Source: Blastococcus colisei
GTDB lineage: Bacteria; Actinomycetota; Actinomycetes; Mycobacteriales; Geodermatophilaceae
Direction: 5' to 3'
DNA length: 64,000 nucleotides
Assembly: GCF_006717095.1 (NCBI RefSeq)
Contig: NZ_VFQE01000002.1
Span: 744,001-808,000 of the forward strand
Part shown: piece by piece, positions 1 through 64,000 of the stretch
Layout: the number at the start of each line of letters is the position of its first letter
How positions within the stretch are numbered: position 1 is the stretch's first letter
Notes under the pieces: generated by a model
What the model saw: the letters and a program-made list of their open reading frames with translations, nothing else
Told to the model about the DNA's origin: nothing
The model's database searches: none
Program-made: the position numbers and the translations under genes

Positions 1-1
1 G

Positions 2-1168
2 CTGGCCGGCCGCCCGGTCGTGTACGCGGACTTCCTCGGCTACGACGAGGCCGCCCACCACGGCGGCCTGGAGCGGGCCGACAGCCTGGCCGTGCTGCGC
101 AGCATCGACCAGCAGATCGGCCGGCTGCACCGGGCCGCGACGCTCGCGCCCCGCCGGTACCACCTCGTCGTCCTCTCCGACCACGGCCAGACCCAGGGCT
201 GGGCGTTCGCCGACCGGTTCGGGGAGTCGATCGAGGAGCTGGTCGGCCGGCTCTGCGGCGGCACCCTCGGCTCCCGGCAGTCCACCGGCACCCGCGACAG
301 CCGCCGTCCGGTGGAGAGCTGGCAGGTGACCGCCGCCCTGGCCGAGAGCGGTGGACCCATCGCGCGCCGGCTGCAGGAGCGCGTGGAACGTGCCGGGGCG
401 GTCCGTCACGACCACGCCGTCGAGCCGGGGCCGGCCGGTGCGGTGCCGCGCGTGGCGCCGGGCGTCGTGTGCGTGGTCTCCGGCCACCAGGCGATGGTGT
501 CCTTCCCCGACCTCCCGGGGCGGGCCGCGCTGGAGGAGATCGAGCGGCACTGGCCCGCCCTGCTGCCCGGCCTGGTCGACCACGACGGCGTCGGCTTCCT
601 GCTGGTGCACTCCGAGGAGTTCGGGCCGGTCGTCCTCGGCCGGGACGGGCTGCACCGGCTCGCGACCGGCGTCGTCATCGGCACCGACCCGCTGCTGCCC
701 TACGGCGAGCACGCCGCCGCCCTGGTCGCCCGCGTCTCGACGTTCCCGCACTGCCCCGACGTCGTGATCAACAGCCGCTACGACCCCGGCACCGACGAGG
801 CCTCGCCGTTCGAGCCGCACGTCGGCTCGCACGGGGGCCTGGGCGGGCCGCAGCAGCATGCGCTGCTCGTCCACCCCCGCGAGTGGGCGGCGCCGGGCGA
901 GATCGTCGGCGCCGAGCACCTGCACCGGGTGCTGCGCGGCTGGCTCACCGATCTCGGCCACCCGGAGCCGACCGGGGACGGCGCCGCGGTCGGCGAGCAG
1001 AGCCCGACGGCGCTGAGCCGCGTGCCGGCGGGCGCGGATGCTCTGTCCGGCCGTGCCCGCGGCCGGATGGGACGTGCCATGCCTCCCACCCCTCGCGCAC
1101 CGACGTCCCGGCCCGCTGTTCAGGAGCCGTCGGCGACGGCACGCAGGGCCTCGAGGTGGCGTTTGTAG
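2..1168 (+). CDS. Alkaline phosphatase superfamily / type I phosphodiesterase-like protein (5' partial)
   Basis: The reading frame is open from the first bases of the window, so the start codon lies upstream and only about 388 C-terminal residues are visible. Visible parts of the metal-dependent phosphodiesterase/alkaline phosphatase fold are GYDEAAHHGG near the left edge, a SDHGQTQGW motif whose Asp-His pair is the usual metal site, and a late HVGSHGG histidine. Related actinobacterial proteins carry an N-terminal membrane or holin-like segment; that part is not visible here. The last 50 residues are Ala/Pro/Arg-rich and probably a disordered tail. The substrate is unknown. The family call is good, the substrate is not. 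Confidence 0.7.
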   Translation: MAGRPVVYADFLGYDEAAHHGGLERADSLAVLRSIDQQIGRLHRAATLAPRRYHLVVLSDHGQTQGWAFADRFGESIEELVGRLCGGTLGSRQSTGTRDSRRPVESWQVTAALAESGGPIARRLQERVERAGAVRHDHAVEPGPAGAVPRVAPGVVCVVSGHQAMVSFPDLPGRAALEEIERHWPALLPGLVDHDGVGFLLVHSEEFGPVVLGRDGLHRLATGVVIGTDPLLPYGEHAAALVARVSTFPHCPDVVINSRYDPGTDEASPFEPHVGSHGGLGGPQQHALLVHPREWAAPGEIVGAEHLHRVLRGWLTDLGHPEPTGDGAAVGEQSPTALSRVPAGADALSGRARGRMGRAMPPTPRAPTSRPAVQEPSATARRASRWRL

Positions 1169-1185
1169 GTCACCCGCCCTGCGTT

Positions 1186-1269
1186 CTAGACGTATCGGCT
1201 CCACACCGCGTAGGTGGCCACCGCAGGCGCCCCGGCCACGGTGGCCAGGGAGAAGAACAGCTTCACCAT
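1186..1269 (-). CDS. Possible 27-residue hydrophobic microprotein
   Basis: An ATG at 1267-1269 opens a 27-codon frame ending in TAG. It encodes a Lys near the N-terminus, a stretch of about 18 mostly hydrophobic or small residues (LFFSLATVAGAPAVATYAVW) and a short basic tail, the look of a single-pass membrane microprotein. It fills the gap between the partial phosphodiesterase and the DUF1801 gene. No strong ribosome site is visible. I do not recognise the family, and it could be a chance frame. Confidence 0.3.
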   Translation of the reverse strand: MVKLFFSLATVAGAPAVATYAVWSRYV

Positions 1270-1386
1270 CGTCGGCACGCCGGCGATAGTCGCCGCCGTT
1301 CCCACTGCCCGTGACCGTCCGCCCGTCCGATGTCCCCGCTCGGATGACACCGCTCCACCGACCGGGGGACCTCGGCTACGGGGCGT

Positions 1387-1761
1387 TCACACGCCGGGGC
1401 CTGCGGCCGCCGCACGTCGCTGCTCGAGGAGGACTGCGACGACCCGCTCCACCAGGTCGTAGGGCACCGGCCGGTCGTAGCGGAGCTGCATCGCGTCCTT
1501 CGCCCCCCGGTAGGGCTCGACCTGTGCGGCCAGCTCGGCGTCCATCGGCGGGAGCGGGTACAGCCCGAGGTGCTTCTTCCAGGCCGCGACGTGTACCAGC
1601 GGCTGCCCGTCGAGGGTGAACGTGGGCATCCGGTAGCTGATCGTCTCGCCGACGTCCGGCACCACCCGGCGGACGACGCGACGGACCTCCTCCAGCACCG
1701 ACCGGACGTCCTCGGGCAGCGAGGCCGCGTAGTCGTCGACGGTGGCGAAGCGGGCGGTCAT
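1387..1761 (-). CDS. DUF1801 / YdhG-like family protein
   Basis: This 124-residue protein starts at an ATG. It has the features of the DUF1801 (YdhG-like, iron-chaperone-like fold) family: an N-terminal VDDYAASLPEDVR segment, GETISYRMPTF in the middle, the WKKHLGLYPLP motif and a basic C-terminal helix. The biochemical role of the family is poorly defined; some relatives are annotated as iron chaperones. It lies 9 bases after the small secreted-type protein at 1771-1965 and is probably co-transcribed with it. Family assignment is fairly sure, function is not. Confidence 0.75.
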   Translation of the reverse strand: MTARFATVDDYAASLPEDVRSVLEEVRRVVRRVVPDVGETISYRMPTFTLDGQPLVHVAAWKKHLGLYPLPPMDAELAAQVEPYRGAKDAMQLRYDRPVPYDLVERVVAVLLEQRRAAAAGPGV

Positions 1762-1770
1762 GGGCCGTTC

Positions 1771-1965
1771 CTACCGGGTGCTGACCGCCTGCGACAGCTC
1801 CACGGTCATGATGCCGGGGCCGACGTCGCCGTCGATGGGAGCGCCGGGGAGATCCCCGAATGCGCCGAGCCCCGCGAGGGCGAGAGTGCCGCCCAGGACC
1901 GCGGCGGCAGCAGTGAGGCGCGCACCGGTGACGCGGCGGGTCAGGGCTGCGTCGATGCGGATCAT
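1771..1965 (-). CDS. Small exported or membrane-anchored hypothetical protein
   Basis: The frame is open further upstream, but I chose the ATG at 1963-1965 because a GGAG sits about 8 bases before it and because the product then begins with a signal-like segment. The 64-residue product has a basic N-terminus (MIRIDAALTRR), a hydrophobic Ala/Leu/Gly stretch at about residues 14-33 and a short polar C-terminus. There is no recognisable domain. It is followed after 9 bases by the DUF1801 gene. Confidence 0.5.
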   Translation of the reverse strand: MIRIDAALTRRVTGARLTAAAAVLGGTLALAGLGAFGDLPGAPIDGDVGPGIMTVELSQAVSTR

Positions 1966-2168
1966 CTGCGTGTCTCCTCGGTCCGGGCGGCGGTTCCCCC
2001 TCGTGGTGCAGCACCGACTCTGGCCGCCCAACCGCAGGCGCACCGCTCGGGAACCGCAAGGAATGCACAAGATGCACCCGCTGTCCCCGGGCCGGCTTCC
2101 GGTGACGAACACGTGAACTGTGGGCGCCGTCCTGGTCAGGGGCGGCCGCCCTGCACGACAGTGAGGCG

Positions 2169-3161
2169 GTGAGACCCGACGCCCGCGCCTGGTTCGAGCA
2201 CCGCACCACGTCTGCGGCCAGCCTGGCCGAGATCGACCCCGATGCCCTCGTGCGGGCCAAGCGCCGCGGCGGGCACCGCGTCAGCGTCGTCCTGCCCGCC
2301 CGGGACGAGGAGGCGACGGTCGGGCGCCTGGTCACCGACCTGCGGGAACGCTGGATGGCCCGGTTGCCGCTGATCGACGAACTGCTCGTCGTCGACTCCG
2401 ACTCCACCGATGCCACCGCCCAGGTCGCCCGGGCCGCCGGCGCCGACGTCGTCGCCACCACCGACGTCCTGCCCGGGCACGGCACCCGGCGCGGAAAGGG
2501 TGAGGCGCTCTGGAAGTCGCTGGCCGCCACCACCGGCGACCTCGTCGTCTTCCTCGACGCCGACCTCCTCGGCGACGTCGCCCACTACGTGCCCGGCCTG
2601 CTCGGGCCGCTGCTCACCGACCCGCAGGTGCTCTACGTGAAGGGCTGCTACACGCGCCCCCTCGAGATCGACGGGCAGGCCCGGCCCGCCGGCGGGGGCC
2701 GGGTCACCGAGCTCACCGCCCGGCCGCTGCTCAACGCGCTCTGGCCGGAGCTGGCCGGGTTCGTCCAGCCGCTCGGGGGCGAGTACGCCGGACGCCGGTC
2801 GGCCCTGGAGCAGGTGCCGTTCGTCTCCGGCTACGGGGTGGAGGTCGGCCTGCTCGTCGACCTGCTGCGCCTGGGCGGGCTCTCCTCGCTGGCTCAGGTC
2901 GACCTCGGCGTCCGGCGGCACACCTCCCAGTCGCAGGAAGCGCTCGGCGCGATGGCCGGCGAGGTCGTCTCGACGGTGCTCGCCCGTGCCGAGTGCGGCC
3001 GCCCGGGGCACCAACCGCTCACCGCCAGCGGACTGCTCACCCAGTTCCGCCACGACGGCTCGGGATTCGTGCCCAGCAGCCGCGCGGTCGGCGTCGACGA
3101 GCGGCCCCCCATGGTGACCATCGCCGAGTACCGCACCGGGGACGCCGGCATGGCGGGCTGA
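2169..3161 (+). CDS. gpgS: Glucosyl-3-phosphoglycerate synthase, paralogue 1
   Basis: This 330-residue GT81-family glycosyltransferase would transfer glucose from an NDP-glucose to 3-phosphoglycerate, the first step to glucosylglycerate and, in mycobacteria, to methylglucose lipopolysaccharides. Family hallmarks are SVVLPARDEEATVG near the N-terminus, ELLVVDSDSTDAT, RRGKGEALWKSL, the metal-binding FLDADL, GGGRVTEL with ARPLL, QPLGGEYAGRR and SGYGVEVGLLVD. Length matches known GpgS. The start is a GTG. A second GpgS-like gene lies 1.4 kb downstream on the same strand with a phosphodiesterase between, so one of them may have a different acceptor or sugar. Confidence 0.88.
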   Translation: MRPDARAWFEHRTTSAASLAEIDPDALVRAKRRGGHRVSVVLPARDEEATVGRLVTDLRERWMARLPLIDELLVVDSDSTDATAQVARAAGADVVATTDVLPGHGTRRGKGEALWKSLAATTGDLVVFLDADLLGDVAHYVPGLLGPLLTDPQVLYVKGCYTRPLEIDGQARPAGGGRVTELTARPLLNALWPELAGFVQPLGGEYAGRRSALEQVPFVSGYGVEVGLLVDLLRLGGLSSLAQVDLGVRRHTSQSQEALGAMAGEVVSTVLARAECGRPGHQPLTASGLLTQFRHDGSGFVPSSRAVGVDERPPMVTIAEYRTGDAGMAG

Positions 3162-3552
3162 CCAGGGCACTTCCCACGCTCGGTCGCTGCTTGCACTTGG
3201 ACCCTGTTGGCCGAGTGCCGTGCGTGTTGCCGTACACGCCGTCGCGTGGCCACGGTCGCGCACAGCAGGGGCGCCGGCGCGGCCGACAACGGCACGTCAA
3301 GCCGCCTCATCGGCCCTTGAGCCGCGCCCTGACCCGGCTCAACGTTCGGGCGCGCGGCTCAACCCGCTCGACGTCAGCGCCCCTGAGCGCCGTCTACCGC
3401 CGAAAAGACCAACAAGGTCACCCCGCAAGCAGAGGCCGTAGCTTCCCGACATGGCTTCCCGGCACGTGGAACGGGCGGCCACCCTGCCGCGCAGCCTCCG
3501 CCGCGACGGGAGAGAATCACCGCGTGCCGGTCGTTCCCCCCGCCTCGCCCCG
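3162..3552. other. Intergenic region upstream of the GDPD gene
   Basis: About 390 bases hold no convincing gene. An inverted repeat GAGCCGCGC (3319-3327) and GCGCGGCTC (3352-3360) with a 24-base loop could form a hairpin in the leader of the next gene. The GDPD frame is also open from an ATG at 3451, but the residues it would add do not look like part of the domain. Confidence 0.35.
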
Positions 3553-4392
3553 GTGACCGCCCCCGAGGTCGTCGCCCACCGCGGCGCCACCGCCGGGGCG
3601 CCGGAACACACGCTCGCCGCCTACCGGCACGCCGCCGCCGTCGGGGCGGACGCGGTCGAGTGCGACGTCCGGCTGACCCGTGACGGCGTGCTGGTCTGCG
3701 TGCACGACCGGCAGATCAGGCGCACCTCCAACGGGCGCGGCATCGTCTCGGCGCTGCACCTGGAGGAGCTGGAGCAGTTCCAGTTCGGCGCCCGGAAGCC
3801 GAAGGGCCGCAGCCGCTGGGCGGACGACGAGATCCTGTCCGTCACCGACGAGCCCGACGTCGAGAACGGCCTGGTCCTCACCCTCGACCGGTTGCTGCAG
3901 TACATCACCGCGACGCCCGGCAGCCTGCGGCTGGCCATCGAGACCAAGCACCCGACCCGGCACACCCGCAGGGTCGAGGAGGCGCTGGTCGACTGCTTGC
4001 GCCGGTACGGGCTGCTCGGCAACGGGCGCCCGGTCGAGTGGGCCGGCAAGCCGGCCGTCCGGATGATGAGCTTCTCCCAGTTCGCCGTGCGCCGGATGGC
4101 CGAGCTCGCCCCCGGGGTGCCGACCGTGCAGCTGATCGGCAAGCGGCTGCGTCCCGTCCGCCGCGAGCTGCTGAGCGGCAGCGCCTCGGCGGTCGGCCCC
4201 GGCGTCGCGCTGCTCCGCTCGGACCCCGGCTTCGTCGCCGAAGCCCATGCCGCCGGCAAGGAGGTCCACGTCTGGACGGTCAACCGGCCCGCCGACATGG
4301 ACCTGATGCGGGCCCTCGGTGTCGACGCGATCATCACCGACCGCCCCGACGAGCTGCTGCGCCGCCTCGGCCGCGATTCCGCCGCCTCCTGA
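3553..4392 (+). CDS. Glycerophosphodiester phosphodiesterase family protein
   Basis: The protein should hydrolyse glycerophosphodiesters to glycerol-3-phosphate and an alcohol. With the GTG start at 3553 it has 279 residues and begins directly with the domain (APEVVAHRGATAGAPEHT, carrying the conserved His-Arg-Gly and Glu). It continues with GADAVECDVRLTRDGVLVCVHD, a metal and catalytic region with the second His, AIETKHP, and the C-terminal VWTVNRPADMDLMRALGVD signature of GDPD enzymes. An ATG at 3451 would add 34 basic residues; I prefer 3553. It lies between two gpgS genes, so a role with glycosylglycerol or glycerate compounds is possible but only inferred. Confidence 0.85.
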   Translation: MTAPEVVAHRGATAGAPEHTLAAYRHAAAVGADAVECDVRLTRDGVLVCVHDRQIRRTSNGRGIVSALHLEELEQFQFGARKPKGRSRWADDEILSVTDEPDVENGLVLTLDRLLQYITATPGSLRLAIETKHPTRHTRRVEEALVDCLRRYGLLGNGRPVEWAGKPAVRMMSFSQFAVRRMAELAPGVPTVQLIGKRLRPVRRELLSGSASAVGPGVALLRSDPGFVAEAHAAGKEVHVWTVNRPADMDLMRALGVDAIITDRPDELLRRLGRDSAAS

Positions 4393-4534
4393 CCCCGCCG
4401 CCTCGTAGCTCCCACTCAAAGGCGACGTCTGCGGATACGGCACGTGATCGGTCGCCGGACTGTCCGACGTGAGGCATCCTGCGTGCACGGGGTCCAGCGC
4501 CGACGAGGGTGTCGGCGCCCGTCCTGGGGGCCCT

Positions 4535-5497
4535 ATGCGAGCAGACGTCCGCCGCTGGCTGCACGACCGCACCTATCGCGTCACCTGCTGGGAGCCGGAA
4601 CAGCTGCTGGCCGCGAAGCGCCGGCAGGGCGCCACCGTCAGCGTGGTGCTGCCCGCCCTCGACGAGGAGGGCACGGTGGGCGCCATCGTGACCGCGCTCC
4701 GCGGCGCCCTCGTCGAGCGGCATCCCGTGATCGACGAGCTCGTCGTCATGGACAGCGGGTCGTGCGACCGCACCGCCGCCGTGGCGCAGGAGGCCGGTGC
4801 CCGGGTGGTGCACGTCGACACCGTGCTCCCCGGGCACGGACGCGTGCCGGGCAAGGGGGAGGCGCTCTGGAAGTCCCTCCACGCCACCAGCGGTGACCTC
4901 GTCGTCTTCGTGGATGCCGATCTGGTCGCCTTCGACCCGCGCTTCGTCGTCGGTCTGCTCGGTCCACTCCTCACCGATCCGGCGGTCGGCTACGTCAAGG
5001 GCCTCTACGACCGCCCGCTCACCACCACGGAGGGGCTGGTCCCCTCGGGCGGCGGCCGGGTCACCGAGCTGCTCGCCCGCCCGCTGCTCAACGCGTTCTG
5101 GCCGGAGCTGTCCGGCTTCGTCCAGCCGCTGTCCGGCGAGTACGCCGGGCGCCGCGATCTCCTGGAGTCGGTGCCCTTCGCCTCGGGCTACGGCGTGGAG
5201 TTCGGGCTCCTGGTCGACCTCGCGCGGCTGGCCGGTGTCGACGCCCTCGCCCAGGCCGATCTCGGGACCCGTCAGCACGGCCACCAGTCCGACGCGGCGC
5301 TCGGCCGGATGGCCGGGCAGATCCTGCAGACCGCCATGGCCAGACTGCCCGGCCGGACGACGGCGTCCACGGAGCTCCTGCAGTTCGTGCGGACCGACGA
5401 CGGCGTCGAAGCCGTCAGCTGGGACACCGGCACCATCGATCGTCCACCCATGCGAGAGGTACGCGCCCGGGCCGGCCATGGAGGACGCCGGCCGTGA
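4535..5497 (+). CDS. Glucosyl-3-phosphoglycerate synthase-like glycosyltransferase, paralogue 2
   Basis: This is a second GT81/GpgS-like enzyme of 320 residues from the ATG at 4535, which follows a G-rich ribosome site; an in-frame start at 4469 is less likely. It keeps SVVLPALDEEGTVG, ELVVMDSGSCDRT, GKGEALWKSLHA, FVDADLV, GGGRVTELLARPLL, QPLSGEYAGRR and GYGVEFGLLVD. It matches paralogue 1 closely along its length but differs near the nucleotide-sugar site (DSGSCD against DSDSTD). Its stop overlaps the start of the GT4 gene by 4 bases, so the two are translationally coupled and probably act in one pathway. Whether the acceptor is 3-phosphoglycerate cannot be told from sequence. Confidence 0.8.
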   Translation: MRADVRRWLHDRTYRVTCWEPEQLLAAKRRQGATVSVVLPALDEEGTVGAIVTALRGALVERHPVIDELVVMDSGSCDRTAAVAQEAGARVVHVDTVLPGHGRVPGKGEALWKSLHATSGDLVVFVDADLVAFDPRFVVGLLGPLLTDPAVGYVKGLYDRPLTTTEGLVPSGGGRVTELLARPLLNAFWPELSGFVQPLSGEYAGRRDLLESVPFASGYGVEFGLLVDLARLAGVDALAQADLGTRQHGHQSDAALGRMAGQILQTAMARLPGRTTASTELLQFVRTDDGVEAVSWDTGTIDRPPMREVRARAGHGGRRP

Positions 5498-6702
5498 AGG
5501 TGCTGATGGACGCCGGGCCATGGTTGCCCGTGCCCCCACGCGGCTACGGCGGGCTCGAGAACGTCGTCGCCACGCTGACCGGAGAGCTGCGCGCTCGCGG
5601 GCACACCGTCGTCCTGGCCAGCGTGGGGGACTCCGAACTGCCGGCCGACGGACGGGTCAGCGCCTTCCCCACCGGTCAGTTCGCGCAGCTCGCCGGCCCT
5701 TATCCGCAGGTCGTGGGCATCGCGCACGCGCACGAGCAGGCCGTCCTGCGGGCCGTCGAGGAGCACGCGGAGGCCGGCGTCCCCTTCGACGTCGTGCACA
5801 CGCACGTGGAGGTGGTGGGGCCGGCGATCCTGGGGGCGATGCGCAGGGCCGGTCCGCCGGTGCTCGCCACGCTGCACTGGGACCTGGGTCGGAACTCCGC
5901 CTTCTACAGCGCCTTCGACGGGCACGGCCGGGTGTTCTTCGTCGGCGTCTCGGAGATCCAGCTGGCCGCGGCCCCTGACCGGCTCCGCCGGCAGGTGCTC
6001 GGTTCCGTTCCCCTGTCGGTTCCCGTGCCGCAGGAGCAGCCGCTGCCGGTCTCCGCACGGTCGCACTTCGTGCTGCTCCTCGCGCGGATCTGCGAGCTCA
6101 AGGGCACTGACACGGCGCTGCGTGCCTGCCGGGACGCCCGTCTCCCCCTGGTGCTGGCCGGCCCGGTGGCCGGGATGCCCGACGCCGCGGCGCTCGCGGA
6201 CGCGCGCGCCGATCCGCGCCACCCGGTGCACACCCACCCCGATCTGCCCTGGTTCACCGAGCACGTCGAACCCCTGCTCGACGGCACGCACGCGCGCTGG
6301 ATCGGGACGGTCGCGGGACCGGAGAAGGCCCGGCTGGTCCGGGAGGCACGCGCGGTCCTGTTCCCGATCCGCTGGGAGGAGCCGGGCGGGACGGCGGTCT
6401 GCGAGGCGCTCGCCGCCGGGACGCCGGTGGTCGCCATGGCCCGCGGGTGCCTCCCGTCGCTCGTCGACGACGGCCGGACCGGGTTCCTGGCCGACGACGA
6501 GGCGGGCTTCACCGCGGCCCTGGGGCGGCTGGCGGAGATCGATCCCACGGCGTGCGCCGCCGAGGCCCGCCGCCGGTTCGCCCCGGCGGTGATGGCGGAG
6601 CGCTACGAGGAGCTCTACGCCGAGGTCCTGCGCCGCACCGACCGGCTCACGCCGGCGGAACGGCCAGCGCCGCCGAGAGCACGTGACGCCGCCGTGCGCT
6701 GA
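5494..6702 (+). CDS. GT4-family glycosyltransferase
   Basis: This 402-residue protein has the two-domain GT-B layout. The N-terminal domain has the GYGGLENVVATLTGEL glycine-rich acceptor loop and DVVHTHVE. The C-terminal donor domain has LLLARICELKGTD (residues about 190-205), PLVLAGPVAG, and the nucleotide-sugar motif PIRWEEPGGTAVCEALAAG with the paired glutamates of retaining GT4 enzymes. It starts with GTG inside the stop of the second gpgS-like gene. A role in extending or modifying a glucosylglycerate-type product is an inference from this coupling. The end overlaps the convergent alcohol dehydrogenase remnant. Confidence 0.85.
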   Translation: MKVLMDAGPWLPVPPRGYGGLENVVATLTGELRARGHTVVLASVGDSELPADGRVSAFPTGQFAQLAGPYPQVVGIAHAHEQAVLRAVEEHAEAGVPFDVVHTHVEVVGPAILGAMRRAGPPVLATLHWDLGRNSAFYSAFDGHGRVFFVGVSEIQLAAAPDRLRRQVLGSVPLSVPVPQEQPLPVSARSHFVLLLARICELKGTDTALRACRDARLPLVLAGPVAGMPDAAALADARADPRHPVHTHPDLPWFTEHVEPLLDGTHARWIGTVAGPEKARLVREARAVLFPIRWEEPGGTAVCEALAAGTPVVAMARGCLPSLVDDGRTGFLADDEAGFTAALGRLAEIDPTACAAEARRRFAPAVMAERYEELYAEVLRRTDRLTPAERPAPPRARDAAVR

Positions 6703-7417
6703 GGTCGGCGAACAGCTGCGGCGCCTCGTCGAAGGGGACGACGTCGGACAGGAGGTGCTCCCGGACGGCGTCCCCGTGGGCAGCGAGCAGCCCGAGGGTC
6801 TCGGTGGACAGCCGGCGCCGGTCCCACAGTTGCGCCAGGCCGCGCGGCACCCGGCCGATCTGCGCGCAGCGGACCGACAGGCCGTTGTGGTGGACCTCCT
6901 CGCCGAGCCGGACCGCATCGGACCCCGAGGTGTAGAAGGCGAGGTCGACGACCGTCCCCTGGGGTCGGAGCCCACGCAGGGCTGCGGCGAGCGCGCCGGC
7001 CTGCCCCCGGCACTGGAACACCACGTCGGCCCCGTGGTCGGCCGGTCCGTGCCGCCACCGGGTCTTCAGCTCGCGGACGGCCTCCGGGGAGTCGTCGACC
7101 GCCTGGGGTCCTAGGCCCGCGGCCGCGGCCGCCGCTGCGGGGTGGGGTCGGCCACGACGACCTCCGCTGCCCCGGAGTGCCGCGCCAGCAGGCCCACGAG
7201 CAGCCCGATGGCCCCGCCGCCGGTGACCAGGACCAGCCGGCCGCGCACCCCGTCGTCAGGGCCGTGCCACCCACATCGGCCGCGGCGTGCAGCAGACCGT
7301 TGACGCAGATCGGTCCCAGGTGGGCCACGTAGATGCCGACCAGCGGATCCAGCTCCTCCGGCAGCCGGACGACGTGCTGGGCGAGCGGATCGCCGTGGTG
7401 GTCCGGACCGTGCTCAT
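6647..7417 (-). pseudogene. Zinc-type alcohol dehydrogenase remnant, N-terminally truncated and frameshifted twice
   Basis: Three pieces in different frames together make the C-terminal two thirds of a medium-chain dehydrogenase. The first piece (about 7417-7260) reads HLGPICVNGLLHAAADVGG. The second (about 7260-7135) reads RLVLVTGGGAIGLLVGLLAR, the nucleotide-binding turn. The third (about 7135-6647) reads LKTRWRHGPADHGADVVFQC and then an intact C-terminal half with LGEEVHHNGLSVRCAQIGRV. The second frame break falls in a GC tract of gcggccgcgg type. The first 130 or so residues, with the catalytic zinc domain, are absent, because the remnant starts at the stop codon of the Gfo/Idh/MocA gene. 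Sequencing error could explain the frame breaks but not the missing N-terminus. Confidence 0.75.
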
Positions 7418-8370
7418 GCCGGCACCCGCACCGCGCTGCCGTTCCGCGCCGACTCGGCCACCGCGCAGGCCAGCCGGTGGGTGCGCAGCGCCTCGGCGTA
7501 GTCGACGACCCCGGGCGCGGCCGGTCGACCGCAGAGGACGTCGACGAAGGCCCGGTCCACCGCCAGGCGCCCGTCCACCGCCGGCTGCACCTCCTCGACG
7601 CCGCCCGCACCCGACACCCGCAACGAGGTCTCCGTCAGCTCGACGAGCACGCCGTCAGCGGCCACCTCGATACCGGCCCGGCCCTTCGCCGCGAGCGTGC
7701 ACGTGACGGCGAGCGTGCCGAGCGCGCCGCAAGCGAAGGTCAGGACGGCCGTCGTCGCATCCGCGACGTCCCGTCCGGGATCCGACGAGGGCGCCGCGGC
7801 GGCACGGACCTCGACGACCTCACCCGCCAGCACCCGGGCGAGGTCCAGCACGTGCGTCGCCTGCTCGACGACCTGCCCGCCGGAGAGGCGGGTCGTGCGC
7901 CACCAGTCGGGGGGCGGCACCTTGTCCTGCCAGGTGAGGGACACCAGGCGCGGCGGGACACCGGCCAGGGCCTCGCGTGCCCGCGCCACCGTGTCCAGGT
8001 GCCGCCAGTGGTAGCCGGTCGCGGTGGGCAGGCCCGCCGCGGCGACGGATGCGGCCACCGTGTCGGCGGTGCCGAGGTCGGCAGCCAGCGGCTTCTCCAC
8101 GAAGAACGGCAGGCCGGCCCGCACCACGGCCAGTTCGAGCTCGCCGTGCGCGAAGGGCGGGACGCAGAGCCAGACCGCGTCCAGCGCCCCGTGAAGGAGG
8201 CGGTCGAGGGTGTCCACGACCGGGACCCCGAGCTGCCCGGCCAGGGCATCGCAGGCGCCGGGAAGGGCGTCCACGATGCCGACGAGCTCGACGTCCTCCA
8301 GCCCGGCCAGCGTCCGGGCATGCCGGGCACCCACGCCACCCGCCCCGACCAGGCCCACCCGGATGCTCAT
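7414..8370 (-). CDS. Gfo/Idh/MocA family oxidoreductase
   Basis: This 318-residue NAD(P)-dependent dehydrogenase has an N-terminal Rossmann fold (IRVGLVGAGGVGARHART), the family motif FFVEKPLA at about residue 90 with the catalytic Lys of EKP, and a C-terminal substrate domain with GGQVVEQATHVLDLAR that carries the conserved His. Members oxidise or reduce sugars, inositols and related polyols; the substrate here is unknown. Its ATG overlaps the stop of the upstream HAD gene, and its stop abuts the alcohol dehydrogenase remnant, so the three were probably one operon for a polyol or sugar. Confidence 0.85.
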   Translation of the reverse strand: MSIRVGLVGAGGVGARHARTLAGLEDVELVGIVDALPGACDALAGQLGVPVVDTLDRLLHGALDAVWLCVPPFAHGELELAVVRAGLPFFVEKPLAADLGTADTVAASVAAAGLPTATGYHWRHLDTVARAREALAGVPPRLVSLTWQDKVPPPDWWRTTRLSGGQVVEQATHVLDLARVLAGEVVEVRAAAAPSSDPGRDVADATTAVLTFACGALGTLAVTCTLAAKGRAGIEVAADGVLVELTETSLRVSGAGGVEEVQPAVDGRLAVDRAFVDVLCGRPAAPGVVDYAEALRTHRLACAVAESARNGSAVRVPA

Positions 8371-9032
8371 GCCAGAGCGGTGTCGTCGAGGGCCGCCGCG
8401 AGGTCGGCTGGGGTGTCGTAGATGCCGACGGCGCCGGCGTCGCGCAGTTCGTCGTCCCCGAACCCTCCGGACCGGACGACGATCGCCGGCATCCCGGCGT
8501 TCTTCGCGGCCTCGACGTCGTACACGGAGTCGCCGACGACGACGCTCGGGGCGTCCACCGGCTCGCCCAGTTTCTTCAGCGCCACCTGCAGCAGGTCGGG
8601 CGCGGGCTTGCTCGACTCGACGTCGTCATTGGTGGTCCACGCCTCGGCGAGGTCGCGCACGTCGAGCAGGTCGAGGAAGTGGTCGACGTGCTTGGCCTTG
8701 CCCGAGCTGGCCAGCACCACCCGGTGCCCGCGCTCGCCGATCGCCACGATCAGCTCGCGGGCACCCGGCAGCGGGGCGACCTCGTCGATCAGCCGGTCGA
8801 ACTCCTCCGTCCAGCGCTCGCGCGCCTCGTCCCCGATCCGCTGCTCGACGTCGTCGCCACCGAGTGCGGCCACCAGTCGGTCACCGCCCATGCCGATCAG
8901 CCGGTGGATCCGCCAGACCGGGTACGTCTCCCCCAGCGACCGGAAGGCCCGGTACCACGCCAGCGCGTGCTGGTAGTTGGTGTCGACGAGGGTGCCGTCG
9001 ACATCCAGGACGGCGATGCGCGCGTTTCTCAT
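8367..9032 (-). CDS. HAD-superfamily phosphatase (HAD-IA type)
   Basis: This 221-residue protein has all HAD motifs: DVDGTLVDT at the N-terminus with the nucleophilic Asp, LASSG (motif II), SSKPAPDLLQ with the Lys of motif III, and VVGDSVYDVEAAKNAGM (motif IV). The cap domain lies between motifs I and II. I chose the ATG at 9032 because it starts directly before the domain; an in-frame start at 9050 would add six residues. Its stop overlaps the Gfo/Idh/MocA start. It is a small-molecule phosphatase of unknown substrate; a sugar phosphate, or even glucosyl-3-phosphoglycerate given the nearby gpgS genes, is conceivable but not shown. Confidence 0.83.
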   Translation of the reverse strand: MRNARIAVLDVDGTLVDTNYQHALAWYRAFRSLGETYPVWRIHRLIGMGGDRLVAALGGDDVEQRIGDEARERWTEEFDRLIDEVAPLPGARELIVAIGERGHRVVLASSGKAKHVDHFLDLLDVRDLAEAWTTNDDVESSKPAPDLLQVALKKLGEPVDAPSVVVGDSVYDVEAAKNAGMPAIVVRSGGFGDDELRDAGAVGIYDTPADLAAALDDTALA

Positions 9033-9093
9033 GCGCCCGCCCCTGCCCACCCCGCGCGCCGACGAACCGACCGATCGGCCTGGGGCTTTCCGG

Positions 9094-10221
9094 TCAGGCG
9101 CGGGAGTGGTCGAGGAGGCCGCGGACGGTCTCGCCGGCCGCCTGGTCGCGATAGCCCTGGTTGACCTCGTCGAGCGCGTACCGGCGGGTGATCAGCCGGT
9201 CCAGCTCGAGCCGGCCCTCCTCGTGCAGGCGCAGGAGCATCGGGATGTCGCGGAAGGGATTGCACGAGCCGAACAGCGAGCCCTGGATGCGCTGCTCGAA
9301 CACGGTGGCCAGCTGGCCACCGAGCTGCACGTTCCCGTCCTCGGGGCGGTCGGCCAGCGCGGTGAGCACCAGGGTCCCGCCCTTGCCCAGGGACGCCGCC
9401 GCGCCCGCGTACGCCTCGGCCGACATCTTCCCCACGGTGACGATCACGACGTCGGCGCCGGTGCCGCGCGACAGCTCGCGGGCCAGACCGGTGGCCTCGT
9501 CCGTGCCGGCGACGGTGCGCGTGGCACCCAGCGACTCGGCGAACTCGCGCTTCATCGCCACGGGGTCGACGCCGATCACGTGCAGCGCCCCCGCGTGCAC
9601 GGCGCCCTGCACGGCGTTGACGCCCACGCCCCCGAGACCGACGACGACCACGGTGTCACCGGGCCGCACCCCACCGGAGTAGACCGCCGAGCCCCAGCCG
9701 GTCGGCACGCTGCAGGCGACCAGCGCCGCGGTGTCCAGGGCGATCCAGGGGTCGATCTTGACGCAGGAGAACTCGCTGAGCAGCGTGTGCCGGGCGAAGG
9801 CGCCGATCATGCAGAACCCGCCGAGCGGCTCGCCGTCCAGCCGGAACGGGTAGGTGCCGGTGGGCAGCTCGCCCTTGGCGATCGTGGCGCCCTTGTCGCA
9901 CAGGTTGGACCGGCCCTGCGCGCAGAACCGGCAGTGCCCGCAGGCGGGCAGGAAGCTGGTGACGACGTGGTCGCCCGGCGCGACGGCGGTGACGCCCGGC
10001 CCCACGGCCAGGACGACGCCGGAGCCCTCGTGGCCGCCGACGATCGGGTAGCGCCCACCCGGGTTCGAGTGCCGCAGGTGCTCGTCGGAGTGGCACAGCC
10101 CGGCGTAGGCCATCTCGACCAGCACCTCGCCCGGCCCCGGATCGAGGACCTCGAGGTCGACGATCTCGTACTCGGACTCCGGCCGGCGCAGGACAGCAGC
10201 TCTGGTTCGCACGCCGGTCAT
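9094..10221 (-). CDS. NDMA-dependent alcohol dehydrogenase (zinc-containing MDR family)
   Basis: This 375-residue medium-chain dehydrogenase belongs to the actinobacterial Zn-alcohol dehydrogenases with tightly bound NAD, often named NDMA-dependent from their artificial acceptor, with mycofactocin as a likely natural partner. Catalytic zinc ligands appear as GLCHSDEHL and GGHEGSGVV. The structural zinc site is CGHCRFCAQGRSNLC. The NAD fold shows VVVGLGGVGVNAVQGA. The ATG at 10219-10221 starts directly before the GroES-like domain (RTRAAVLRRPESEYEIVDL), and the longer open frame upstream looks non-coding. Its start region is divergent from the DUF5946-like gene. Confidence 0.88.
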   Translation of the reverse strand: MTGVRTRAAVLRRPESEYEIVDLEVLDPGPGEVLVEMAYAGLCHSDEHLRHSNPGGRYPIVGGHEGSGVVLAVGPGVTAVAPGDHVVTSFLPACGHCRFCAQGRSNLCDKGATIAKGELPTGTYPFRLDGEPLGGFCMIGAFARHTLLSEFSCVKIDPWIALDTAALVACSVPTGWGSAVYSGGVRPGDTVVVVGLGGVGVNAVQGAVHAGALHVIGVDPVAMKREFAESLGATRTVAGTDEATGLARELSRGTGADVVIVTVGKMSAEAYAGAAASLGKGGTLVLTALADRPEDGNVQLGGQLATVFEQRIQGSLFGSCNPFRDIPMLLRLHEEGRLELDRLITRRYALDEVNQGYRDQAAGETVRGLLDHSRA

Positions 10222-10309
10222 GCTGCCTGGACCGGCACCCGGTGCCGCACGGGCCCCCTCCCCCGCCGTCGCGACCGCGGGGCCTCCCCGGGTGCGGCAC
10301 CATCGAGGA

Positions 10310-10738
10310 GTGCTCCCCGACGACGCGCCCCGATCCACCGAGATCTGCCCCGGGTGCGGCGCCGTTCTCGCCCCGGCCGACGGCGGGCCGGCCCACCCCG
10401 GCGCCTCGGCCTCCTGCGCCCGGCTGTTCGAGGTCACCCTCCGCGGCCTGCGGGAGGACGGCGGATCGCACCCGGTCACGGCGACGGTCGTGCGGCTCGC
10501 CGACGCCGCCTACGACGCCCAGCACCCGATGACCGGCGACGACGGCCGGCTGCGCGATGCCCTGGACCGCCTCGGCGCCCCCGCGGACGTGGACGTGAGC
10601 CGGACCCCGCCGGCGTGGCGGACGACGATCGCCGACGTCGCCGCGGACCTCGACGTCATCGACCTGCCGGTCCTCGTCGAGTCATGGGCGAGAGCGGTCC
10701 GGGCGGACTGGACCGCCGCACCGGTGCGACCGGAGTAA
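10310..10738 (+). CDS. DUF5946-like protein
   Basis: The product of about 142 residues begins near a zinc-finger-like EICPGCGAVLAP and continues with SASCARLFEVTLRGLRED, SHPVTATVVRLADAAYDAQHP and a C-terminal VLVESWARAVRADW segment. I recall this arrangement as the DUF5946 family of unknown function. The GTG at 10310 is my best guess. A longer frame opens at 10220, overlapping the alcohol dehydrogenase start, but its extra residues are Pro/Ala/Arg-rich and unlikely. The conserved CPxCG suggests metal binding. Confidence 0.6.
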   Translation: MLPDDAPRSTEICPGCGAVLAPADGGPAHPGASASCARLFEVTLRGLREDGGSHPVTATVVRLADAAYDAQHPMTGDDGRLRDALDRLGAPADVDVSRTPPAWRTTIADVAADLDVIDLPVLVESWARAVRADWTAAPVRPE

Positions 10739-10785
10739 CGAGACGCGCACCGTCACGTTGACGAGCGGTCTGCACGTTCTGTGCT

Positions 10786-10791
10786 TATGCT
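10786..10791 (+). promoter_or_regulatory. Putative -10 element for a leaderless TetR transcript
   Basis: TATGCT ends six bases before the GTG start codon at 10798, the spacing expected if transcription begins at or next to the start codon. Leaderless mRNAs are common in actinobacteria. There is no ribosome site before this GTG. A TTGACG lies upstream at 10758, but the 22-base spacing is too long for a standard -35. Confidence 0.45.
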
Positions 10792-10797
10792 GCCACG

Positions 10798-11514
10798 GTG
10801 AGTGAGATCATGGACCGGCGGGCACTGAAGAAGGCTCGCACGCGCGACCGCGTCCGCACGGTGGCGCAGCGGATGTTCGCCGAGGGCGACTTCGACTCGG
10901 TGACGATCGCCGACATCGCCCGCGAGGCCGACGTCGCCGTCCAGACGGTCTTCAACCACTTCACCACCAAGGAAGAGCTGTTCTTCGACGGCCGCACCCC
11001 CTGGGTGGCCGGTCCGGCAGACGCGGTCCGGGATCGCATGCCGTCGATGCCGCCGCTCACCGCGCTGCGCGAGTACCTGGTCGGCACCGTGCGCGACCTG
11101 GTGTCCTCGCTGGGCCAGCCCGACCGTCGCTGCTACGTGGGCACCCTCGAGGCGTCGGACGCCCTGCGCGCCCACGAGCGCGAACTCGTGCACGAGACGG
11201 AGCTCCGGCTGCGCAGCGCCCTGGTCGACGCCTGGTCGGCCGACGCGTCACCGGCCGCTCCGGCCGATCCCGAGACCGCGGCTACCCTGGTCGCGGCCTC
11301 GTGGCTGTCGACGGCCCGCACGCTGGTGGTGACCCAGCGCACGGCGATGATGGACGACGCGGATCCCGCCGTGCTGGCGGACAGGGTGCTCGACATGGCC
11401 GACCGCCTGTTCCGGCACTTCGAGGCCGGCGTAGCGGTCGTCCACGGACGTGGACAGGGATCGACGTACGGCGACACCGGCTGGCCGCCGGTGGCCATGC
11501 GCCGGGCCGGCTGA
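10798..11514 (+). CDS. TetR/AcrR family transcriptional regulator
   Basis: This 238-residue protein has an N-terminal helix-turn-helix domain typical of TetR: VRTVAQRMFAEGDFDSVTIA, then DIAREADVAVQTVFNHFTTK with the recognition helix and the conserved FNHF/YxYF position. The C-terminal ligand domain (about residues 75-215) is helical and shows no recognised ligand motif. It stands alone on the plus strand and converges with a second TetR gene. The target is unknown; divergent or neighbouring dehydrogenase genes are candidates. Confidence 0.88.
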   Translation: MSEIMDRRALKKARTRDRVRTVAQRMFAEGDFDSVTIADIAREADVAVQTVFNHFTTKEELFFDGRTPWVAGPADAVRDRMPSMPPLTALREYLVGTVRDLVSSLGQPDRRCYVGTLEASDALRAHERELVHETELRLRSALVDAWSADASPAAPADPETAATLVAASWLSTARTLVVTQRTAMMDDADPAVLADRVLDMADRLFRHFEAGVAVVHGRGQGSTYGDTGWPPVAMRRAG

Positions 11515-11527
11515 CCGAGCCCGGCGC

Positions 11528-12139
11528 TCAGACGGTCGCGGGCGCCGGTCGCCGCGACGCACACCCCGGCGCCGCGGCCGGCAGGAGGACGTCGTCGACC
11601 ACGCGCTCCACCGCCTCGACGCTCATGGCGCCGTCCCCGGCAGCCGTGTACCGCTGCCACCAGAAGGCCTGCAGCACCGAGCCCAGCAGGGCCAGCCGTC
11701 CCGGTGGGATCGGGGCACCGCGTGCGGCGGACCGCTCCCCGAGCTCGGCGACGACCGCGGCCAGCGGGCGCACCAGCGCGTCGTCCAAACCGGCGCGCAG
11801 CTGCTCCTCGTGGCGGGCGGCGCCCACGATGCTGGCGACCGCACGCTCCTCGCGGTCCAGCGGTCGGCTCCACGCGGCGGCGAGGGAGACGAGGTCGGCA
11901 CGCAGCGAGCCGCCGTCCTCCGGAAGGGAGACGAGGCGGAACCGGCCGACGGCGTGGCGGGCGAGGGCGGCCATGGTGGGCCAACGGCGGTAAATCCCCG
12001 CCTTCCCGGCCCGGGCACGGGCGGCGACCCGGTCGCTGTTGAGCCGGCCCCACCCTTCCTCGGCGAGGATGTCCACCGCCACCGAGAGCAGTTGCTCGGA
12101 GAGTTCCGGGCTGAGCGGCCGCCCCGGCGTACCGCTCAT
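11528..12139 (-). CDS. TetR family transcriptional regulator
   Basis: This 203-residue regulator has a TetR-type DNA-binding domain (LLSVAVDILAEEGWGRLNSD, then RVAARARAGKAGIYRRWPTM, where the IYRRW motif matches the usual YxYFxxK position). It also has the C-terminal helix bundle seen in TetR_C_16-like proteins. It converges with the other TetR gene (13 bases apart). A 13-base inverted repeat lies 13 bases upstream of its start and could be an autoregulatory operator. Confidence 0.85.
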   Translation of the reverse strand: MSGTPGRPLSPELSEQLLSVAVDILAEEGWGRLNSDRVAARARAGKAGIYRRWPTMAALARHAVGRFRLVSLPEDGGSLRADLVSLAAAWSRPLDREERAVASIVGAARHEEQLRAGLDDALVRPLAAVVAELGERSAARGAPIPPGRLALLGSVLQAFWWQRYTAAGDGAMSVEAVERVVDDVLLPAAAPGCASRRPAPATV

Positions 12140-12151
12140 GACGGGAGTACG

Positions 12152-12164
12152 TGACGCGACGTCA
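12152..12164. promoter_or_regulatory. Candidate TetR operator (inverted repeat)
   Basis: TGACG-CGA-CGTCA is a perfect 5-base inverted repeat with a 3-base spacer, 13 bases before the ATG of the TetR gene at 11528-12139. Position and symmetry fit an autoregulatory operator. The remaining bases to 12299 hold no gene that I can support. Confidence 0.35.
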
Positions 12165-12299
12165 TAGGCACCGCGACATCCTGGCCTGTTGAAAGCGTTA
12201 CCACAATGCCCTGGACAGGAGAAGTGCGGACGATGTCAGACGCTTGAATGTTGTTGCACCGCCGCACGGCCTTCGCGCAGGTGCGCGCGACGGCTCGGA

Positions 12300-12665
12300 T
12301 CAGGCCCCGGCGGCGCTCTCCACGTGGACCTGCAGACCGGACCCGTCCTCGGAGAGCCACCCCTTGCTGCGGGCGTGCGCGATCATCTCGTCCCAGCGAG
12401 CCTGCCAGTCCGGTGCCGTCGCTCGCGGCTCGGCGGCGGCCCGCAGGGCGGCCACGTCGAGGACGGCGGTCTCGCTGTCGCGGAACCGCCCGAGGCCGGC
12501 CCGCTCCAGCACCTCCGCGGCCTCGTCGTCGGTCACCTGACCCAGGGCCAGGTGCAGCCGGCCGAGGTCGTCGATGTCGACGACCCGCGCCTCCGGACGT
12601 TCGTCGGCGCCCGTCACCACCTCCACGATCACGTGGACCTCCTCGCTCGGGGACTCATCCCGCAT
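12300..12665 (-). CDS. Conserved hypothetical acidic protein downstream of menB
   Basis: This 121-residue acidic protein starts at an ATG 18 bases after the menB stop and is therefore probably co-transcribed with menB. It has an N-terminal beta-rich segment (VHVIVEVVTGADERPEAR), a helical middle and a C-terminal WQARWDEMIAHARSKGW region. I do not recognise a family. Its start codon overlaps a 14-base AT-rich palindrome. Confidence 0.6.
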   Translation of the reverse strand: MRDESPSEEVHVIVEVVTGADERPEARVVDIDDLGRLHLALGQVTDDEAAEVLERAGLGRFRDSETAVLDVAALRAAAEPRATAPDWQARWDEMIAHARSKGWLSEDGSGLQVHVESAAGA

Positions 12666-12678
12666 TTATGGCCATAAA
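12665..12678. promoter_or_regulatory. Perfect 14-base AT-rich palindrome at a start codon
   Basis: TTTATGGCCATAAA is perfectly self-complementary and lies between the menB stop (12684) and the start codon (12663-12665) of the hypothetical gene. Such an AT-rich palindrome is unexpected in this GC-rich DNA. It could be an operator, or an RNA hairpin controlling translation of the downstream gene. Confidence 0.35.
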
Positions 12679-12683
12679 CGCCA

Positions 12684-13604
12684 CTACACATGCCAGGGGA
12701 AGCCGGTGAAATCGGGGTCGCGCTTCTCGAGGAAGGCATCGCGGCCCTCGACCGCCTCCTCGGCCATGTAGGCCAGGCGGGTGGTCTCCCCCGCGAACAG
12801 CTGCTGGCCGACCAAGCCGTCGTCGATCAGGTTGAACGAGTACTTGAGCATCCGCTGCGCGGTCGGGCTCTTGGCGACGATGCGCCTGCCCCAGTCCAGC
12901 GCCGTCGCCTCGAGCTCGGCGTGGGGGACGACGCGGTTGACCATGCCCATCGCGTGAGCGTCCTGCGCCGAGTACTCCTCGCCCAGGAAGAAGATCTCGC
13001 GGGCGAACTTCTGCCCCACCTGGCGGGCGAGGTAGGCCGAGCCGAAGCCGCCGTCGAAGCTGCCGACGTCGGCGTCGGTCTGCTTGAACCGGGCGTGCTC
13101 GGCACTGGCCAGGGTCAGGTCCGAGACGACGTGCAGGCTGTGCCCGCCGCCCGCGGCCCAGCCGGGGACGACGCAGATGACCACCTTGGGCATGAAGCGG
13201 ATCAGCCGCTGCGCCTCGAGGACGTGCAGCCGGCCCAGTCCTCCCCCGCCCGCACCACCCCCAGCAGCACGCGCCCCTGCCTCGTGCTCGTAGCCGTACT
13301 TCCCGCGCACCCGCTGGTCGCCGCCCGAGCAGAACGCCCAGCCGCCGTCCTTGGGGCTCGGGCCGTTGCCGGTGAGGATGACGCAGCCGACGTCGGTGGA
13401 CAGCCGCGCGTGCTCCAGCGCGGCGATCAGCTCGTCGACGCTCTGCGGGCGGAAGGCGTTGCGCACCTCGGGCCGGTCGAACGCGATGCGGACGACGCCG
13501 GCGTCCACGGCCCGGTGGTAGGTGATGTCCTCGAAGTCGAACCCGTCGACCGGCCGCCACGCGGTGCTGTCGAAGATCTCGGAGACGTCGTCGCGGGCGC
13601 TCAT
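12684..13604 (-). CDS. menB: 1,4-dihydroxy-2-naphthoyl-CoA synthase
   Basis: MenB closes the second ring of menaquinone by Dieckmann-type condensation of o-succinylbenzoyl-CoA. The 306-residue protein has crotonase-fold markers specific for MenB: YHRAVDAGVVRIAFDRPEVR, FRPQSVDELI, FCSGGDQRVRGKYGY, PGWAAGGGHSLHVVSDL and TDADVGSFDGGFGSAYLAR with the MenB Asp, then EEYSAQDAHAMGMVN and a C-terminal DPDFTGFPWHV. A Gly-rich insert (residues about 107-122, GARAAGGGAGGGG) lies in a loop. It ends in TAG. A geranylgeranyl-reductase-like flavoprotein, also quinone-related in many actinobacteria, is 2.6 kb away. Confidence 0.93.
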   Translation of the reverse strand: MSARDDVSEIFDSTAWRPVDGFDFEDITYHRAVDAGVVRIAFDRPEVRNAFRPQSVDELIAALEHARLSTDVGCVILTGNGPSPKDGGWAFCSGGDQRVRGKYGYEHEAGARAAGGGAGGGGLGRLHVLEAQRLIRFMPKVVICVVPGWAAGGGHSLHVVSDLTLASAEHARFKQTDADVGSFDGGFGSAYLARQVGQKFAREIFFLGEEYSAQDAHAMGMVNRVVPHAELEATALDWGRRIVAKSPTAQRMLKYSFNLIDDGLVGQQLFAGETTRLAYMAEEAVEGRDAFLEKRDPDFTGFPWHV

Positions 13605-13647
13605 GCGCTCGAACCTAACGCGGGCGCCCGGAGCCGGTACCGCCCCG

Positions 13648-14298
13648 TCACGGGGCGAGCAGCCCGCCGACCGGGTCGGTGACCCCGTCGATGATGTCCG
13701 TCACCGGATCTGTCGCCGGGTCCAGCGTCTCGCAGAGGCAGTCCTCGGGGTCCGGTGCGGGTTCCGGTGTGGGCTGCTCCTTTGCGGGTTCTTCCTGTGC
13801 GGGTTGCTGGTTGCCGCCCCCGCCGGGTCGCTGGGGGGCCGGCGCGGGGGATCCCCCGCCGGACGGTGCTCCGCCGGACGGCGCTCCGCCGGCGCCACCC
13901 GCGGGGGCCGGCGCCCCGGCCGCGGTCTGCCCCGGGCTGCCGCCGCCCTGACCGCCGCCGGAACCGGTCCCCGCCGCGCCCGCCGTCCCCGCCGCGCCCG
14001 CCGCCCCCGCCGTCCCTGGCAGGGGGCTGTCCCCGCCGACACCGGTCAGATCCGCGCCGTCGGCGGTGGCCGCGTCACCGGCCGTGTCCACCGGCGGCAG
14101 ACCGGGCGCCGGCGAGCGGGCGGAATCCGTCGCCACGCCGGTCCCGCCGCCATCGGCGCCGGAGCCGCCCGGGGTGCCGGTTCCCGGTTCGCCGGTGAAG
14201 ACCCCGTCGGGGTCACGGGAGTTCCCGCCCCCGCCGTCGGGACCGCCGGCCAGGAACAGTGCGAGAGGAGCCGCGACCAGCAGGGCGCCGCAGGCCAT
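13648..14298 (-). CDS. Gly/Pro/Ala-rich membrane-anchored or secreted hypothetical protein
   Basis: From the ATG at 14298 the product has 216 residues. A hydrophobic N-terminal segment (ACGALLVAAPLALFLA) is followed by a long low-complexity Gly/Ala/Pro region (about residues 18-170) and an acidic end containing DCLCETLDPATD. The frame is open further upstream and would add a basic stretch plus IVLVLG, making a longer transmembrane helix, but no ATG or GTG is available there. So the true start may be a rare codon. The low-complexity region contains near-identical GC-rich repeats around 13851-13880. It looks like a wall-spanning or exported protein of unknown role. Confidence 0.5.
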   Translation of the reverse strand: MACGALLVAAPLALFLAGGPDGGGGNSRDPDGVFTGEPGTGTPGGSGADGGGTGVATDSARSPAPGLPPVDTAGDAATADGADLTGVGGDSPLPGTAGAAGAAGTAGAAGTGSGGGQGGGSPGQTAAGAPAPAGGAGGAPSGGAPSGGGSPAPAPQRPGGGGNQQPAQEEPAKEQPTPEPAPDPEDCLCETLDPATDPVTDIIDGVTDPVGGLLAP

Positions 14299-14486
14299 GC
14301 CCAGGACCAGGACGATCCGGGCGCGGCTGCGCTGGAGAGCCAGACGTGCGGTCGCGAGCCGGGCAGCGCCCGATGATGCGGCGCCCGGGGCGCGGTGGCG
14401 GCGGGACAGGTCCGGCTCCTTCGGTGATCGGGAAGAACTGTGACCGCCTACCCACGCACTGCGACCTCATGCGCGGACACGCGGAG

Positions 14487-14963
14487 CTACCGGCGTGCGT
14501 CCTCCAGCAGCGGTCGCAGCCGCGCCAGCGACGCGGCGAGCCCCGGATGCAGGTCCACGCCGTCCAGCCCCGCCACCGGCACCCACGCGACCCCGGTGCT
14601 CTCGCCGTCCAGCTGCAGGTCGTCGGGCTCGATGGGCCGCGCCGGGCGGGCCAGCACGGTCGTGTACGACCAGCCGCCGTGGTCGTCGACCGACCGGACG
14701 CCGAGCACGAGGTCCGCCGCGGTGAGGCCGAGCTCCTCCCGGACCTCGCGCAGCGCGCCGTCGTCGACGGATTCGCCGTGGTGGAGCGCGCCGCCCGGCG
14801 TCCCCCAGGTGCCGCCGTGGTGGGACCACCAGGCCCGGTGCTGCAGCAGGACCTCGGGGCCCTCGGCGCCGTCCCGGTGCAGCAGCAGGCCGGCGGCGCC
14901 GGCACGACCCCAGTGGCGGTGGCCCTGGGCGCAGGTGGTCCAGCCGTCGGTCGAGGCGAGCAC
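14487..14963 (-). CDS. NUDIX hydrolase
   Basis: With the GTG at 14961-14963 the protein has 158 residues, the usual size for a single Nudix domain. The Nudix box is seen as GGALHHGESVDDGALREVRE followed by ELG, with the catalytic REVREE core. Upstream, WGTPGG is the typical lead-in. Such enzymes hydrolyse nucleoside diphosphates linked to another moiety; substrate unknown. A frame upstream to 15086 runs through a large inverted repeat and is unlikely to be coding. It is divergent from the MaoC-type gene. Confidence 0.82.
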   Translation of the reverse strand: MLASTDGWTTCAQGHRHWGRAGAAGLLLHRDGAEGPEVLLQHRAWWSHHGGTWGTPGGALHHGESVDDGALREVREELGLTAADLVLGVRSVDDHGGWSYTTVLARPARPIEPDDLQLDGESTGVAWVPVAGLDGVDLHPGLAASLARLRPLLEDARR

Positions 14964-15010
14964 CCGCCCAGTGAACCTGGTCCGCCGCCGGGATGCCGGG
15001 GAGAGCCTCC

Positions 15011-15060
15011 GCGGAAGCTTGTGCTCTGCTTCCACTGGTAAGCAGAGCACAAGGTTCCGC
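15011..15060. repeat. Near-perfect 21-base inverted repeat between divergent genes
   Basis: The left arm (15011-15031) and right arm (15040-15060) pair over 21 positions with a single mismatch around an 8-base loop, CCACTGGT. The inner 14 bases of the left arm are CTTGTGCTCTGCTT. It lies between the Nudix start (14963) and the MaoC-type start (15089). The strength of pairing suggests a cruciform or hairpin used as an operator, attenuator or insulating terminator, or a small palindromic repeat element. Confidence 0.7.
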
Positions 15061-15088
15061 AGACACCCGTCCATCGGAGGACGCACGC

Positions 15089-15547
15089 ATGACCACCACG
15101 ACGACCATGGCCGAGGTCCCCGGACTCGTCGGCACCGACCTCGGCAGCAGCGACTGGCACGAGGTCACCCAGGACCACGTCAACCAGTTCGCCGAGGCGA
15201 CCGGCGACCACCAGTGGATCCACGTCGACGTCGAGCGCGCCAAGGCCGAGAGCCCCTTCGGCGGCCCGATCGCCCACGGCTACCTGACGCTGTCGCTGCT
15301 GGCGCCGCTGTCCTCCCAGGTCCTCGTGGTCACCGACACGGTCATGGGCGTCAACTACGGCCTGAACAAGGTGCGGTTCCCCTCCCCCGTCCCGGTCGGC
15401 GCCAAGGTGCGGCTGACGGCGAGCCTCCAGTCGGTCGAGGAGGTCACCGGCGGCCTGCAGCTGACGCTGTCCGCCGTCATCGAGCGCGAGGGCGGGGACA
15501 AGCCGGTCTGCATCGCCGAGCCGGTCTACCGCTACTACGGCGGCTGA
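15089..15547 (+). CDS. MaoC-family (R)-specific enoyl-CoA hydratase
   Basis: This 152-residue single-hotdog protein starts at an ATG with a good GGAGG 8 bases upstream. It has the hydratase-2 motif: FAEATGDHQWIHVDVERA, with the catalytic Asp and His of the overhanging segment, followed by PIAHGYLTLSL. The end (KPVCIAEPVYRYYGG) is typical of actinobacterial MaoC-like hydratases. It would hydrate (R)-3-hydroxyacyl-CoA partners in fatty-acid or polyketide metabolism. The LOG-family gene follows after 7 bases and is probably co-transcribed. Confidence 0.88.
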   Translation: MTTTTTMAEVPGLVGTDLGSSDWHEVTQDHVNQFAEATGDHQWIHVDVERAKAESPFGGPIAHGYLTLSLLAPLSSQVLVVTDTVMGVNYGLNKVRFPSPVPVGAKVRLTASLQSVEEVTGGLQLTLSAVIEREGGDKPVCIAEPVYRYYGG

Positions 15548-15554
15548 CGGCCGC

Positions 15555-16130
15555 GTGCGGATCGCGGTCTTCACCGGGTCGCACGCCGGGCCGCCGTCCC
15601 ACGCCGACGCCGCCGCGGCCTTCGCCCGCGACCTCGCCGAGGCCGGCGTCGGCATCGTCTACGGCGGCGGGCACGTCGGGATGATGGGCGTCGTCGCCGA
15701 CGCGGCGCTGGCCGCCGGCGGCGAGGTCGTCGGCGTGATCCCGCAGCACCTGGTCGACGACGAGGTGGCCCATCCCGGCCTGCCCCGGCTCGAGGTCGTG
15801 CAGTCGATGCACGAGCGCAAGGCGGTCATGGCCGACCTCGCCGACGCGTTCGTCGCCCTCCCGGGGGCGGCCGGCACGCTGGAGGAACTCTTCGAGGCCT
15901 GGACCTGGGGGATGCTCGGCCTGCACGCCAAGCCCACCGCGCTCTTCGACGTCGACGGGTTCTGGCAGCCGCTGCTCACCCAGCTGCAGCGCATGGTGGA
16001 CGACGGCTACCTCGACGCGGCCCGGCTGGACGCCCTCGGCGTCGTGTCCGACGCGAAGGCCCTCCTGGCGTTCGTCGAGTGCTACCGGCACCCGCCCCGC
16101 AAGTGGACCGCCCCGCCGCCGCGCCGCTGA
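15555..16130 (+). CDS. LOG-family protein (cytokinin riboside 5'-monophosphate phosphoribohydrolase-like)
   Basis: The 191-residue protein starts with GTG and has the Rossmann-like LOG fold: IAVFTGSHAG, YGGGHVGMMGVVADAAL, EVVGVIPQHLVDDEV, MHERKAVMADLADAFVALPG and GTLEELFEAWTWGMLG. LOG enzymes release adenine-type bases from nucleotide 5'-monophosphates. The usual PGGxGTxxE signature reads PGAAGTLEE here, with the second Gly replaced by Ala, while the Thr and Glu are kept. It follows the MaoC-type gene in the same operon. Confidence 0.87.
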   Translation: MRIAVFTGSHAGPPSHADAAAAFARDLAEAGVGIVYGGGHVGMMGVVADAALAAGGEVVGVIPQHLVDDEVAHPGLPRLEVVQSMHERKAVMADLADAFVALPGAAGTLEELFEAWTWGMLGLHAKPTALFDVDGFWQPLLTQLQRMVDDGYLDAARLDALGVVSDAKALLAFVECYRHPPRKWTAPPPRR

Positions 16131-16190
16131 CCAGGACGCCTCGCCCGCCCCGTCGCGCGTTGAGCGGGCGACCTGCCTAGCGTCGTCACC

Positions 16191-17306
16191 GTGAAGCACT
16201 GGGACGTCGTCGTCGTGGGGGGCGGGCCGGCCGGCGCCGCCTGCGCCGCGGCGGCCCGTCGCGCCGACCCGTCGGCACGGGTGCTGGTGCTCGACCGGGC
16301 CGACTTCCCCCGCGACAAGGTGTGCGGCGACGGCATCGCCCCCGAGGCGCTCGACGTCCTGGCCGGTCTCGGCATCGATCCCGCCGGGCTCACCGAGGGC
16401 TACGCCGTCGTCCCCCGCCTGCGGCTGCGCTCCCCCGGCGGGACGACGGTCGACCGCACGATGCACCGCCCGGCGCGGGTCGTCCCGCGCGCGGTGCTCG
16501 ACGCCCGGCTGCTCACCGCGGCGCTCGCGTCGGGCGCGGAGTTCCGCAGGCACGTCGTCCGGCGGATCGCGGTGCACCCGACGCACGTCGAGGTCGACGG
16601 CGTGCTCACCGCCGGGGTCGTGGTGGGTGCCGACGGCGCGGAGTCCGTCGTCCGCCGGGCGCTCGGGATCGGCCCGAACCCGCCGAGCCGGCTGGCGATC
16701 GCGCTCCGCGGCTACGCACCCGTCCCCGCCGGCCTCGAGGACGTCCAGCTGATCGCCACCACCGAGCAGCGGTGGCCGGCCTACGCGTGGTCCTTCCCGC
16801 TCGGGAACGGGCGGGCCAACGTGGGCTACGGGGAGCTCGTCTCCGGCGGGGTGAACCGGGAGGGGCTGCTCGCGGGCCTGGGCCGGCTGCTGCCCGGCGT
16901 GGAGGCCGCGGAGCTCAAGGCGCACCGGCTGCCGCTGTCGACCGGCCGGCCCCGCCAGCCCGACGGCCGGGTGCTGCTGGCCGGCGACGCCGCCTCGCTG
17001 ATCAACCCGCTGACCGGGGAGGGGATCTTCTACGCCGTCCTCTCCGGCGCCCTCGCCGGCGCCGCCGCGGTGCACGGCTCGGCGGCGGGGACGGCGTACC
17101 GGGCAGCGCTGCGCCGGCGGCTGGGCCGGCACCTGCTGCACTCCTCGACGGCGTCCTGGGCCAGCCGGTGGCCGCGGGTGATGGACGCCGTCTTCCGGGC
17201 CGCCGCCGACGACCAACGGGTGTTCGACGACGTCGTCGACCTGGGCCTCGCCGACGGCCGGCTCACCGCCCGCACCCTCACCGCCGCCGCCCGCCGACTG
17301 CGCTGA
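16191..17306 (+). CDS. Geranylgeranyl reductase family FAD-dependent oxidoreductase (menaquinone reductase-like)
   Basis: This 371-residue flavoprotein starts at GTG and has the N-terminal FAD fold DVVVVGGGPAGAACAAAAR, the family's FPRDKVCGDGIAPEAL motif with the CGDG signature, a middle VVGADGAESVVRRALG, and the second FAD motif VLLAGDAASLINPLTGEGI. Family members reduce isoprenoid double bonds, for example MenJ, which saturates one unit of the menaquinone tail in mycobacteria. With menB nearby, a menaquinone-tail reductase is plausible but inferred. Confidence 0.83.
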   Translation: MKHWDVVVVGGGPAGAACAAAARRADPSARVLVLDRADFPRDKVCGDGIAPEALDVLAGLGIDPAGLTEGYAVVPRLRLRSPGGTTVDRTMHRPARVVPRAVLDARLLTAALASGAEFRRHVVRRIAVHPTHVEVDGVLTAGVVVGADGAESVVRRALGIGPNPPSRLAIALRGYAPVPAGLEDVQLIATTEQRWPAYAWSFPLGNGRANVGYGELVSGGVNREGLLAGLGRLLPGVEAAELKAHRLPLSTGRPRQPDGRVLLAGDAASLINPLTGEGIFYAVLSGALAGAAAVHGSAAGTAYRAALRRRLGRHLLHSSTASWASRWPRVMDAVFRAAADDQRVFDDVVDLGLADGRLTARTLTAAARRLR

Positions 17307-17415
17307 CAGGGGCTGTTCCCGCTGACGCCGCGTCGTCGTCACGTCCCCGTCATCGCCGTCCCCGACGCTGACCCGCGTCAGGGCCGGCCCCCGGCCCTCC
17401 GGCCCGAGGAGCGCC

Positions 17416-17997
17416 GTGACCGCCGCCCCGCCCCGTCCCGCCGTCGTCCCCCCGTCCCGACCTTCCGCCCTCCCCCCGTCCCCCCGCGCGACGCCCGCCA
17501 CCCAGCAGCAGCGCCGGCTGCGGTACGGCGCCGCGCTGGCCGCGCTCCGCGCCCGCGCCGCCGTGACACCCACCGGATCGGTGCAGCGGCGTCAGACGCT
17601 GCAGCTGTGCGGGGCGGCCAACCTGCTCACCGCGCTGGGCATCCGGGTCGATGTCGTCCAGCCGACCGTTCCCTGGCCCCGTGACCGCAGGCACCGGCTG
17701 CAGGTCGAGAACTCCGCGGGCCTGCTGGGCGACCTGGCGCTCCTGGTCGGCGCACCGAGGACGGCGGAGGGCTGGGCGGACGTCGCCGACCGGGTGCTGC
17801 CGGTGCGGACGGCGTCCCGCGGACCGCTGCGGGACGCGGCCGACGCCGTCACCTGCCCGGTGACCGTTCAGTACCGGACGGACGACGGACCCCTGCTCGT
17901 CCCGCCGCGCAGCCTGTACGACGTGGTGGCGATCCGCGGCCTGGTCGTGGAGGTGCGGCTGCTGGCGGTGGGATCCGAGGTGTCGCGTGCGGCCTGA
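17416..17997 (+). CDS. Conserved hypothetical protein, possibly a degenerate acyltransferase-like fold
   Basis: The 193-residue product from the GTG at 17416 starts with a Pro/Arg-rich segment of about 50 residues. A domain with LQLCGAANLLTALGIRVDVV, HRLQVENSAGLLGDLALLVG and a C-terminal RSLYDVVAIRGLVVEVRLL follows. The middle motif recalls the start of lysophospholipid acyltransferases (GDLALL after a nucleophile region), but the catalytic HxxxxD is absent. I therefore leave the function open. It lies between the flavoprotein and the helicase on the same strand. Confidence 0.5.
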   Translation: MTAAPPRPAVVPPSRPSALPPSPRATPATQQQRRLRYGAALAALRARAAVTPTGSVQRRQTLQLCGAANLLTALGIRVDVVQPTVPWPRDRRHRLQVENSAGLLGDLALLVGAPRTAEGWADVADRVLPVRTASRGPLRDAADAVTCPVTVQYRTDDGPLLVPPRSLYDVVAIRGLVVEVRLLAVGSEVSRAA

Positions 17998-18125
17998 TCC
18001 GGTGGCGCCCGGGCATGTTCGGCGGGATCCCGCTGTTGCCCTCCGTAGGGTCCGCGACAGCTGGCACCGCCGCGACGTGCGCCGACCCGCCCCGACCTCC
18101 GCCGACCAAAGGCTTGTTCCCCCCT

Positions 18126-20042
18126 GTGAGCGTTCCCCCGCAGCACCCCGCCCGTCGCCCTGACCCCCGGCGCCGGAACCGCGCCACCGCCCGCGAGGGC
18201 CGGGCGCGCGACGACGACCGCGCCGCCGCGCGCGTCGAGAAGCTCGCCCAGCAGAGCTGGGTGGACGGCGCCGAGCCCGAGCTCCCGGTCCGCACGACCC
18301 GGCCCGAGGACGTCGTCTTCCACCTGGGGCCGACCAACTCCGGCAAGACCTACGAGTCCCTCCTCGCCCTCGAGAAGAACGGCCGCGGCGTCTACGCGGC
18401 GCCGCTGCGCCAGCTGGCCCACGAGGCGTACGCCCGGCTGTCGGCCCAGCTGCCCCCGGGCACCGTCGGCCTCTCCACCGGCGAGGAGGAGATCGACCCC
18501 GACGCCCCGATCGTCTGCTGCACCGTGGAGAAGGCGCCGATGCGCGGCGACCTCCTGGTGCTCGACGAGTCGCACTGGGTGGCCGACCCCGACCGCGGCC
18601 ACCACTGGGCGCGCCTGGTCCTGACCGGCGACTACCGCGAGATGCACCTGATCTCCGCTGCCGAGGCCTACCTGCTGCTCAAGCCGCTGGTCTCCGACGC
18701 GAAGAAGATCACCGTCGTCAACCACAAGCGGCTGTCGCGGCTCGACGTCTTGCGCACGCCGGTCCGCCCGGACGTCGTCCGGCCGCAGACGCTGGTCGTG
18801 GCGTTCTCCCGCAAGGCCGTCTACGCCGTCGCCGCGGCGCTGGACCCGCAGCGGCCCGGCAAGGTCGGCGTCCTCTACGGCGCGCTCCCCCCGGCCACCC
18901 GCCGCGAGGTCATCGACCGGTTCACCCGCGGCGAGACCGAGGTGCTGGTGACCACCGACGTCATCGGGCACGGCATCAACGTGCCGGCCACCACCGTGCT
19001 GTTCGCCGAGACCACCAAGTTCGACGGGTTCGAGCGCCGGCCGCTGCGCACCTGGGAGACCGCGCAGATCGCCGGCCGGGCCGGGCGGTACGGGCTGACC
19101 GGGCACGGCACCGTCGGTGTCCTCGCCGGGGTCACCGGCCTGCGCGCCGACGCCGGACTGCTCAAGGCCGGTGCCGAGGTGGCCCGCGGCGACGCGATGA
19201 GCGACCTGCCCAAGCGGTCACCGCGGCTGCGCCCGGAGCTCGACGACCTCGGTGCCTTCGAGCCCGTCGACCTGCCCGAGGCGCTCACCCGCTGGATGGC
19301 GTGGGCACGGGCGGCGACCCGCGACCAGGCGATGACCGCCGACGACGTCACCAGCCTGATCGTCCGGGTGCACGCGCTGCTGCCGTTGCTGCGCGGCCCG
19401 CTCGGCACCGCCGGCGACCTCTGGACGGTGTGGCGGCTGATCAACCTGCCGATCGACTACAACCCGCCGCGGCGCACCCGCTGGCTGGTGCTGGCCAAGG
19501 CCGCGCTCCAGCAGGCCGCCGGGCAGTCCGTCGCGCCCGAGACGGTGCTCGAGCCGATGCCCGCCAAGGGCACCGTCGAGGACTACGAGCAGGCGGCGGC
19601 GGCCGCGCGCGACGCCCAGACGCTGCTGCGCTCCTTCCCCGGCGTCGCGGGGCTCACCAGCGAGGACGCCGCCGAGGTCGAGGAGGCCTGCGCCGACCGC
19701 ATCACCGAGCTGCTGCCCGACGCGATCGCGCTGACCGCCTCCGGTCGCTGCTCCGCCTGCGGCGCCGGCATCGCCCCCTGGTTCAGCACCTGCCGCGACT
19801 GCTCGGTGGGCAGCGCCGGCCGCGGACCGGGACGGGACCAGCACCGGGGGACGCAGCACCACGACGGATACGGCCGGCATCCGCGCCCGGCGCGCACCGG
19901 CGGCCGGGCGACCGGCGGCGGCCGCGCGACCGGCGGGGGCCGGGCAGCGGCGTCCGAGGGCGGCGGACGGCGGGGTAGCGGGGCGTCGTCCCGGGGAACC
20001 GGTGGCCGGCCCGGCACGGGACGGTCCGGCCGCTCCCGCTGA
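18126..20042 (+). CDS. SUV3-like superfamily 2 RNA helicase with zinc ribbon and Gly/Arg-rich tail
   Basis: The 638-residue protein starts at the GTG at 18126. Helicase motifs are GPTNSGKTYESL (Walker A, about residue 65), LLVLDESHWVADPDRGHHW (motif II), VVAFSRKAVYAVA, VGVLYGALPPATR, VTTDVIGHGINVP (motif V) and QIAGRAGRYG (motif VI). This matches the SUV3/mitochondrial degradosome-type helicases. After an about 200-residue C-terminal region come CSACGAGIAPWFSTCRDC, a Cx2C-x10-Cx2C zinc ribbon, and a final 60-residue Gly/Arg/Ser-rich tail with TGGGRA repeats that looks RNA-binding and disordered. It probably acts in RNA turnover or ribosome-related remodelling. Confidence 0.85.
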   Translation: MSVPPQHPARRPDPRRRNRATAREGRARDDDRAAARVEKLAQQSWVDGAEPELPVRTTRPEDVVFHLGPTNSGKTYESLLALEKNGRGVYAAPLRQLAHEAYARLSAQLPPGTVGLSTGEEEIDPDAPIVCCTVEKAPMRGDLLVLDESHWVADPDRGHHWARLVLTGDYREMHLISAAEAYLLLKPLVSDAKKITVVNHKRLSRLDVLRTPVRPDVVRPQTLVVAFSRKAVYAVAAALDPQRPGKVGVLYGALPPATRREVIDRFTRGETEVLVTTDVIGHGINVPATTVLFAETTKFDGFERRPLRTWETAQIAGRAGRYGLTGHGTVGVLAGVTGLRADAGLLKAGAEVARGDAMSDLPKRSPRLRPELDDLGAFEPVDLPEALTRWMAWARAATRDQAMTADDVTSLIVRVHALLPLLRGPLGTAGDLWTVWRLINLPIDYNPPRRTRWLVLAKAALQQAAGQSVAPETVLEPMPAKGTVEDYEQAAAAARDAQTLLRSFPGVAGLTSEDAAEVEEACADRITELLPDAIALTASGRCSACGAGIAPWFSTCRDCSVGSAGRGPGRDQHRGTQHHDGYGRHPRPARTGGRATGGGRATGGGRAAASEGGGRRGSGASSRGTGGRPGTGRSGRSR

Positions 20043-20190
20043 GGTGGCGTCCTGCCGCGCTCGCCGTCCTCACCGCAGAACCGCCGGCCTCGCGCTGCAC
20101 CCTGAGTTCGGCGGTCCGTCGGTGAGGTCGGGAACCACCGCTGCCGCCTCATTCCGCCGACCAGAAGGGGAGATCCTGGCCGGCTGACCC

Positions 20191-21255
20191 CTACCCGCCA
20201 CGAGGCGACTCGGTGCCGACGGCCGCCTGCGTGGCGTCACGCACCTCACCCACGAGTTCCTCCAGCACGTCTTCGAGGGCCACCACGCCGACCAGTCGCC
20301 CGTCTCCGTCCCGCACGGACCCCAGGTGGGCGCCCGCCCGCTGCATCGAGGCGAGGACGCTCCGCAGCAACTGGTCGGTGGTCGTGTCGGCCAGCGGCCG
20401 GATGTGCACCGGATCCACCGGCTCGTCGCGGCGGTCGGCCGGAGTGGCGAGCAGATCCTTGAGGTGCACGTAGCCGACCAGGGTTCCGTCGTCGACGACA
20501 GGGAACCGCGAGAACCCGGTCGCGGCGGTGCATGCCTCCAGCTCGGCGACGGTCGCACCGCGCGGGACGGTGACCAGCTCGGCCATGGGTATGGCGACAT
20601 CGGCCGCCCGCCGCTCGTCGAACTGCAGGGCACCGGTCAGCAGCGTGTGCTCCTGCTCGTCGAGCAGACCCTCCCGGTGCGACTCCCCGATCAGCCCGGA
20701 GACCTCCTCGCGGGTGAACGTGGAGTTCACCTCCTCCTTCGGGTCCACCTTCAGCGCACGGAGCACGAGGTTGGCCACCTGGTTGAGCAGCCAGATGAGC
20801 GGCCGGAGGATGTAGACGATCGCGTACAGCGGCGGCCCCAGGGCGAGGGCGGACCGCTCCGGCCCGGCCAGGGCGATGTTCTTCGGCACCATCTCACCGA
20901 GGACCATGTGCAGGAAGACGACGATCGCCAGCGCGATCGCGAAGGCCGCGGGGTGCAGCAGCGCGTCCGGCAGCCCGGCTGCTGCGAACGGCCTCTCGAG
21001 CAGGTGCGCCACCGCCGGTTCACCGACCGCGCCGAGGCCGAGCGAGCAGACGGTGATGCCCAGCTGGGCACCGGCCATCATGAGCGACACCCGTTCCATC
21101 GCCCGCAGCGTCACCCGAGCCATGCGCGACCCCGTGGCGGCCCTGGGCTCGATCTGGGTGCGCCGGGCCGAGATCAGCGCGAACTCGGCGCCGACGAAGA
21201 ATGCGTTCCCGGCCAGCAGGGCGAGCCCGACCAGCAGCGCGACGCCGTCGCTCAC
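20191..21255 (-). CDS. CNNM/CorC-type membrane protein with CBS domains (hemolysin family), 2
   Basis: This 354-residue protein has an N-terminal CNNM transmembrane domain (GNAFFVGAEFALISARRTQI, LGITVCSLGLGAVGEP, MVLGEMVPKNIAL) followed by a CBS pair (VTVPRGATVAELEA to VGYVHLKDLL, and a second from LLRSVLASMQ to GVVALEDVLEELVGEV). These proteins are linked to Mg2+/Co2+ export or tolerance. It lacks the C-terminal CorC/HlyC domain seen in its upstream partner, whose stop overlaps its GTG start by 4 bases. The two may form a heteromeric membrane complex. Confidence 0.87.
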   Translation of the reverse strand: MSDGVALLVGLALLAGNAFFVGAEFALISARRTQIEPRAATGSRMARVTLRAMERVSLMMAGAQLGITVCSLGLGAVGEPAVAHLLERPFAAAGLPDALLHPAAFAIALAIVVFLHMVLGEMVPKNIALAGPERSALALGPPLYAIVYILRPLIWLLNQVANLVLRALKVDPKEEVNSTFTREEVSGLIGESHREGLLDEQEHTLLTGALQFDERRAADVAIPMAELVTVPRGATVAELEACTAATGFSRFPVVDDGTLVGYVHLKDLLATPADRRDEPVDPVHIRPLADTTTDQLLRSVLASMQRAGAHLGSVRDGDGRLVGVVALEDVLEELVGEVRDATQAAVGTESPRGG

Positions 21256-22661
21256 GGGCGGGCCTCCGTCGTGTCCGAGGCGTCGGCGGTGTCTGGCATC
21301 CGCCGGGCGGCGGTCGCGCCGCCGTTGCGACGCAGCCGGAGCCGGTCCACCCGGCGCCCGTCGAGCCGGGTGACGGTGACCTGCACCTCGGTCCGGGTGG
21401 GCAGTCCGTCGTCGTCGGTGCGCTCGAGGTCACGGGCGGACAGCAGGACGGCGTCCCCCACGTCGGGCAGACGCCCGAGGCGCTCGGTGAGCAGCCCGCC
21501 CAGCGTGTCGGACTCCTCGGCCTCGGGCAGGTCGAGGCCGACCAGCGCCCCGGCCTCGTCGGGGCGCAGCAGGCCGGAGAGGATCCACGAGCCGTCCGCG
21601 GCTCGGTGTTGCCGCCTGGCGGGCGCATCCTGCTCGTCGGCGATCTCGCCGACGATCTCCTCGATGAGGTCCTCCAGCGTCACGATGCCGGCGGTACCGC
21701 CGTACTCGTCCACCACGACCGCCATCTGCAGACCTTCACGGAGAACGCCCAGCAGCGGGTCGAGCTCCATGGTCGCCGGCACCGCCGCGGCGGGCACCAT
21801 CACATCGGCCACGGTCGTCTCACCACGGCGGGCCGGCTCGACGCCGAGCGCGTGCTTGAAGTGCACGAACCCGACGATGTCGTCGACGCTCTCGCCCTGG
21901 ACGGGGAACCGGGCGTGCCCGGAGGAGGCGGCTGCGGCGATCAGGTCGGCGACCGGCTGGCCGGACATGAGAAAGCGGACTCTCGGTCGCGGGGTCATCG
22001 CGTCGGCAGCGGTCCGGTCGCCGAAGGCGATCGAGCGGGCGACGAGTTCCGCGGTCGCGGCGTCGAGCGTGCCCGCCCGGCCCGACCGGCTGACCAGCGA
22101 GACCAGTTCCTGGGGCGCGCGGGCCGACGCCAGCTCCTCGGTCGGGGTGATGCCGAACAGCCGCAGAATCGCGTTCGCGGTTCCGTTCAAGAAGCTGATC
22201 AGCGGTCGCGTGGCCGCGGTGAACGCCCGCTGCGGGCCGGCCACCACCCGGCCGACCCGCATCGGCTCGGCGATGGCCCAGTTCTTGGGCACCAGCTCCC
22301 CGAACACCATCTGGAGGCAGGTGGCGACGAGGAGGGCCAGGCCCACGGAGATGCCGACGACCGCGCCGTCCGGCAGCCCGGTGAGGCCCAGGGGACCCCG
22401 GAACAGGGTGGCCAGCGACGGTTCGGCGATGAAGCCGACCACGAGGCTGGTCACCGTGATGCCGAGCTGGCAACCGGAGAGCTGGGTGGACAGCGTGCGC
22501 ATGGCCGCCTGCAGGCTGCCGGCCCGGCCGTCGCCGCTCTCGGCGGCACGGTCCACGGTTGCCCGGTCAACGGTGATGAGCGAGAACTCCGCCGCGACGA
22601 AGAGTGCGTTCGCGGCGATCAGCGCAACGGCGAAGGCCAGGAGCAACCACTCGGTGAGCAA
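21252..22661 (-). CDS. CNNM/CorC-type membrane protein with CBS and CorC/HlyC domains (hemolysin family), 1
   Basis: I place the start at the TTG at 22659-22661, since an AGGAGG lies about 7 bases upstream and the product then starts with the first transmembrane segment (LLTEWLLLAFAVALIAANAL). The upstream open frame to 22781 looks non-coding. The 469-residue protein has the CNNM domain (FVAAEFSLITVDR, GCQLGITVTSLVVGF, VFGELVPKNWAI), two CBS repeats, the linker VVDEYGGTAGIVTLEDLIEE and a C-terminal CorC_HlyC domain. The linker motif is diagnostic. It probably acts in divalent-cation homeostasis. Confidence 0.88.
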   Translation of the reverse strand: MLTEWLLLAFAVALIAANALFVAAEFSLITVDRATVDRAAESGDGRAGSLQAAMRTLSTQLSGCQLGITVTSLVVGFIAEPSLATLFRGPLGLTGLPDGAVVGISVGLALLVATCLQMVFGELVPKNWAIAEPMRVGRVVAGPQRAFTAATRPLISFLNGTANAILRLFGITPTEELASARAPQELVSLVSRSGRAGTLDAATAELVARSIAFGDRTAADAMTPRPRVRFLMSGQPVADLIAAAASSGHARFPVQGESVDDIVGFVHFKHALGVEPARRGETTVADVMVPAAAVPATMELDPLLGVLREGLQMAVVVDEYGGTAGIVTLEDLIEEIVGEIADEQDAPARRQHRAADGSWILSGLLRPDEAGALVGLDLPEAEESDTLGGLLTERLGRLPDVGDAVLLSARDLERTDDDGLPTRTEVQVTVTRLDGRRVDRLRLRRNGGATAARRMPDTADASDTTEARP

Positions 22662-22775
22662 GGACGCCCTCCTGTATCGGCGGTGGGAATTCCAGGGTCG
22701 TGCCCGGTGCCCACGACTTCCACGCGCGGTGACGCAGATATCGCACGCGGTGCCGCGACGGAGGAGCGCGATAGG

Positions 22776-22792
22776 TTGCATCAGATATATCC
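22776..22792 (+). promoter_or_regulatory. AT-rich promoter/operator-like site upstream of a dehydrogenase gene
   Basis: TTGCATCAGATATATCC lies 13 bases before the GTG at 22805 and next to its GAGGAGG ribosome site. It resembles two other sites in this window (54298-54312 minus strand, 59440-59455) with the pattern TTGYAT-N3-ATAT. It could be a -10 region, a regulator-binding site or both. Confidence 0.3.
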
Positions 22793-22804
22793 GAGGAGGC
22801 CGGA

Positions 22805-23776
22805 GTGACCGTCCGCATCGCCGTGCTCGACGACTACCAGGGGGTCGCGCTCCAGCACGGTCCCTGGACGGACCTGCCCGGCGACGTCACCATCACGCCG
22901 TTTCGGGAACACGTTGCCGACGAAGGCCGACTGGTCGAGCTGTTGCAGGGCTTCGCCGTCGTGGTGGCCATGCGCGAGCGCACGCCGCTGCCCAGGACCG
23001 TGCTGGAGCGGCTGCCGGACCTGCGCCTGCTGGTGACGACCGGCATGCAGAACGCCTCGATCGACACCGCCGCCGCGGCCGAGCTGGGGATCACCGTGTG
23101 CGGCACGCACAGCGACGCCACCGGCCCGGCCGAGCTCACCTGGGGGTTGATCCTGGCTCTCGCCCGGCACCTCGTGCCGGAGGACGCCGCCACGCGGTCC
23201 GGCCGCTGGCAGCAGACCGTGGGCACCGGGTTGCGGGGCCGCACGCTGGGCCTGATCGGGCTCGGTCGCATCGGCGGCCTCGTGGGCCAGGTCGGGGTGG
23301 CCTTCGGCATGCGGGTGGTGGCGTGGAGCCAGCACCTCACGGCGGAGCGGGCAGCGGAGGTCGGGGCCGAGCTGGTCGACAAGGACCGGCTGCTGACCGG
23401 GTCCGACGTCGTCTCGCTGCACCTGCGACTCAGCGACCGGACCCGCGGGATCGTCGGCGCCGCCGAGCTCGCCGCGATGAAGCCGACCGCCGTCCTGGTC
23501 AACACCAGCCGCGCCGGGCTGGTCGACCAGGCCGCGCTGATCGACGCCCTCTCGAGCGGCGGCATCGCCGGCGCGGGGCTGGACGTGTACGAGGACGAAC
23601 CGGTCGGGACCGACGCGGCGATCCTCGCCGCACCGAACACCGTCCTCACCCCGCACCTGGGCTACGTCACCGACGCGACCTACGACGTGTTCTTCGGTCA
23701 GGCGGTCGAGGACGTCGCCGGCTTCCTCGCCGGCTCCCCCGTCCGCGTGCTCGCCGCTCCCGATGCGCCGCGCTGA
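22805..23776 (+). CDS. D-isomer-specific 2-hydroxyacid dehydrogenase
   Basis: This 323-residue NAD-dependent enzyme starts at GTG after a GAGGAGG site. It has the catalytic-domain start IAVLDDYQGVAL, the NAD Rossmann motif LRGRTLGLIGLGRIGGLVGQ, SDVVSLHLRLSDRTRG, LVNTSRAGLVDQAALIDAL with the catalytic Arg, GLDVYEDEPV with the Glu, and LTPHLGYVTD with the catalytic His. The substrate is unclear; many such enzymes act on phosphoglycerate, glyoxylate or aromatic 2-oxo acids. It converges with the IclR regulator gene. Confidence 0.9.
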   Translation: MTVRIAVLDDYQGVALQHGPWTDLPGDVTITPFREHVADEGRLVELLQGFAVVVAMRERTPLPRTVLERLPDLRLLVTTGMQNASIDTAAAAELGITVCGTHSDATGPAELTWGLILALARHLVPEDAATRSGRWQQTVGTGLRGRTLGLIGLGRIGGLVGQVGVAFGMRVVAWSQHLTAERAAEVGAELVDKDRLLTGSDVVSLHLRLSDRTRGIVGAAELAAMKPTAVLVNTSRAGLVDQAALIDALSSGGIAGAGLDVYEDEPVGTDAAILAAPNTVLTPHLGYVTDATYDVFFGQAVEDVAGFLAGSPVRVLAAPDAPR

Positions 23777-23789
23777 GCGGGCGGCGGGC

Positions 23790-24581
23790 TCACGCCGCGC
23801 CGTCGCCCGCGGGCCGGTGACCGAACAGCAGGCTGGTCTCCCGGGCGCAGCGCAAGAGCGGCGGCAGCACCCGCTCTTCGACGTCCTGGCGCGACAGCCG
23901 GTGGCCGTGCGCGGAGATGTTCAGCGCGGCGACGCAGCGCCCACCCACGCCGAACACCGGCGCCGACACCGAGGTCAGCCCCTCCTCGAGCTCGTGCTCG
24001 ACCAGCGACCAGCCCTGCTCGCGGACGGTCTTCAGCTCCGCCCGCAGCGCCTCCTTGTCGGTGAGCGTGAACGGGGTGACGCGCTTGAGGTCGGTCTCGG
24101 CCAGGTAGGTCTCGACGACATCGTCGTCCTGGTAGGCCAAGATGGCCCGCCCCATGGACGACGCCGACGCCGGCACCCGTCCGCCCACGTACACCGCGAC
24201 CGTCACCAGCCGGCGCGAGGTGCGCGCGACGCAGACGACGTCGGTGCCCTCGAGGACCCCGGCGAGGCAGTTCTCCTCCACCTCGTCGCTGAGCCGCTCC
24301 ATGAGCGGGAACGCCGCGTCCCACGGGTGGACCGAGGAGAGGTATGCGTACCCCAGCTCGAGCACCCGGGGCGACAGCGAGAACTGGCGACCGTCCGAGC
24401 GCACGTAGCCCAGGTGCTCCAGCGTCATCAGGAACCGGCGGGCCGCGCCACGCGTCAGGTGCGTGCGCTCGGCCACCTCGGTCAGCGTCATGCTCGGGTG
24501 CTTGGGCGTGAAGCTCTTGATCACGTCCAGCGCCCGCTGCACCGACTGGACGAACTCCGTGGGTCGTTCCCGTTCAGCCAT
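23790..24581 (-). CDS. IclR family transcriptional regulator (PcaR/PcaU/PobR-like)
   Basis: From the ATG at 24579-24581 the protein has 263 residues. The N-terminal winged helix reads FVQSVQRALDVIKSFTPKH, with AERTHLTRGAARRFLMTLEH as its helix-turn-helix. The C-terminal IclR effector domain has SSMGRAILAY and GWSLVEHELEEGLTSVSAPV, which match the beta-ketoadipate pathway regulators of this family. It may control a local aromatic or carboxylic-acid gene; the divergent thioesterase-like gene starts 59 bases away. Confidence 0.87.
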   Translation of the reverse strand: MAERERPTEFVQSVQRALDVIKSFTPKHPSMTLTEVAERTHLTRGAARRFLMTLEHLGYVRSDGRQFSLSPRVLELGYAYLSSVHPWDAAFPLMERLSDEVEENCLAGVLEGTDVVCVARTSRRLVTVAVYVGGRVPASASSMGRAILAYQDDDVVETYLAETDLKRVTPFTLTDKEALRAELKTVREQGWSLVEHELEEGLTSVSAPVFGVGGRCVAALNISAHGHRLSRQDVEERVLPPLLRCARETSLLFGHRPAGDGAA

Positions 24582-24640
24582 CGACGGACCCCGGCGGGCG
24601 GTCGCCTCCGGCGCGGGGACCGGGGCGAGGATCGTTCGCG

Positions 24641-25633
24641 ATGAGCCGCGCACCGAGGACCGGCGAGTCGGCACCCGACCACCCGGGTGCACTCGAGCAC
24701 GAACCGGACATCAGGGCCTCCGCGATCACTGCCGTGGCGCGGACGCGCGCCCACGGGATGCACTTCTACGGTCAGATCCTAGGGATCACCCTTTCTCCGG
24801 CCGCCGGTGGACCGGGTAGTCCGTATCTCGCTCCCGACCGGGCGGTCACTCCCGGACCGGTTCCGCCGGTGGCCCTGGCGGCCGTCGCGGACCTCGCCAT
24901 GGGCTCGGCCGTGCGCGCCGCGGTGGGCCCGGGACGGCGGTTGGGGACGGTGAGCATGACGCTCCACCACATCGCCACGGTGGTCCGCGCCCCGGTGGTC
25001 CCGGAGGCACGGGTGGTCTGGCTCGACGACGAGCAGCGGCACGCCCTGGCCCGCGTCGACTGCACCGACGCCTCCGGGGCATTGGTCGCCGCGGGGCAGG
25101 GCTGGTTCATGGCGCTCCCCGTGCCCGAGGGCGTGCAGCTCCGGCTGCTGCCGTGGGAGCTCGACGAGCTGCCCCCGGTCCCCCCGCTCGCCGAAGGAGA
25201 TCTGGAACCGCAGGAACGCGCAGCGGTCGAGGCCACGGTCAGAGCCGCCGAGCGGGCCAGCGCACGCGGGACGTCGGTCAGCGAAGAGCTCACCGCGCTC
25301 ACCTGGGATGCGGATCCACCCGAGGGCATGGCGCGCGGCGCGCTGCGGATCGGACCGGAGCTGATCAACCGGGTGGGCCACCTGCAGGGCGGCGCGCTGT
25401 ACGGCATAGGACTGGCCGCCGCGGCCCGCGCCGTGGGCGCCGGGAGCGTCCCGCTCGAGCCGGCCGACGGTTCGTGGCAGTTCCTCCGGCCCGGCGACGG
25501 CGCGGAGCTGGCGGTGGAGGCGACGGTCACCCGAAGCGGCAGAGGCGCTGCCTTCGCCTCGGTCACCCTCACCGTCGACGGTCGCGCCGTGGGCACCGGC
25601 CACTTCGCCTTCCGGCCCGGCCCGCAAGCCTGA
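24641..25633 (+). CDS. Double-hotdog thioesterase-like protein (PaaI-like)
   Basis: The 330-residue protein has two hotdog halves: an N-terminal half with ALAAVADLAMGSAVRAAVGP and VSMTLHHIATVVRAP, and a C-terminal half with INRVGHLQGGALYGIGLAAA, the typical HxQGG-type catalytic motif. Such proteins hydrolyse acyl-CoA thioesters. A paralogue of the same length and layout lies at 47627-48610 in catabolic operon B. The divergent IclR regulator may control it. The substrate is unknown. Confidence 0.72.
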   Translation: MSRAPRTGESAPDHPGALEHEPDIRASAITAVARTRAHGMHFYGQILGITLSPAAGGPGSPYLAPDRAVTPGPVPPVALAAVADLAMGSAVRAAVGPGRRLGTVSMTLHHIATVVRAPVVPEARVVWLDDEQRHALARVDCTDASGALVAAGQGWFMALPVPEGVQLRLLPWELDELPPVPPLAEGDLEPQERAAVEATVRAAERASARGTSVSEELTALTWDADPPEGMARGALRIGPELINRVGHLQGGALYGIGLAAAARAVGAGSVPLEPADGSWQFLRPGDGAELAVEATVTRSGRGAAFASVTLTVDGRAVGTGHFAFRPGPQA

Positions 25634-25658
25634 CGGGCCGTCGTCCGCGGAACGCCAC

Positions 25659-26126
25659 TCAGTCGTTGGAGTAGGTGCCGACGACCCGCGCCTGGTTGAT
25701 CACGTGCGGATCGATGCGGTCGAGCACGTCTCTGGCCGCGAGGCCCGCCGGCAGGTCGAGGTCGTCGTCGAGCGCAAAGAGGTGGAAGAAGTAGTGGTGC
25801 GTGCCGTGCCCCGGCGGTGGAGCGGCCGGCCGCCACCCGAGCTCTCCCCGGCTGTTGAGCCCCTGCCGGTACTCCGCTCCGCCACCTTCCGGGATGGAGG
25901 TGACATCGGCGGGGATGCCGTACAGGACCCAGTGCACGAAGCCGCCGACGAGCGGCGCGTCGGGATCTTCCACGATCAGCGCGAGAGAGCGCGTCCCGTC
26001 GGGCACGCCCGACCAGGAGAGCTCCGGCGACACGCCCTCCCCGTTGGCGGAGTGCGCGTCGGGCATCCGCCCGCCGTGCGAGAAAGCCGTGCTGGTGACG
26101 ACGAGCGTTCCATGGTTGAGCTTCAC
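25659..26126 (-). CDS. YbhB/YbcL family Raf kinase inhibitor-like (PEBP) protein
   Basis: This 155-residue protein starts at a GTG after a strong AGGAGGT. PEBP motifs are HSANGEGVSPELSWSGVPDG, SLALIVEDPDAPLVGGFVHWVLYGIP with the conserved DPDAP and VHW, and HGTHHYFFHLFALDDDLDL with the anion-binding HxYxF region. Bacterial members are soluble and of unclear function. It lies 27 bases after the Ldh2-type gene and is the last gene of operon A. Confidence 0.88.
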   Translation of the reverse strand: MKLNHGTLVVTSTAFSHGGRMPDAHSANGEGVSPELSWSGVPDGTRSLALIVEDPDAPLVGGFVHWVLYGIPADVTSIPEGGGAEYRQGLNSRGELGWRPAAPPPGHGTHHYFFHLFALDDDLDLPAGLAARDVLDRIDPHVINQARVVGTYSND

Positions 26127-26153
26127 GTGACCTCCTTGTGGACGGGCCGATCT

Positions 26154-27209
26154 TCAACGGAGCGCGTCGGACGGGACGGCCACCTCGTCGGCGAGCGCGC
26201 GGAGCGTGTCGAGCAGCGTCGTGGGGAGCGCGATGCCGCGCTGCAGCAGCTCCCGGCGCCTGTCGTCGGCCGCCTCGCCGGGAACCCGGACCCGCTCGAC
26301 GCCGGGGGCCGGAGCGCTGTCGGCGATCTCGCCGACGTAGCGGTCCATCCGCTCGGCCAGGTCGTCGGCGGACCCCAGTGCGCGTACGTCGACGACCACC
26401 AGGAAGTGCCCGAGGTCGCGCTCCCGGCTGTAGTCGGCCAGCGGCGGCACCGCGGCACCGAAGGTCGCGCCGCTGAGCACCCCGGCCAGCGCCCCCATGA
26501 CCACCGCCAGTCCGGATCCCTTGTGCCCGGCGAACGGCAGGACGGCGCCGAGCAGCGCCTGCTGGGCATCGGTGGTCGGCCGCCCGTCGGGGCCCAGCGC
26601 CCAACCCTCGGGGATCGATTCCCCGCGCTCGGCGGCGAGGTCGATGTTGCTCCGCGCGACCGCGCTGCAGGAGAGGTCCAGCACGACCGGGAAGCCTGGC
26701 GCGGGCACGGCGAAGGAGAACGGGTTGTTCCCCACCGCAGCCTGCCGCCCCCCGGCCGCCGCCATGTTCGCCCGAGTGTTCTGGGTGAGGAAGCAGACCA
26801 TGCCCTGCTCGGCCGCGAGCCGGGTGAACGACCCGAGCGCACCGAGGTGGTTGCTGCGGCGCACCGTGGTCACGGCCGCGCCCAGCTCCCGCGCCACGTC
26901 GATGCTGTGCCGGACCGCCCACGCGGCGACGGCCTGGCCGAGGCCGTTACCGCCGTCCAGCACCGACACCGCCCCCGTCCGGGAGAGCACCCGCAGCTCA
27001 GGCGCCGCCGCGATCGCGCCCTCCCGCAGGCGGGCGGCGTACGGCGGCAGCAGGCGCACCCCGTGGGTGCTCCGCCCGCTCAGGTCGGCGTCGACGAGGG
27101 CCTGGGCGGTGTCGTCGGCGTGCTGCTCGGGCAGGCCCAGGCCCTCGAGCAGCGCGGCGACGAACCCGCGCAGCTCCGCCACCGGGACGAGCACCTCCCC
27201 TCCGCTCAC
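26154..27209 (-). CDS. Ldh2/YlbC-type malate/lactate (sulfolactate) dehydrogenase family protein
   Basis: The 351-residue protein begins at GTG inside the stop of the upstream LLM gene. It shows the fold of the malate/L-lactate dehydrogenase (Ldh2) family, distinct from Rossmann dehydrogenases: ADLSGRSTHGVRLLPPYAAR, VTTVRRSNHLGALGSFTRLA with the catalytic His, NPFSFAVPAPGFPVVLDLS, and AGHKGSGLAVVMGALAGVLS. These enzymes interconvert 2-oxo and 2-hydroxy acids with NAD(P). In this operon it would act on a hydroxy acid made from the imported carboxylate. A paralogue lies at 60602-61684. Confidence 0.88.
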   Translation of the reverse strand: MSGGEVLVPVAELRGFVAALLEGLGLPEQHADDTAQALVDADLSGRSTHGVRLLPPYAARLREGAIAAAPELRVLSRTGAVSVLDGGNGLGQAVAAWAVRHSIDVARELGAAVTTVRRSNHLGALGSFTRLAAEQGMVCFLTQNTRANMAAAGGRQAAVGNNPFSFAVPAPGFPVVLDLSCSAVARSNIDLAAERGESIPEGWALGPDGRPTTDAQQALLGAVLPFAGHKGSGLAVVMGALAGVLSGATFGAAVPPLADYSRERDLGHFLVVVDVRALGSADDLAERMDRYVGEIADSAPAPGVERVRVPGEAADDRRRELLQRGIALPTTLLDTLRALADEVAVPSDALR

Positions 27210-28225
27210 AGCTCGGCCACCGCGGCACAGGCGTCGGCGAACCCGTTCCACTGCGCGAAGTACGGGACGGGGGCCGGCAGCTGCACGGTCGTGATCAGGC
27301 CGGCCCACCGCCGGGCCAGCGCCGGGGCGAGCTCCGCGTAGGTGCATGCCGTGCAGAACTCGTCGAGCACCTCGTCGGGCACCGCCCCGGGCAGGTCGTC
27401 CCAGCGCTCCTGCCGCACCAGCTCGCGCAGCTCCTCGCGCAGCCCGCCCCACCCGTGGCGCTCCAGCACCGGCAGGTAGGCCAGCGTCGAGCCGTAGAAG
27501 GCGACCCGGGCGCGGGCGCGTTCCCGGGCCTGCGCGACGTCGGCCGCCGTCGCGCCGGTGGCGACGAACCCACCGCCGTAGACCTCGAAGCCGGCCAGGT
27601 CGCGGCCGGCCCGCGCGGCCCCGGCCTCCAGCCGCGGCCGGACGACGTCGCGCACGTAGCCGGGCGTGCTGAACACGTGCAACCGAACCCCGTCGCAGAG
27701 CTCGCCGGCCAGTTCGAGGTTGTAGGGGTTCACCGCGGCGATGTCGACGGGAACGGGTCCGTTCGGAGCGGGACCGGGGCTGAACTCCGGCGTCATCAGG
27801 TCCATCGAGTAGAACGGCCCGGAGTGCGCCAGCGGCCCGCCGGTCTCCCAGCTGCGCCAGACGGCCCGCAGCGCCTGCACGTAGTCGCGCAGCCGCGGCC
27901 CCGGGGAGTCCCAGGGCACGCCGAAGCGGTGCTCCATGTGGCGCTGCACCTGGGTGCCCAGCCCCAGCCGGAAGCGGCCACCGGTCTGGTCGTGCAGCAT
28001 CCGCGCGCCGTAGGCGACCACCATCGGGCTGCGCGGGAAGGCGATGGTGACGGCCGTGGCCAGGCCGATGCGCTCGGTGGTCACCGCCGCCATGGCCATG
28101 GTGAGCATCGGGTCCCGCGAGCTCTCCGAGTCGCACACCCCGCTCGCGCCGGCCCGTTCCAGCTCGGCAGCGGTCACCGGGACGTCGCCGGTGGGTGTCG
28201 CCCGCAGGCTGGCCTCAACCCGCAC
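27206..28225 (-). CDS. LLM class F420-dependent oxidoreductase
   Basis: The 339-residue luciferase-like monooxygenase fold protein has GVCDSESSRDPMLTMAMAAV, ERIGLATAVTIAFPRSPMVV, GGRFRLGLGTQVQRHMEHRF and GVRLHVFSTPGYVRDVV. This resembles the F420-dependent subfamily common in actinobacteria, where F420 replaces FMN as hydride carrier. It is translated from a GTG. It overlaps the Ldh2-type gene by 4 bases and follows the acyl-CoA dehydrogenase gene by 36 bases, so it belongs to operon A. The substrate is unknown. Confidence 0.83.
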   Translation of the reverse strand: MRVEASLRATPTGDVPVTAAELERAGASGVCDSESSRDPMLTMAMAAVTTERIGLATAVTIAFPRSPMVVAYGARMLHDQTGGRFRLGLGTQVQRHMEHRFGVPWDSPGPRLRDYVQALRAVWRSWETGGPLAHSGPFYSMDLMTPEFSPGPAPNGPVPVDIAAVNPYNLELAGELCDGVRLHVFSTPGYVRDVVRPRLEAGAARAGRDLAGFEVYGGGFVATGATAADVAQARERARARVAFYGSTLAYLPVLERHGWGGLREELRELVRQERWDDLPGAVPDEVLDEFCTACTYAELAPALARRWAGLITTVQLPAPVPYFAQWNGFADACAAVAEL

Positions 28226-28261
28226 GGCGATCCCTGGTGCCGGCGCCCGGCGCCGCGAGGC

Positions 28262-29494
28262 TCACCACGGCACGCCCGAGCGCAGCAGCTGACGGGCGAC
28301 GGTGACCCGGTGGATCTCCGAGGCGCCCTCGACGATGCGCCAGATGCGGACCAGCCGGTAGTAGTACTCGATGGGCAGGTCCTTGCCCAGGCCGAGCGCA
28401 CCGTGACCCTGCAGGCACTGGTCGGCGACCCGCTGCAGCAGCTCGGTGCCCAGCACCTTCGCCGTCGAGGACTCGTAGCGGATGTCGGTCCGGCCGGCAT
28501 CGAGCTTGCGGGCGGCGTCGACGTTGACCAGGCGCAGGGCGTGCAGCCCCATCGCGCCGTCGGCGATCCAGTTCTGGATGGTCTGCCGGGAGGCCAGCGG
28601 CTGCCCGAAGGTGACCCGCTCCTTGGCGTGCTCCATGAGCATGTCCAGCAGCCGGGCGGTGGCCCCGGAGCACCGCGCCGCGATCTCCAGCCGGCGGATG
28701 GCGAAGCGGTTCTGCAGCGGGATGAACGCCTGGCCGACCTCGCCCAGCACCTGGGCGTCGTCGAGCTCGACGTCGTCGAAGCGCACCTCGCAGGGCCGGT
28801 AGTTGGAGATGGTCGGCAGCCGCCGCTCCACCACGACGCCCGGCGTCCCGCGGTCGACGAGGAAGGCGGTCATCCCGCCGCGGCTGCCCCGCTCCTGGTC
28901 GGTGACGGCGACGACGATGAGGAAGTCGGCCCAGTCGGCCTTGCCGATCCACTTCTTGCGGCCGTTGAGCACCCATCGCCCGTCGCGCCGCTCGGCGGTG
29001 GTCGAGATGCCCGACACGTCCGACCCGGCGCCCGGCTCGGTGATCCCCACGCCGGAGGTGATCTCCCCGCGGGCGTAGGGCTCGAGGTAGCGGGTGCGCT
29101 GGTCGTCGTTCACCGCGTTGCTCAGCCAGTGCAGGTTCGGCGACTCCGGCGGCAGGATGAACGGGACGACGGTCCTGCTCATCTCCTCGGTGACCAGCAG
29201 CTTGGCCAGCGCGCCGTGGCCCTGGCCGCCGAACTCGACCGGGACGTCGATCCCCCACAGCCCGCGCTCGCGGGCGCTGTCCAGGAGGCCCTGGTAGGTC
29301 TCGGCAGGCAGGTCGCCCACCGGGTCGAACTGGTAGCTGCGGCCGGGCTCGGCCTGGAAGGGTTCGGTGCGCTGGCTGGCCTGCAGCTCGAGGCGCACGG
29401 CCTCGGGCTCCAGCGGCACCAGTTCCTCCTGCACGAAGGCGCGCACCCGGTCGCGCAGCTCGAGCAGGTCGGCGGGGACGTCGGTCAGGGTCAT
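28262..29494 (-). CDS. Acyl-CoA dehydrogenase family protein
   Basis: This 410-residue FAD enzyme has the family signature SGVGITEPGAGSDVSGISTT, DGRWVLNGRKKWIGKADWAD, YRPCEVRFDDVELDDAQVLG, an arginine-rich RFAIRRLEIAARCSGATAR segment and the C-terminal LVRIWRIVEGASEIHR. It would introduce an alpha,beta double bond into an acyl-CoA whose CoA was attached by the CoA-transferase genes just upstream. It has an ATG with GGAG, and lies 25 bases after the MmgE/PrpD gene. Confidence 0.92.
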   Translation of the reverse strand: MTLTDVPADLLELRDRVRAFVQEELVPLEPEAVRLELQASQRTEPFQAEPGRSYQFDPVGDLPAETYQGLLDSARERGLWGIDVPVEFGGQGHGALAKLLVTEEMSRTVVPFILPPESPNLHWLSNAVNDDQRTRYLEPYARGEITSGVGITEPGAGSDVSGISTTAERRDGRWVLNGRKKWIGKADWADFLIVVAVTDQERGSRGGMTAFLVDRGTPGVVVERRLPTISNYRPCEVRFDDVELDDAQVLGEVGQAFIPLQNRFAIRRLEIAARCSGATARLLDMLMEHAKERVTFGQPLASRQTIQNWIADGAMGLHALRLVNVDAARKLDAGRTDIRYESSTAKVLGTELLQRVADQCLQGHGALGLGKDLPIEYYYRLVRIWRIVEGASEIHRVTVARQLLRSGVPW

Positions 29495-29519
29495 GGGATC
29501 TCCGGGGTCGGGAGCGGGG

Positions 29520-30881
29520 TCAGGGCAGCCGGCGGGCGAGCACCGAGCGGACCGGCTGGTCGGCCCACCCGAACACGGCGTCGGCGAAGGTCGACGTGTG
29601 CTCGCCCAGCCCGCCGCGGCCGAAGCAGTCGGCCACCTTCTCGAGCAGTTCGTCGTCGGACAGGGGGGTGTCGGCGCTCCCGCGCAGCACGGTGGTGCGC
29701 CGGTGCAGCGTGCTGCCGTCGGCCAGGTGCAGGGTCACCTCGGCCCAGCGCGGGAAGGGTGGACCGTCGTCCTCGGTGGCCGTGACCTGCGGCAGGAACC
29801 GCTGGATCTCCGGACGGCGGACCTGCTCGTCGTCGAAGCTGCGCAGCTTGACCTCGCCGTCGAGCAGGGCCGCGGCGACGGCGAACTGCATGCTGAACTT
29901 CGCCTCCAGCCCGGTGCTCGGCCGGTCGTGCAGGAGCGGTGCCAGCCCGCCCCGGTTGGCCCGCATCTCCACCCGCTCGACGTCGGCCAGCGTCAGCCCG
30001 TGCTCGGCCCGCAGGTCCAGCAGCAGGTCGATGGTGCGGTGGGTGGCGTAGCACAGCGGGTACTTCTTGACGTCGATGCCGCTGGTGACCAGCTCTCCGG
30101 GCGACTGGCCGAGCGTGGCGAGCTCGGCGTCGAGCGCGGCGGCGGCCTCGGGTGTGGAGTACAGCCGCAGGAAGCCGCCGGTGCCGCCGTCCAGCGCCTC
30201 CGGTGCGGCGGTCATCCCGGCCGCGGCGAGCGCGACCGACCGCAGCGCCGCCGCGCCGCAGGCACCCGCCTGGAACGACTTGGCCATCGTGCCGAAGTTC
30301 TGCCGGGTGCCCGCCGCCTGCGCCACGGCCAGCCCGAGGGCGTCGCGGACGGCGTCCCGGCCCAGCCCGGTCAGGTGCCCGACGGCTGCCGTCGCACCCA
30401 GCAGCCCGATCGTGGTCGTGGAGTGCCAGCCCCGGGCGTAGTGGTCCAGCGCGCAGGCCTTCGCCAGCTTGCACATCACCTCGAAGCCCACGGCGTAGGC
30501 CGCGCTCAGCCGCCGACCGTCGGCGCCGGTGGCCTCCGCCGCCGCGACCAGCGCCGGCAGCAGCGCGATGCTGGGGTGTCCGCGCAGCGGGCTGGTGACG
30601 TCGTCGTAGTCGAGGACGTGCCCCACGGCACCGTTGACCAGGGCGGCGTGCTCGGGGCTCGCCGAGCCGGCACCGGCCCACAGGCTGGCGGGGCCGGTCG
30701 AGCCGGCGACGTAGCCGGTGAGCGCCACGTCGACCGCGTCGCCGGTGGCCGCCACCGCGACCGCGAAGGTGTCGAGGAACGCCCGGGCGACGGCGTGCAC
30801 GGTCTCCTCGCCGGCCGCGGCCGGGTCGACGGAGACCACGTGGTCGGCGATCCGCTCGCTGGCGGTCGGTGCCCCGCTCAT
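29520..30881 (-). CDS. MmgE/PrpD family protein, 1
   Basis: The 453-residue protein belongs to the MmgE/PrpD family, which includes 2-methylcitrate dehydratase and immune-responsive gene 1/aconitate decarboxylase. Typical regions are GHVLDYDDVTSPLRGHPSIA at about residue 87, YAVGFEVMCKLAKAC, RQNFGTMAKSFQAGACGAAA and the C-terminal RSFDDEQVRRPEIQRFLPQV. It probably dehydrates or decarboxylates a hydroxy-di or tricarboxylate. Its ATG overlaps the stop of the upstream CoA-transferase gene. Two further family members lie at 61746-63158 and 63155-64000. Confidence 0.88.
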   Translation of the reverse strand: MSGAPTASERIADHVVSVDPAAAGEETVHAVARAFLDTFAVAVAATGDAVDVALTGYVAGSTGPASLWAGAGSASPEHAALVNGAVGHVLDYDDVTSPLRGHPSIALLPALVAAAEATGADGRRLSAAYAVGFEVMCKLAKACALDHYARGWHSTTTIGLLGATAAVGHLTGLGRDAVRDALGLAVAQAAGTRQNFGTMAKSFQAGACGAAALRSVALAAAGMTAAPEALDGGTGGFLRLYSTPEAAAALDAELATLGQSPGELVTSGIDVKKYPLCYATHRTIDLLLDLRAEHGLTLADVERVEMRANRGGLAPLLHDRPSTGLEAKFSMQFAVAAALLDGEVKLRSFDDEQVRRPEIQRFLPQVTATEDDGPPFPRWAEVTLHLADGSTLHRRTTVLRGSADTPLSDDELLEKVADCFGRGGLGEHTSTFADAVFGWADQPVRSVLARRLP

Positions 30882-32098
30882 GCGAGCACCCCCTCGTCCT
30901 GGAGCCGGGCGATCTCCGCGTCGTCGAGACCGAGCACCTCGTGGCAGATCTCGCGGGTGTGCTGGCCGAGCATCGGCGCCGGGCGGGTGAGGGTCGCCGG
31001 TGTACCGGTCAGCTGGAACGGCGGCGCGTTGTACAGCGTCTCTCCCATCTCGGGGTGCTCGAGCCGCACCCAGTGCCCGCGGGCCTGCAGGTGGGGATCG
31101 CGCTCGACGACGTCGGCGGCGTCCTGGACCACCCCCGCCGGCACCCCCGCCGCCTGCAGGCGGGTGAACAGGTCACCGGCGTCGCGGCCGGCGGTGGCGG
31201 CCGCGAGCAGGCCGTCGAGCGCCTCGCGGTCGCGGTGCCGGGCGGCCTCGGTGGCCCACTCCGCGGGGCAGGACTCCTCCGCCAGCCCCAGCGCCGACCG
31301 CAGCGCCGGCCACTGCCGGTCGTCGGTCACCGCGATCGCGATCCACCGGTCCTCACCGGCGCAGCGGTACACGCCGTGGGGCGCGTACCGGCGATGGGCG
31401 TTGCCCAGCGGCTGCGGGTCGCGGCCGTTGACGGTGGCCTCGAGGAAGGCCGCGCCGAGGACGGCGATCGTCGGCTCGGTCTGGGCGATGTCGAGGTACT
31501 GGCCGCGGCCCGTCCGGCGGGCGTGCCGGAGCGCGGCCAGCACGGCGAACGCCGAGTGGCAGGGGTTCGGGATGTGATCGGGGTAGTTGGTGCCGGTGCC
31601 CGCCGGTTCCCGGTTCGGGAGACCGCTCAGGTGGTGGATGCCGACCAGCGCGCCGATGGTGAGCCCGTAGCCCAGGAAGTCCCGCTCCGGGCCGCTGTCG
31701 CCCGACATGGACATCGCCAGGTAGACCGCACGCGGGTTGATCTCCCGGACGTCGTCGTAGCCCAGCCCGAACTTCGCCATCGTGCCCGGCGTGAAGTTGT
31801 TCGCCACGACGTCGCTGGCCACCACGATCCGGCGGGCGAGCGCGCGCCCCTCCTCGGTGCGCAGGTCGATCGTGATGCTGCGCTTGCTGGTGTTGCGGTC
31901 GGCGAAGTAGCCGCTGCGGTTGACGCCCTTGATGCCGTCCTTGAAGGGCGCGGAGAGCCGGATGCCGTCGACCTTGGCACTGCTCTCGATCTTGATGACG
32001 TCCGCGCCGTGGTCGGCCAGCATCTTGGTCGTGTAGGAACCGGCGCCGACCCAGGTGAAGTCGGCGATCCGGACGCCGCTGAGCGGAAGCCGCCCCAT
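30878..32098 (-). CDS. CaiB/BaiF class III CoA-transferase, subunit with catalytic Asp
   Basis: The 406-residue protein has class III (family III) CoA-transferase motifs: SGVRIADFTWVGAGSYTTKM at the N-terminus, SKRSITIDLRTEEGRALARR, NFTPGTMAKFGLGYDDV, and GTNYPDHIPNPCHSAFAVLA, where the YPDH Asp is at the position of the catalytic Asp. The C-terminus ends in AEIARLQDEGVLA. It would move CoA from a donor to a carboxylate. Its start overlaps the stop of a second CaiB/BaiF gene by one base, and that partner lacks the Asp, so they probably form a heteromeric enzyme like BbsEF. Confidence 0.88.
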   Translation of the reverse strand: MGRLPLSGVRIADFTWVGAGSYTTKMLADHGADVIKIESSAKVDGIRLSAPFKDGIKGVNRSGYFADRNTSKRSITIDLRTEEGRALARRIVVASDVVANNFTPGTMAKFGLGYDDVREINPRAVYLAMSMSGDSGPERDFLGYGLTIGALVGIHHLSGLPNREPAGTGTNYPDHIPNPCHSAFAVLAALRHARRTGRGQYLDIAQTEPTIAVLGAAFLEATVNGRDPQPLGNAHRRYAPHGVYRCAGEDRWIAIAVTDDRQWPALRSALGLAEESCPAEWATEAARHRDREALDGLLAAATAGRDAGDLFTRLQAAGVPAGVVQDAADVVERDPHLQARGHWVRLEHPEMGETLYNAPPFQLTGTPATLTRPAPMLGQHTREICHEVLGLDDAEIARLQDEGVLA

Positions 32099-33342
32099 CA
32101 GATGACCCCCGCTTGCCTCAGTCCGGCCACCCGTTCGGCGGAGCAGCCCAGTTCGTGCAGGATCTCGACGCTGTGCTCGCCCAGCCGCGGCGCGCGCCCC
32201 TTGAGTCGCCACGGGGTGTCCGACAGCGCGTACGGCGCCCCGGGCATGACCGCCGGCGCCCCGTCGGGGCCCTCGACGGAGACGAAGTAGTTCCGGTGCC
32301 GTAGCTGCGCGCTCTGGAGGATGTCCGAGGGCTTGGAGACCGGGCACAGCGGCACCCGCCACTTCTGCGCATCGCGGTACAGCTCGGCCTTGGTGCGGTT
32401 CGCGGCGAAGGGCAGGAAGATCTCGGCGAACAGGTCGCGGTTCTCCTCGGCCTCCACGAACTCCCGCTCGCCCCACTGCTCGCCCCGCAGGTCCTCGACC
32501 CGCGGAGCGGCCTCGCTGTCGAGCCAGGCGACGAGGTTGGGCCAGAACCGGTTGCCGCCGATGCCGCCGGCCAGCAGGTAGACGTAGCCGTCCGCGCACG
32601 GGAAGACGCCGGCGCCGGCCCGCCACTGCCGGCCACCGGTGCGCCGGCGGACCCGCCCCTCGAGGTCCTGGAACTGGGCGGCGTTCTCCAGGCCCATCAC
32701 CACCGACTCCTGCACCGAGACGTCGACGTGCTGGCCCTGGCCGGAGGTCTCGGCGGCGGTCACCGCCAGCATCGAGGCCACCGCGCCGAAGAGGTTCCCC
32801 GCGACGTAGGCCTGCTCCTGGCCGGCCTGGACCGGCGGACCGTCCACGTACCCGCCGAGGTACAGCAGCCCGCCCATCGCCAGGCAGACCAGGTCGCTGG
32901 CCTCGTACTGCGCGTAGGGACCGGTCTGCCCGAACGGCGTGATGCTCGTCGTCACCAGGCGGGGGTTGTCCTTGCTGAGCTGCTCGTGTCCGAGGCCCCG
33001 GGCGTCCATCCGCCCCGGGCTGTCGGTCTCGATGACCAGGTCGGCGCCCGCGGCGAGGTCGCGCAGCACCTGCTGGCCCTCTGGCTGGTCGAGGTCGAGC
33101 CGCAGGCTGCGCTTGCTGGTGTTGGTGTAGAGGAACGGCAGGCTGCGCTCGAGGCCCGGCCGGTCGTCGGCGAACGGCGGCTGATGCCGCAGCGCCGTCC
33201 CGCCGGGTGGTTCCACCAGCACGACGTCGGCACCCAGCTCGGCGAACAGCTTGCCGCAGTAGTTGCCCAGCGGACCGGAGAGGTCCAGCACCCGCAACCC
33301 CGACAGCGCCCCTTCGGTCGCCGCATCGGCGACCTCGGTCAT
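32098..33342 (-). CDS. CaiB/BaiF class III CoA-transferase-like protein lacking the catalytic Asp
   Basis: The 414-residue protein has the fold markers SGLRVLDLSGPLGNYCGKLF, ELGADVVLVEPPGGTALRH, TSKRSLRLDLDQPEGQQVL, ITPFGQTGPYAQYEASDLV and a C-terminal LRQAGVI. In an ungapped alignment with the CoA-transferase at 51194-52405, the catalytic Asp of PVADLAAGL aligns with Tyr in EQAYVAGNL. If that alignment is right it is a non-catalytic partner of the next gene (30878-32098), with which it shares one base. The start is an ATG overlapping the stop of the DUF35-type gene. Confidence 0.85.
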   Translation of the reverse strand: MTEVADAATEGALSGLRVLDLSGPLGNYCGKLFAELGADVVLVEPPGGTALRHQPPFADDRPGLERSLPFLYTNTSKRSLRLDLDQPEGQQVLRDLAAGADLVIETDSPGRMDARGLGHEQLSKDNPRLVTTSITPFGQTGPYAQYEASDLVCLAMGGLLYLGGYVDGPPVQAGQEQAYVAGNLFGAVASMLAVTAAETSGQGQHVDVSVQESVVMGLENAAQFQDLEGRVRRRTGGRQWRAGAGVFPCADGYVYLLAGGIGGNRFWPNLVAWLDSEAAPRVEDLRGEQWGEREFVEAEENRDLFAEIFLPFAANRTKAELYRDAQKWRVPLCPVSKPSDILQSAQLRHRNYFVSVEGPDGAPAVMPGAPYALSDTPWRLKGRAPRLGEHSVEILHELGCSAERVAGLRQAGVI

Positions 33343-33752
33343 GAGCCCTCCCGGGTGAAGCGGGGGATCGAGACCTCCTCGGTCACCCGGTCGAACACCA
33401 CGCGCACGCGGTCGCCGACCTTCACCTCGCTGGGCGGGACGCCGACGACGTTGCTGAACATCCGTGGGCCCTCGTCGAGCTGGATGAGCGAGACGTTGTA
33501 CGGGACGTCGTCGGCGAAGGCCTTGTCGTAGACCTGGTGGAAGACGATCGAGGAGTACACCTCGCCGCGACCGCTCAGCGGCACCCACTCGTGCCCGGCC
33601 TCCAGGCAGTCGGGGCAGATCCGGCTGATCGGGTAGCGGATGTGCCGGCAGCGCGCGCACTGCTGGAGCACCAGCTGCTCGCTGCGCGTGCCGTCCCAGA
33701 ACGGCCTGGTCTCGTCGCTGATCTCCGGCAGCGGCTTGCTGTAGTCGGTCAC
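33339..33752 (-). CDS. Zn-ribbon domain-containing OB-fold protein (DUF35)
   Basis: The 137-residue protein has the DUF35 layout: an N-terminal helix (ETRPFWDGTRSEQLVLQQC), a zinc ribbon CARCRHIRYPISRICPDC (Cx2C-x11-Cx2C), then an OB fold (GRGEVYSSIVFHQVYDKAF to VGDRVRVVFDRV). DUF35 proteins pair with thiolases, as in the steroid retro-aldolase Ltp2 with ChsH2. Here it overlaps the stop of a thiolase-family gene by 4 bases, which supports the same pairing. It starts at GTG. Confidence 0.9.
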   Translation of the reverse strand: MTDYSKPLPEISDETRPFWDGTRSEQLVLQQCARCRHIRYPISRICPDCLEAGHEWVPLSGRGEVYSSIVFHQVYDKAFADDVPYNVSLIQLDEGPRMFSNVVGVPPSEVKVGDRVRVVFDRVTEEVSIPRFTREGS

Positions 33753-34900
33753 GCCTCGCCCTTCGTCAGAACCATCGCGTTGGAGCAGTTCAAGGTCATG
33801 CCGCGCCCGGTGACCAGGCAGGTCTCCGCGCCCGTCACCTGGCGCTCACCGCCCTGGCCGCGCAGCTGGCGCACGCCCTCGACGATGTGCAGCCAGCCCT
33901 CCATGTAGGACTCCGAGAGGTTGCCGCCGGCGGTGTTCACCGGCAGCTCGCCGCCCAGCTGGATCCGGCCGCCCTCGACGAACGGGCCCGACTCGCCCGG
34001 CTTGCAGAAGCCGGCGTGCTCGAGCCACAGGAGCACGCTGATCGTGAAGTTGTCGTACAGCTGGGCGACGTCGATGTCCTGCGGCCCCATGCCGGCCATC
34101 GCGTAGGCCCGGTCGAGCGCCTCCTTCTGGTGCGGGACGTACCACCAGTCCTCCCGCTCGAGGGTGCGGGTGGTGTAGGCCTGGCCCATCCCGGAGATGA
34201 GGACCTGGGGGTGCTTCGCGTCCTTCGCCCGCTCGGCGGAGGTGACGATGACGCAGACGCCGCCGTCGCTGATCAGGCAGCAGTCGAGCAGGTGCAGCGG
34301 TTCGACGATGAACCGGGACGCCTGGTGGTCGGCGATCGTGATGGGGTCGCGCATCACCGCGTTCGGGTTCATCGACGCGTGCCTGCGGCAGGCGACGGCG
34401 ACCTCGGCCAGCTGCTCGCTGGTGGTCCCGTACAGCGCCATGTGCCGGCTGGCCGCGACGGCGGAGTTGGCGGCGGCGCCCATCATCCCCCAGATGCCCC
34501 ACGAGTCGCCCCAGCCCGACGCCCGGTTGAACCGTGAGCCCCCGGTCTTGGCGGCGTCCCCGAAGACGCAGGCGACGGCGTTGGCGTGGCCGGCCTCGAC
34601 GGCCATCGCGGCCATCTGCACCAGCGCCCCTGCGGTCCCGCCGCCCATCGACATGCTGCCGGTGAAGGCCGGGTCGATGCCCAGCGCCTCACCGACCCGC
34701 AGGTAGTTCAGCGCGCCCTCGGGCGCAGTGGTGCCGGGGAAGGTCAGCAGGCCGTCGATGTCGCCCTTCTCCAGGCCGGAGTCGTCCAGGGCGGCCTTGA
34801 ACGCGTCCACCGCCAGGGAGAGCTGGGTCGATCCCGGCAGGCGTCCCTGCGGGGTCGCGCCGACCCCGATGATCGCGGTGCGGTCCTTGAGCGAGTGCAT
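33749..34900 (-). CDS. Thiolase family protein (lipid-transfer/SCP2-thiolase type)
   Basis: The 383-residue protein has the thiolase fold: TAIIGVGATPQGRLPGSTQL, ALDDSGLEKGDIDGLL, SMSMGGGTAGALVQMAAMAV, AQLYDNFTISVLLWLEHAGF and the C-terminal LVTGRGMTLNCSNAMVLTKG. The region that holds the nucleophilic Cys in condensing thiolases reads SMSMGGG, so classical thiolysis is doubtful. With its DUF35 partner a retro-aldol or other C-C cleavage on an acyl-CoA is more likely by analogy to Ltp2-ChsH2. It has an ATG with an AGAGAGG site. Confidence 0.85.
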   Translation of the reverse strand: MHSLKDRTAIIGVGATPQGRLPGSTQLSLAVDAFKAALDDSGLEKGDIDGLLTFPGTTAPEGALNYLRVGEALGIDPAFTGSMSMGGGTAGALVQMAAMAVEAGHANAVACVFGDAAKTGGSRFNRASGWGDSWGIWGMMGAAANSAVAASRHMALYGTTSEQLAEVAVACRRHASMNPNAVMRDPITIADHQASRFIVEPLHLLDCCLISDGGVCVIVTSAERAKDAKHPQVLISGMGQAYTTRTLEREDWWYVPHQKEALDRAYAMAGMGPQDIDVAQLYDNFTISVLLWLEHAGFCKPGESGPFVEGGRIQLGGELPVNTAGGNLSESYMEGWLHIVEGVRQLRGQGGERQVTGAETCLVTGRGMTLNCSNAMVLTKGEA

Positions 34901-34951
34901 GCGTGTGCCTCTCTTCGTCGTGGGTGGACCGGATGTCCGTCGTCCGTCTGG

Positions 34952-35728
34952 TCAGCGCCCGCGGTACCGCGGCGGTCGCTTCTCCTGGAAGGCACGGCGG
35001 CCCTCGATGCGGTCCTCGGTGTCGCGCAGCAGGCCCCAGACGTAGTTCTCCAGGTCCACCGCGGCGTCGAGCGGGAGGTCGGCGCCCTGCTGCACGAGGC
35101 GCTTGACCGCCCGCACCGACAGTGGCGCGTTGGCCGCGATGCGGCCGGCGATCTCGCGGGCGCGCGGCAGGAGCTGGTCGGGGGCGCACAGCTCGCTGAC
35201 CAGTCCGACGCGCAACGCCTCTGAGGCGTCGATGCGGTCACCGGTGAGCAGCATCTGCATGGCGGTGGACGTGTTGATCATCCGCGGCAGCCGCTGCGTG
35301 CCGCCGGCGCCGGGGATGCTGCCGACGCGCACCTCGGAGAGCCCGAAGGACGCGGTCTCCGAGGCGATGCGGATGTCGCAGGCCAGCGCGATCTCCAGCC
35401 CGCCACCGACCGCCAGGCCGTTGAGTGCGCAGATCAGCGGCTTGTCCGTCCGCAGGGCCGCGAGCAGGTGGTCCGAGGTGGCCCGGCCGAAGGCGCGCTG
35501 CGCGTAGGACTCCGGCGGCGGCGGGGTCTTCTTGAGGTCCGAGCCGACGCAGAAGGCCCGGTCGCCGGCGCCGGTGAGCACCGCGACGCGGATCTCGTCG
35601 TCCTCGTGGACGCGACTCCAGACCTGCCCCAGCGCTGCGCGCATCTCCGGGTCGATGGCGTTGAGCGCCTCGGGCCGGTTCAGGACGATCTCGGCGATCC
35701 CGTCCTGCACCGTGAGGTCGATGGTCAT
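34952..35728 (-). CDS. Enoyl-CoA hydratase/isomerase family protein
   Basis: This 258-residue crotonase has the oxyanion-hole segments FCVGSDLKKTPP and NGLAVGGGLEIALACDIRIA. Both catalytic glutamates are visible, in ASETASF and LSEVRVGSIPGAGGTQRLPR, so hydratase activity is expected. The C-terminal FQEKRPPRYRGR is typical. It would hydrate the enoyl-CoA produced by the acyl-CoA dehydrogenase of the same operon. It lies between the LLM gene (43 bases) and the thiolase gene (51 bases). Confidence 0.92.
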   Translation of the reverse strand: MTIDLTVQDGIAEIVLNRPEALNAIDPEMRAALGQVWSRVHEDDEIRVAVLTGAGDRAFCVGSDLKKTPPPPESYAQRAFGRATSDHLLAALRTDKPLICALNGLAVGGGLEIALACDIRIASETASFGLSEVRVGSIPGAGGTQRLPRMINTSTAMQMLLTGDRIDASEALRVGLVSELCAPDQLLPRAREIAGRIAANAPLSVRAVKRLVQQGADLPLDAAVDLENYVWGLLRDTEDRIEGRRAFQEKRPPRYRGR

Positions 35729-35771
35729 GTGGTGGTCCAGCCCTTTCGTGCGGCCGTGCAGCGGGCGTCCC

Positions 35772-36584
35772 TCAGGGGACGAGCGCGCGGATGGCCTCGA
35801 GGTTGCGGTCGGTGTGTTCGGCGGTCCGGAGGATGACGTCGTCGAAGCCGAGGTCCTGCAGCCGGCCGAGCCGTTCCCGCGCCTGCCGCGGACCGCACTC
35901 GAGGGAGAACGGGACGCCCTCGGCCGGTGGCTCCTCGGGCCCGTCGAGGTCGACGGTGATGTTGGTGACCATGGCCCGCTGTCCCCCGGCCGCCCGGTAG
36001 TGCGCGATGCCCTCGGCCAGCCGGCCGCCCTTGGCCGCCGAGCAGATCCAGCCGTCGAACTCCTCGGCCGCCCGACGGATCCAGCCGCTGCCGGCCCAGG
36101 CGCCGATGAGCACCCGCGGCCCGCCGGCGGTGGCCGGCCACGGGGTCAGGTCGATCCCCTCGGGCGGCTCGCCGCGGAAGATGCGGCGCAGCAGGTCGAC
36201 CGAGCCGGCGAAGGTCGTGAAGCGGTCCTCGTAGGAGGCGCCGCAGGCGAGGAAGTCGTTGCGCGTGGAGCCCGCGCCGACGCCGAGGGAGAGCCGGTCC
36301 CCGCAGATCAGGTGGGTGGTCATCACCCGGTGGGCCACCTCCACCGGCTGGCGGATGCCGAGCTGGAGGATGCAGGTGCCCAGCTCGATCCGTTCGGTCA
36401 CCGTCCCGGCGACGGCCAGGGCGGTGAGCGGATCCGGGAGGACGAAGCCCCGGTTGAGCGCGTCGAACACCCAGGCTCCGTCGAACCCGGTCCGCTCGAT
36501 CCGCCGGGCACCCTCGGCCAGGCTGGTCGAGGTCAACGGCCCGCCGCCCGGCTCGTGCCGCGGCAGGATCATCCCCACCCGCAT
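35772..36584 (-). CDS. LLM class oxidoreductase
   Basis: From the ATG at 36582-36584, which follows a GGAG, the protein has 270 residues. It has the luciferase-like fold: VGMILPRHEPGGG, TGFDGAWVFDALNRGFVLPD, ERIELGTCILQLGIRQPVEV, CGDRLSLGVGAGSTRNDFLA and the C-terminal LQDLGFDDVILRTAEH. It is shorter than many family members, having lost part of the C-terminal extension. It uses FMN or F420; the substrate is unknown. A strong hairpin separates it from the upstream tctC. Confidence 0.83.
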   Translation of the reverse strand: MRVGMILPRHEPGGGPLTSTSLAEGARRIERTGFDGAWVFDALNRGFVLPDPLTALAVAGTVTERIELGTCILQLGIRQPVEVAHRVMTTHLICGDRLSLGVGAGSTRNDFLACGASYEDRFTTFAGSVDLLRRIFRGEPPEGIDLTPWPATAGGPRVLIGAWAGSGWIRRAAEEFDGWICSAAKGGRLAEGIAHYRAAGGQRAMVTNITVDLDGPEEPPAEGVPFSLECGPRQARERLGRLQDLGFDDVILRTAEHTDRNLEAIRALVP

Positions 36585-36614
36585 GGTGACTCCTTCGTGC
36601 GCTGGTTCGTCGAT

Positions 36615-36638
36615 GGCCGGGAGCCGGGGCTCCCGGCC
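36615..36638 (-). terminator. Strong intercistronic hairpin after tctC (operon A, second copy)
   Basis: Two 11-base arms, GGCCGGGAGCC (36615-36625) and GGCTCCCGGCC (36628-36638), pair perfectly around GG, 8 bases after the tctC stop. There is no U tract, as usual in actinobacteria. It could partly terminate transcription or protect the binding-protein mRNA, giving more binding protein than downstream enzymes. Confidence 0.6.
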
Positions 36639-36646
36639 CGGTGGGA

Positions 36647-37648
36647 TCAGTCGCCGAGGAACTCGTAGAGCGCCTCGTAGGTCTCCCGGTAGTCCTCCAG
36701 CTCGGCCCGGATGTCGTCGGTGGTGATGGGATCGACGATGTAGCCGTTCTCCTCGGCGAAGGAGAGGAACTCCTCCGAGGCCAGCGCCTCCTCCGATGCC
36801 TCGACCAGTCGGTCCAGGACGTCGGCGGGTAGTCCGGCCGGCGCGATCGTGTAGTAGGTGGCCGGCAGGGTCACGTCGTAGCCGGCCTCGGGGAAGGACT
36901 CGGCCTCGGGGAAGACGTCGTAGGTGCCGTCGTAGAAGACCCCGAGCACCCGCAGCTCGCCGGCCTCGACCTGCCCGCGAACACTGGGGGCGTAGCCGGC
37001 GTTCGCCTCGACCTGGCCGCCGAGCAGGGCGGCCAGCGCCTCGCCACCGCCCCCGCTGAACGGCACGGTGGTGATCTCCACGTCGGCGATGCGATTGAGC
37101 TCCTGGACGCTCAGGTCCGGCGCGGTCCGGGCACCGGAGACGGAGACCCGGAGCTGCCCCGGGTTGTCCTCGGCGTACTGCACGAACTCCTCGATGCTCT
37201 GCCATGGCGCGTCGGCCGCGACCGTGACCACCGTCGGCAGGTCGGCCAGCTTGATGATCGGCTGGTAGTCCTCGGGGGTGTCGTAGGGCAGGTCGGGCTG
37301 GGTGATCGGCTGGTTGGTCAGCGCGCTGTTGGACGACAGCCCGAGGGTGTGCCCGTCCGGCTGCGCCGTGACCACCGCGCTGGTGCCGATGGTCGCCCCG
37401 CCGCCCTCCCGGTTCTCCACGACGATGGTCGCGCCGAGCAGCTCCTCCATCAGCGAGGAGTACTGCCGGCCGATCGGGTCGGTGGATCCGCCGGTGCCGT
37501 AGGGAACGATGTAGCTGATGTCCCGGGTGGGGTAGTCCACCGCCTGGGCGCCGGAGTCGCCGCCCGAGCCGGTGTCGCCACCGCCCCCGCACCCGGCCAG
37601 TACGAGCGCAGCGGCGGTGGCCACGGCGGACACGCGGACTCTGGTCAT
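36647..37648 (-). CDS. tctC: TctC-type TTT substrate-binding lipoprotein, copy A2
   Basis: This 333-residue periplasmic-type binding protein starts at an ATG with an AGAGGAG site. It has a lipoprotein signal peptide (ATAAALVLAGCGGGGDT with the lipobox Cys) and the TctC markers IVPYGTGGSTDPIGRQYSSL, TIVVENREGGGATIGTSAVV, PFSGGGGEALAALLGGQVEA and VLGVFYDG. It binds a carboxylate outside the membrane for a tripartite tricarboxylate transporter. No tctA or tctB is next to it, so it is an orphan that may feed the TctAB pair at 54370-56438 or one outside the window. Confidence 0.9.
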   Translation of the reverse strand: MTRVRVSAVATAAALVLAGCGGGGDTGSGGDSGAQAVDYPTRDISYIVPYGTGGSTDPIGRQYSSLMEELLGATIVVENREGGGATIGTSAVVTAQPDGHTLGLSSNSALTNQPITQPDLPYDTPEDYQPIIKLADLPTVVTVAADAPWQSIEEFVQYAEDNPGQLRVSVSGARTAPDLSVQELNRIADVEITTVPFSGGGGEALAALLGGQVEANAGYAPSVRGQVEAGELRVLGVFYDGTYDVFPEAESFPEAGYDVTLPATYYTIAPAGLPADVLDRLVEASEEALASEEFLSFAEENGYIVDPITTDDIRAELEDYRETYEALYEFLGD

Positions 37649-37773
37649 GACTGCTCCTCTGGCCGACGCCGGCCTGCCTGGGGTTCCTGGGCTGTTCCGA
37701 GCTGCCCGGACCGGCTCCGTCCGCCGTCCGTGCACGAGATGGGTCGTCCGGTGCGCGGGCGACCGGGGAGGAG

Positions 37774-37803
37774 GGCACGGACCGGGGAACCCCGGCCCGT
37801 GCC
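37774..37803 (-). terminator. Strong intercistronic hairpin after tctC (operon A, first copy)
   Basis: The arms GGCACGG-A-CCGGGG (37774-37787) and CCCCGG-C-CCGTGCC (37790-37803) pair with one mismatch around AA, 8 bases after the stop of the first tctC copy. Its placement matches the hairpin after the second copy. The rest of 37649-37811 holds only the ribosome site of the next gene. Confidence 0.6.
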
Positions 37804-37811
37804 GCGCCGGG

Positions 37812-38828
37812 TCAGCCGCCGATGATGTCCAGCAGGGGCTGGTACCGCTCCCGGTAGGACTGGATGTCCTCGCGGACCTCGTCGGTGGTGATGGGGTCGT
37901 AGATGTAGCCCTGCTCCTCGGCGAACGACTGGAACTCGTCGGTCGCGAGAACGTCCTCGGAGCAGGAGACGAGCTCCTCGAGGACGTCGTCGGGCAGGTC
38001 GTTCGGGGCGATCGAGTAGTAGCCGACCGGCAGGGCGGCGTCGTCGTACCCGGCCTCGCTGGTGGTCTGCGCGTCCGGGAACGCGTAGTACTCCTCGTCG
38101 TAGAAGACCCCGATGACCCGCAGCTCGCCGGCCTCGACCTGGGCCTGGACGCTGGGCGCGTAACCGGCGTTGGCCTCGACCTCGCCGCCGAGCAGAGCCA
38201 CCAGCGCCTCGCCGCCGCCACCGGTGAACGGCACGCTGGTCAGCTCGATGCCGGCCGCCTGGTTGAGCTGCTGCACGTTGAGGTCGGGGGTCGTCCCGGC
38301 ACCGGAGACCGAGACCCGGATGGCGCCGGGATCCTGCTCGGCGGCCGCCACGAGGTCCTCGATGTCCTGCCACGGCGAGTCGGCGCGGACGGTGAGCACC
38401 GTGGGCAGGTCGGCCAGCTTGATCAGCGGCTGGTAGTCCTCGGCCGAGTCGTAGGGCAGCTGGTCGCCCATGACCAGCGGCTGCAGCCCGACCGCGCTGC
38501 TGGTGGTCATCCCGATCGTGTGACCGTCGGGGTCGGCGGTCACGATGGCACCGGTGCCGATGGTCGCCGACGCGCCGGGCTGGTTCTCCACGATCACGCT
38601 GCCGCCCAGGCACTCCTCGAGCCCCTGCGCGTGCTGGCGGCCGATCGGGTCGGTGGAGCCCCCGGTGTCGTAGGGGATGATGTAGGCGATCTCCCGCGAG
38701 GGGAAGTCGCTGCCCCCGCCGCCCGAGGCGTTGTCCGAGCCGGAGCCGTCGTCGCCCCCGCTCCCGCAGCCCGCGAGAAGGAGTGCGCCGGCCGCTGTGG
38801 CGGCGGTCAGCAGGCGGTGTCGAGTCAT
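37812..38828 (-). CDS. tctC: TctC-type TTT substrate-binding lipoprotein, copy A1
   Basis: I prefer the ATG at 38828, 7 bases after GAGGAG, over an in-frame start at 38843. The 338-residue product has a lipoprotein signal (AATAAGALLLAGCGSGGDD), then IAYIIPYDTGGSTDPIGRQH, SVIVENQPGASATIGTGAIV, PFTGGGGEALVALLGGEVEA and RVIGVFYDEEYYAF. It is clearly paralogous to the copy at 36647-37648, and both precede the same catabolic genes. They may bind different carboxylates or form a graded pair. It is the first gene of operon A, divergent from an aldehyde dehydrogenase. Confidence 0.9.
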   Translation of the reverse strand: MTRHRLLTAATAAGALLLAGCGSGGDDGSGSDNASGGGGSDFPSREIAYIIPYDTGGSTDPIGRQHAQGLEECLGGSVIVENQPGASATIGTGAIVTADPDGHTIGMTTSSAVGLQPLVMGDQLPYDSAEDYQPLIKLADLPTVLTVRADSPWQDIEDLVAAAEQDPGAIRVSVSGAGTTPDLNVQQLNQAAGIELTSVPFTGGGGEALVALLGGEVEANAGYAPSVQAQVEAGELRVIGVFYDEEYYAFPDAQTTSEAGYDDAALPVGYYSIAPNDLPDDVLEELVSCSEDVLATDEFQSFAEEQGYIYDPITTDEVREDIQSYRERYQPLLDIIGG

Positions 38829-38922
38829 CAGGTCGCTCCTCATCGGCCGGTATCGGCCTTCGTACGGATGGGTGCTGATGGCGGGGCGGTGGCGTCCTCC
38901 CGCTCACGCGGAGCCGACATCT

Positions 38923-38959
38923 AGTCCGAGCTACGGACTTTTGTTCGGTATTCGGACTT
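38923..38959. promoter_or_regulatory. Repeated AGTCCG/CGGACT half-sites in a divergent promoter region
   Basis: AGTCCG (38923-38928) and CGGACT (38934-38939) form an inverted repeat with a 5-base spacer, and a further CGGACTT follows at 38953-38959, 19 bases after the first CGGACTT. They lie between tctC (start 38828) and the aldehyde dehydrogenase (start 39043). The arrangement suits cooperative binding of a dimeric regulator. No regulator gene is adjacent. Confidence 0.4.
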
Positions 38960-39042
38960 CATGTACGTTAGGGGTGGTCCAGATCACGTGTCAAGAAGCG
39001 CTCGGACCTCGCCGGTCCGGCACCGCGACGAGAGGAACCCGG

Positions 39043-40479
39043 ATGCCGAACGCCCCCTACTGGGTCGCAGGTCAGGCGGCCCACGGCGGGAGGGAGCTGG
39101 TCGTCACCGGCCCCCACGCCGGCCCCGCCGGGACGACGACGTTCGCCACGGACGCCGACGTCGAGCGTGCGGTCACGACCGCCGATGCGGTGCGGCACGA
39201 GTTCGCCGCGAGTTCGGCGGCCGTGCGGGCCGATGCGCTGGAGCACGTGTCCCGCCGGATCGCCGAGCGGGCCGAGGAGTTCGCGCGGCTGATCACCGCC
39301 GAGGCGGGAAAGCCCCTGAAGTGGGCCCGGGTGGAGGTCGCCCGCGCGGTGTCCACGTTCCGCTGGGGTGCCGAGGAGGCGCGGCGCTGGTCGGGCACCC
39401 TGCAGCGCCTCGACACCGACCCCGCGGCCACCGGCCGGATGGCCCTGCTGCGCCGCGCACCCCGGGGGCCGGTGCTCGGCATCGCCCCGTTCAACTTCCC
39501 GCTCAACCTGGTCGCCCACAAGATCGCACCGGCGATCGCCGTCGGTGCACCGATCGTGCTCAAGCCGGCACCGAAGACGCCGCTGAGCGCGTTGCTGCTG
39601 GGCGAGCTGCTGGCCGAGACCGGGCTGCCGGAGGGCTCCTGGTCGGTCCTGCCGGTGCCGGACGAGGTGGCCGGTCAGCTGGTCCAGGACCCGCGGCTGC
39701 CGGTCGTCTCCTTCACCGGCTCGGTGCCGGTCGGCTGGTCGATCCGGGACGCGGTGCCCCGCAAGCACGTCACCCTCGAGCTCGGCGGGAACGGCGCCGT
39801 CGTCGTCGGCCCGGACCAGGGCGGCGAGCAATCCCTGGCGTGGGCGGCGCAGCGGATCGCCACGTTCGCCATGTACCAGGCCGGGCAGTCCTGCGTCTCC
39901 GTGCAGCGGGTCTACGCGCACCGCGAGGTGGCCGAGGACCTCACCGCGCGCATCGTGCAGGAGGTGGAGAAACTGCGGACCGGCGACCCGGCCGATCCCG
40001 CCACCGATGTCGGGCCCCTGATCGACGAGGCCGCCGCCCGCCGCGTGGAGAGCTGGGTCGACGAGGCGGTCGCGACCGGCGCGCGGGTGCTGACCGGTGG
40101 CGAGCGCACCGGCTGCTGCTACGCGCCGACGGTGCTCACCGGCGTGCCCGCCGATGCCCGGGTGTCCTGCGAGGAGGTGTTCGGGCCGGTCGTGCTCGTC
40201 GAGCCCGTCGACTCGACCGACCAGGGATTCGCCCGCGTCAACGAGTCACGGTTCGGGCTGCAGGCCGGCGTCTTCACCGCCGACCTGCAGGTGGCCTTCC
40301 GAGCCGCGCGGGTGCTCGAGGTGGGCGCCGTCGTCATCGGCGACGTGCCCACGTACCGGGCCGACCAGATGCCCTACGGCGGCGTCAAGGACTCCGGCGA
40401 GGGCCGCGAAGGCGTGCACGCGGCCATGCTGGACCTCACCGTCGACCGGGTGCTGGTCCTGACCGGCATCGACGTCTAG
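39043..40479 (+). CDS. Aldehyde dehydrogenase family protein
   Basis: The 478-residue NAD(P)-dependent enzyme oxidises an aldehyde to a carboxylate or acid derivative. It starts at the ATG at 39043 after AGAGGAA. It has the nucleotide site SFTGSVPVGWSI, the catalytic Glu in VTLELGGNGAVVV and the catalytic Cys in AMYQAGQSCVSVQRV, and ends with YGGVKDSGEGREG. It is divergent from operon A and followed by a Nudix gene after 11 bases. It ends in TAG. Confidence 0.92.
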   Translation: MPNAPYWVAGQAAHGGRELVVTGPHAGPAGTTTFATDADVERAVTTADAVRHEFAASSAAVRADALEHVSRRIAERAEEFARLITAEAGKPLKWARVEVARAVSTFRWGAEEARRWSGTLQRLDTDPAATGRMALLRRAPRGPVLGIAPFNFPLNLVAHKIAPAIAVGAPIVLKPAPKTPLSALLLGELLAETGLPEGSWSVLPVPDEVAGQLVQDPRLPVVSFTGSVPVGWSIRDAVPRKHVTLELGGNGAVVVGPDQGGEQSLAWAAQRIATFAMYQAGQSCVSVQRVYAHREVAEDLTARIVQEVEKLRTGDPADPATDVGPLIDEAAARRVESWVDEAVATGARVLTGGERTGCCYAPTVLTGVPADARVSCEEVFGPVVLVEPVDSTDQGFARVNESRFGLQAGVFTADLQVAFRAARVLEVGAVVIGDVPTYRADQMPYGGVKDSGEGREGVHAAMLDLTVDRVLVLTGIDV

Positions 40480-40490
40480 GAGGAGCCGGC

Positions 40491-41306
40491 ATGGCACGAC
40501 CCGCACCCGACCCGATGGAGCAGGTGCACCGGTTCCTGCGCGGTGAGCTCGAGGTCGCCGAACCGCGGGACGCGGCCACCGTCGTCCTCCTCCGGGACGG
40601 CGCGACCGGCCTCGAGGTCTACCTGCTCCGGCGGCGGGCCTCCATGGCCTTCGGGGCGGGCATGCACGTGTTCCCGGGCGGATCGGTCGACGACCGCGAC
40701 CGGGACGCCTCGATCGGCTGGGTGGGTCCGGAACCGTCGGTGTGGGCCGACCGGCTGTCCTGCGACGCCACGCTGGCCCGGGCGCTCGTGTGCGCCGCCG
40801 TCCGGGAGACCTTCGAGGAGTCGGGCGTCCTGCTCGCCTCGTCCGGCGACGGCGCGATGGTGCGCGACACGACCGGTGCGGACTGGGAGGCCGACCGGCT
40901 GGCGCTGATCGACGGCACCGTGTCCCTCGGCGAGTTCCTCGCGCGCCGGTCGCTCGTGCTGCGGGCCGACCTGCTGCGCTGCTGGGCGCGCTGGATCACG
41001 CCGGAGTGGTCACCCCGCCGGTTCGACACCCGGTTCTTCGTCGCCGCGGTTCCGGCCGGGCAGCGCACCCGGGACGTCGGCGGGGAGGCCGACTCCGTCA
41101 CCTGGCTCCCGGTCGCGGAGACCCTGGACCGTCACTCCGACGGCGCGCTGCAGCTCATGACCGCCACCGCGGCGACGCTGCGCGAGCTGGCCGGCTTCGC
41201 CGACGTCGCCTCCGTGCTCGCCGCCGAGCGCCGGGTGCACCCGATCATGCGGCGCGCGGTGGTCGTCGACGGCGAGGTGCGCCTCGTCCACGACGACGGA
41301 GCCTGA
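40491..41306 (+). CDS. NUDIX hydrolase (NUDT19-like, CoA-pyrophosphatase type)
   Basis: The 271-residue protein starts at an ATG after AGGAGGAG. It reads AATVVLLRDGATGLEVYLLR, then MHVFPGGSVDDRD and AAVRETFEESGVLLAS, the split Nudix box of the NUDT7/NUDT19 type, which often acts on CoA derivatives. The C-terminal half has RCWARWITPEWSPRRFDTRF, also typical. In this neighbourhood of CoA esters a CoA-pyrophosphatase is plausible. It ends before a convergent terminator. Confidence 0.85.
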   Translation: MARPAPDPMEQVHRFLRGELEVAEPRDAATVVLLRDGATGLEVYLLRRRASMAFGAGMHVFPGGSVDDRDRDASIGWVGPEPSVWADRLSCDATLARALVCAAVRETFEESGVLLASSGDGAMVRDTTGADWEADRLALIDGTVSLGEFLARRSLVLRADLLRCWARWITPEWSPRRFDTRFFVAAVPAGQRTRDVGGEADSVTWLPVAETLDRHSDGALQLMTATAATLRELAGFADVASVLAAERRVHPIMRRAVVVDGEVRLVHDDGA

Positions 41307-41314
41307 GCCGCGCC

Positions 41315-41356
41315 GGGCGGGGTCCAGCCGCACCCTCCCGCGGCTCCACCCCGCCC
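41315..41356. terminator. Bidirectional hairpin terminator between convergent genes
   Basis: An outer 9-base stem GGGCGGGGT (41315-41323) with ACCCCGCCC (41348-41356) encloses an inner stem AGCCGC (41326-41331) with GCGGCT (41340-41345) and an 8-base loop. It lies between the Nudix stop (41306) and the convergent SDR stop (41385), the expected place for a two-way terminator. Confidence 0.7.
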
Positions 41357-41384
41357 CACCCGGCTCGACCCGGGCTGGGCGCGG

Positions 41385-42203
41385 TCAGTCGCAGCGCGCG
41401 GACATCCCGCCGTCGACGACCAGCTCGGTGCCGGTCACGAATCGCGCCTCGTCCGAGGCGAGGAACAGCGCCGCCGCGGCGGTGTCGCGGCCGTCGCCCA
41501 TGAACCCGAGGGGAATGCGGGCCTGACGGGTCGCGAGCAGCTTCTCGACGTCACCGCCCGCCCGCTGGCCGGCCAGCCGGACCTCGACCATCGGCGTGTG
41601 CATCTGACCGGGGACGACGGTGTTCGCGCGGATGCCGTCGGGCGCGTGGTGCACCGCCAGCGCGCGGGTGAAGCCGATGACCCCGGCCTTCGAGGCGGAG
41701 TAGCCGACCTGCGCCGCGCCCGTCCAGCGGATGCCGGACGTGGAGGCCGTGTTGACGACGGCGCCGCGCCCGGCCTCCACCATGAACGGGAGCACCGCCT
41801 TGCACGTGAGGAACGTGCTGGTCAGGTTGAAGTCCAGCTGCTCGTGCCAGAGCTGCTCGGTCATCTCGATCGCGCCACCGGCCCGGGAACCGCCCACGTT
41901 GTTGAGGAGCACGTCCGGAACGCCGAGCGTCTCGACACAGGCCTGCGCCATGGCGAGGACCGCCTCGGCGTCGGTCACGTCGCAGATGTAGGGCACGGCC
42001 GTCCCCCCACGCTCGGCGACCTTCTCGAGCGTCTCGGCCAGGGACACCTCGTCGCGGTTGACCGCGAACACCCGGGCACCCTCCTCGGCGAAGCGGACCG
42101 CCGCAGCCCGGCCGTTGCCCCAGCCCGGCCCGACGCTGCCCGCGCCGGTCACGATCGCCACCTTGCCGGCCAGCCGTCCCGACCCGCTCGCTGCGCTCTC
42201 CAT
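41385..42203 (-). CDS. SDR family NAD(P)-dependent oxidoreductase, 1
   Basis: The 272-residue short-chain dehydrogenase has the cofactor motif VTGAGSVGPGWGNGRAAAVR, NNVG, a catalytic Ser in NTASTSGIRW, the YSASK active site and a C-terminal GTELVVDGGMSARCD. I use the ATG at 42201-42203; in-frame starts at 42215 and a few codons further are possible and would put the start codon inside a conserved promoter motif. It is divergent from an AbrB-family membrane protein. The likely reaction is oxidation of a hydroxyacyl-CoA or hydroxy acid. Confidence 0.88.
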   Translation of the reverse strand: MESAASGSGRLAGKVAIVTGAGSVGPGWGNGRAAAVRFAEEGARVFAVNRDEVSLAETLEKVAERGGTAVPYICDVTDAEAVLAMAQACVETLGVPDVLLNNVGGSRAGGAIEMTEQLWHEQLDFNLTSTFLTCKAVLPFMVEAGRGAVVNTASTSGIRWTGAAQVGYSASKAGVIGFTRALAVHHAPDGIRANTVVPGQMHTPMVEVRLAGQRAGGDVEKLLATRQARIPLGFMGDGRDTAAAALFLASDEARFVTGTELVVDGGMSARCD

Positions 42204-42211
42204 GGCAAGGA

Positions 42212-42235
42212 CCATACTCAACATCCTGTATGAAA
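42212..42235. promoter_or_regulatory. Shared 24-base motif, copy 1
   Basis: On the plus strand the site reads CCATA, CTCA, ACATCCTGTA, T, GAAA in sequence. A second site at 52440-52463 is identical at 21 of 24 positions. Both lie between divergent genes (here an SDR and an AbrB-family gene). The conservation is much greater than that of surrounding intergenic DNA, which suggests a common regulator or promoter. Confidence 0.55.
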
Positions 42236-42260
42236 TGCCCCGGGGCGGGAGGACGACGAC

Positions 42261-43316
42261 ATGCGCGCATCCCGCCCCGGTCGGCGCGCGCTGCGGTTGC
42301 TCCTCCTCGCTGTGGTCGTCGCCGGGGTGGCGGCGCTGCTGGAGCTGGCCGGGCTTCCTTCGCCGCACCTGTTCGCCGGGCTTCTCGTCGGGCTGGCCTA
42401 CGCCTTCGTCGCCAAGGACGAGCTCCGGACCCCCGGCTGGCTGGGCACGTCTGCGCAGGCGGTCATCGGCGTGGTGATGGGTGTGCTCGTGCAGCCCGAC
42501 ACCCTCGGCACGCTGGCCGGCTACTGGCTGCCCATCACGCTCATCACGCTGGCCACCCTGCTGCTCACCGTGCTGGCCGGACTGCTGCTGGCGCGGTTCA
42601 CCTCCGTCGACCGGACCACCGCGACGTTCGGCATGATCGCCGGCGGTGCCGCCGGCATCGTGGCCGTGAGCGACGAGCTGGGCGCCGACGGACGCCTCGT
42701 GGCGGTGCTGCAGTACCTGCGGGTGCTGCTGATCGTCGTGCTGATGCCGATCGCCGTGGTGGTGGTCTTCGACGGCAGCGGGGCGCAGGGGGCGTTGGCC
42801 GACGGTGGGTCGCACCCGTGGCCGCTGGCGACCCTCGCCGTCCTCGCCATCGCGGTCGTCGGCGCCTGGGCCGGGCGGCTGGCGCACCTGCCGGCACCGA
42901 GCCTGCTGGGCCCGCTGATCATCACCGCGGTGCTGGCCGCGTTCGACGTCCCCCTGCTCGAGGGCGTCCCCTGGCCCCTCACCGCCGCGGCGTTCGCGGT
43001 GATCGGCGCCCAGGTGGGGCTCCGGTTCACGCCCGACACCCTGAAGACGCTGCGCCGGGTCCTCCCCGCCGGATTGGCCCTCATCGTCGGGCTGATCGTG
43101 GTGAGCGGCGGGCTGGGCGTCCTGCTCAGCGAGCTGACCGGCCTCAGTCCGCTCGATGGCTACCTCGCGACCACGCCGGGCGGGATCTTCGTCGTCCTCG
43201 CCGTGGCCACCGGGTCGGGAGCCGACGGCACCGTCGTCCTCGCCGTGCAGGTGCTGCGCATGCTGGTCATGCTGCTGGCCGGACCACCCCTGGCGCGCCT
43301 GCTGCGCAACCGCTGA
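42261..43316 (+). CDS. AbrB-family (PF05145) integral membrane protein
   Basis: The 351-residue protein starts at an ATG after GGGAGGA. It has about ten hydrophobic segments in two similar halves (each ending in a Gly/Ala-rich turn such as PSPHLFAGLLVGLAYAF and PAPSLLGPLIITAVLAAF), which is the AbrB duplication pattern. Family members are named ammonia monooxygenase in old annotation, but are putative transporters or regulators and are often found beside TTT or carboxylate genes. A carboxylate-related transport function is suggested by context. Confidence 0.82.
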   Translation: MRASRPGRRALRLLLLAVVVAGVAALLELAGLPSPHLFAGLLVGLAYAFVAKDELRTPGWLGTSAQAVIGVVMGVLVQPDTLGTLAGYWLPITLITLATLLLTVLAGLLLARFTSVDRTTATFGMIAGGAAGIVAVSDELGADGRLVAVLQYLRVLLIVVLMPIAVVVVFDGSGAQGALADGGSHPWPLATLAVLAIAVVGAWAGRLAHLPAPSLLGPLIITAVLAAFDVPLLEGVPWPLTAAAFAVIGAQVGLRFTPDTLKTLRRVLPAGLALIVGLIVVSGGLGVLLSELTGLSPLDGYLATTPGGIFVVLAVATGSGADGTVVLAVQVLRMLVMLLAGPPLARLLRNR

Positions 43317-43325
43317 GCCCGGCGG

Positions 43326-44537
43326 TCAGGCGACCACACCCCGCTCCCGCAGCCGGGCCAGCCGCTCGGCGGGGATGCCGAGCTCCTCCCCCAGGACGGC
43401 GTCGGTGTCGGCTCCCAGGCGCCGTCCGGTCCACCGGATCGAGCCGGGCGTCTCCGACAGCCGGGAGATCACGTTCTGCATCCGGACCGGCCCGAGCTCC
43501 TCGTCGTGGACCTCGGGGATCATGTCGGTGGCCTGCACGTGCGGATCGGCCATCAGCTCCGCCACGTCGTACACCGGGGCGACCGCGGCCTCGGCGGCCT
43601 CGAACGCCGCGACCACCTCGTCGCGCGTGCGGGCCGCGATCCACTCGCCCACGTACTCGTCGAGCAGGTCGGCCCGGAGTGCGCGCTCACGGCCGCTGTC
43701 GAACCACGGTTCGTCGACGACCTCCGGATGCCCGACGAGGCGGAGCACCCGCTCGGCGATGACCGTGGCGCTGGTCGAGACGGCGACCCAGCGGCCGTCG
43801 CTGGTGCGGTACGTGTTGCGGGGCGCGTTGTTCGCCGAACGGTTGCCCGTGCGCGTCTGGACGTGCCCCAGCTGGTCGTACCAGATGGGCTGCGGTCCGA
43901 GCACCGTGACGATGGGCTCGAGGATGTTCTGGTCGATGACCTGCCCCCGACCGCCCCGCGCGTCCCGGTGGTACAGCGCCATCGTGATCGACGACGCGAG
44001 GGCCATGCCCGCGATCCCGTCCGCCAGGCCGAAGGGCGGCAGCGTCGGCGGGCCCTCGGGCAGCCCGGTGATCTCGGCGAAGCCGCTCATCGCCTCGGCC
44101 AGCGTGCCGAAGCCCGGCCGGTTCCGGTAGGGCCCGGTCTGACCGAATCCGGTGACCCGGGCCAGGACCAGGCCCGGATTGCGCTCGCTGAGCACGTCGT
44201 AGCCCAGGCCCCAGGACTCCAGCTTGCCGGGACGGAAGTTCTCGACGACGACGTCGGCGGTCTCGACGAGGCGGCGGAAGATCTCGGCGCCGTCGGGGTC
44301 CCCGAGATAGCACCCCACCGTCCGCTTGTTGCGCGACAGCATCTTCCACCACAGCGGCACGCCGTCCTTGGCCAGGCCGTGGTTGCGCAGGGCGTCGCCG
44401 ACCCTCGGGTGCTCGATCTTGATCACGTCGGCACCGAAGTCGCCCAGGATCTGGCAGGCCAGGGGTCCGGCGAGGATCGTCGAGACGTCCAGCACGCGCA
44501 GGCCCGCGAGCGGTCCGGCCGGCGGGTCGGAGGTCAC
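43326..44537 (-). CDS. CaiB/BaiF class III CoA-transferase, operon B copy 3
   Basis: The 403-residue protein has AGLRVLDVSTILAGPLACQI, DVIKIEHPRVGDALRNHG, NKRTVGCYLGDPDGAEIFRR, NFRPGKLESWGLGYD, GFGQTGPYRNRPGFGTLAEA and the Asp-containing PPFGLADGIAGM. It would transfer CoA to a carboxylate. Its GTG overlaps the stop of the isopropylmalate-dehydrogenase-like gene by 4 bases, making it the last gene of operon B. It converges with the AbrB-family gene 9 bases away. Confidence 0.9.
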   Translation of the reverse strand: MTSDPPAGPLAGLRVLDVSTILAGPLACQILGDFGADVIKIEHPRVGDALRNHGLAKDGVPLWWKMLSRNKRTVGCYLGDPDGAEIFRRLVETADVVVENFRPGKLESWGLGYDVLSERNPGLVLARVTGFGQTGPYRNRPGFGTLAEAMSGFAEITGLPEGPPTLPPFGLADGIAGMALASSITMALYHRDARGGRGQVIDQNILEPIVTVLGPQPIWYDQLGHVQTRTGNRSANNAPRNTYRTSDGRWVAVSTSATVIAERVLRLVGHPEVVDEPWFDSGRERALRADLLDEYVGEWIAARTRDEVVAAFEAAEAAVAPVYDVAELMADPHVQATDMIPEVHDEELGPVRMQNVISRLSETPGSIRWTGRRLGADTDAVLGEELGIPAERLARLRERGVVA

Positions 44538-45616
44538 CGGCTGCCCACCTCGCTGACGACGGCGTCGGTGAACTCCTCGGTCCCCGCCGAGCCCCCGACG
44601 TCCCCGGTGGCCACTCCGGCGGCGAGCACGGCGTCGATGGCCTCGTCGATCGCGGCCCCGGCCCGGCCGGCGGCCGCGTCGCCGTGCCGCTCGCCCAGCC
44701 AGGCCAGCAGCATCGCCGACGAGGCCATCATGCCGACCGGGTTCGCCACGCCCCGCCCGGCGATGTCGGGGGCCGAGCCGTGCGCCGCCTGCGCCATCGC
44801 GTGCCGGTCGCCGGCGTTCAGGCTGCCCGACATGCCCAGTGCCCCGGCCAGCTCACCCGCGAGGTCGGACAAGGTGTCACCGAACAGGTTCTCGGTGACG
44901 ACCACGTCGAAGGACTCCGGGGAGCGCACCAACCGGGCAGCCATCGCGTCGAACAGCACGGTTTCCAGTCGGACGCCGGGGTGCTCCCGCGCCGCGGCCG
45001 CGCACTCCTCCAGCCAGATGCCGAAGGCCAGGTGCAGCACGTTGGCCTTGTGCACCAGGGTCACGTGCCGGCGCCGCGCCTCCGCCAGCGCGAACGCCTG
45101 CCGCACGACCCGCCGCACGGCCTCGCGGCTGAACACGCCCACCACCAGCGCCAGGTCGGGCGTCGGCATGAACTCCCCGCTGCCGACGGCCATGTTGCGG
45201 TCGGCGTAGAAGCCCTCGGTGTTCTCCCGGACGATCAGGAGGTCCATCTGCGGCACCCGGCCGGCCACGCCCTGCCGGGTGCGGCTCGGGCGCAGGTTGG
45301 CCCAGAGGTCGAAGACGTGCCGCAGCTCGCCGCCCGGCGCCCGCTCGCCCGACGCCCGCCACGAGGGCGGATAGGACTCGTTGTCGTGCGGCCCGGCCAG
45401 CCAGCCGTCGCACTCGCGCAGCACGGCCGTGGTGGACGCGGGCACGGCCGCCCCGTGCTCGGCCAGCGCCGCCGCCCCCATCGGCAGGTCCACCCACTCG
45501 ACCGCCGGCGCCCCGGCCGCGGCCAGCGCGGCGTCGGTCACCCGTCGCGCGGCGGGCACGATCTCCGGTCCGATCCCGTCGCCGAGCAGGCAGCCGAGCC
45601 GGTACGTGCGGGTCAT
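44534..45616 (-). CDS. Isocitrate/isopropylmalate dehydrogenase family protein
   Basis: The 360-residue protein has the beta-decarboxylating dehydrogenase motifs: GCLLGDGIGPEIVPA, the DLLIVRENTEGFYADRN substrate and metal loop, HVTLVHKANVLHLAFGIWLE with the catalytic Lys, VTENLFGDTLSDLAGELAGA with metal-binding Asps, and AAHGSAPDIAGRGVANPVGM. It oxidises and decarboxylates a 2-hydroxy-3-carboxy acid. A citrate-synthase-like gene is directly upstream with a 4-base overlap, so the two could carry out consecutive steps, as in isopropylmalate or citrate-type chain chemistry. Confidence 0.87.
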   Translation of the reverse strand: MTRTYRLGCLLGDGIGPEIVPAARRVTDAALAAAGAPAVEWVDLPMGAAALAEHGAAVPASTTAVLRECDGWLAGPHDNESYPPSWRASGERAPGGELRHVFDLWANLRPSRTRQGVAGRVPQMDLLIVRENTEGFYADRNMAVGSGEFMPTPDLALVVGVFSREAVRRVVRQAFALAEARRRHVTLVHKANVLHLAFGIWLEECAAAAREHPGVRLETVLFDAMAARLVRSPESFDVVVTENLFGDTLSDLAGELAGALGMSGSLNAGDRHAMAQAAHGSAPDIAGRGVANPVGMMASSAMLLAWLGERHGDAAAGRAGAAIDEAIDAVLAAGVATGDVGGSAGTEEFTDAVVSEVGSR

Positions 45617-46443
45617 CGGTCTCCCTCGTCGTCGGGCAGGTCACGCAGCGGCGGACCGTCGTAGGGCGCGGTGAAGGACGGCGGCAGCGGCCCCTTGATG
45701 CGGGTGCCGGCCTGGGTCTCCTCCCACGCGTGGGCGAGCACGCCGACCGAGCGGGCCAGCACGAACAGCCCACGGGCCAGCGCGGGGGCGAAGCCGAGCT
45801 CGCAGTACATGGCGGCGGTCACCCCGTCGACGTTCACCGGCACCGGCTGCCCGCGGCGCTCCGACAGCTGCCGCTCGACCTCCAGCAGGACGGCGAGGTG
45901 GTCCCCTGGCACGACGCCGTCGTCCACCGCGGCCTCCAGCAGCCCGACGAGCGGGTCGCGGCGGGGGTCGCGGGTGTGGAAGCGGTGCCCGAAGCCGGGC
46001 ACGTAGGCCCGACGCGCCCGCACCGCGGCCAGCTCCGCGGCCACCGCGTCGGCGAGCCCGGCGCCGTCGGCCGCGGCTGCCCGCACCCGCACGAGCAGCT
46101 CCATGCACTGCTGACCGGCGCCGCCGTGGACGTCGCCGAGCAGCCCCACCCCGGTGGCCACGGCGGAGTTCAGGCCCACGCCGCAGGTCGCCGCCATGCG
46201 TGCCGCCGCGATCGACGGCGCCTGGGGCCCGTGGTCCACCGATGCCACGAGCGCCGCCTCGAGCAGCCGGGTCTGCGCGGCCGTCGGCAGCTCCCCGCGC
46301 AGCAGCAACCACGCGGTCTCGACGAGGGAGAGCCGGCCGATCAGCTGCTCGACCGGGTAGCCGCGGAACCGGATCACGTCCGGCGCGGTCTCCGAGACCG
46401 CCGTCCGCCACCAGCCGGCGGCCTCCTCAGCAGTACCGGTCAC
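45613..46443 (-). CDS. Short citrate synthase-family protein (citryl-CoA lyase-like)
   Basis: At 276 residues this is shorter than citrate synthase and close to citryl-CoA lyase-like proteins. The catalytic triad of the family is kept: a His in GDVHGGAGQQCMELL, a second His in YVPGFGHRFHTRDPRRDPL and an Asp in NVDGVTAAMYCELGF. The N-terminal large-domain helices found in citrate synthase are trimmed. It could make or cleave a citrate-like CoA ester; the direction is unknown. It starts at GTG inside the stop of the upstream CoA-transferase, and is followed by the IPMDH-like gene. Confidence 0.85.
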   Translation of the reverse strand: MTGTAEEAAGWWRTAVSETAPDVIRFRGYPVEQLIGRLSLVETAWLLLRGELPTAAQTRLLEAALVASVDHGPQAPSIAAARMAATCGVGLNSAVATGVGLLGDVHGGAGQQCMELLVRVRAAAADGAGLADAVAAELAAVRARRAYVPGFGHRFHTRDPRRDPLVGLLEAAVDDGVVPGDHLAVLLEVERQLSERRGQPVPVNVDGVTAAMYCELGFAPALARGLFVLARSVGVLAHAWEETQAGTRIKGPLPPSFTAPYDGPPLRDLPDDEGDR

Positions 46444-47630
46444 AGTGCTCCCTCCGCGTACAGCTCGTCGATCTCGTCGTCGTCGAAGCCCAGCCGGCCC
46501 AGCTCGGCGCGGGTGTGCTCGCCCAGCAGCGGCGGGGGCGCCGTCGGGCCGACCGCGGCGCCGTCGACGTGCACGCTGCTGCCGAGCACGCGCACCGCGG
46601 TCTCCTCGACGCGCACCTCGTGCAGCAGACCGCGGTCGCGCACCTGGTCCAGCCCGAGCGCCTGGGGGACGGTCAGCACCGCCGCCGCGGGCACGCCGGT
46701 GCCCGCCAGCCGCGCGACCCACTCCTCGGCGCCGCGCTCGACGAGCGTTTCCTCCAGCGCCGTCCGCAGCTCCTCCCGGTGCAGCTTGCGCTGCTCGCGG
46801 ACGGCGAACCGCGGGTCGGCCAGGAGCTCCTCCCGGCCCAGCACCCGCAGCAGCGCCTCGAACTGCTCCTGCTTGTTGGCCGCGATGTTGAGCCGGCCGT
46901 CCGCGGTCCGGAACGTGCCCGACGGGGCGGCGGTCTTGTTCTCGTTGCCCATCGGCACCGGCTCCTGGCCGGCGATCACGTAGTCCGACACCACCCACCC
47001 CATCGCGACCAGCGCCGTCTCCAGCATCGAGACGTCGAGGTAGCAGCCCTCGCCGGTGCGCCCGCGGCGGACCAGAGCCGCGGCGACGGCGAAGGCGGCG
47101 GCGAAGCCGCCGAGGGTGTCGCAGACCGGGAAGCCCGTGCGCAGCGGCGCCGTCCCGGGCGTGCCGGTCGTGCTCATGACGCCGGAGAGGCCCTGCACGA
47201 TCTGGTCGTAGGCGGGCAGGTCGCGCATCGGCCCGGTCTGCCCGAAGCCGGAGACCGCGCAGTAGACCAGGCCCGGCTGCAGCGCGCGGAGCTCGTCCCA
47301 GCCGAAGCCGAGCCGCTCGAGGACCCCGGGCCGGAAGTTCTCCAGCAGGACGTCGGCGGAGGCGACCAGCCGCCGGAAGACCTCCTGCCCCCGCGGGTGC
47401 TTGAGGTTGACCGTGACCGAGCGCTTGGCGGCGTTCTGCGCGAGGAAGGAGACGCCCAGGTTCCGGGCCGAGAGCTCGGGGTCCGCGCCCAGGTTGCGGG
47501 CCAGGTCCCCGCTCCCGGGCACCTCCACCTTGACCACGTCGGCGCCCATCAGGGCCAGCTGGTAACCGGCGAAGGGGCCGGCGAGGACGTTGGTGAGGTC
47601 GAGCACCCGGACGCCGTCCAGGAGGTTCAC
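46440..47630 (-). CDS. CaiB/BaiF class III CoA-transferase, operon B copy 2
   Basis: The 396-residue protein has DGVRVLDLTNVLAGPFAGYQ, GADVVKVEVPGSGDLARNLG, AKRSVTVNLKHPRGQEVFRR, NFRPGVLERLGFGWDEL and GFGQTGPMRDLPAYDQIVQG, then FPVCDTLGGFAAAFAVAAAL with the catalytic Asp. It probably activates a di- or tricarboxylate for the citryl-CoA-lyase-like enzyme encoded next, which it overlaps by 4 bases. Its GTG overlaps the stop of the double-hotdog gene. Confidence 0.9.
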   Translation of the reverse strand: MNLLDGVRVLDLTNVLAGPFAGYQLALMGADVVKVEVPGSGDLARNLGADPELSARNLGVSFLAQNAAKRSVTVNLKHPRGQEVFRRLVASADVLLENFRPGVLERLGFGWDELRALQPGLVYCAVSGFGQTGPMRDLPAYDQIVQGLSGVMSTTGTPGTAPLRTGFPVCDTLGGFAAAFAVAAALVRRGRTGEGCYLDVSMLETALVAMGWVVSDYVIAGQEPVPMGNENKTAAPSGTFRTADGRLNIAANKQEQFEALLRVLGREELLADPRFAVREQRKLHREELRTALEETLVERGAEEWVARLAGTGVPAAAVLTVPQALGLDQVRDRGLLHEVRVEETAVRVLGSSVHVDGAAVGPTAPPPLLGEHTRAELGRLGFDDDEIDELYAEGAL

Positions 47631-48610
47631 GCCTGGCTCCCGCCCGGGACGCGGTGGAACGCGAACTCGCCGGTCGCCACGAGCCGGTCGCCGACGTGCA
47701 GCCGCGACTCCGCGAAGCTGGTGCGACGGCCGTGCCGCAGCACCCGCGACTCGACCACGAGCACGTCCCCCTCGGCCGGCGCGAGGAAGGCCAGGTGCCC
47801 CTCCGCCAGCGACATCCCCTCGGCGACCACCCGCTGCGCGCCCAGCGCCGCGGCGCCGTAGAGCACGCCGCCCTGGACGTGCCCGCCCCGGTTGGCGTGC
47901 GCCGGGCCCATCGACAGCTCGCCACGGACGCCGTCGTCCCCGGCCGGTGTCCAGCTCCCGCCCAGCAGCTCCTCGACCACCGAGGTGCCTCCGGCGGCCG
48001 CACGGCGGCCGGCCTCGGCGCAGGCCTCGACCGCCATCCGTTCGGAGTCGGTCAGCTCGCCGTCGCCCACCGGCGGGACGGGGACGTCGTCGGGCAGCTC
48101 CCACGGCACGGGACCCAGCGTCCGGCCCGGTGGCGTGGGCATCGCGACGAACCACGCCTCGACGGCGGCGACCAGGACACCGCGAGGGTCCCGGAGGTCG
48201 CAGCGGGCGAAGCCGCGCTCCTCCTCGACCTCGACCCGCGTCGCGACGGCGTCGGTGGTGAGGGGGCCGACCACGACCGGCTCCAGGTGGTGCAGCGCCA
48301 TCGTGATGGTGCCCAGCCGCCGCTGCGGCCCCAGGACCGCACGGATGGAGGCGCTCATCGTCAGGTCTGCGACCGTCGCGACGGCGGTCGGCGAGATCCG
48401 GCCGCCGGTCGGGTCCCCCGGTTCCAGGGCGAGGTGCAGCCGGGACCGGCCTTCGGCGCGCGGCAGCCCGGTGATGCCGACGAAGTTGCCGAAGAAGTGC
48501 GGGCCGACCGCGCGGGTGCGGGCCACCGACTCCAGCGCCCGCGCCCGGACGGCGTCCACCACCTCGCCGGGGCCGTCGGCCGGCCCGACGAGCGCCAGGC
48601 GGGCCGTCAC
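47627..48610 (-). CDS. Double-hotdog thioesterase-like protein, operon B copy
   Basis: The 327-residue protein starts at the GTG at 48608-48610, inside the stop of the LLM gene. Both hotdog halves are present: an N-terminal VATVADLTMSASIRAVLGP with ITMALHHLEPVVVGP, and a C-terminal ANRGGHVQGGVLYGAAALGA. It is a paralogue of the protein at 24641-25633, with the same arrangement and similar length. It probably releases CoA from an intermediate or end product of operon B. Confidence 0.75.
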   Translation of the reverse strand: MTARLALVGPADGPGEVVDAVRARALESVARTRAVGPHFFGNFVGITGLPRAEGRSRLHLALEPGDPTGGRISPTAVATVADLTMSASIRAVLGPQRRLGTITMALHHLEPVVVGPLTTDAVATRVEVEEERGFARCDLRDPRGVLVAAVEAWFVAMPTPPGRTLGPVPWELPDDVPVPPVGDGELTDSERMAVEACAEAGRRAAAGGTSVVEELLGGSWTPAGDDGVRGELSMGPAHANRGGHVQGGVLYGAAALGAQRVVAEGMSLAEGHLAFLAPAEGDVLVVESRVLRHGRRTSFAESRLHVGDRLVATGEFAFHRVPGGSQA

Positions 48611-49626
48611 GCGGCCGCGCCCTCGCGGAAGCGGGGGGCCACCTCCCGGGCGAACAGCCGCATCCCGGTCAGCGCCGTCTCCAGGGGCATCCCGGGCCAG
48701 TTGGTCCGCAGGTGCATGCGGTCGATGCCGAGGTCCCGGTACCGGGCGATCTCGCGGGCGCAGTCGTCCGGGTCGCCGATGATGAACCGGTCTCCCGCCA
48801 GCTCCTCGAGCGGGATCTGGAAGCTCTCGTCCCCCGGCAGCTGCTTGTCCTGTCCCCAGCTGCCGTAGGCGGCGTACTTCTGGCCGAGGTAGGGGAAGGC
48901 CAGCCGGACGGCGTCCTCGCGGGTCTCGGCGCAGAAGACCTCCCGGCTGATCGGGAAGGTCGGGTCGCCCTCGTGGCCGGCCTCGCGCCAGGCGTCCTTG
49001 TACAGCTGCACCTGCCGGGCGACGGTCTCGTGGGTGGCGTGCGGGTTGATGTTCCACTTCAGGCCCCACTGCGCGGCCCGGACGACGGCGGCGTCGGCGT
49101 TGGCCGCGATCCAGATCGGCGGGTGCGGCTTCTGCACGGGGCGGAGGGTGACCGTCTGCTTCTCCAGCCGGAAGTTCAGCCCCTCGGCGGTGACGTCGTC
49201 CTCGGTCCACAGCCGGCGCAGTGTCTCGATGGTGTCCCGCTGCCGGCGGAGCCGGGTCTTCGGGTCGACCCCGAAGGCGGCGTACTCCTCGTCCCGGTAG
49301 CCCAGCGCCAGGCACATCCCGACCCGGCCCCCGGAGAGGACGTCGAGGCTGGCCCAGCTCTCGGCGAGCTCGACCGGGTTCTGCAGCGGGACGATCAGCG
49401 TGCTGTACATCCGCATGGATCCCGTCTCGGGGATCAGCCGCGCCAGCAGCGGAACGGGCTGGAACTGCTGGAAGGGCGCGGTCAGGTAGTGCTGCCCCAT
49501 CGTGAAGTGGTCGTAGCCCGCGTCCCGGACCGCGTGCACCCACTCGAGCAGCTCGCCGAACCGTTCCTGCATGTCCTGGTCACGGGGCTGCTGGGCCAGG
49601 CCCAGCAGGTTGACGCCGAAGTACAT
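48607..49626 (-). CDS. LLM class flavin- or F420-dependent oxidoreductase
   Basis: The 339-residue protein has the luciferase-like fold with GYDHFTMGQHYLTAPFQQFQ, STLIVPLQNPVELAESWASL, SGGRVGMCLALGYRDEEYAA, KPHPPIWIAANADAAVVRAA and GDPDDCAREIARYRDLGIDR. This is the two-component monooxygenase-like LLM type. It starts at an ATG after GAAGGAG and ends inside the start of the thioesterase-like gene. The substrate is unknown. Confidence 0.87.
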   Translation of the reverse strand: MYFGVNLLGLAQQPRDQDMQERFGELLEWVHAVRDAGYDHFTMGQHYLTAPFQQFQPVPLLARLIPETGSMRMYSTLIVPLQNPVELAESWASLDVLSGGRVGMCLALGYRDEEYAAFGVDPKTRLRRQRDTIETLRRLWTEDDVTAEGLNFRLEKQTVTLRPVQKPHPPIWIAANADAAVVRAAQWGLKWNINPHATHETVARQVQLYKDAWREAGHEGDPTFPISREVFCAETREDAVRLAFPYLGQKYAAYGSWGQDKQLPGDESFQIPLEELAGDRFIIGDPDDCAREIARYRDLGIDRMHLRTNWPGMPLETALTGMRLFAREVAPRFREGAAA

Positions 49627-49671
49627 GCGCGGGGCTCCTTCGTCGGTGCGGATGTGCCGTCTCAGCAGAGG

Positions 49672-50406
49672 TCAGAGGGACATCGCCATGCCGCCGTCGA
49701 CGCCGACGGTCTGGCCGGTGATGTAGGTGTTGGCCGGGGAGCCCAGCAGGAGCGACACGGGGACGATCTCCTCCGCGCTGCCGAAGCGCCCGAGCGGGAT
49801 GTGCGCGGCGGCGAACTGCGCGCGGGCGTCGTCGCTGGGGAAGTTGCGGTCGAGCTGCCGGCTGCGGATCCGGCCGGGGGCGATGCAGTTGACCAGGATG
49901 CCGTCGGCAGCCAGCTCACGGCTCAGCGTCTTGCCCAGGGCCGTCACACCGGCCTTGCCGACGTTGGACACCACGTGGCCGGGCCGCGGCTCGCTCGCCG
50001 ACAGAGCGCTGATCAGGACGATCCGCCCGCCGGACTCCTTGAGCAGCGGCGCCGTCGCCCGGACCAACCGGATCGTGCTGCGGAGGTTGACCTCCAGCCC
50101 GGCGTCCCAGGCCTCGTCGGACAGCTCGTCCACCCGGCCCTTCACCGCTCCCCCTGCGGCGGCGACCAGGGTGTCCAGGCCGCCCAACTCCCGGGCCGCC
50201 GCGTCGGCCAGCGTCTCGGCCGCGCCGGGTGCCGAGAGGTCGGCCAGCACCCGGGCGGCGACCCCGTCCGGTACCGGGTGCTCGTCGGTGCGGGAGGCGG
50301 CGAGGACGCGGGCGCCCTCGGCCACGAACCCGGCCGCGATCGCCCCGCCCAGACCACCCGAGGCGCCGGTGATGAGGACGCGGCTGCCCTGGAGTCCCAG
50401 ATCCAT
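49672..50406 (-). CDS. SDR family oxidoreductase with altered active site, 2
   Basis: The 244-residue protein has the cofactor motif LITGASGGLGGAIAAGFVAE, VNLRSTIRLVRATAPLLKES and a C-terminal TYITGQTVGVDGGMAMSL. In the active site the Ser (LISALSASEP) and Lys (SNVGKAG) are seen, but the residue four before the Lys is Ser instead of the usual Tyr. It resembles the divergent SDR subgroup with SN in this place, so its reaction may not be the usual dehydrogenation. It lies 5 bases from the crotonase gene in operon B. Confidence 0.82.
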   Translation of the reverse strand: MDLGLQGSRVLITGASGGLGGAIAAGFVAEGARVLAASRTDEHPVPDGVAARVLADLSAPGAAETLADAAARELGGLDTLVAAAGGAVKGRVDELSDEAWDAGLEVNLRSTIRLVRATAPLLKESGGRIVLISALSASEPRPGHVVSNVGKAGVTALGKTLSRELAADGILVNCIAPGRIRSRQLDRNFPSDDARAQFAAAHIPLGRFGSAEEIVPVSLLLGSPANTYITGQTVGVDGGMAMSL

Positions 50407-50411
50407 GGCCC

Positions 50412-51197
50412 CTACCGCCGCTCGAAGACAGGAGGACGACGGTCGAAGAACGCGTCGAGGGCCTCGTGGTGGTCGTGGGTGCGGAGCATCTCGAGGAACT
50501 TCTCGCGCTGCAGCGCCGTGATCTCCGCGTCGTCCAGGCCGAAGGCGCGGTTGGCGCAGGCCTTGGTGTTCTCGACGCTCAGCGGGGCCCGCGAGGCGAT
50601 CCGCTCGGCCAGCGCCGTCGCGGCCGGCAGCAGCTCCTCCGGCTCGTGCACGCCGGTGACCAGGCCCCAGCGCTCGGCGGTGTCGGCGTCGCAGGGCGCG
50701 CCGGTCAGCAGCATCTGCTTGGCCCGCCCCAGGCCGATCGTCCGCGGCAGCCGGTACCAGCTGAGGATCAGGCCCACGTTGACGCCCGCGGCGACGAACC
50801 GCGCGCCGGGCGCCGCGAGCCGGATGTCGCAGGCGAGCGCGAACTCAAGCCCTCCCCCGGCCACGTCGCCGTTGACCGCCGCGATCACCGGCACCCGCGA
50901 CTGCTCCACCTTCAGCATGGCCGCGCTCAGACTGTGGGGGTGGGCGACGTAGGCCTCGTCATCCGCACGGGTCTTCAGCGACTGCTGGAGCTTGAGGTCG
51001 CCGCCGGCGAGGAACGCCGTCCCGGCGCCGGTGATCACCACGCAGCGCACGTCGAGGTCGGCGTCCAGCGGGTCGAACGCCGCGAAGAACGCCGCGCCGA
51101 CGTCGCGGGTGAAAGCGTTGCGCGGCGGGCTGTCGACCGTCAGCACCGCCACGCCCGGCGAGGGGCGGTCGACGCGAACCAGGGGCCGTTCATTCAC
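50412..51197 (-). CDS. Crotonase-family protein lacking both catalytic glutamates
   Basis: The 261-residue protein begins at the GTG at 51195-51197. Crotonase markers are the oxyanion segment FLAGGDLKLQQSLKTRADDE and NGDVAGGGLEFALACDIRLA. At the two positions held by Glu in hydratases it reads AAPGARF and AAGVNVGL, so neither Glu is present. It is therefore unlikely to be a plain enoyl-CoA hydratase and may be an isomerase, hydrolase or decarboxylase. It overlaps the stop of the CaiB/BaiF gene by 4 bases. Confidence 0.85.
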   Translation of the reverse strand: MNERPLVRVDRPSPGVAVLTVDSPPRNAFTRDVGAAFFAAFDPLDADLDVRCVVITGAGTAFLAGGDLKLQQSLKTRADDEAYVAHPHSLSAAMLKVEQSRVPVIAAVNGDVAGGGLEFALACDIRLAAPGARFVAAGVNVGLILSWYRLPRTIGLGRAKQMLLTGAPCDADTAERWGLVTGVHEPEELLPAATALAERIASRAPLSVENTKACANRAFGLDDAEITALQREKFLEMLRTHDHHEALDAFFDRRPPVFERR

Positions 51198-52405
51198 TGC
51201 TTCTCCTCCATCGCGCGGACGCCGCCCCGGGCCAGCAGCCCGTCGATGCGGGCCCGGTCGTAGCCGAGCTCGGTCAGCAGCTCGACGGTGTGCTCTCCCT
51301 GCAGCGGAGCGGGCCGGCGGAGGCTGCCCGGCGTCCCGCTGAGCTTGGCCGGGATGCCGAGCGTGCGCACGCGGCCCTCGACCGGGTGGTCGAGCTCCTG
51401 CACCATGCCCCGGGCGAGGGTGTGCGGATCCGCGAGCGACTGGCCGTAGTCGAGGATCGGGCCGGCCGGCACGTTCGCCGCGAGCAGCGTCTCCACCCAG
51501 TCGGCCACCGTGCGGCCGGCGAGGGCCGCCTCGAGCTCGGGCACCAGCTGGTCGAGGTTGCGCAGCCGGTCGGCGTTGGCGGCGAACCGGGGGTCGTCCT
51601 CGAGGTCGGGCCGGCCGAGCACGACGCACAGGTTGCGCCAGAAGTGCGGTTTGTTGGCGGCGACGATCAGGTAGCCGTCGGCGGCGCGCAGCGCCTGGTA
51701 GGGCGCCGCGCCGCGGTGGGCCGAGCCCAGCGGGCCGGGCACCTCGCCGGTCGTCCAGACCTGGGCGCTCTCCCAGACCGACATCGACATGGCCGCGTCG
51801 AACAGCGAGGTGTCGATGTACTGGCCCTCGCCGGTGCGTCCGCGGGCGAGCAGGGCGGCCAGGATCGCGTTGGCGCCGATCAGGCCGGCGGCGAGATCGG
51901 CGACCGGGAGCCCCGCCTTCATCGGCGGCCCACCGGACGCCCCGGTGACGCTCATGATCCCCGACATCCCCTGGGCGATGATGTCGTAGCCCGGGCGCTG
52001 CGCGTACGGCCCGGTCTGCCCGAAGCCGGAGATGCTGGCGTAGACCAGCCGGGGGTTCACCGCGCGCAGGGCCTGGTGGTCGATGCCGAGCCGGGTGGTG
52101 ACGCCGGGCCGGTAGTTCTCCACGAACACGTCCGCGGTGGCCACCAGGTCCAGCAGCGCCCGGCGGCCCTCGTCGTCCTTGAGATCGACGGTGAAGCTGC
52201 GCTTGTTCCGGTTCAGGGCCAGGAAAGCGGCTCCGTCGTCGCCGGTCATCGCGAAGCCGAACCGGCGCGAGGTCCGGTCGGGGCCCTCCACCTTGATGAC
52301 GTCGGCGCCCATGTCGGCGAGCGTCATCGTGCAGTAGGGGCCGGCCAGGACCTGCGTCATGTCGAGCACGCGGTAGCCGTCGAGCGCACCTCCGGTCACC
52401 GGCAC
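51194..52405 (-). CDS. CaiB/BaiF class III CoA-transferase, operon B copy 1
   Basis: I prefer the GTG at 52405, which follows a GGAGGG, over the longer frame from 52450, whose start lies inside a conserved promoter motif. The 403-residue protein has DGYRVLDMTQVLAGPYCTMT, GADVIKVEGPDRTSRRFG, NKRSFTVDLKDDEGRRALLD, NYRPGVTTRLGIDHQALR, GFGQTGPYAQRPGYDIIAQG and LPVADLAAGLIGANAILAAL with the catalytic Asp. It is the first gene of operon B and would activate the imported carboxylate. Confidence 0.9.
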   Translation of the reverse strand: MPVTGGALDGYRVLDMTQVLAGPYCTMTLADMGADVIKVEGPDRTSRRFGFAMTGDDGAAFLALNRNKRSFTVDLKDDEGRRALLDLVATADVFVENYRPGVTTRLGIDHQALRAVNPRLVYASISGFGQTGPYAQRPGYDIIAQGMSGIMSVTGASGGPPMKAGLPVADLAAGLIGANAILAALLARGRTGEGQYIDTSLFDAAMSMSVWESAQVWTTGEVPGPLGSAHRGAAPYQALRAADGYLIVAANKPHFWRNLCVVLGRPDLEDDPRFAANADRLRNLDQLVPELEAALAGRTVADWVETLLAANVPAGPILDYGQSLADPHTLARGMVQELDHPVEGRVRTLGIPAKLSGTPGSLRRPAPLQGEHTVELLTELGYDRARIDGLLARGGVRAMEEKQ

Positions 52406-52439
52406 AGCGCTCCCTCCGTCGTCCTGGTCGTGATCCGTA

Positions 52440-52463
52440 CCATAGTCCACATCCTGTAGGAAA
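52440..52463. promoter_or_regulatory. Shared 24-base motif, copy 2
   Basis: On the plus strand it reads CCATA, GTCC, ACATCCTGTA, G, GAAA in sequence, matching the site at 42212-42235 at 21 of 24 positions. It lies between the divergent CoA-transferase (operon B) and the CMD-family gene, about 35 bases upstream of the preferred CoA-transferase start. Confidence 0.55.
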
Positions 52464-52494
52464 CCGATCGCCCGTACCGCTTCGAGGAGCTGCC

Positions 52495-53004
52495 ATGGCC
52501 CGCCTGCCCGACGTCGACCCCGCCGGCGAGGTGGCCGAGCGCGTGCGCGCCCGCCGCGGCGGCAACCTCACCCCGCTGGACCGCATGCTGCTGCACAGCG
52601 AGCCGCTGGCCGACGGCTGGAACACCCTGCTGGGCGCCGTCCGCTCCCGGTTCGAACTGGCCGCCGATCTGCGGGAGCTGGCCATCTGCCGGGTCGCCGT
52701 GCTCAACGACGCGGACTACGAATGGCGGGCGCACGCGCCCCTGCTGGTCGCTGCCGGCTTCCCCGAGGACCGGCTCGAGTCGCTCCGGGGGGACGACCTC
52801 GACGCGCTCGATCCCGCGCACCGGACCGTCGTCGCCTACACCGACGCCGTGACCCGCGACATCCGGGTGCCCGACGCGCTGTTCGCGCAAGCGCGCGAGC
52901 TGCTCGGGGAGCGCGGCACGGTCGAGCTCACCGCCACGATCGCCGCCTACAACATGGTGTCCCGCTTCCTCGTCGCACTCGAGGTCCACGGCAACGAGCA
53001 CTGA
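52495..53004 (+). CDS. Carboxymuconolactone decarboxylase family protein
   Basis: This 169-residue protein has the AhpD/CMD-like helical fold, with RFELAADLRELAICRVAVLN and DADYEWRAHAPLLVAAGF. The CxxC redox pair of AhpD is not present, so peroxidase activity is unlikely. Family members take part in protocatechuate catabolism or have unknown roles. It starts at an ATG after GAGGAG and is divergent from operon B. A strong hairpin follows its stop. Confidence 0.82.
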   Translation: MARLPDVDPAGEVAERVRARRGGNLTPLDRMLLHSEPLADGWNTLLGAVRSRFELAADLRELAICRVAVLNDADYEWRAHAPLLVAAGFPEDRLESLRGDDLDALDPAHRTVVAYTDAVTRDIRVPDALFAQARELLGERGTVELTATIAAYNMVSRFLVALEVHGNEH

Positions 53005-53008
53005 CCCA

Positions 53009-53067
53009 GGCATAGGTACCTTCACCTGCGTTCTGCGCCCGAAAACGCAGGTAAAGGTACCTATGCC
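53009..53067. terminator. Large bidirectional hairpin between convergent genes
   Basis: Two 24-base arms (53009-53032 and 53044-53067) pair with one mismatch around an 11-base loop and can be extended outward by three more pairs after another mismatch. The core arm contains AGGTACCTTCACCTGCG. It starts 5 bases after the CMD-family stop and precedes the convergent acyl-CoA dehydrogenase stop. There is no U tract. It may be a terminator or a dispersed palindromic repeat. Confidence 0.75.
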
Positions 53068-53102
53068 CGGGCGACGGCCTCGGCGACGGCGACGGCGAGC
53101 GG

Positions 53103-54248
53103 CTACGTGCGTTGGTCGAAGCGGCGGTCGAAGACGGATTCGGCGATCCGGTTGCGGAGCATCTCCAGCGAGCCGCCGGCGATCATCCAGCCGCGGGTGC
53201 GGCGCAGGCAGTACTCGACGAGGGAGTCGGTGCTGTACCCCAGCCCGCCCATGATCTGCAGGGCCTCGTTCGCGCACTCGAAGCCGGCGGTGTTGCACGC
53301 CAGCTTGGCCACCGAGGTGTCGTAGGCCGACGGCAGCCCGTCGTCGGCGTTCCTGGCCGCGCGGTAGAGCAGCAACTGCGCCGCGTCGAGCTTCACCGCC
53401 ATGTCGGCGAACTTCCACTGCAGGCCCTGGAACTCGCACAGCGGCTTGCCGAACTGCTCGCGGACCTTGGCGTGCTCACGGGCCTCGGTGAACGCGTAGC
53501 GCCCGAGGGCGAGCGCGCGGGCGGAGTTCCCGATCCGCTCGACGTTGAAGCCGGAGATCTGCTTCTTGAAGCCGCCGGGGCCCAGCAGCACGTTCTCGGC
53601 CGGGATGCGGCAGTCCTCGAAGACGAGCTCCGACCACTCCTCGCCGCTCATGTACTCGTGCTTGGCACCGAGGGTGAAGCCCGGGGTGTCCCGCTCCACC
53701 AGCACCGAGCCGATGTTGCCGGTGCCGGGGCCGAAGCGGACGTAGACCAGGTAGAGCGTCGCCTCCGGGCTGTGCGTGCCGAAGATCTTCGCGCCGTTGA
53801 GGACGTACTCGTCGCCGTCCTGGACGGCGGTGGTGCGCAGCTCGGTGACCGCGGAGCCGGCCTCGGACTCCGACATCCCCAGCGAGATGAGGTTCTCGCC
53901 CGAGAGCAGGCCCGGCAGGAAGCGCTCCTTCTGCTCGGGGGTGGCGTACTCGGCCAGCGTGCGGATCGCCCCGAAGCTGCCGGCCTGCACGATGTCGGCG
54001 GCCTTCGGCGACGCGTAGGCGACCTCCTGGATCGCGATCACCGCGTCGACGAGCGAGGCGCCCTGACCGCCGTCCTCCTCCTTGAGCGTGAGGCCGAGGA
54101 GGTTGTTCTTGGCCAGCTTCTTCGCGACGTCCCACGGATAGCCGGGGGCGTGGGCGAGCTCGACGGCGTCCTTCTGCAGTTCCGAGCGGGCGAAGTCCCG
54201 CACCGCGGAGGCGAAGGCCTCCTGGTCGTCCTCGAGACGGAATTGCAC
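53103..54248 (-). CDS. Acyl-CoA dehydrogenase family protein, 2
   Basis: The 381-residue FAD enzyme starts at a GTG after GAGGAGG. It has ISLGMSESEAGSAVTELRTT, DGDEYVLNGAKIFGTHSPEA, FEDCRIPAENVLLGPGGF, QIMGGLGYSTDSLVEYCLRR and an end with GWMIAGGSLEMLRNRIAESV. It would oxidise an acyl-CoA to an enoyl-CoA. It is separated from the TTT genes by a terminator and has its own AT-rich promoter region, so it may be controlled separately. Confidence 0.9.
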   Translation of the reverse strand: MQFRLEDDQEAFASAVRDFARSELQKDAVELAHAPGYPWDVAKKLAKNNLLGLTLKEEDGGQGASLVDAVIAIQEVAYASPKAADIVQAGSFGAIRTLAEYATPEQKERFLPGLLSGENLISLGMSESEAGSAVTELRTTAVQDGDEYVLNGAKIFGTHSPEATLYLVYVRFGPGTGNIGSVLVERDTPGFTLGAKHEYMSGEEWSELVFEDCRIPAENVLLGPGGFKKQISGFNVERIGNSARALALGRYAFTEAREHAKVREQFGKPLCEFQGLQWKFADMAVKLDAAQLLLYRAARNADDGLPSAYDTSVAKLACNTAGFECANEALQIMGGLGYSTDSLVEYCLRRTRGWMIAGGSLEMLRNRIAESVFDRRFDQRT

Positions 54249-54297
54249 GGGAGCCTCCTCGTGATCGCCGCGCCGGGGCGACGCGCTGTCATGACAT

Positions 54298-54312
54298 CAA
54301 TATTCTATACAA
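54298..54312 (-). promoter_or_regulatory. AT-rich site upstream of acyl-CoA dehydrogenase
   Basis: On the minus strand the site reads TTGTATAGAATATTG, about 50 bases before the GTG at 54248. It fits a -10 region or a regulator site and shares the TTGYAT-N3-ATAT pattern with sites at 22776 and 59440. Confidence 0.35.
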
Positions 54313-54325
54313 AAGACTCCCGAAG

Positions 54326-54358
54326 CCGGGAGCGCCAACCCGCGCCCCCGGCTCCCGG
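54326..54358 (-). terminator. Hairpin terminator after tctA
   Basis: CCGGGAGC (54326-54333) pairs with GCTCCCGG (54351-54358) around a 17-base loop, just 11 bases after the tctA stop. It is the likely end of the UGSC-tctCBA transcript. Confidence 0.6.
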
Positions 54359-54369
54359 AGGGATGGAGG

Positions 54370-55899
54370 TCAGTCCTCGACCTCGAGCTTCACCTTGTCG
54401 GCCTCCTCGCCGACGATCCGCCGGCGGACGAGATTCCAGATCCCGCCACCGAACAGCACCACGAGTGCGACGACCCACATGCCGATCGCGATGCCGCTGT
54501 CGACGAAGTACGACAGATCGCCCCGGCTCAGGAACATGCCCTCGCGGAAGTGTTTCTCGATGAACGGCCCGAGGACGAGGCCGACGATCATCGAGGCCAG
54601 GGCGAAGTCGAGTTTTCGCAGGAAGTAGCCGACCGCGCCCAGCAGGACGAGGACGTAGACGTCCAGCATGTTGAACCGCGTGCTGAAGGCGCCCAGCACG
54701 GCGATCACGATGATGCCGGGCATCAGGATGCTCTTCGGGATGCGCAGGACGCTGACCCAGAGCCCGACCATGGGCAGGTTGAGGATCAGCAGCATCACGT
54801 TCGCGACGTACATCGACGCGATGAGGCTCCAGAAGATGTCGGGACGCTGCTCGATCAGCAGCGGTCCGGGCTGGATCCCCTGGACCACCATCGCCGCCAG
54901 CATCAGGGCGAAGGTCGCCGAGAAGGGCAGCCCGAGCGACAGCAGCGGCACGAGGCTTCCCACGGCGGCGCCGTTGTTGGCGGCCTCCGGGCCGGCGACG
55001 CCCTCCACCGCACCGGTGCCCAGCTTGTCCCGGTTCTTGGAGACCGCCTTCTCCGTCCGGTAGGACGCGAAGCTGGACAGCGTCGCCGACGGCCCCGGCA
55101 GCAGGCCGAAGAAGAATCCGATCACCGATCCGCGGCCCCACGGCGCCCACGCCCGCCGCCACTCCTCCCGGCTGGGCAGCAGTTCCCGGAGCTTGACGCT
55201 CTTGACCTTGGCCGCCCGCTCGGGATCCTCGATGAGCAGGAAGATCTCGGCGATGCCGTAGAGGCCGATGGCCACGGGGACCAGCGAGAACCCGAGCGCG
55301 AGGTCCTGGATGCCGAAGGTGTACCGGAAGAACCCGGTCACCTGCTCGACCCCGACCGTGCCCAACAGGACGCCCAGCACCATCGGGAAGAACCCGCTGG
55401 CGGGGCTCCCGCCCGACACCCGGGCGAGCACCAGCAGGCCTCCGCCGGTCAGCGCCAGGTACTCGGCCGGACCGAACAGCAGCGCCACGTTGGAGAGCAG
55501 CGGCGACATCAGCGTCACCAGGATGATGGCGATGGTGCCGGCGATGAAGGACCCGACCGCCATGATCGACAGTGCCGGCCCGGCTCTGCCCTTCCGGGTC
55601 ATCTCGTACCCGTCGATGGCGGTGACCACCGACGCCGCCTCCCCGGGCATGTTCATCAGCACCGAGGTCGTCGACCCGCCGTACATGGACCCGGCGTAGA
55701 CGCCGGCGATCATGATCAGACCCGCCGCGGGCGGCAGGGTGAACGTCAGCGGCAGGATCAGCGCGGCCCCGGCCACCGGACCCAGACCCGGCAGGACGCC
55801 GATGGCGGTGCCGGCCGCCGCCCCGATGAAGGCGGCGAGCAGGAGTTCCGGGGTGAAGACGAGCTCCAGCCCGTACAGCAGCCCTTCCCAGGAGTTCAC
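54370..55899 (-). CDS. tctA: TTT large permease subunit TctA
   Basis: This 509-residue membrane protein has about 12 hydrophobic segments and the TctA hallmarks: GVLPGLGPVAGAALILPLTF, YGGSTTSVLMNMPGEAASVV, FFGLLPGPSATLSSFASY and GVAGPEAANNGAAVGSLVPL with LSLGLPFSATFALML. It is the transport channel of the tripartite tricarboxylate transporter. It starts at GTG, overlapping the tctB stop. It is the only tctA in the window, while three tctC binding proteins are present. Confidence 0.94.
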   Translation of the reverse strand: MNSWEGLLYGLELVFTPELLLAAFIGAAAGTAIGVLPGLGPVAGAALILPLTFTLPPAAGLIMIAGVYAGSMYGGSTTSVLMNMPGEAASVVTAIDGYEMTRKGRAGPALSIMAVGSFIAGTIAIILVTLMSPLLSNVALLFGPAEYLALTGGGLLVLARVSGGSPASGFFPMVLGVLLGTVGVEQVTGFFRYTFGIQDLALGFSLVPVAIGLYGIAEIFLLIEDPERAAKVKSVKLRELLPSREEWRRAWAPWGRGSVIGFFFGLLPGPSATLSSFASYRTEKAVSKNRDKLGTGAVEGVAGPEAANNGAAVGSLVPLLSLGLPFSATFALMLAAMVVQGIQPGPLLIEQRPDIFWSLIASMYVANVMLLILNLPMVGLWVSVLRIPKSILMPGIIVIAVLGAFSTRFNMLDVYVLVLLGAVGYFLRKLDFALASMIVGLVLGPFIEKHFREGMFLSRGDLSYFVDSGIAIGMWVVALVVLFGGGIWNLVRRRIVGEEADKVKLEVED

Positions 55900-56438
55900 A
55901 GGAACAGGCCCCCGATCAGGCCGGTCGGGCCGAGCAGCCCCTCGGGCAGGCGCACGCTCAGCAACTCCATGAAGAACGCGGAGATGCCGACACCGATCGC
56001 GATGCCGTAGACGACGTTGCGGATCAGGGAGCGCGTCCCGAGCAGGCTCAGCGCCACGACCATGAACAGCGACGACGCGATGTACTGCCCCAGCGTCTGG
56101 TACAGGGCGATGAAGCCGAGCAGTGCCGCCGCCATCAGCAGCACGGTCCTGCGCTTCTCCCCGCGCGGGAGGCGCATGTCGCCGGAGACCTTGTCGGTCA
56201 GCCACGCCTCGAGGAGCGTCAGGATGGAGACACCCATCATGGCGACCCCGATGACCAGCGGGAACACACCGGCGCCCGGGCGGTCCCGCGTGCCCATGGG
56301 CACGTTGCCCCAGGTGTACCAGGTGAACCAGGCACCCAGTAGGAGGCCGAGCCCGCCGACCACGAGCCGGCCCTTGCGCTTGCTGCCAAGGGCCGGACTC
56401 GTGGCGGGGGGTGCGTCGGCCGGACTCTGCCGACTCAT
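55896..56438 (-). CDS. tctB: TTT small permease subunit TctB
   Basis: The 180-residue protein has four predicted transmembrane segments, starting with VVGGLGLLLGAWFTWYTWGN and GAGVFPLVIGVAMMGVSIL, which is the TctB pattern (GPGxFP-like turn). It follows tctC by 51 bases and overlaps tctA by 4 bases. It forms the permease with TctA. Confidence 0.9.
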   Translation of the reverse strand: MSRQSPADAPPATSPALGSKRKGRLVVGGLGLLLGAWFTWYTWGNVPMGTRDRPGAGVFPLVIGVAMMGVSILTLLEAWLTDKVSGDMRLPRGEKRRTVLLMAAALLGFIALYQTLGQYIASSLFMVVALSLLGTRSLIRNVVYGIAIGVGISAFFMELLSVRLPEGLLGPTGLIGGLFL

Positions 56439-56489
56439 ACGTCCCTTCCTGAGATCAGTAGCGACGGATCAGAGGATCGGATCGACCGA

Positions 56490-57509
56490 TCAGGCGTCCG
56501 AGTCCTCGATCTCGGCGAAGACCGGCCGGTAGTCGTTGATCTCCTGAGCCAGGTCGTCGAGCTGGATCGGGTCGACCACGTAGCCGTTCTCCTCGGCGAA
56601 CGCGGCGAACTCGTCGGAGGTCACGATCTCCTCCGAGACCTCGACGAGGGTGTCGCGGCACTCCTCGTCCAGGCCCGCCGGCGCGATCGTGTAGTAGGCC
56701 GCCGGCGTGATGGCACCCTCGAACTGCTCGCCGATCAGCGGCAGATCGGGGGTGGGCGCGTACTCCTCGTCGTAGAAGACGCCCAGCGGCCGCAGGTCGC
56801 CGGAGTCCACGAAGCCCTCCATCGACGGGTAGAAGGTGCCGATCGACTCGATCTCGCCGCTGACCACCGCGGTCAGGGCCTCACCGCCGCCACCGCTGAA
56901 CGGCACCCGGTTGAGCTCGATGCCCGTGCGGATCTCCAGCAGCTTGGCGTTCGTGTCCGGCGTGCCGCCGGCACCGGAGGTCGCGTAGCCGATGCCGTTG
57001 GGGTCGGCCTCCGCCGCGGCGAGGAACTCCTCCAGCGTCTGCCACGGGGTGTCGGCGTTGACCGCCAGCACCACGGGGATGTCGGCCAGCTTCACCAGCG
57101 GGGTGTAGTCGTCGGTGGTCTGGAACGGCAGGTCGGGGTTGAGGGCCGGCTGGTTGGCCAGCGCCGTGTGGTTGGACAGGCCGAGCGTGTAGCAGTCCGG
57201 CTGGGCCGTGACGATCGCGGTGGTGCCGATCGTCGCCGCGCCGCCCTCCCGGTTCTCGACGATGACGTCGACGCCGAGGATCTCCGACAGCTGGCTGGCG
57301 AACTGCCGGCCGATCGGGTCGGTCGAGCCACCGGTGCCGTACGGGATGATGTAGGTGATCGGGCGGTTGGGCTCCCAGCGGGTGCCGTCGCCACCGCTGT
57401 CCCCGCCTCCGGCGGCGGCGCCGCCCTCACTCCCGCCGTCACTTCCGCACGCCACCAGGGCCAGGGCGCTGACCGCGGCGAGCGTGCCTCGCAGAGCGTG
57501 CTTCTTCAT
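56490..57509 (-). CDS. tctC: TctC-type TTT substrate-binding lipoprotein, operon C copy
   Basis: The 339-residue protein starts at ATG after GAGGAG and has a lipoprotein signal (AAVSALALVACGSDGG), TYIIPYGTGGSTDPIGRQFA, DVIVENREGGAATIGTTAIV, PFSGGGGEALTAVVSGEIES and PLGVFYDEEYAPTPDLPLIG. It is the dedicated binding protein of the TctAB permease encoded next. A small hairpin (GATCGG at 56475-56480 with CCGATC at 56486-56491) overlaps its stop. It follows the UGSC-family gene by 94 bases. Confidence 0.93.
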   Translation of the reverse strand: MKKHALRGTLAAVSALALVACGSDGGSEGGAAAGGGDSGGDGTRWEPNRPITYIIPYGTGGSTDPIGRQFASQLSEILGVDVIVENREGGAATIGTTAIVTAQPDCYTLGLSNHTALANQPALNPDLPFQTTDDYTPLVKLADIPVVLAVNADTPWQTLEEFLAAAEADPNGIGYATSGAGGTPDTNAKLLEIRTGIELNRVPFSGGGGEALTAVVSGEIESIGTFYPSMEGFVDSGDLRPLGVFYDEEYAPTPDLPLIGEQFEGAITPAAYYTIAPAGLDEECRDTLVEVSEEIVTSDEFAAFAEENGYVVDPIQLDDLAQEINDYRPVFAEIEDSDA

Positions 57510-57603
57510 CGTCTATCTCCTCGTCGAGTGGGTCATGGGATGGATCGCTGTGCTGCGCTGGTCCGCCGCCTGGGTCGGGCGACGTGGGGGAAGGACGGAG
57601 GGA

Positions 57604-59208
57604 TCACCCACCGGCGCCCCCAGCGGTGACGTCGACGGTGACCGCCTCCGTCGTGCCGAAGCTCGGGACGAGCATCGAGTGCTTGCCGGGCCCGCCGGCC
57701 ACCATGACGAGCAGGCTCTCGGGCCCGTCGAGCATGGGGACAACGGCGTCGTCGGGCACGCCCGCGAACACGTGCGGAGCCGTGCGCCGATAGCGGTCGA
57801 GGTTGCCCTCGGAGACGCCGGCCAGGCTGACCCTGGCGCGCGGGTGGGCGTGCACGGCCTCCTGGATCCGGCGCCGGTCGTAGCCCTCGCGGGCGAGGAC
57901 CTCGGCGTGCTCCGGCCCCAGGACGAGCAGCATCTGTCCGCGCAGGTACAGGTTGTTGCTGCCCAGGGTGGCCACGGTTCCGGCGATCGTGTTGAGGATG
58001 CCGGCGGCGTCGGTGCTGCCGTGGTCGTTGATGTTGTGCGGGCCCTCACCGCCGAAGAGGGTGACCGCGCCCGACGCTCCCCCTCCCCGCTCCTCGTGGA
58101 AGGTGGCGAACGGCGAGCCGGCCGCGTTCTCGGCGATGCAGTAGGCGTACTTGCCCGGCGTCCCGTGGGTGGCCCGGTCGGTCTCCCCCGGCCGCGCCTC
58201 GCCGATGTTCTGCAGCACGAGCCGCAGTGCGCGCCCCACACCGGCGTTGGCCCGGTTGCCCTGGCCGAACACGTTCGGGCCGCTGTTGAAGCCCAGCCGC
58301 TCGACGACCGGGCCGTGCACCACCACGAGCGGGGTGACGGGGTGGGTGGTCGTGGTGAGCGCCTGCAGGTTGAGGCGCGGGTCGAGCGCGGCCTCGACCG
58401 CCGCCACGACCACCGGCGTCAGCTCCGGCGGGCAGCCGGCCATGACGGCGTTGGCCGCGATCGCACCCACCGTGGCGCCCCGGTTGGACGGGGGCACGAG
58501 CCCCACGACCGCGCCGGCGTCGCGTCCCGTGGCCGCCACCGCACGCGCCACCAGCTCCTCGGTCGGCGGCACCATCGGCAGGCCGTCGCTCCACCGTCGT
58601 CCCTCGGCGAAGCCCAGGAACTCCAGCACGTCGCCCGGGGCATCGTGCACGGCGGGCGCGGACACGGTCACCACCTCCTCCGGCGAGGACAGCAGCGCGT
58701 CGGCGACGCGGTCGACCGCAGCCGCCAGCGCGTCGTCGAGCTGCTCGGGCTCCACCCCACCGATCGGGTGCGGGATCGTGACGACCGCCATCGATTCGAT
58801 GCCTTCCTGGCGGGCGACCGCCCGCGCCAGAGGCAGGAACGAGTCGGTGGCGATCATGACCGTGGGGATTCCGCGGCGTTCGAGCTCAGCTGAGTCATGG
58901 ACACTCCACGACGTGCAGGAGCCCTAGTCACCGACGCCCACGATGGCGGCGTCGAAGTTGCGGAACCGGTCGAGCACGTCTGCCTCGAAGGGGCGCGACG
59001 AGTTCGGCTTCTCGGCCCCGACGGGCTCCTGGGCGCCGAGGCGCTCGGCCAGGTGCCGGCCCAGCACGGTGACCACGTGCTCCGCATTCGGCTTGCCGTT
59101 GTTGAGGACGGCGATCCGTGCGCCGACCAGCGATGCGGGGCGCGACGCGGTGGCCAGCCGCTCGGTGGGGGGCTCACTGCCCGACGGGTCGACGATGCGA
59201 ACGACCAT
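57604..59208 (-). CDS. UGSC-family protein with in-frame TAG at the selenocysteine position (probable UAG-encoded selenoprotein)
   Basis: Read through one TAG (58924-58926), the gene encodes 534 residues from the ATG at 59206-59208, which follows GGAGAG. Residues around the TAG are AAIVGVGD-[TAG]-GSCTSWSVHDS, the UGSC motif in which the first residue is selenocysteine or Cys in homologues; the TAG is codon 95. Both sides are coding: upstream GARIAVLNNGKPNAEHVV, downstream ELERRGIPTVMIATDSF in the same frame, then a long C-terminal region (RRWSDGLPMVPPTEEL, GFNSGPNVFGQGNRANAGVG, GGEGPHNINDHGSTDAAG). TAG would need two base changes from TGA, TGC or TGT. UAG-directed Sec insertion is known in Geodermatophilus and Blastococcus. 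TAG still ends menB, the aldehyde dehydrogenase and the GntR gene here, so decoding must be context-dependent. Function of the family is unknown; tctCBA follow. Confidence 0.8.
58885..58923 (-). promoter_or_regulatory. Candidate SECIS region directly after the TAG
   Basis: In mRNA sense the bases after TAG can form two competing small stems. One is GAGT (58906-58903) with ACTC (58895-58892) around a 7-base loop starting GUCC, 17 bases after the TAG, close to the spacing of bacterial SECIS hairpins. The other is a proximal stem with CAC (58915-58913) pairing GTG (58909-58907) and CTC pairing GAG. A palindrome CTCAGCTGAG lies at 58894-58885. No stem is strong; only the position is suggestive. 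Confidence 0.35.
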
Positions 59209-59295
59209 CCCGGGACTCTCCGTTCCGTGCGCGATCGCGCACCTGCTCGGCGCTTCACGGTGCAGTGCACCGGACCATGCGGTGCCTGTAAACGC

Positions 59296-59305
59296 TATAG
59301 GATGT
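59296..59305 (-). promoter_or_regulatory. ACATCCTATA site upstream of the UGSC-family gene
   Basis: On the minus strand the site reads ACATCCTATA, matching 9 of 10 bases of the core ACATCCTGTA in the shared motif at 42212 and 52440. It lies about 90 bases before the start of the UGSC-family gene. The interval 59306-59439 shows no further gene or clear signal. Confidence 0.35.
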
Positions 59306-59439
59306 ATGTGATGCGGACAACAAGTCGATAGCAAGCCGTGATACGGATTCGGCCCGTGCCGATTCGGTTCGGGCGACCGCGGAGGAGGAGGCGGCGGCGC
59401 GGACGCCGGTCCGGAGATCTGTTCGATCAGCAGCGGTGG

Positions 59440-59455
59440 TTGTATCTTATATAGG
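59440..59455 (+). promoter_or_regulatory. AT-rich site upstream of the GntR regulator gene
   Basis: TTGTATCTTATATAGG is an AT-rich island in GC-rich DNA, 108 bases before the GntR start. It contains a good -10-like TATATAG and shares the TTGYAT-N3-ATAT pattern with two other sites, so it could also be a GntR operator. Confidence 0.35.
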
Positions 59456-59562
59456 CCGACAGGCCCGCGTCCGTGTAACCGCGCGCGTGACGGGGCGGCC
59501 GGTACGAGCCGGCCGCCCTCACCGAGGTCGGGTGCAGGGACGACGACCAGGACGGTGCCGGG

Positions 59563-60225
59563 ATGACCGAGACGAACGTGACGCAGGAACAGGCGCTGAC
59601 GGGCCCTCCGCTGAGCAAGACCGAGTACGTCCTCAAGCGGCTCCGCGAGGACATCGCCAGCGGCGTCGTCGTCCCCGGCACCTCGCTCCGGCAGAGCGAG
59701 ATCGCAGCCCGCTACGGCGTCAGCGCCACCCCCGTCCGCGAGGCACTACGGCTGCTCGAGGCGGGCGGCACGATCAGCTACGCCCCGCACCGCGGCGCCA
59801 CGGTGCGCGAGCTCTCGCCACAGCGCGTCCAGGACGTCTACCTGCTGCGTGCCGAGATCGAGGCGCTGGCCACCGCCGTGGCGTGCGAGCGCATGACCGA
59901 CGAGCAGTTCAGCCGGATCGAGGCAGTCCACGAGGAGATCCGGGGATACCGGGGTGGTAGCGGGGAGGACCTCGCCGTCCTCAACCGCCGGCTGCACTTC
60001 ACGATCTACCACGCGGGCTCGGAACTGATCGCCTCGCACGCATCGAGCCTGTGGTCGCTGTTCCCGCCGCGCGTCACGATCTGGGCCGACCCCGACGCGG
60101 CGCAGGCGCTGGCCGCCGACCACGACGAGATCATCGCGGCGCTCCGCGACCGCGACGCCAAGCGGGCGCAGGACCGCGCCCGTGACCACGTGCTGCACGC
60201 GGCGAAGCTGCGCGAGCACCTCTAG
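59563..60225 (+). CDS. GntR family transcriptional regulator, FCD subfamily
   Basis: The 220-residue regulator has an N-terminal winged helix (SKTEYVLKRLREDIASGVVV, LRQSEIAARYGVSATPVREA, LRLLEAGGTISYAPHRGATV) and a C-terminal FCD ligand domain, with the metal-binding RRLHFTIYHAG and DHDEIIAALRDRDA histidines. FCD regulators bind organic acids. It lies opposite the UGSC-tctCBA operon and beside MmgE/PrpD genes, so it is the probable sensor of the carboxylate handled there. It ends in TAG. Its start has only a weak ribosome site. Confidence 0.9.
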   Translation: MTETNVTQEQALTGPPLSKTEYVLKRLREDIASGVVVPGTSLRQSEIAARYGVSATPVREALRLLEAGGTISYAPHRGATVRELSPQRVQDVYLLRAEIEALATAVACERMTDEQFSRIEAVHEEIRGYRGGSGEDLAVLNRRLHFTIYHAGSELIASHASSLWSLFPPRVTIWADPDAAQALAADHDEIIAALRDRDAKRAQDRARDHVLHAAKLREHL

Positions 60226-60301
60226 GAGAGACTTCCTGCCCTGCACCGCTCGCACGCTCGCGGTGGGACCTGCAGGAGGCCACACCAGAACAGGAGCAGT
60301 C

Positions 60302-60553
60302 ATGTCCGCGGACGCCGCCCTTCCCACCGCCAGGACCGAGGCCGAGCAGGAACTCACCGCGATGCTCGACGACGGTGTGAGCGTCGAACTCGCCGACGTC
60401 GAGGCGGGGGTCTACGAGCTGCGCCTGTCGTTCGACGACGCGGCGTGCGCGGACTGCCTGGTGCCCGAGCCCACGCTGATCGCGATCGCGACCGACGCCC
60501 TCGAGCGCCGGGGTGCGCCCGTCAGTGCCATGACGGTGCTGCGGCCGGCCTGA
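60302..60553 (+). CDS. Small conserved-looking protein with CxxC motif
   Basis: The 83-residue product starts at an ATG after GGAGCAG. It has an acidic N-terminal helix, a beta segment (GVYELRLSFDDAACADCLVP) holding a CADC pair and a C-terminal ALERRGAPVSAMTVLRP. The shape recalls a small metal-binding or NifU-like domain, but I do not recognise a family. It follows the GntR gene by 76 bases and faces the UGSC region, so it could be a thiol or metal partner of that system. Confidence 0.6.
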   Translation: MSADAALPTARTEAEQELTAMLDDGVSVELADVEAGVYELRLSFDDAACADCLVPEPTLIAIATDALERRGAPVSAMTVLRPA

Positions 60554-60577
60554 CGCCGGTTCCGCCTGACGATCGAT

Positions 60578-60591
60578 CCTGTCGGGACAGG
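60578..60591. terminator. Short hairpin between convergent genes
   Basis: CCTGTC (60578-60583) pairs with GACAGG (60586-60591), loop GG or four bases in practice. It lies between the convergent small CxxC gene and the Ldh2-type gene, where a two-way terminator is expected. Confidence 0.45.
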
Positions 60592-60601
60592 CCTCTCAGC
60601 C

Positions 60602-61684
60602 TCAGCCGATGGGATCGGTGAGGAGGAACGGCGTCCCGGCGCGCTCGCACACGCCGCGCAGCTGGGTGTGCAGCACCTCCGGGACCGGGACGCCGTCGCG
60701 CCGACGCTCCGCCCGGGAGGCCGCCTCGGGGTCTCCGGGCACCAGCACCGGGAGCTCCGGGTCGACCGGCGGGGTGGCGCGCAGCGTGTCGATCAGGTCG
60801 TCCATGTCATCGAGGAAGGCGCCCGCGTCGCGGAAGGCCGCAGGGTCCAGGGCCAGGAAGAAGTGCCCGATGTCCTCGGGATCGCCGGGGGAACGGAGAG
60901 CGCCGAACGACGCCCCGGACAGCGTGGCGGCCAGCACCTGCACCATCACAGCGAGGCCGTAGCCCTTGTGGCTGGACATCTCGGCCGTGCCGCCGAGGGG
61001 CGTGAGCCCGCCCTCGTCCCGGTTGCGCAGCACGTCCATGGCCTCGTGCGGATCGCGGACCGGCACGCCGGCGCCGTCCAGGACCCATCCCGCCGGCAGC
61101 GGCCGATCCGCGTAGCCGTGCACCTTCACCTTGTTGACCGCCACCGTGCTCGTCGACATGTCCAGCACGAAGGGGGCGTTGCGGCGGGCCGGCGCGGCGA
61201 ACGCCAGCGGGTTGGTGGCCAACCGGGCAACCGCGCCGCGCGTCGGTGGCACGCAGACCGTCCGCGCCGACGAGGTCACCAGACCGATGAGCCCCCGCCC
61301 GGCTGCGAGGCGCGCGTAGTAGCCGGTCGCCCCGAAGTGGTGCGAGTTGCGCACTGCGACGGTGCCGACGCCGTGCTCCGCCGCCTTGTCGCAGGCCAGT
61401 CCCATGGCCGCGACCGCGACGGGATGCCCGAGGCCTCCCCCGGCGTCGACGACCGCGGTCACGTCGTTCTGCCGGACCGTCGTCGGCTGCACATCGAGCA
61501 CGAGGTCCCCGCGACCGCGCAGCGACTCGTACGTGGGCAGCATCGAGATCCCGTGGGAGTCGATACCGGCCAGATCCGCGTCGACCATGACCTCGGCCGC
61601 CGTGGTGGCGGCGTGCGGAGGCAGTCCCCACGCCGCCAGCACGCCCCGGGCCTGCTCCTCCAGCGCCGCCGCCGGAAATCTCAT
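60602..61684 (-). CDS. Ldh2/YlbC-type malate/lactate dehydrogenase family protein, 2
   Basis: The 360-residue protein has the Ldh2 fold: ADLAGIDSHGISMLPTYESL, VGTVAVRNSHHFGATGYYAR with the catalytic His, NPLAFAAPARRNAPFVLDMS, SSHKGYGLAVMVQVLAATLS and a C-terminal VPVPEVLHTQLRGVCERAGT. It interconverts a 2-hydroxy and a 2-oxo acid. It starts at an ATG after AAGGTGA, 61 bases after the MmgE/PrpD stop, and is the last gene of this set. It is a paralogue of the protein at 26154-27209. Confidence 0.9.
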   Translation of the reverse strand: MRFPAAALEEQARGVLAAWGLPPHAATTAAEVMVDADLAGIDSHGISMLPTYESLRGRGDLVLDVQPTTVRQNDVTAVVDAGGGLGHPVAVAAMGLACDKAAEHGVGTVAVRNSHHFGATGYYARLAAGRGLIGLVTSSARTVCVPPTRGAVARLATNPLAFAAPARRNAPFVLDMSTSTVAVNKVKVHGYADRPLPAGWVLDGAGVPVRDPHEAMDVLRNRDEGGLTPLGGTAEMSSHKGYGLAVMVQVLAATLSGASFGALRSPGDPEDIGHFFLALDPAAFRDAGAFLDDMDDLIDTLRATPPVDPELPVLVPGDPEAASRAERRRDGVPVPEVLHTQLRGVCERAGTPFLLTDPIG

Positions 61685-61745
61685 GACGTCACCTTCTTCT
61701 GCATCTCCCGGTCGGTCTCCGCAGGCGAGCCGGCCACGGCCCTGC

Positions 61746-63158
61746 TCAGTCCTTCCACAGCCGGCGCAGGGACGACACCTCGGTCGTCCCGTCCATCGCC
61801 CAGACGGCGTCGCACAGTTCCCGGGCCCGGTCGTCGCCGAGCACCGGTGCCATCAGGTCGAAGCACTTCGCGTCCACCTCCGCCCGCGTCATCGGGTTGT
61901 CGAAGGTGCCGCGGACGGCGTCCACGTGGACCCGTCGGCGCCGGCCGTCGCGCAGTTCCAGGTCGAGGAAGGCCTGCCGCGAGGGCATGGCCGCCGTCAT
62001 CTCGTCGTCCCCGTGCAGGTGCACGCGACCGCGCACGTCCAGAACCGCCGGATCGGCCATCCGCTCCTGGTCGTGCGCCGACACGAAGGTGACGTTCCGG
62101 TCCACCAGCATCAGCGCGCACAGGTGCTGCAGGCAGATGTTGGCCATGTCCCTGTCGTTCACCGTCACCGCGCCGTGATGGGCGACCCGGACATCGAGCC
62201 GGGTGACGTGGTCGGCTCGCAGCCCTTCCTCGTGGACGAGCGCGAACAGCCCGTCCAGCGGGGCCTGGATCGGGGAGCCCACCGACCACCGCTTGATGTT
62301 CGTGTTCATGATCTCGAAGGTCTCGCCGAGCCCCTCGAGCAGCCGCTCCGGCACCGGCGGCCGGCCGATGCGCCCCGACTCGTCGTAGGCCAGGAAGAAG
62401 TTGCGCTGACCGGAGAAGACGTCCTCCACCCCGGTGAAACCGTGCTGGACCATCGTCGCCGCGGCGACCCCGTTCCGGGCCGGCATGCCCCCGAAGTCGA
62501 AGGCCTTCTCGACGTGGTCGGGGTCGCGCATCCAGCACGCGACACCGGAGGCCTGCTGCGCGGTGTAGGAGAGCAGGTGGCGCACGCCCCGGTCCCCCAG
62601 GCGGGCGAGGGCACCAGCGGCCACGGCCGAGCCGAACATGGGGCCGAAGCTGTGCGTCGAGTGCCCCGCGTCGCGAAAGTCGTAGGCGTGCAGCGCCAGC
62701 GTCATGCGGCAGCCCACGTCGTAGCCGAGGGCGACCGCGCGCAGCAGCTCGGCACCCGACGATCCGCACCGCTGCGCCATCGCCAGGGCCGCCGGGACCA
62801 CCGCGCACCCGGGATGGGTGAGCGATGCGGCGTGCGAGTCGTCGGTCTCGTCGGCGTGCGCCAACATCCCGCCGGCCAGCGCGGCATTGGTCGCGGTCGT
62901 GACCAGCCCGGTGCCCGGCACCGACGCCTCCACCGTTCCGCCCTGCGAGGTGACGTAGGAGATCGCCTGCGTCCCCGGGAACAGGTGCGCTCCGGACACC
63001 ATCGCGGCGATGGTGTCGAGGACGTGGTGTCGGACCTTCTCCTCGACGACGTCGGGGAGCGGGGCGTCCGGCGCCGCGGCGCAGTAGGCGGCGAGCTGCT
63101 GCATCACCGGGGAGATGTCCGGCACGGGGGCCTCCTCGCGGGCGCTGTCGACGGTCAT
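61746..63158 (-). CDS. MmgE/PrpD family protein, 2
   Basis: The 470-residue protein starts at the ATG at 63156-63158. It has HHVLDTIAAMVSGAHLFPGT, GGMLAHADETDDSHAASLTH, HPGCAVVPAALAMAQRCG, YDVGCRMTLALHAYDFRDAG, STHSFGPMFGSAVAAG and a C-terminal NPMTRAEVDAKCFDLMAPVL. This is the 2-methylcitrate dehydratase/aconitate-decarboxylase-like fold. The ADETDDSHAASLTHPG region is the usual active-site area. It overlaps the stop of another MmgE/PrpD gene by 4 bases. Confidence 0.9.
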   Translation of the reverse strand: MTVDSAREEAPVPDISPVMQQLAAYCAAAPDAPLPDVVEEKVRHHVLDTIAAMVSGAHLFPGTQAISYVTSQGGTVEASVPGTGLVTTATNAALAGGMLAHADETDDSHAASLTHPGCAVVPAALAMAQRCGSSGAELLRAVALGYDVGCRMTLALHAYDFRDAGHSTHSFGPMFGSAVAAGALARLGDRGVRHLLSYTAQQASGVACWMRDPDHVEKAFDFGGMPARNGVAAATMVQHGFTGVEDVFSGQRNFFLAYDESGRIGRPPVPERLLEGLGETFEIMNTNIKRWSVGSPIQAPLDGLFALVHEEGLRADHVTRLDVRVAHHGAVTVNDRDMANICLQHLCALMLVDRNVTFVSAHDQERMADPAVLDVRGRVHLHGDDEMTAAMPSRQAFLDLELRDGRRRRVHVDAVRGTFDNPMTRAEVDAKCFDLMAPVLGDDRARELCDAVWAMDGTTEVSSLRRLWKD

Positions 63159-64000
63159 GCCTGCCACAGCCGGGCGGCCGGCTGGTCCTCGTCGTGGGCC
63201 AGGATCCGGGCGACGAGGTCGTCCGCGCGGGCGCCGAAGGTCGGCTCGAGCATCTGGACCCCCCGCCGCGCCAGCTCGTCGTCCGGTAGCGGCCGCCGGG
63301 CGTGGCCGCGTGGCCAGCGCACCTCGGCGGCACGCTGGGCGCCGTCCTCGGTGGTGACCTCGAGGCGCACCGGCATCTGCTCCGGGTAGCCGGCGGTCAG
63401 CTCCTCGTCGACGTCGACGCTCACGGCTGCCAGCAGCTTCGTCACGGCCGGGTCGTCCCACCGTCTCGGCACCGTGTCGACGTCCACCCGGCCGTGCACC
63501 AGGGCGAGGGCGGCGATGTAGGGCAGTGAGTGGTCGGCGGTCTCGGCCGACCGCGGAACCCACTTCTCGGGGTCGCCCATGATCTGCTTCGCCCGCGCGT
63601 AGGTCCGGATCGTGGCCTGCACCGGCGGAACACCGTCCAGCTGCCGGTGCAGGTCCAGGCCCACCTCGGCGACCGCCTGGCCGAGGTAGCCGACCGGGTA
63701 GACCTTGAGATGGGTGTCGAGGATGCGGCTGTGCTCGCGGCCGGCGCCGCGGAATGGCCACTGTTCGACCCACGTGGCCTCGTCCACGGCGAGGACCTGG
63801 AACCCCTGGTCCCCGGTGAAGGCGAGCGTCGGCCCGTGCGCCCCGGCGGCGGCCATGGCAACCGCCCGCAGCCCGGCCACGCCGGCCTCGGCGGCCGCCC
63901 AGCCCTTCCACATGGTGAGCTGACCTCGCCGGGTCTGCCGGGTGGCGATCCCCGACGAGGCCGCGATGGCGAACGCCTGGAGCGTGCATTCCGGGTCCAG
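63155..64000 (-). CDS. MmgE/PrpD family protein, 3 (5' partial)
   Basis: The frame stays open to the right edge of the window, so the start codon lies beyond 64000 and about 281 C-terminal residues are visible. The segment ECTLQAFAIAASSGIATRQT is the usual region before MWKGWAAAEAG. LKVYPVGYLGQAVAEV and the C-terminal NPMTRAE-like equivalent RRPLPDDELARRGVQMLEPT follow. The tail is shorter than in the next gene. The pair may form a heteromeric enzyme or act on two substrates. Confidence 0.85.
   Translation of the reverse strand: MDPECTLQAFAIAASSGIATRQTRRGQLTMWKGWAAAEAGVAGLRAVAMAAAGAHGPTLAFTGDQGFQVLAVDEATWVEQWPFRGAGREHSRILDTHLKVYPVGYLGQAVAEVGLDLHRQLDGVPPVQATIRTYARAKQIMGDPEKWVPRSAETADHSLPYIAALALVHGRVDVDTVPRRWDDPAVTKLLAAVSVDVDEELTAGYPEQMPVRLEVTTEDGAQRAAEVRWPRGHARRPLPDDELARRGVQMLEPTFGARADDLVARILAHDEDQPAARLWQA

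Follow-up and report, generated by a model that had tools for sequence, protein, structure and literature searches.

A probable UAG-programmed selenoprotein gene of Blastococcus colisei, its SECIS hairpin and its fused DGLP domain

Selenocysteine (Sec) insertion at UAG was reported for Geodermatophilaceae in 2016-2017, UGSC proteins included, according to PMC5330540; this paper and a review (PMC10778597) cite Mukai and colleagues 2016 (doi 10.1002/anie.201511657) for UAG-programmed selenoproteins. PMC5330540 also describes a bacterial SECIS 3' of the UAG in an AhpC gene, the AhpC-UAG gene being that of B. saxobsidens. Because of this report, UAG-directed Sec in UGSC proteins of Geodermatophilaceae is counted here as already published; a sequence-only reading of the present DNA had cited such a report for Blastococcus and Geodermatophilus. 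By that account, the published UAG selenoproteins of the family include UGSC-motif proteins and formate dehydrogenases, carry UAG at the Sec site and go with a tRNA-Sec of anticodon CUA, all as described below for this genome. The UGSC-containing selenoproteins (PF24696, NF041046), as presented in PMC2398784, likewise have the motif, domain and SECIS found here but use UGA where this locus has UAG; a UGSC/Unknown_1 fusion is mentioned in the same paper. A literature search made up mostly of papers free of subscription yielded no account of the genus boundary, of a SECIS common to UAG and UGA genes, or of the DGLP partner described below, and PMC2398784 has a UGSC fusion partner left unidentified there.

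The window, a 64,000-nucleotide stretch of B. colisei DNA (G000:C2:744001-808000), comes from a 5.16 Mb genome rated 100% complete. Beyond what the sequence-only reading had noticed, we found the SECIS, the fusion and, elsewhere in the genome, a second UGSC copy and two UAG formate dehydrogenases.

The fusion gene and its in-frame UAG

The minus-strand frame 59208-57604 runs for 535 codons and closes with TGA; its only internal stop is the TAG of codon 95 (58926-58924). Translation bore out the claim of the sequence-only reading that the frame is open on either side of this single TAG with no other disruption in 535 codons, and its remark that TAG lies two bases away from each of TGA, TGC and TGT is correct. 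The TAG is preceded by VGVGD and followed by GSCTSWSVHDS, and stands as the U of the UGSC motif. Read through, the gene (57604..59208, minus strand) would encode a 534-residue protein with Sec95, consisting of a UGSC domain and a C-terminal domain of about 340 residues (57619..58668, minus strand) which we name DGLP after a motif. Translation and family alignment place the in-frame UAG (58924..58926, minus strand) at the Sec position.

The PF24696 (UGSC) domain spans residues 5-172 (58693..59196, minus strand) and crosses the TAG, read as a residue, with 162 bits compared to a cut-off of 25. NF041046 (UGSC_fam) covers residues 29-172 and scored 128.6 bits on the read-through protein (cut-off 125); the UGSC domain alone scored 124.7 bits, slightly below that cut-off. 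AlphaFold2 modelled the whole fusion with a pLDDT of 91.1 and a pTM of 0.88, and a fold search with the predicted structure of the UGSC half returned an alpha/beta fold of a common kind (best Z 11.3, 8s7v_H, 129 residues, 3.1 A).

Downstream on the minus strand lie genes for TctC, the receptor of a tripartite tricarboxylate transporter (56490..57509), TctB (55896..56438) and a putative TctA-like permease (54370..55899), which we take to be such from its sequence appearance and position and which had no NCBIfam match. These are followed, also on the minus strand, by an acyl-CoA dehydrogenase gene (53103..54248), a CaiB-type CoA-transferase gene (51194..52450; best NCBIfam match below its cut-off) and a gene for an enoyl-CoA hydratase-like protein (50412..51197; listed NCBIfam matches below their cut-offs). 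A divergent GntR/FCD regulator gene (59563..60225, plus strand) adjoins the fusion gene in four genomes. The order GntR, fusion, TctC, TctB, TctA, acyl-CoA dehydrogenase, CaiB, enoyl-CoA hydratase is identical in three further genomes (G059, G061, G062), in which the next gene, an SDR, is cut off by the edges of the stretches.

The same TAG is kept in the three orthologues from these other genomes with identical gene order. Among the four orthologues dN/dS was 0.13-0.16 in all six pairs 3' of the TAG and 0.20-0.36 5' of it. The domain that runs across the TAG, the orthologues that share it and the low downstream dN/dS rule out chance as well as a sequencing error at the codon, the latter having been raised by the sequence-only reading as a threat to its claim.

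Across the family, a profile search with NF041046 gave 95 UGSC rows in 54 of 112 Geodermatophilaceae genomes. One of these rows, which scored a weak 39.7 bits and has TCG at the column, was left out. In the remaining 94 copies, the window's own among them, a locus occurring twice is counted once and a short fragment row without the column is omitted; their Sec column held 72 TAG, 22 Cys codons (TGC or TGT) and no TGA. The window protein fits the U/C-G-S-C motif, its TAG-GSC aligning with TGC-GSC and TGA-GSC of homologues, and the alignment agrees with the earlier claim that this site of the UGSC family is occupied by Sec or Cys. Since 22 copies have Cys, two of them from the window's own genus, Blastococcus (G030, G031), Sec is not indispensable to the UGSC family.

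A SECIS hairpin behind the UAG

Counted from the T of TAG, nt 15-33 (58894..58912, minus strand) are predicted to form a SECIS hairpin with a 7 bp stem and the loop AGUGU at nt 22-26 (58905-58901). Its folding energy was -21.5 kcal/mol (z -2.7), with 2 of 200 shuffles equally good. An RGTNT loop at nt 22-26 combined with all five inner pairs was found in 72 of 72 TAG UGSC copies and at 31 of 31 TAG formate dehydrogenase sites among the matches listed, these sites coming from 32 loci (L156-L187) of which L169, a fragment, has no site. None of the 22 Cys UGSC copies had the RGTNT loop, and two of them still form all five pairs. The serine codon within the UGSC loop was AGT in every one of the 72 copies; by comparison, nine window genes use AGT for 5 of their 134 serines. 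As a separate observation, the formate dehydrogenase fragment (G079:C12:812469-814946; L169, L188) has an internal TGA and is missing the first part of the profile, through either a sequencing error or decay.

Across 47 distinct sequences, seven of seven pairs had changed on both sides and 93.6% of cells pair, with pairs 15-33 and 16-32 broken in 11 and 10 sequences, respectively. The covariation score was 0.785, compared to 0.248 (sd 0.027) for shuffled and at most 0.191 for slid alignments; such scores are inflated by kinship, yet the stem varies among UGSC subtypes and relative to the formate dehydrogenases. The counts of both-side-changed pairs and of pair types were not above those of shuffles (278 and 435 of 500).

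The SECIS stem of E. coli fdhF contains a bulged U17. At the UGA-Sec site of that gene (NC_000913.3), nt 22-26 from the T of TGA read GGTCT, identical to the UAG formate dehydrogenases, and fdhF and the window share G23, T24 (U24 of the hairpin) and T26. Unlike fdhF, the window has a UAG codon and a continuous stem without a bulge.

The pattern TAG-N18-RGTNT occurred at 50 sites genome-wide, compared to 109 for a reversed-pattern control. All seven pairs were present in 4 of 47 distinct sequences with this pattern, and these are two UGSC and two formate dehydrogenase genes: the fusion gene, a second UAG UGSC gene (C1:2356057-2356488) and two UAG formate dehydrogenase genes (C2:722309-725338, and one on C1 with its TAG at 2062232). 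Together with a covariance-model search in which 150 of 22415 first-look candidates were scored, the pattern revealed no UAG selenoprotein gene in this genome beyond these four known genes for a SECIS in this register; those genes match the model by construction, being of the kinds from which it was made. Two other loci were rejected: L261, with six of seven pairs, is antisense to a likely gene, and a large frame with a TAG near selB (L010:4752-7289) matched no family and resembles antisense noise. The formate dehydrogenase gene at C2:722309-725338 (L186) lies about 19 kb ahead of the window start.

Selenocysteine machinery and decoding of the UAG

The genome encodes a tRNA-Sec with the anticodon CUA (C1:3455422-3455513, minus strand), which reached 66.4 bits with the covariance model RF01852 (gathering score 47); the bases directly after it, GCCA, supply G73 and an encoded CCA. 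Next on the same strand stand selA (417.9 bits) and selB (280.5 bits). On the opposite side of the tRNA gene, at a distance of about 0.7 kb, is selD (387.8 bits); all three score above curated cut-offs. The genome's other six RF01852 matches (150 of 1134 candidates scored) belong to tRNAs for Ser, Tyr, Leu and Met; a tRNA-Ser among them reaches 48.2 bits compared to the gathering score of 47. The sequence-only proposal had called for just this set, a CUA tRNA-Sec with selA, selB and selD, and for an alignment of UGSC-family proteins, which puts TAG in the Sec/Cys column of 72 of 94 copies; these results, with the SECIS hairpin, support its reading of a predicted UAG-encoded selenoprotein.

RF1 is also present (471 bits), so some 94-residue product is expected. 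By a composition heuristic, TAG ends 11 of 48 coding-like window ORFs, including the first part of the fusion gene. The retention of RF1 and the ordinary TAG stops together indicate that UAG is recoded in context and not reassigned, and since the acyl-CoA dehydrogenase gene ends in TAG, UAG also serves as an ordinary stop within the gene cluster itself.

RF01852 had matches in 108 of 112 Geodermatophilaceae genomes (E up to 1e-9). Among 30 tRNA-Sec loci whose anticodons were read, 22 had CUA and 8 UCA, one of the latter being the second tRNA-Sec of a single genome (G058). A CUA-tRNA pattern was found in 97 of the 108 genomes and 9 of 12 genera. The three genera without it (g5, g6, g7) had UCA tRNAs in all seven of their genomes checked, the UGSC copies of UCA genera have Cys (G066, G072), and formate dehydrogenase matches in G071, G073 and G074 contain an internal TGA as a candidate Sec codon. 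Two incomplete genomes, G097 and G098 (72% and 80% complete), also lacked the CUA pattern. In a SelA tree of 24 rows the family's three UCA rows formed one clade; because the E. coli root branch was very long, the tree leaves a single origin of UAG decoding unsettled.

G058, a genome with a CUA tRNA-Sec, carries the additional 91-nt UCA tRNA-Sec (G058:C17:1173-1263, 81.8 bits; L045, L139) near a contig end, in a region of lower GC with ORFs that are transposase-like by sequence appearance. No selA, selB or selD match was found in the first 32 kb of the contig that holds it. Dual decoding or a mobile leftover are possible explanations.

We considered whether the UAG could be read in other ways. 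That an unseen suppressor tRNA inserts some other amino acid is very improbable, although the listing of tRNAs covered only part of the genome's set. The CUA pattern, which fixes TCTAAA and the T-loop and could be escaped by an odd tRNA, has a single match in the genome, the tRNA-Sec, and the SECIS hairpin ties the codon to SelB. Pyrrolysine is more improbable still. ARAGORN does label the CUA tRNA as tRNA-Pyl, but the covariance model identifies it as tRNA-Sec and it sits beside selA and selD; PylS (TIGR02367) exceeded its cut-off in none of 108 Geodermatophilaceae genomes, B. colisei included, which led us to reject a pyrrolysine protein. The weak PylS matches that did occur (19-28 bits) were also seen in 13 of 14 control genomes, where one exceeded the cut-off, and the codon of homologues is TGA or Cys except in two weak rows (TCG, GGC). 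The ARAGORN label tRNA-Pyl (cta) was given to the CUA tRNA-Sec genes at L001 and at the 22 CUA loci, an annotation trap. A pseudogene or error, whether through a nonsense mutation or as two ORFs with re-initiation at the ATG at 58857, was rejected as having a negligible chance, for although that ATG opens a 417-aa ORF and other genes of the window end normally in TAG, the TAG occupies the same column in 72 copies, many of them mutually orthologous, a conserved domain crosses it, dN/dS points to purifying selection on either side, and a covarying hairpin is found in TAG copies and is absent from Cys copies.

Judged from sequence, the fusion gene is very probably a UAG-programmed selenoprotein gene. 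By analogy with the established bacterial Sec pathway, SerRS would charge tRNA-Sec(CUA) with serine, and SelA with selenophosphate made by SelD would turn the Ser-tRNA into Sec-tRNA. SelB bound to the hairpin would then deliver the Sec-tRNA to the ribosome at UAG 95, where Sec would outcompete RF1 to give the 534-residue protein, and UAG elsewhere would still terminate.

The DGLP domain and its pairing with UGSC

Neither Pfam, searched to E 1, nor NCBIfam, searched to E 0.1, yielded a match to DGLP, and its best hit among PDB sequences was at chance level (E 0.64). AlphaFold2 modelled the domain alone with a pLDDT of 94.2; one Foldseek match lay below E 0.001 (7xky_A, TM 0.25) and no VIA match exceeded Z 6.4.

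Among the 94 UGSC copies, UGSC-DGLP fusions comprised four TAG genes (the window gene, L087, L089, L090) and one Cys gene (L080); in the other subtypes examined (L273, L274, L275, L277), as in most loci looked at, DGLP is a separate gene adjoining UGSC. The Cys fusion (G108:C16) is 564 aa long, has TGT in place of the Sec codon and lacks the SECIS loop. At the second UGSC locus of the B. colisei genome (L275:6589-7986), DGLP carries an N-terminal stretch that contains CPTC and has a weak thioredoxin-like match (3.3e-4, below cut-off); this gene lies directly ahead of the UAG UGSC gene.

A search of genome contigs gave at least 520 confirmed DGLP relatives, and the neighbourhoods of the best 80 loci were analysed. 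UGSC lay within the flanks in 77 of these best 80, counting L343, whose match is weak and has GGC at the column. A flanking UGSC was missing from three loci: L284 and L286 begin at a contig end, L322 does not. The Sec column of rows from the best 80 loci plus two controls held TGA 73 times, TAG 7 times, Cys 4 times and GGC once, and the seven TAG rows (five loci and the two controls) are all from Geodermatophilaceae. The hairpin was present in 65 of 73 TGA rows under a loose rule and in 59 of 73 under a strict rule, compared to none of five rows without a stop, and the best TGA stretches shared 35 of 42 bases with the window. Six loci (L281, L292, L301, L311, L317, L323) had two UGSC matches each, with TGA throughout except in L323, which had one TGA and one TGC. 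In the subtype with xGSCMPA or xGxCTPA (L281, L292, L301, L311), no hairpin in this register passed the test.

UGSC and DGLP may together make up one selenoenzyme, each supplying half of it. With much less certainty than the decoding steps, Sec95 and Cys98 may form a redox or nucleophilic centre of the UGSC domain, and UGSC with its fused DGLP may act as one enzyme on a carboxylate that would be imported by TctCBA and processed as a CoA ester. One version, which we regard as unlikely, is that UGSC-DGLP is a reductive enzyme with a Sec nucleophile, like the B subunit of glycine reductase, in carboxylate catabolism. Around the Sec, the window protein does have a weak local similarity to glycine reductase selenoprotein B (TIGR01917, residues 84-151). 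Also consistent with a reductive enzyme are the presence of UGSC beside DGLP in 77 of 80 loci, the weakly thioredoxin-like stretch at the genome's second DGLP locus, and the Tct transporter, acyl-CoA dehydrogenase and CoA-transferase genes that adjoin in four genomes. Against it, the TIGR01917 match reached 21.1 bits compared to a cut-off of 602.2, so that membership in that family was rejected, the alpha/beta fold matched by UGSC is a common one, and no known fold stands out for DGLP.

A broader proposal, which we offer tentatively, is that UGSC and DGLP are two subunits of one unrecognised selenoenzyme across many phyla, fused here, the Sec of one working on a carboxylate bound by its partner. 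Within Geodermatophilaceae, on the same proposal, the Sec codon and the tRNA anticodon would have switched in step, UGA giving way to UAG, with no loss of the SECIS hairpin; G058 may read both stops because both CUA and UCA tRNA-Sec are present.

Annotation is affected in two ways: genes of this kind are truncated at the UAG, and ARAGORN calls tRNA-Sec(CUA) tRNA-Pyl. Through its frequent pairing with DGLP, UGSC, a widespread selenoprotein whose function is not known, gains a concrete partner. For Geodermatophilaceae, the comparison presents a clean natural swap of the Sec codon, in which the protein site is unchanged and the SECIS hairpin almost so, with UAG/CUA in place of UGA/UCA, in 9 of 12 genera, the remaining three having given UCA tRNAs where sampled. 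This natural swap would therefore allow a direct test of what a change of Sec codon needs.
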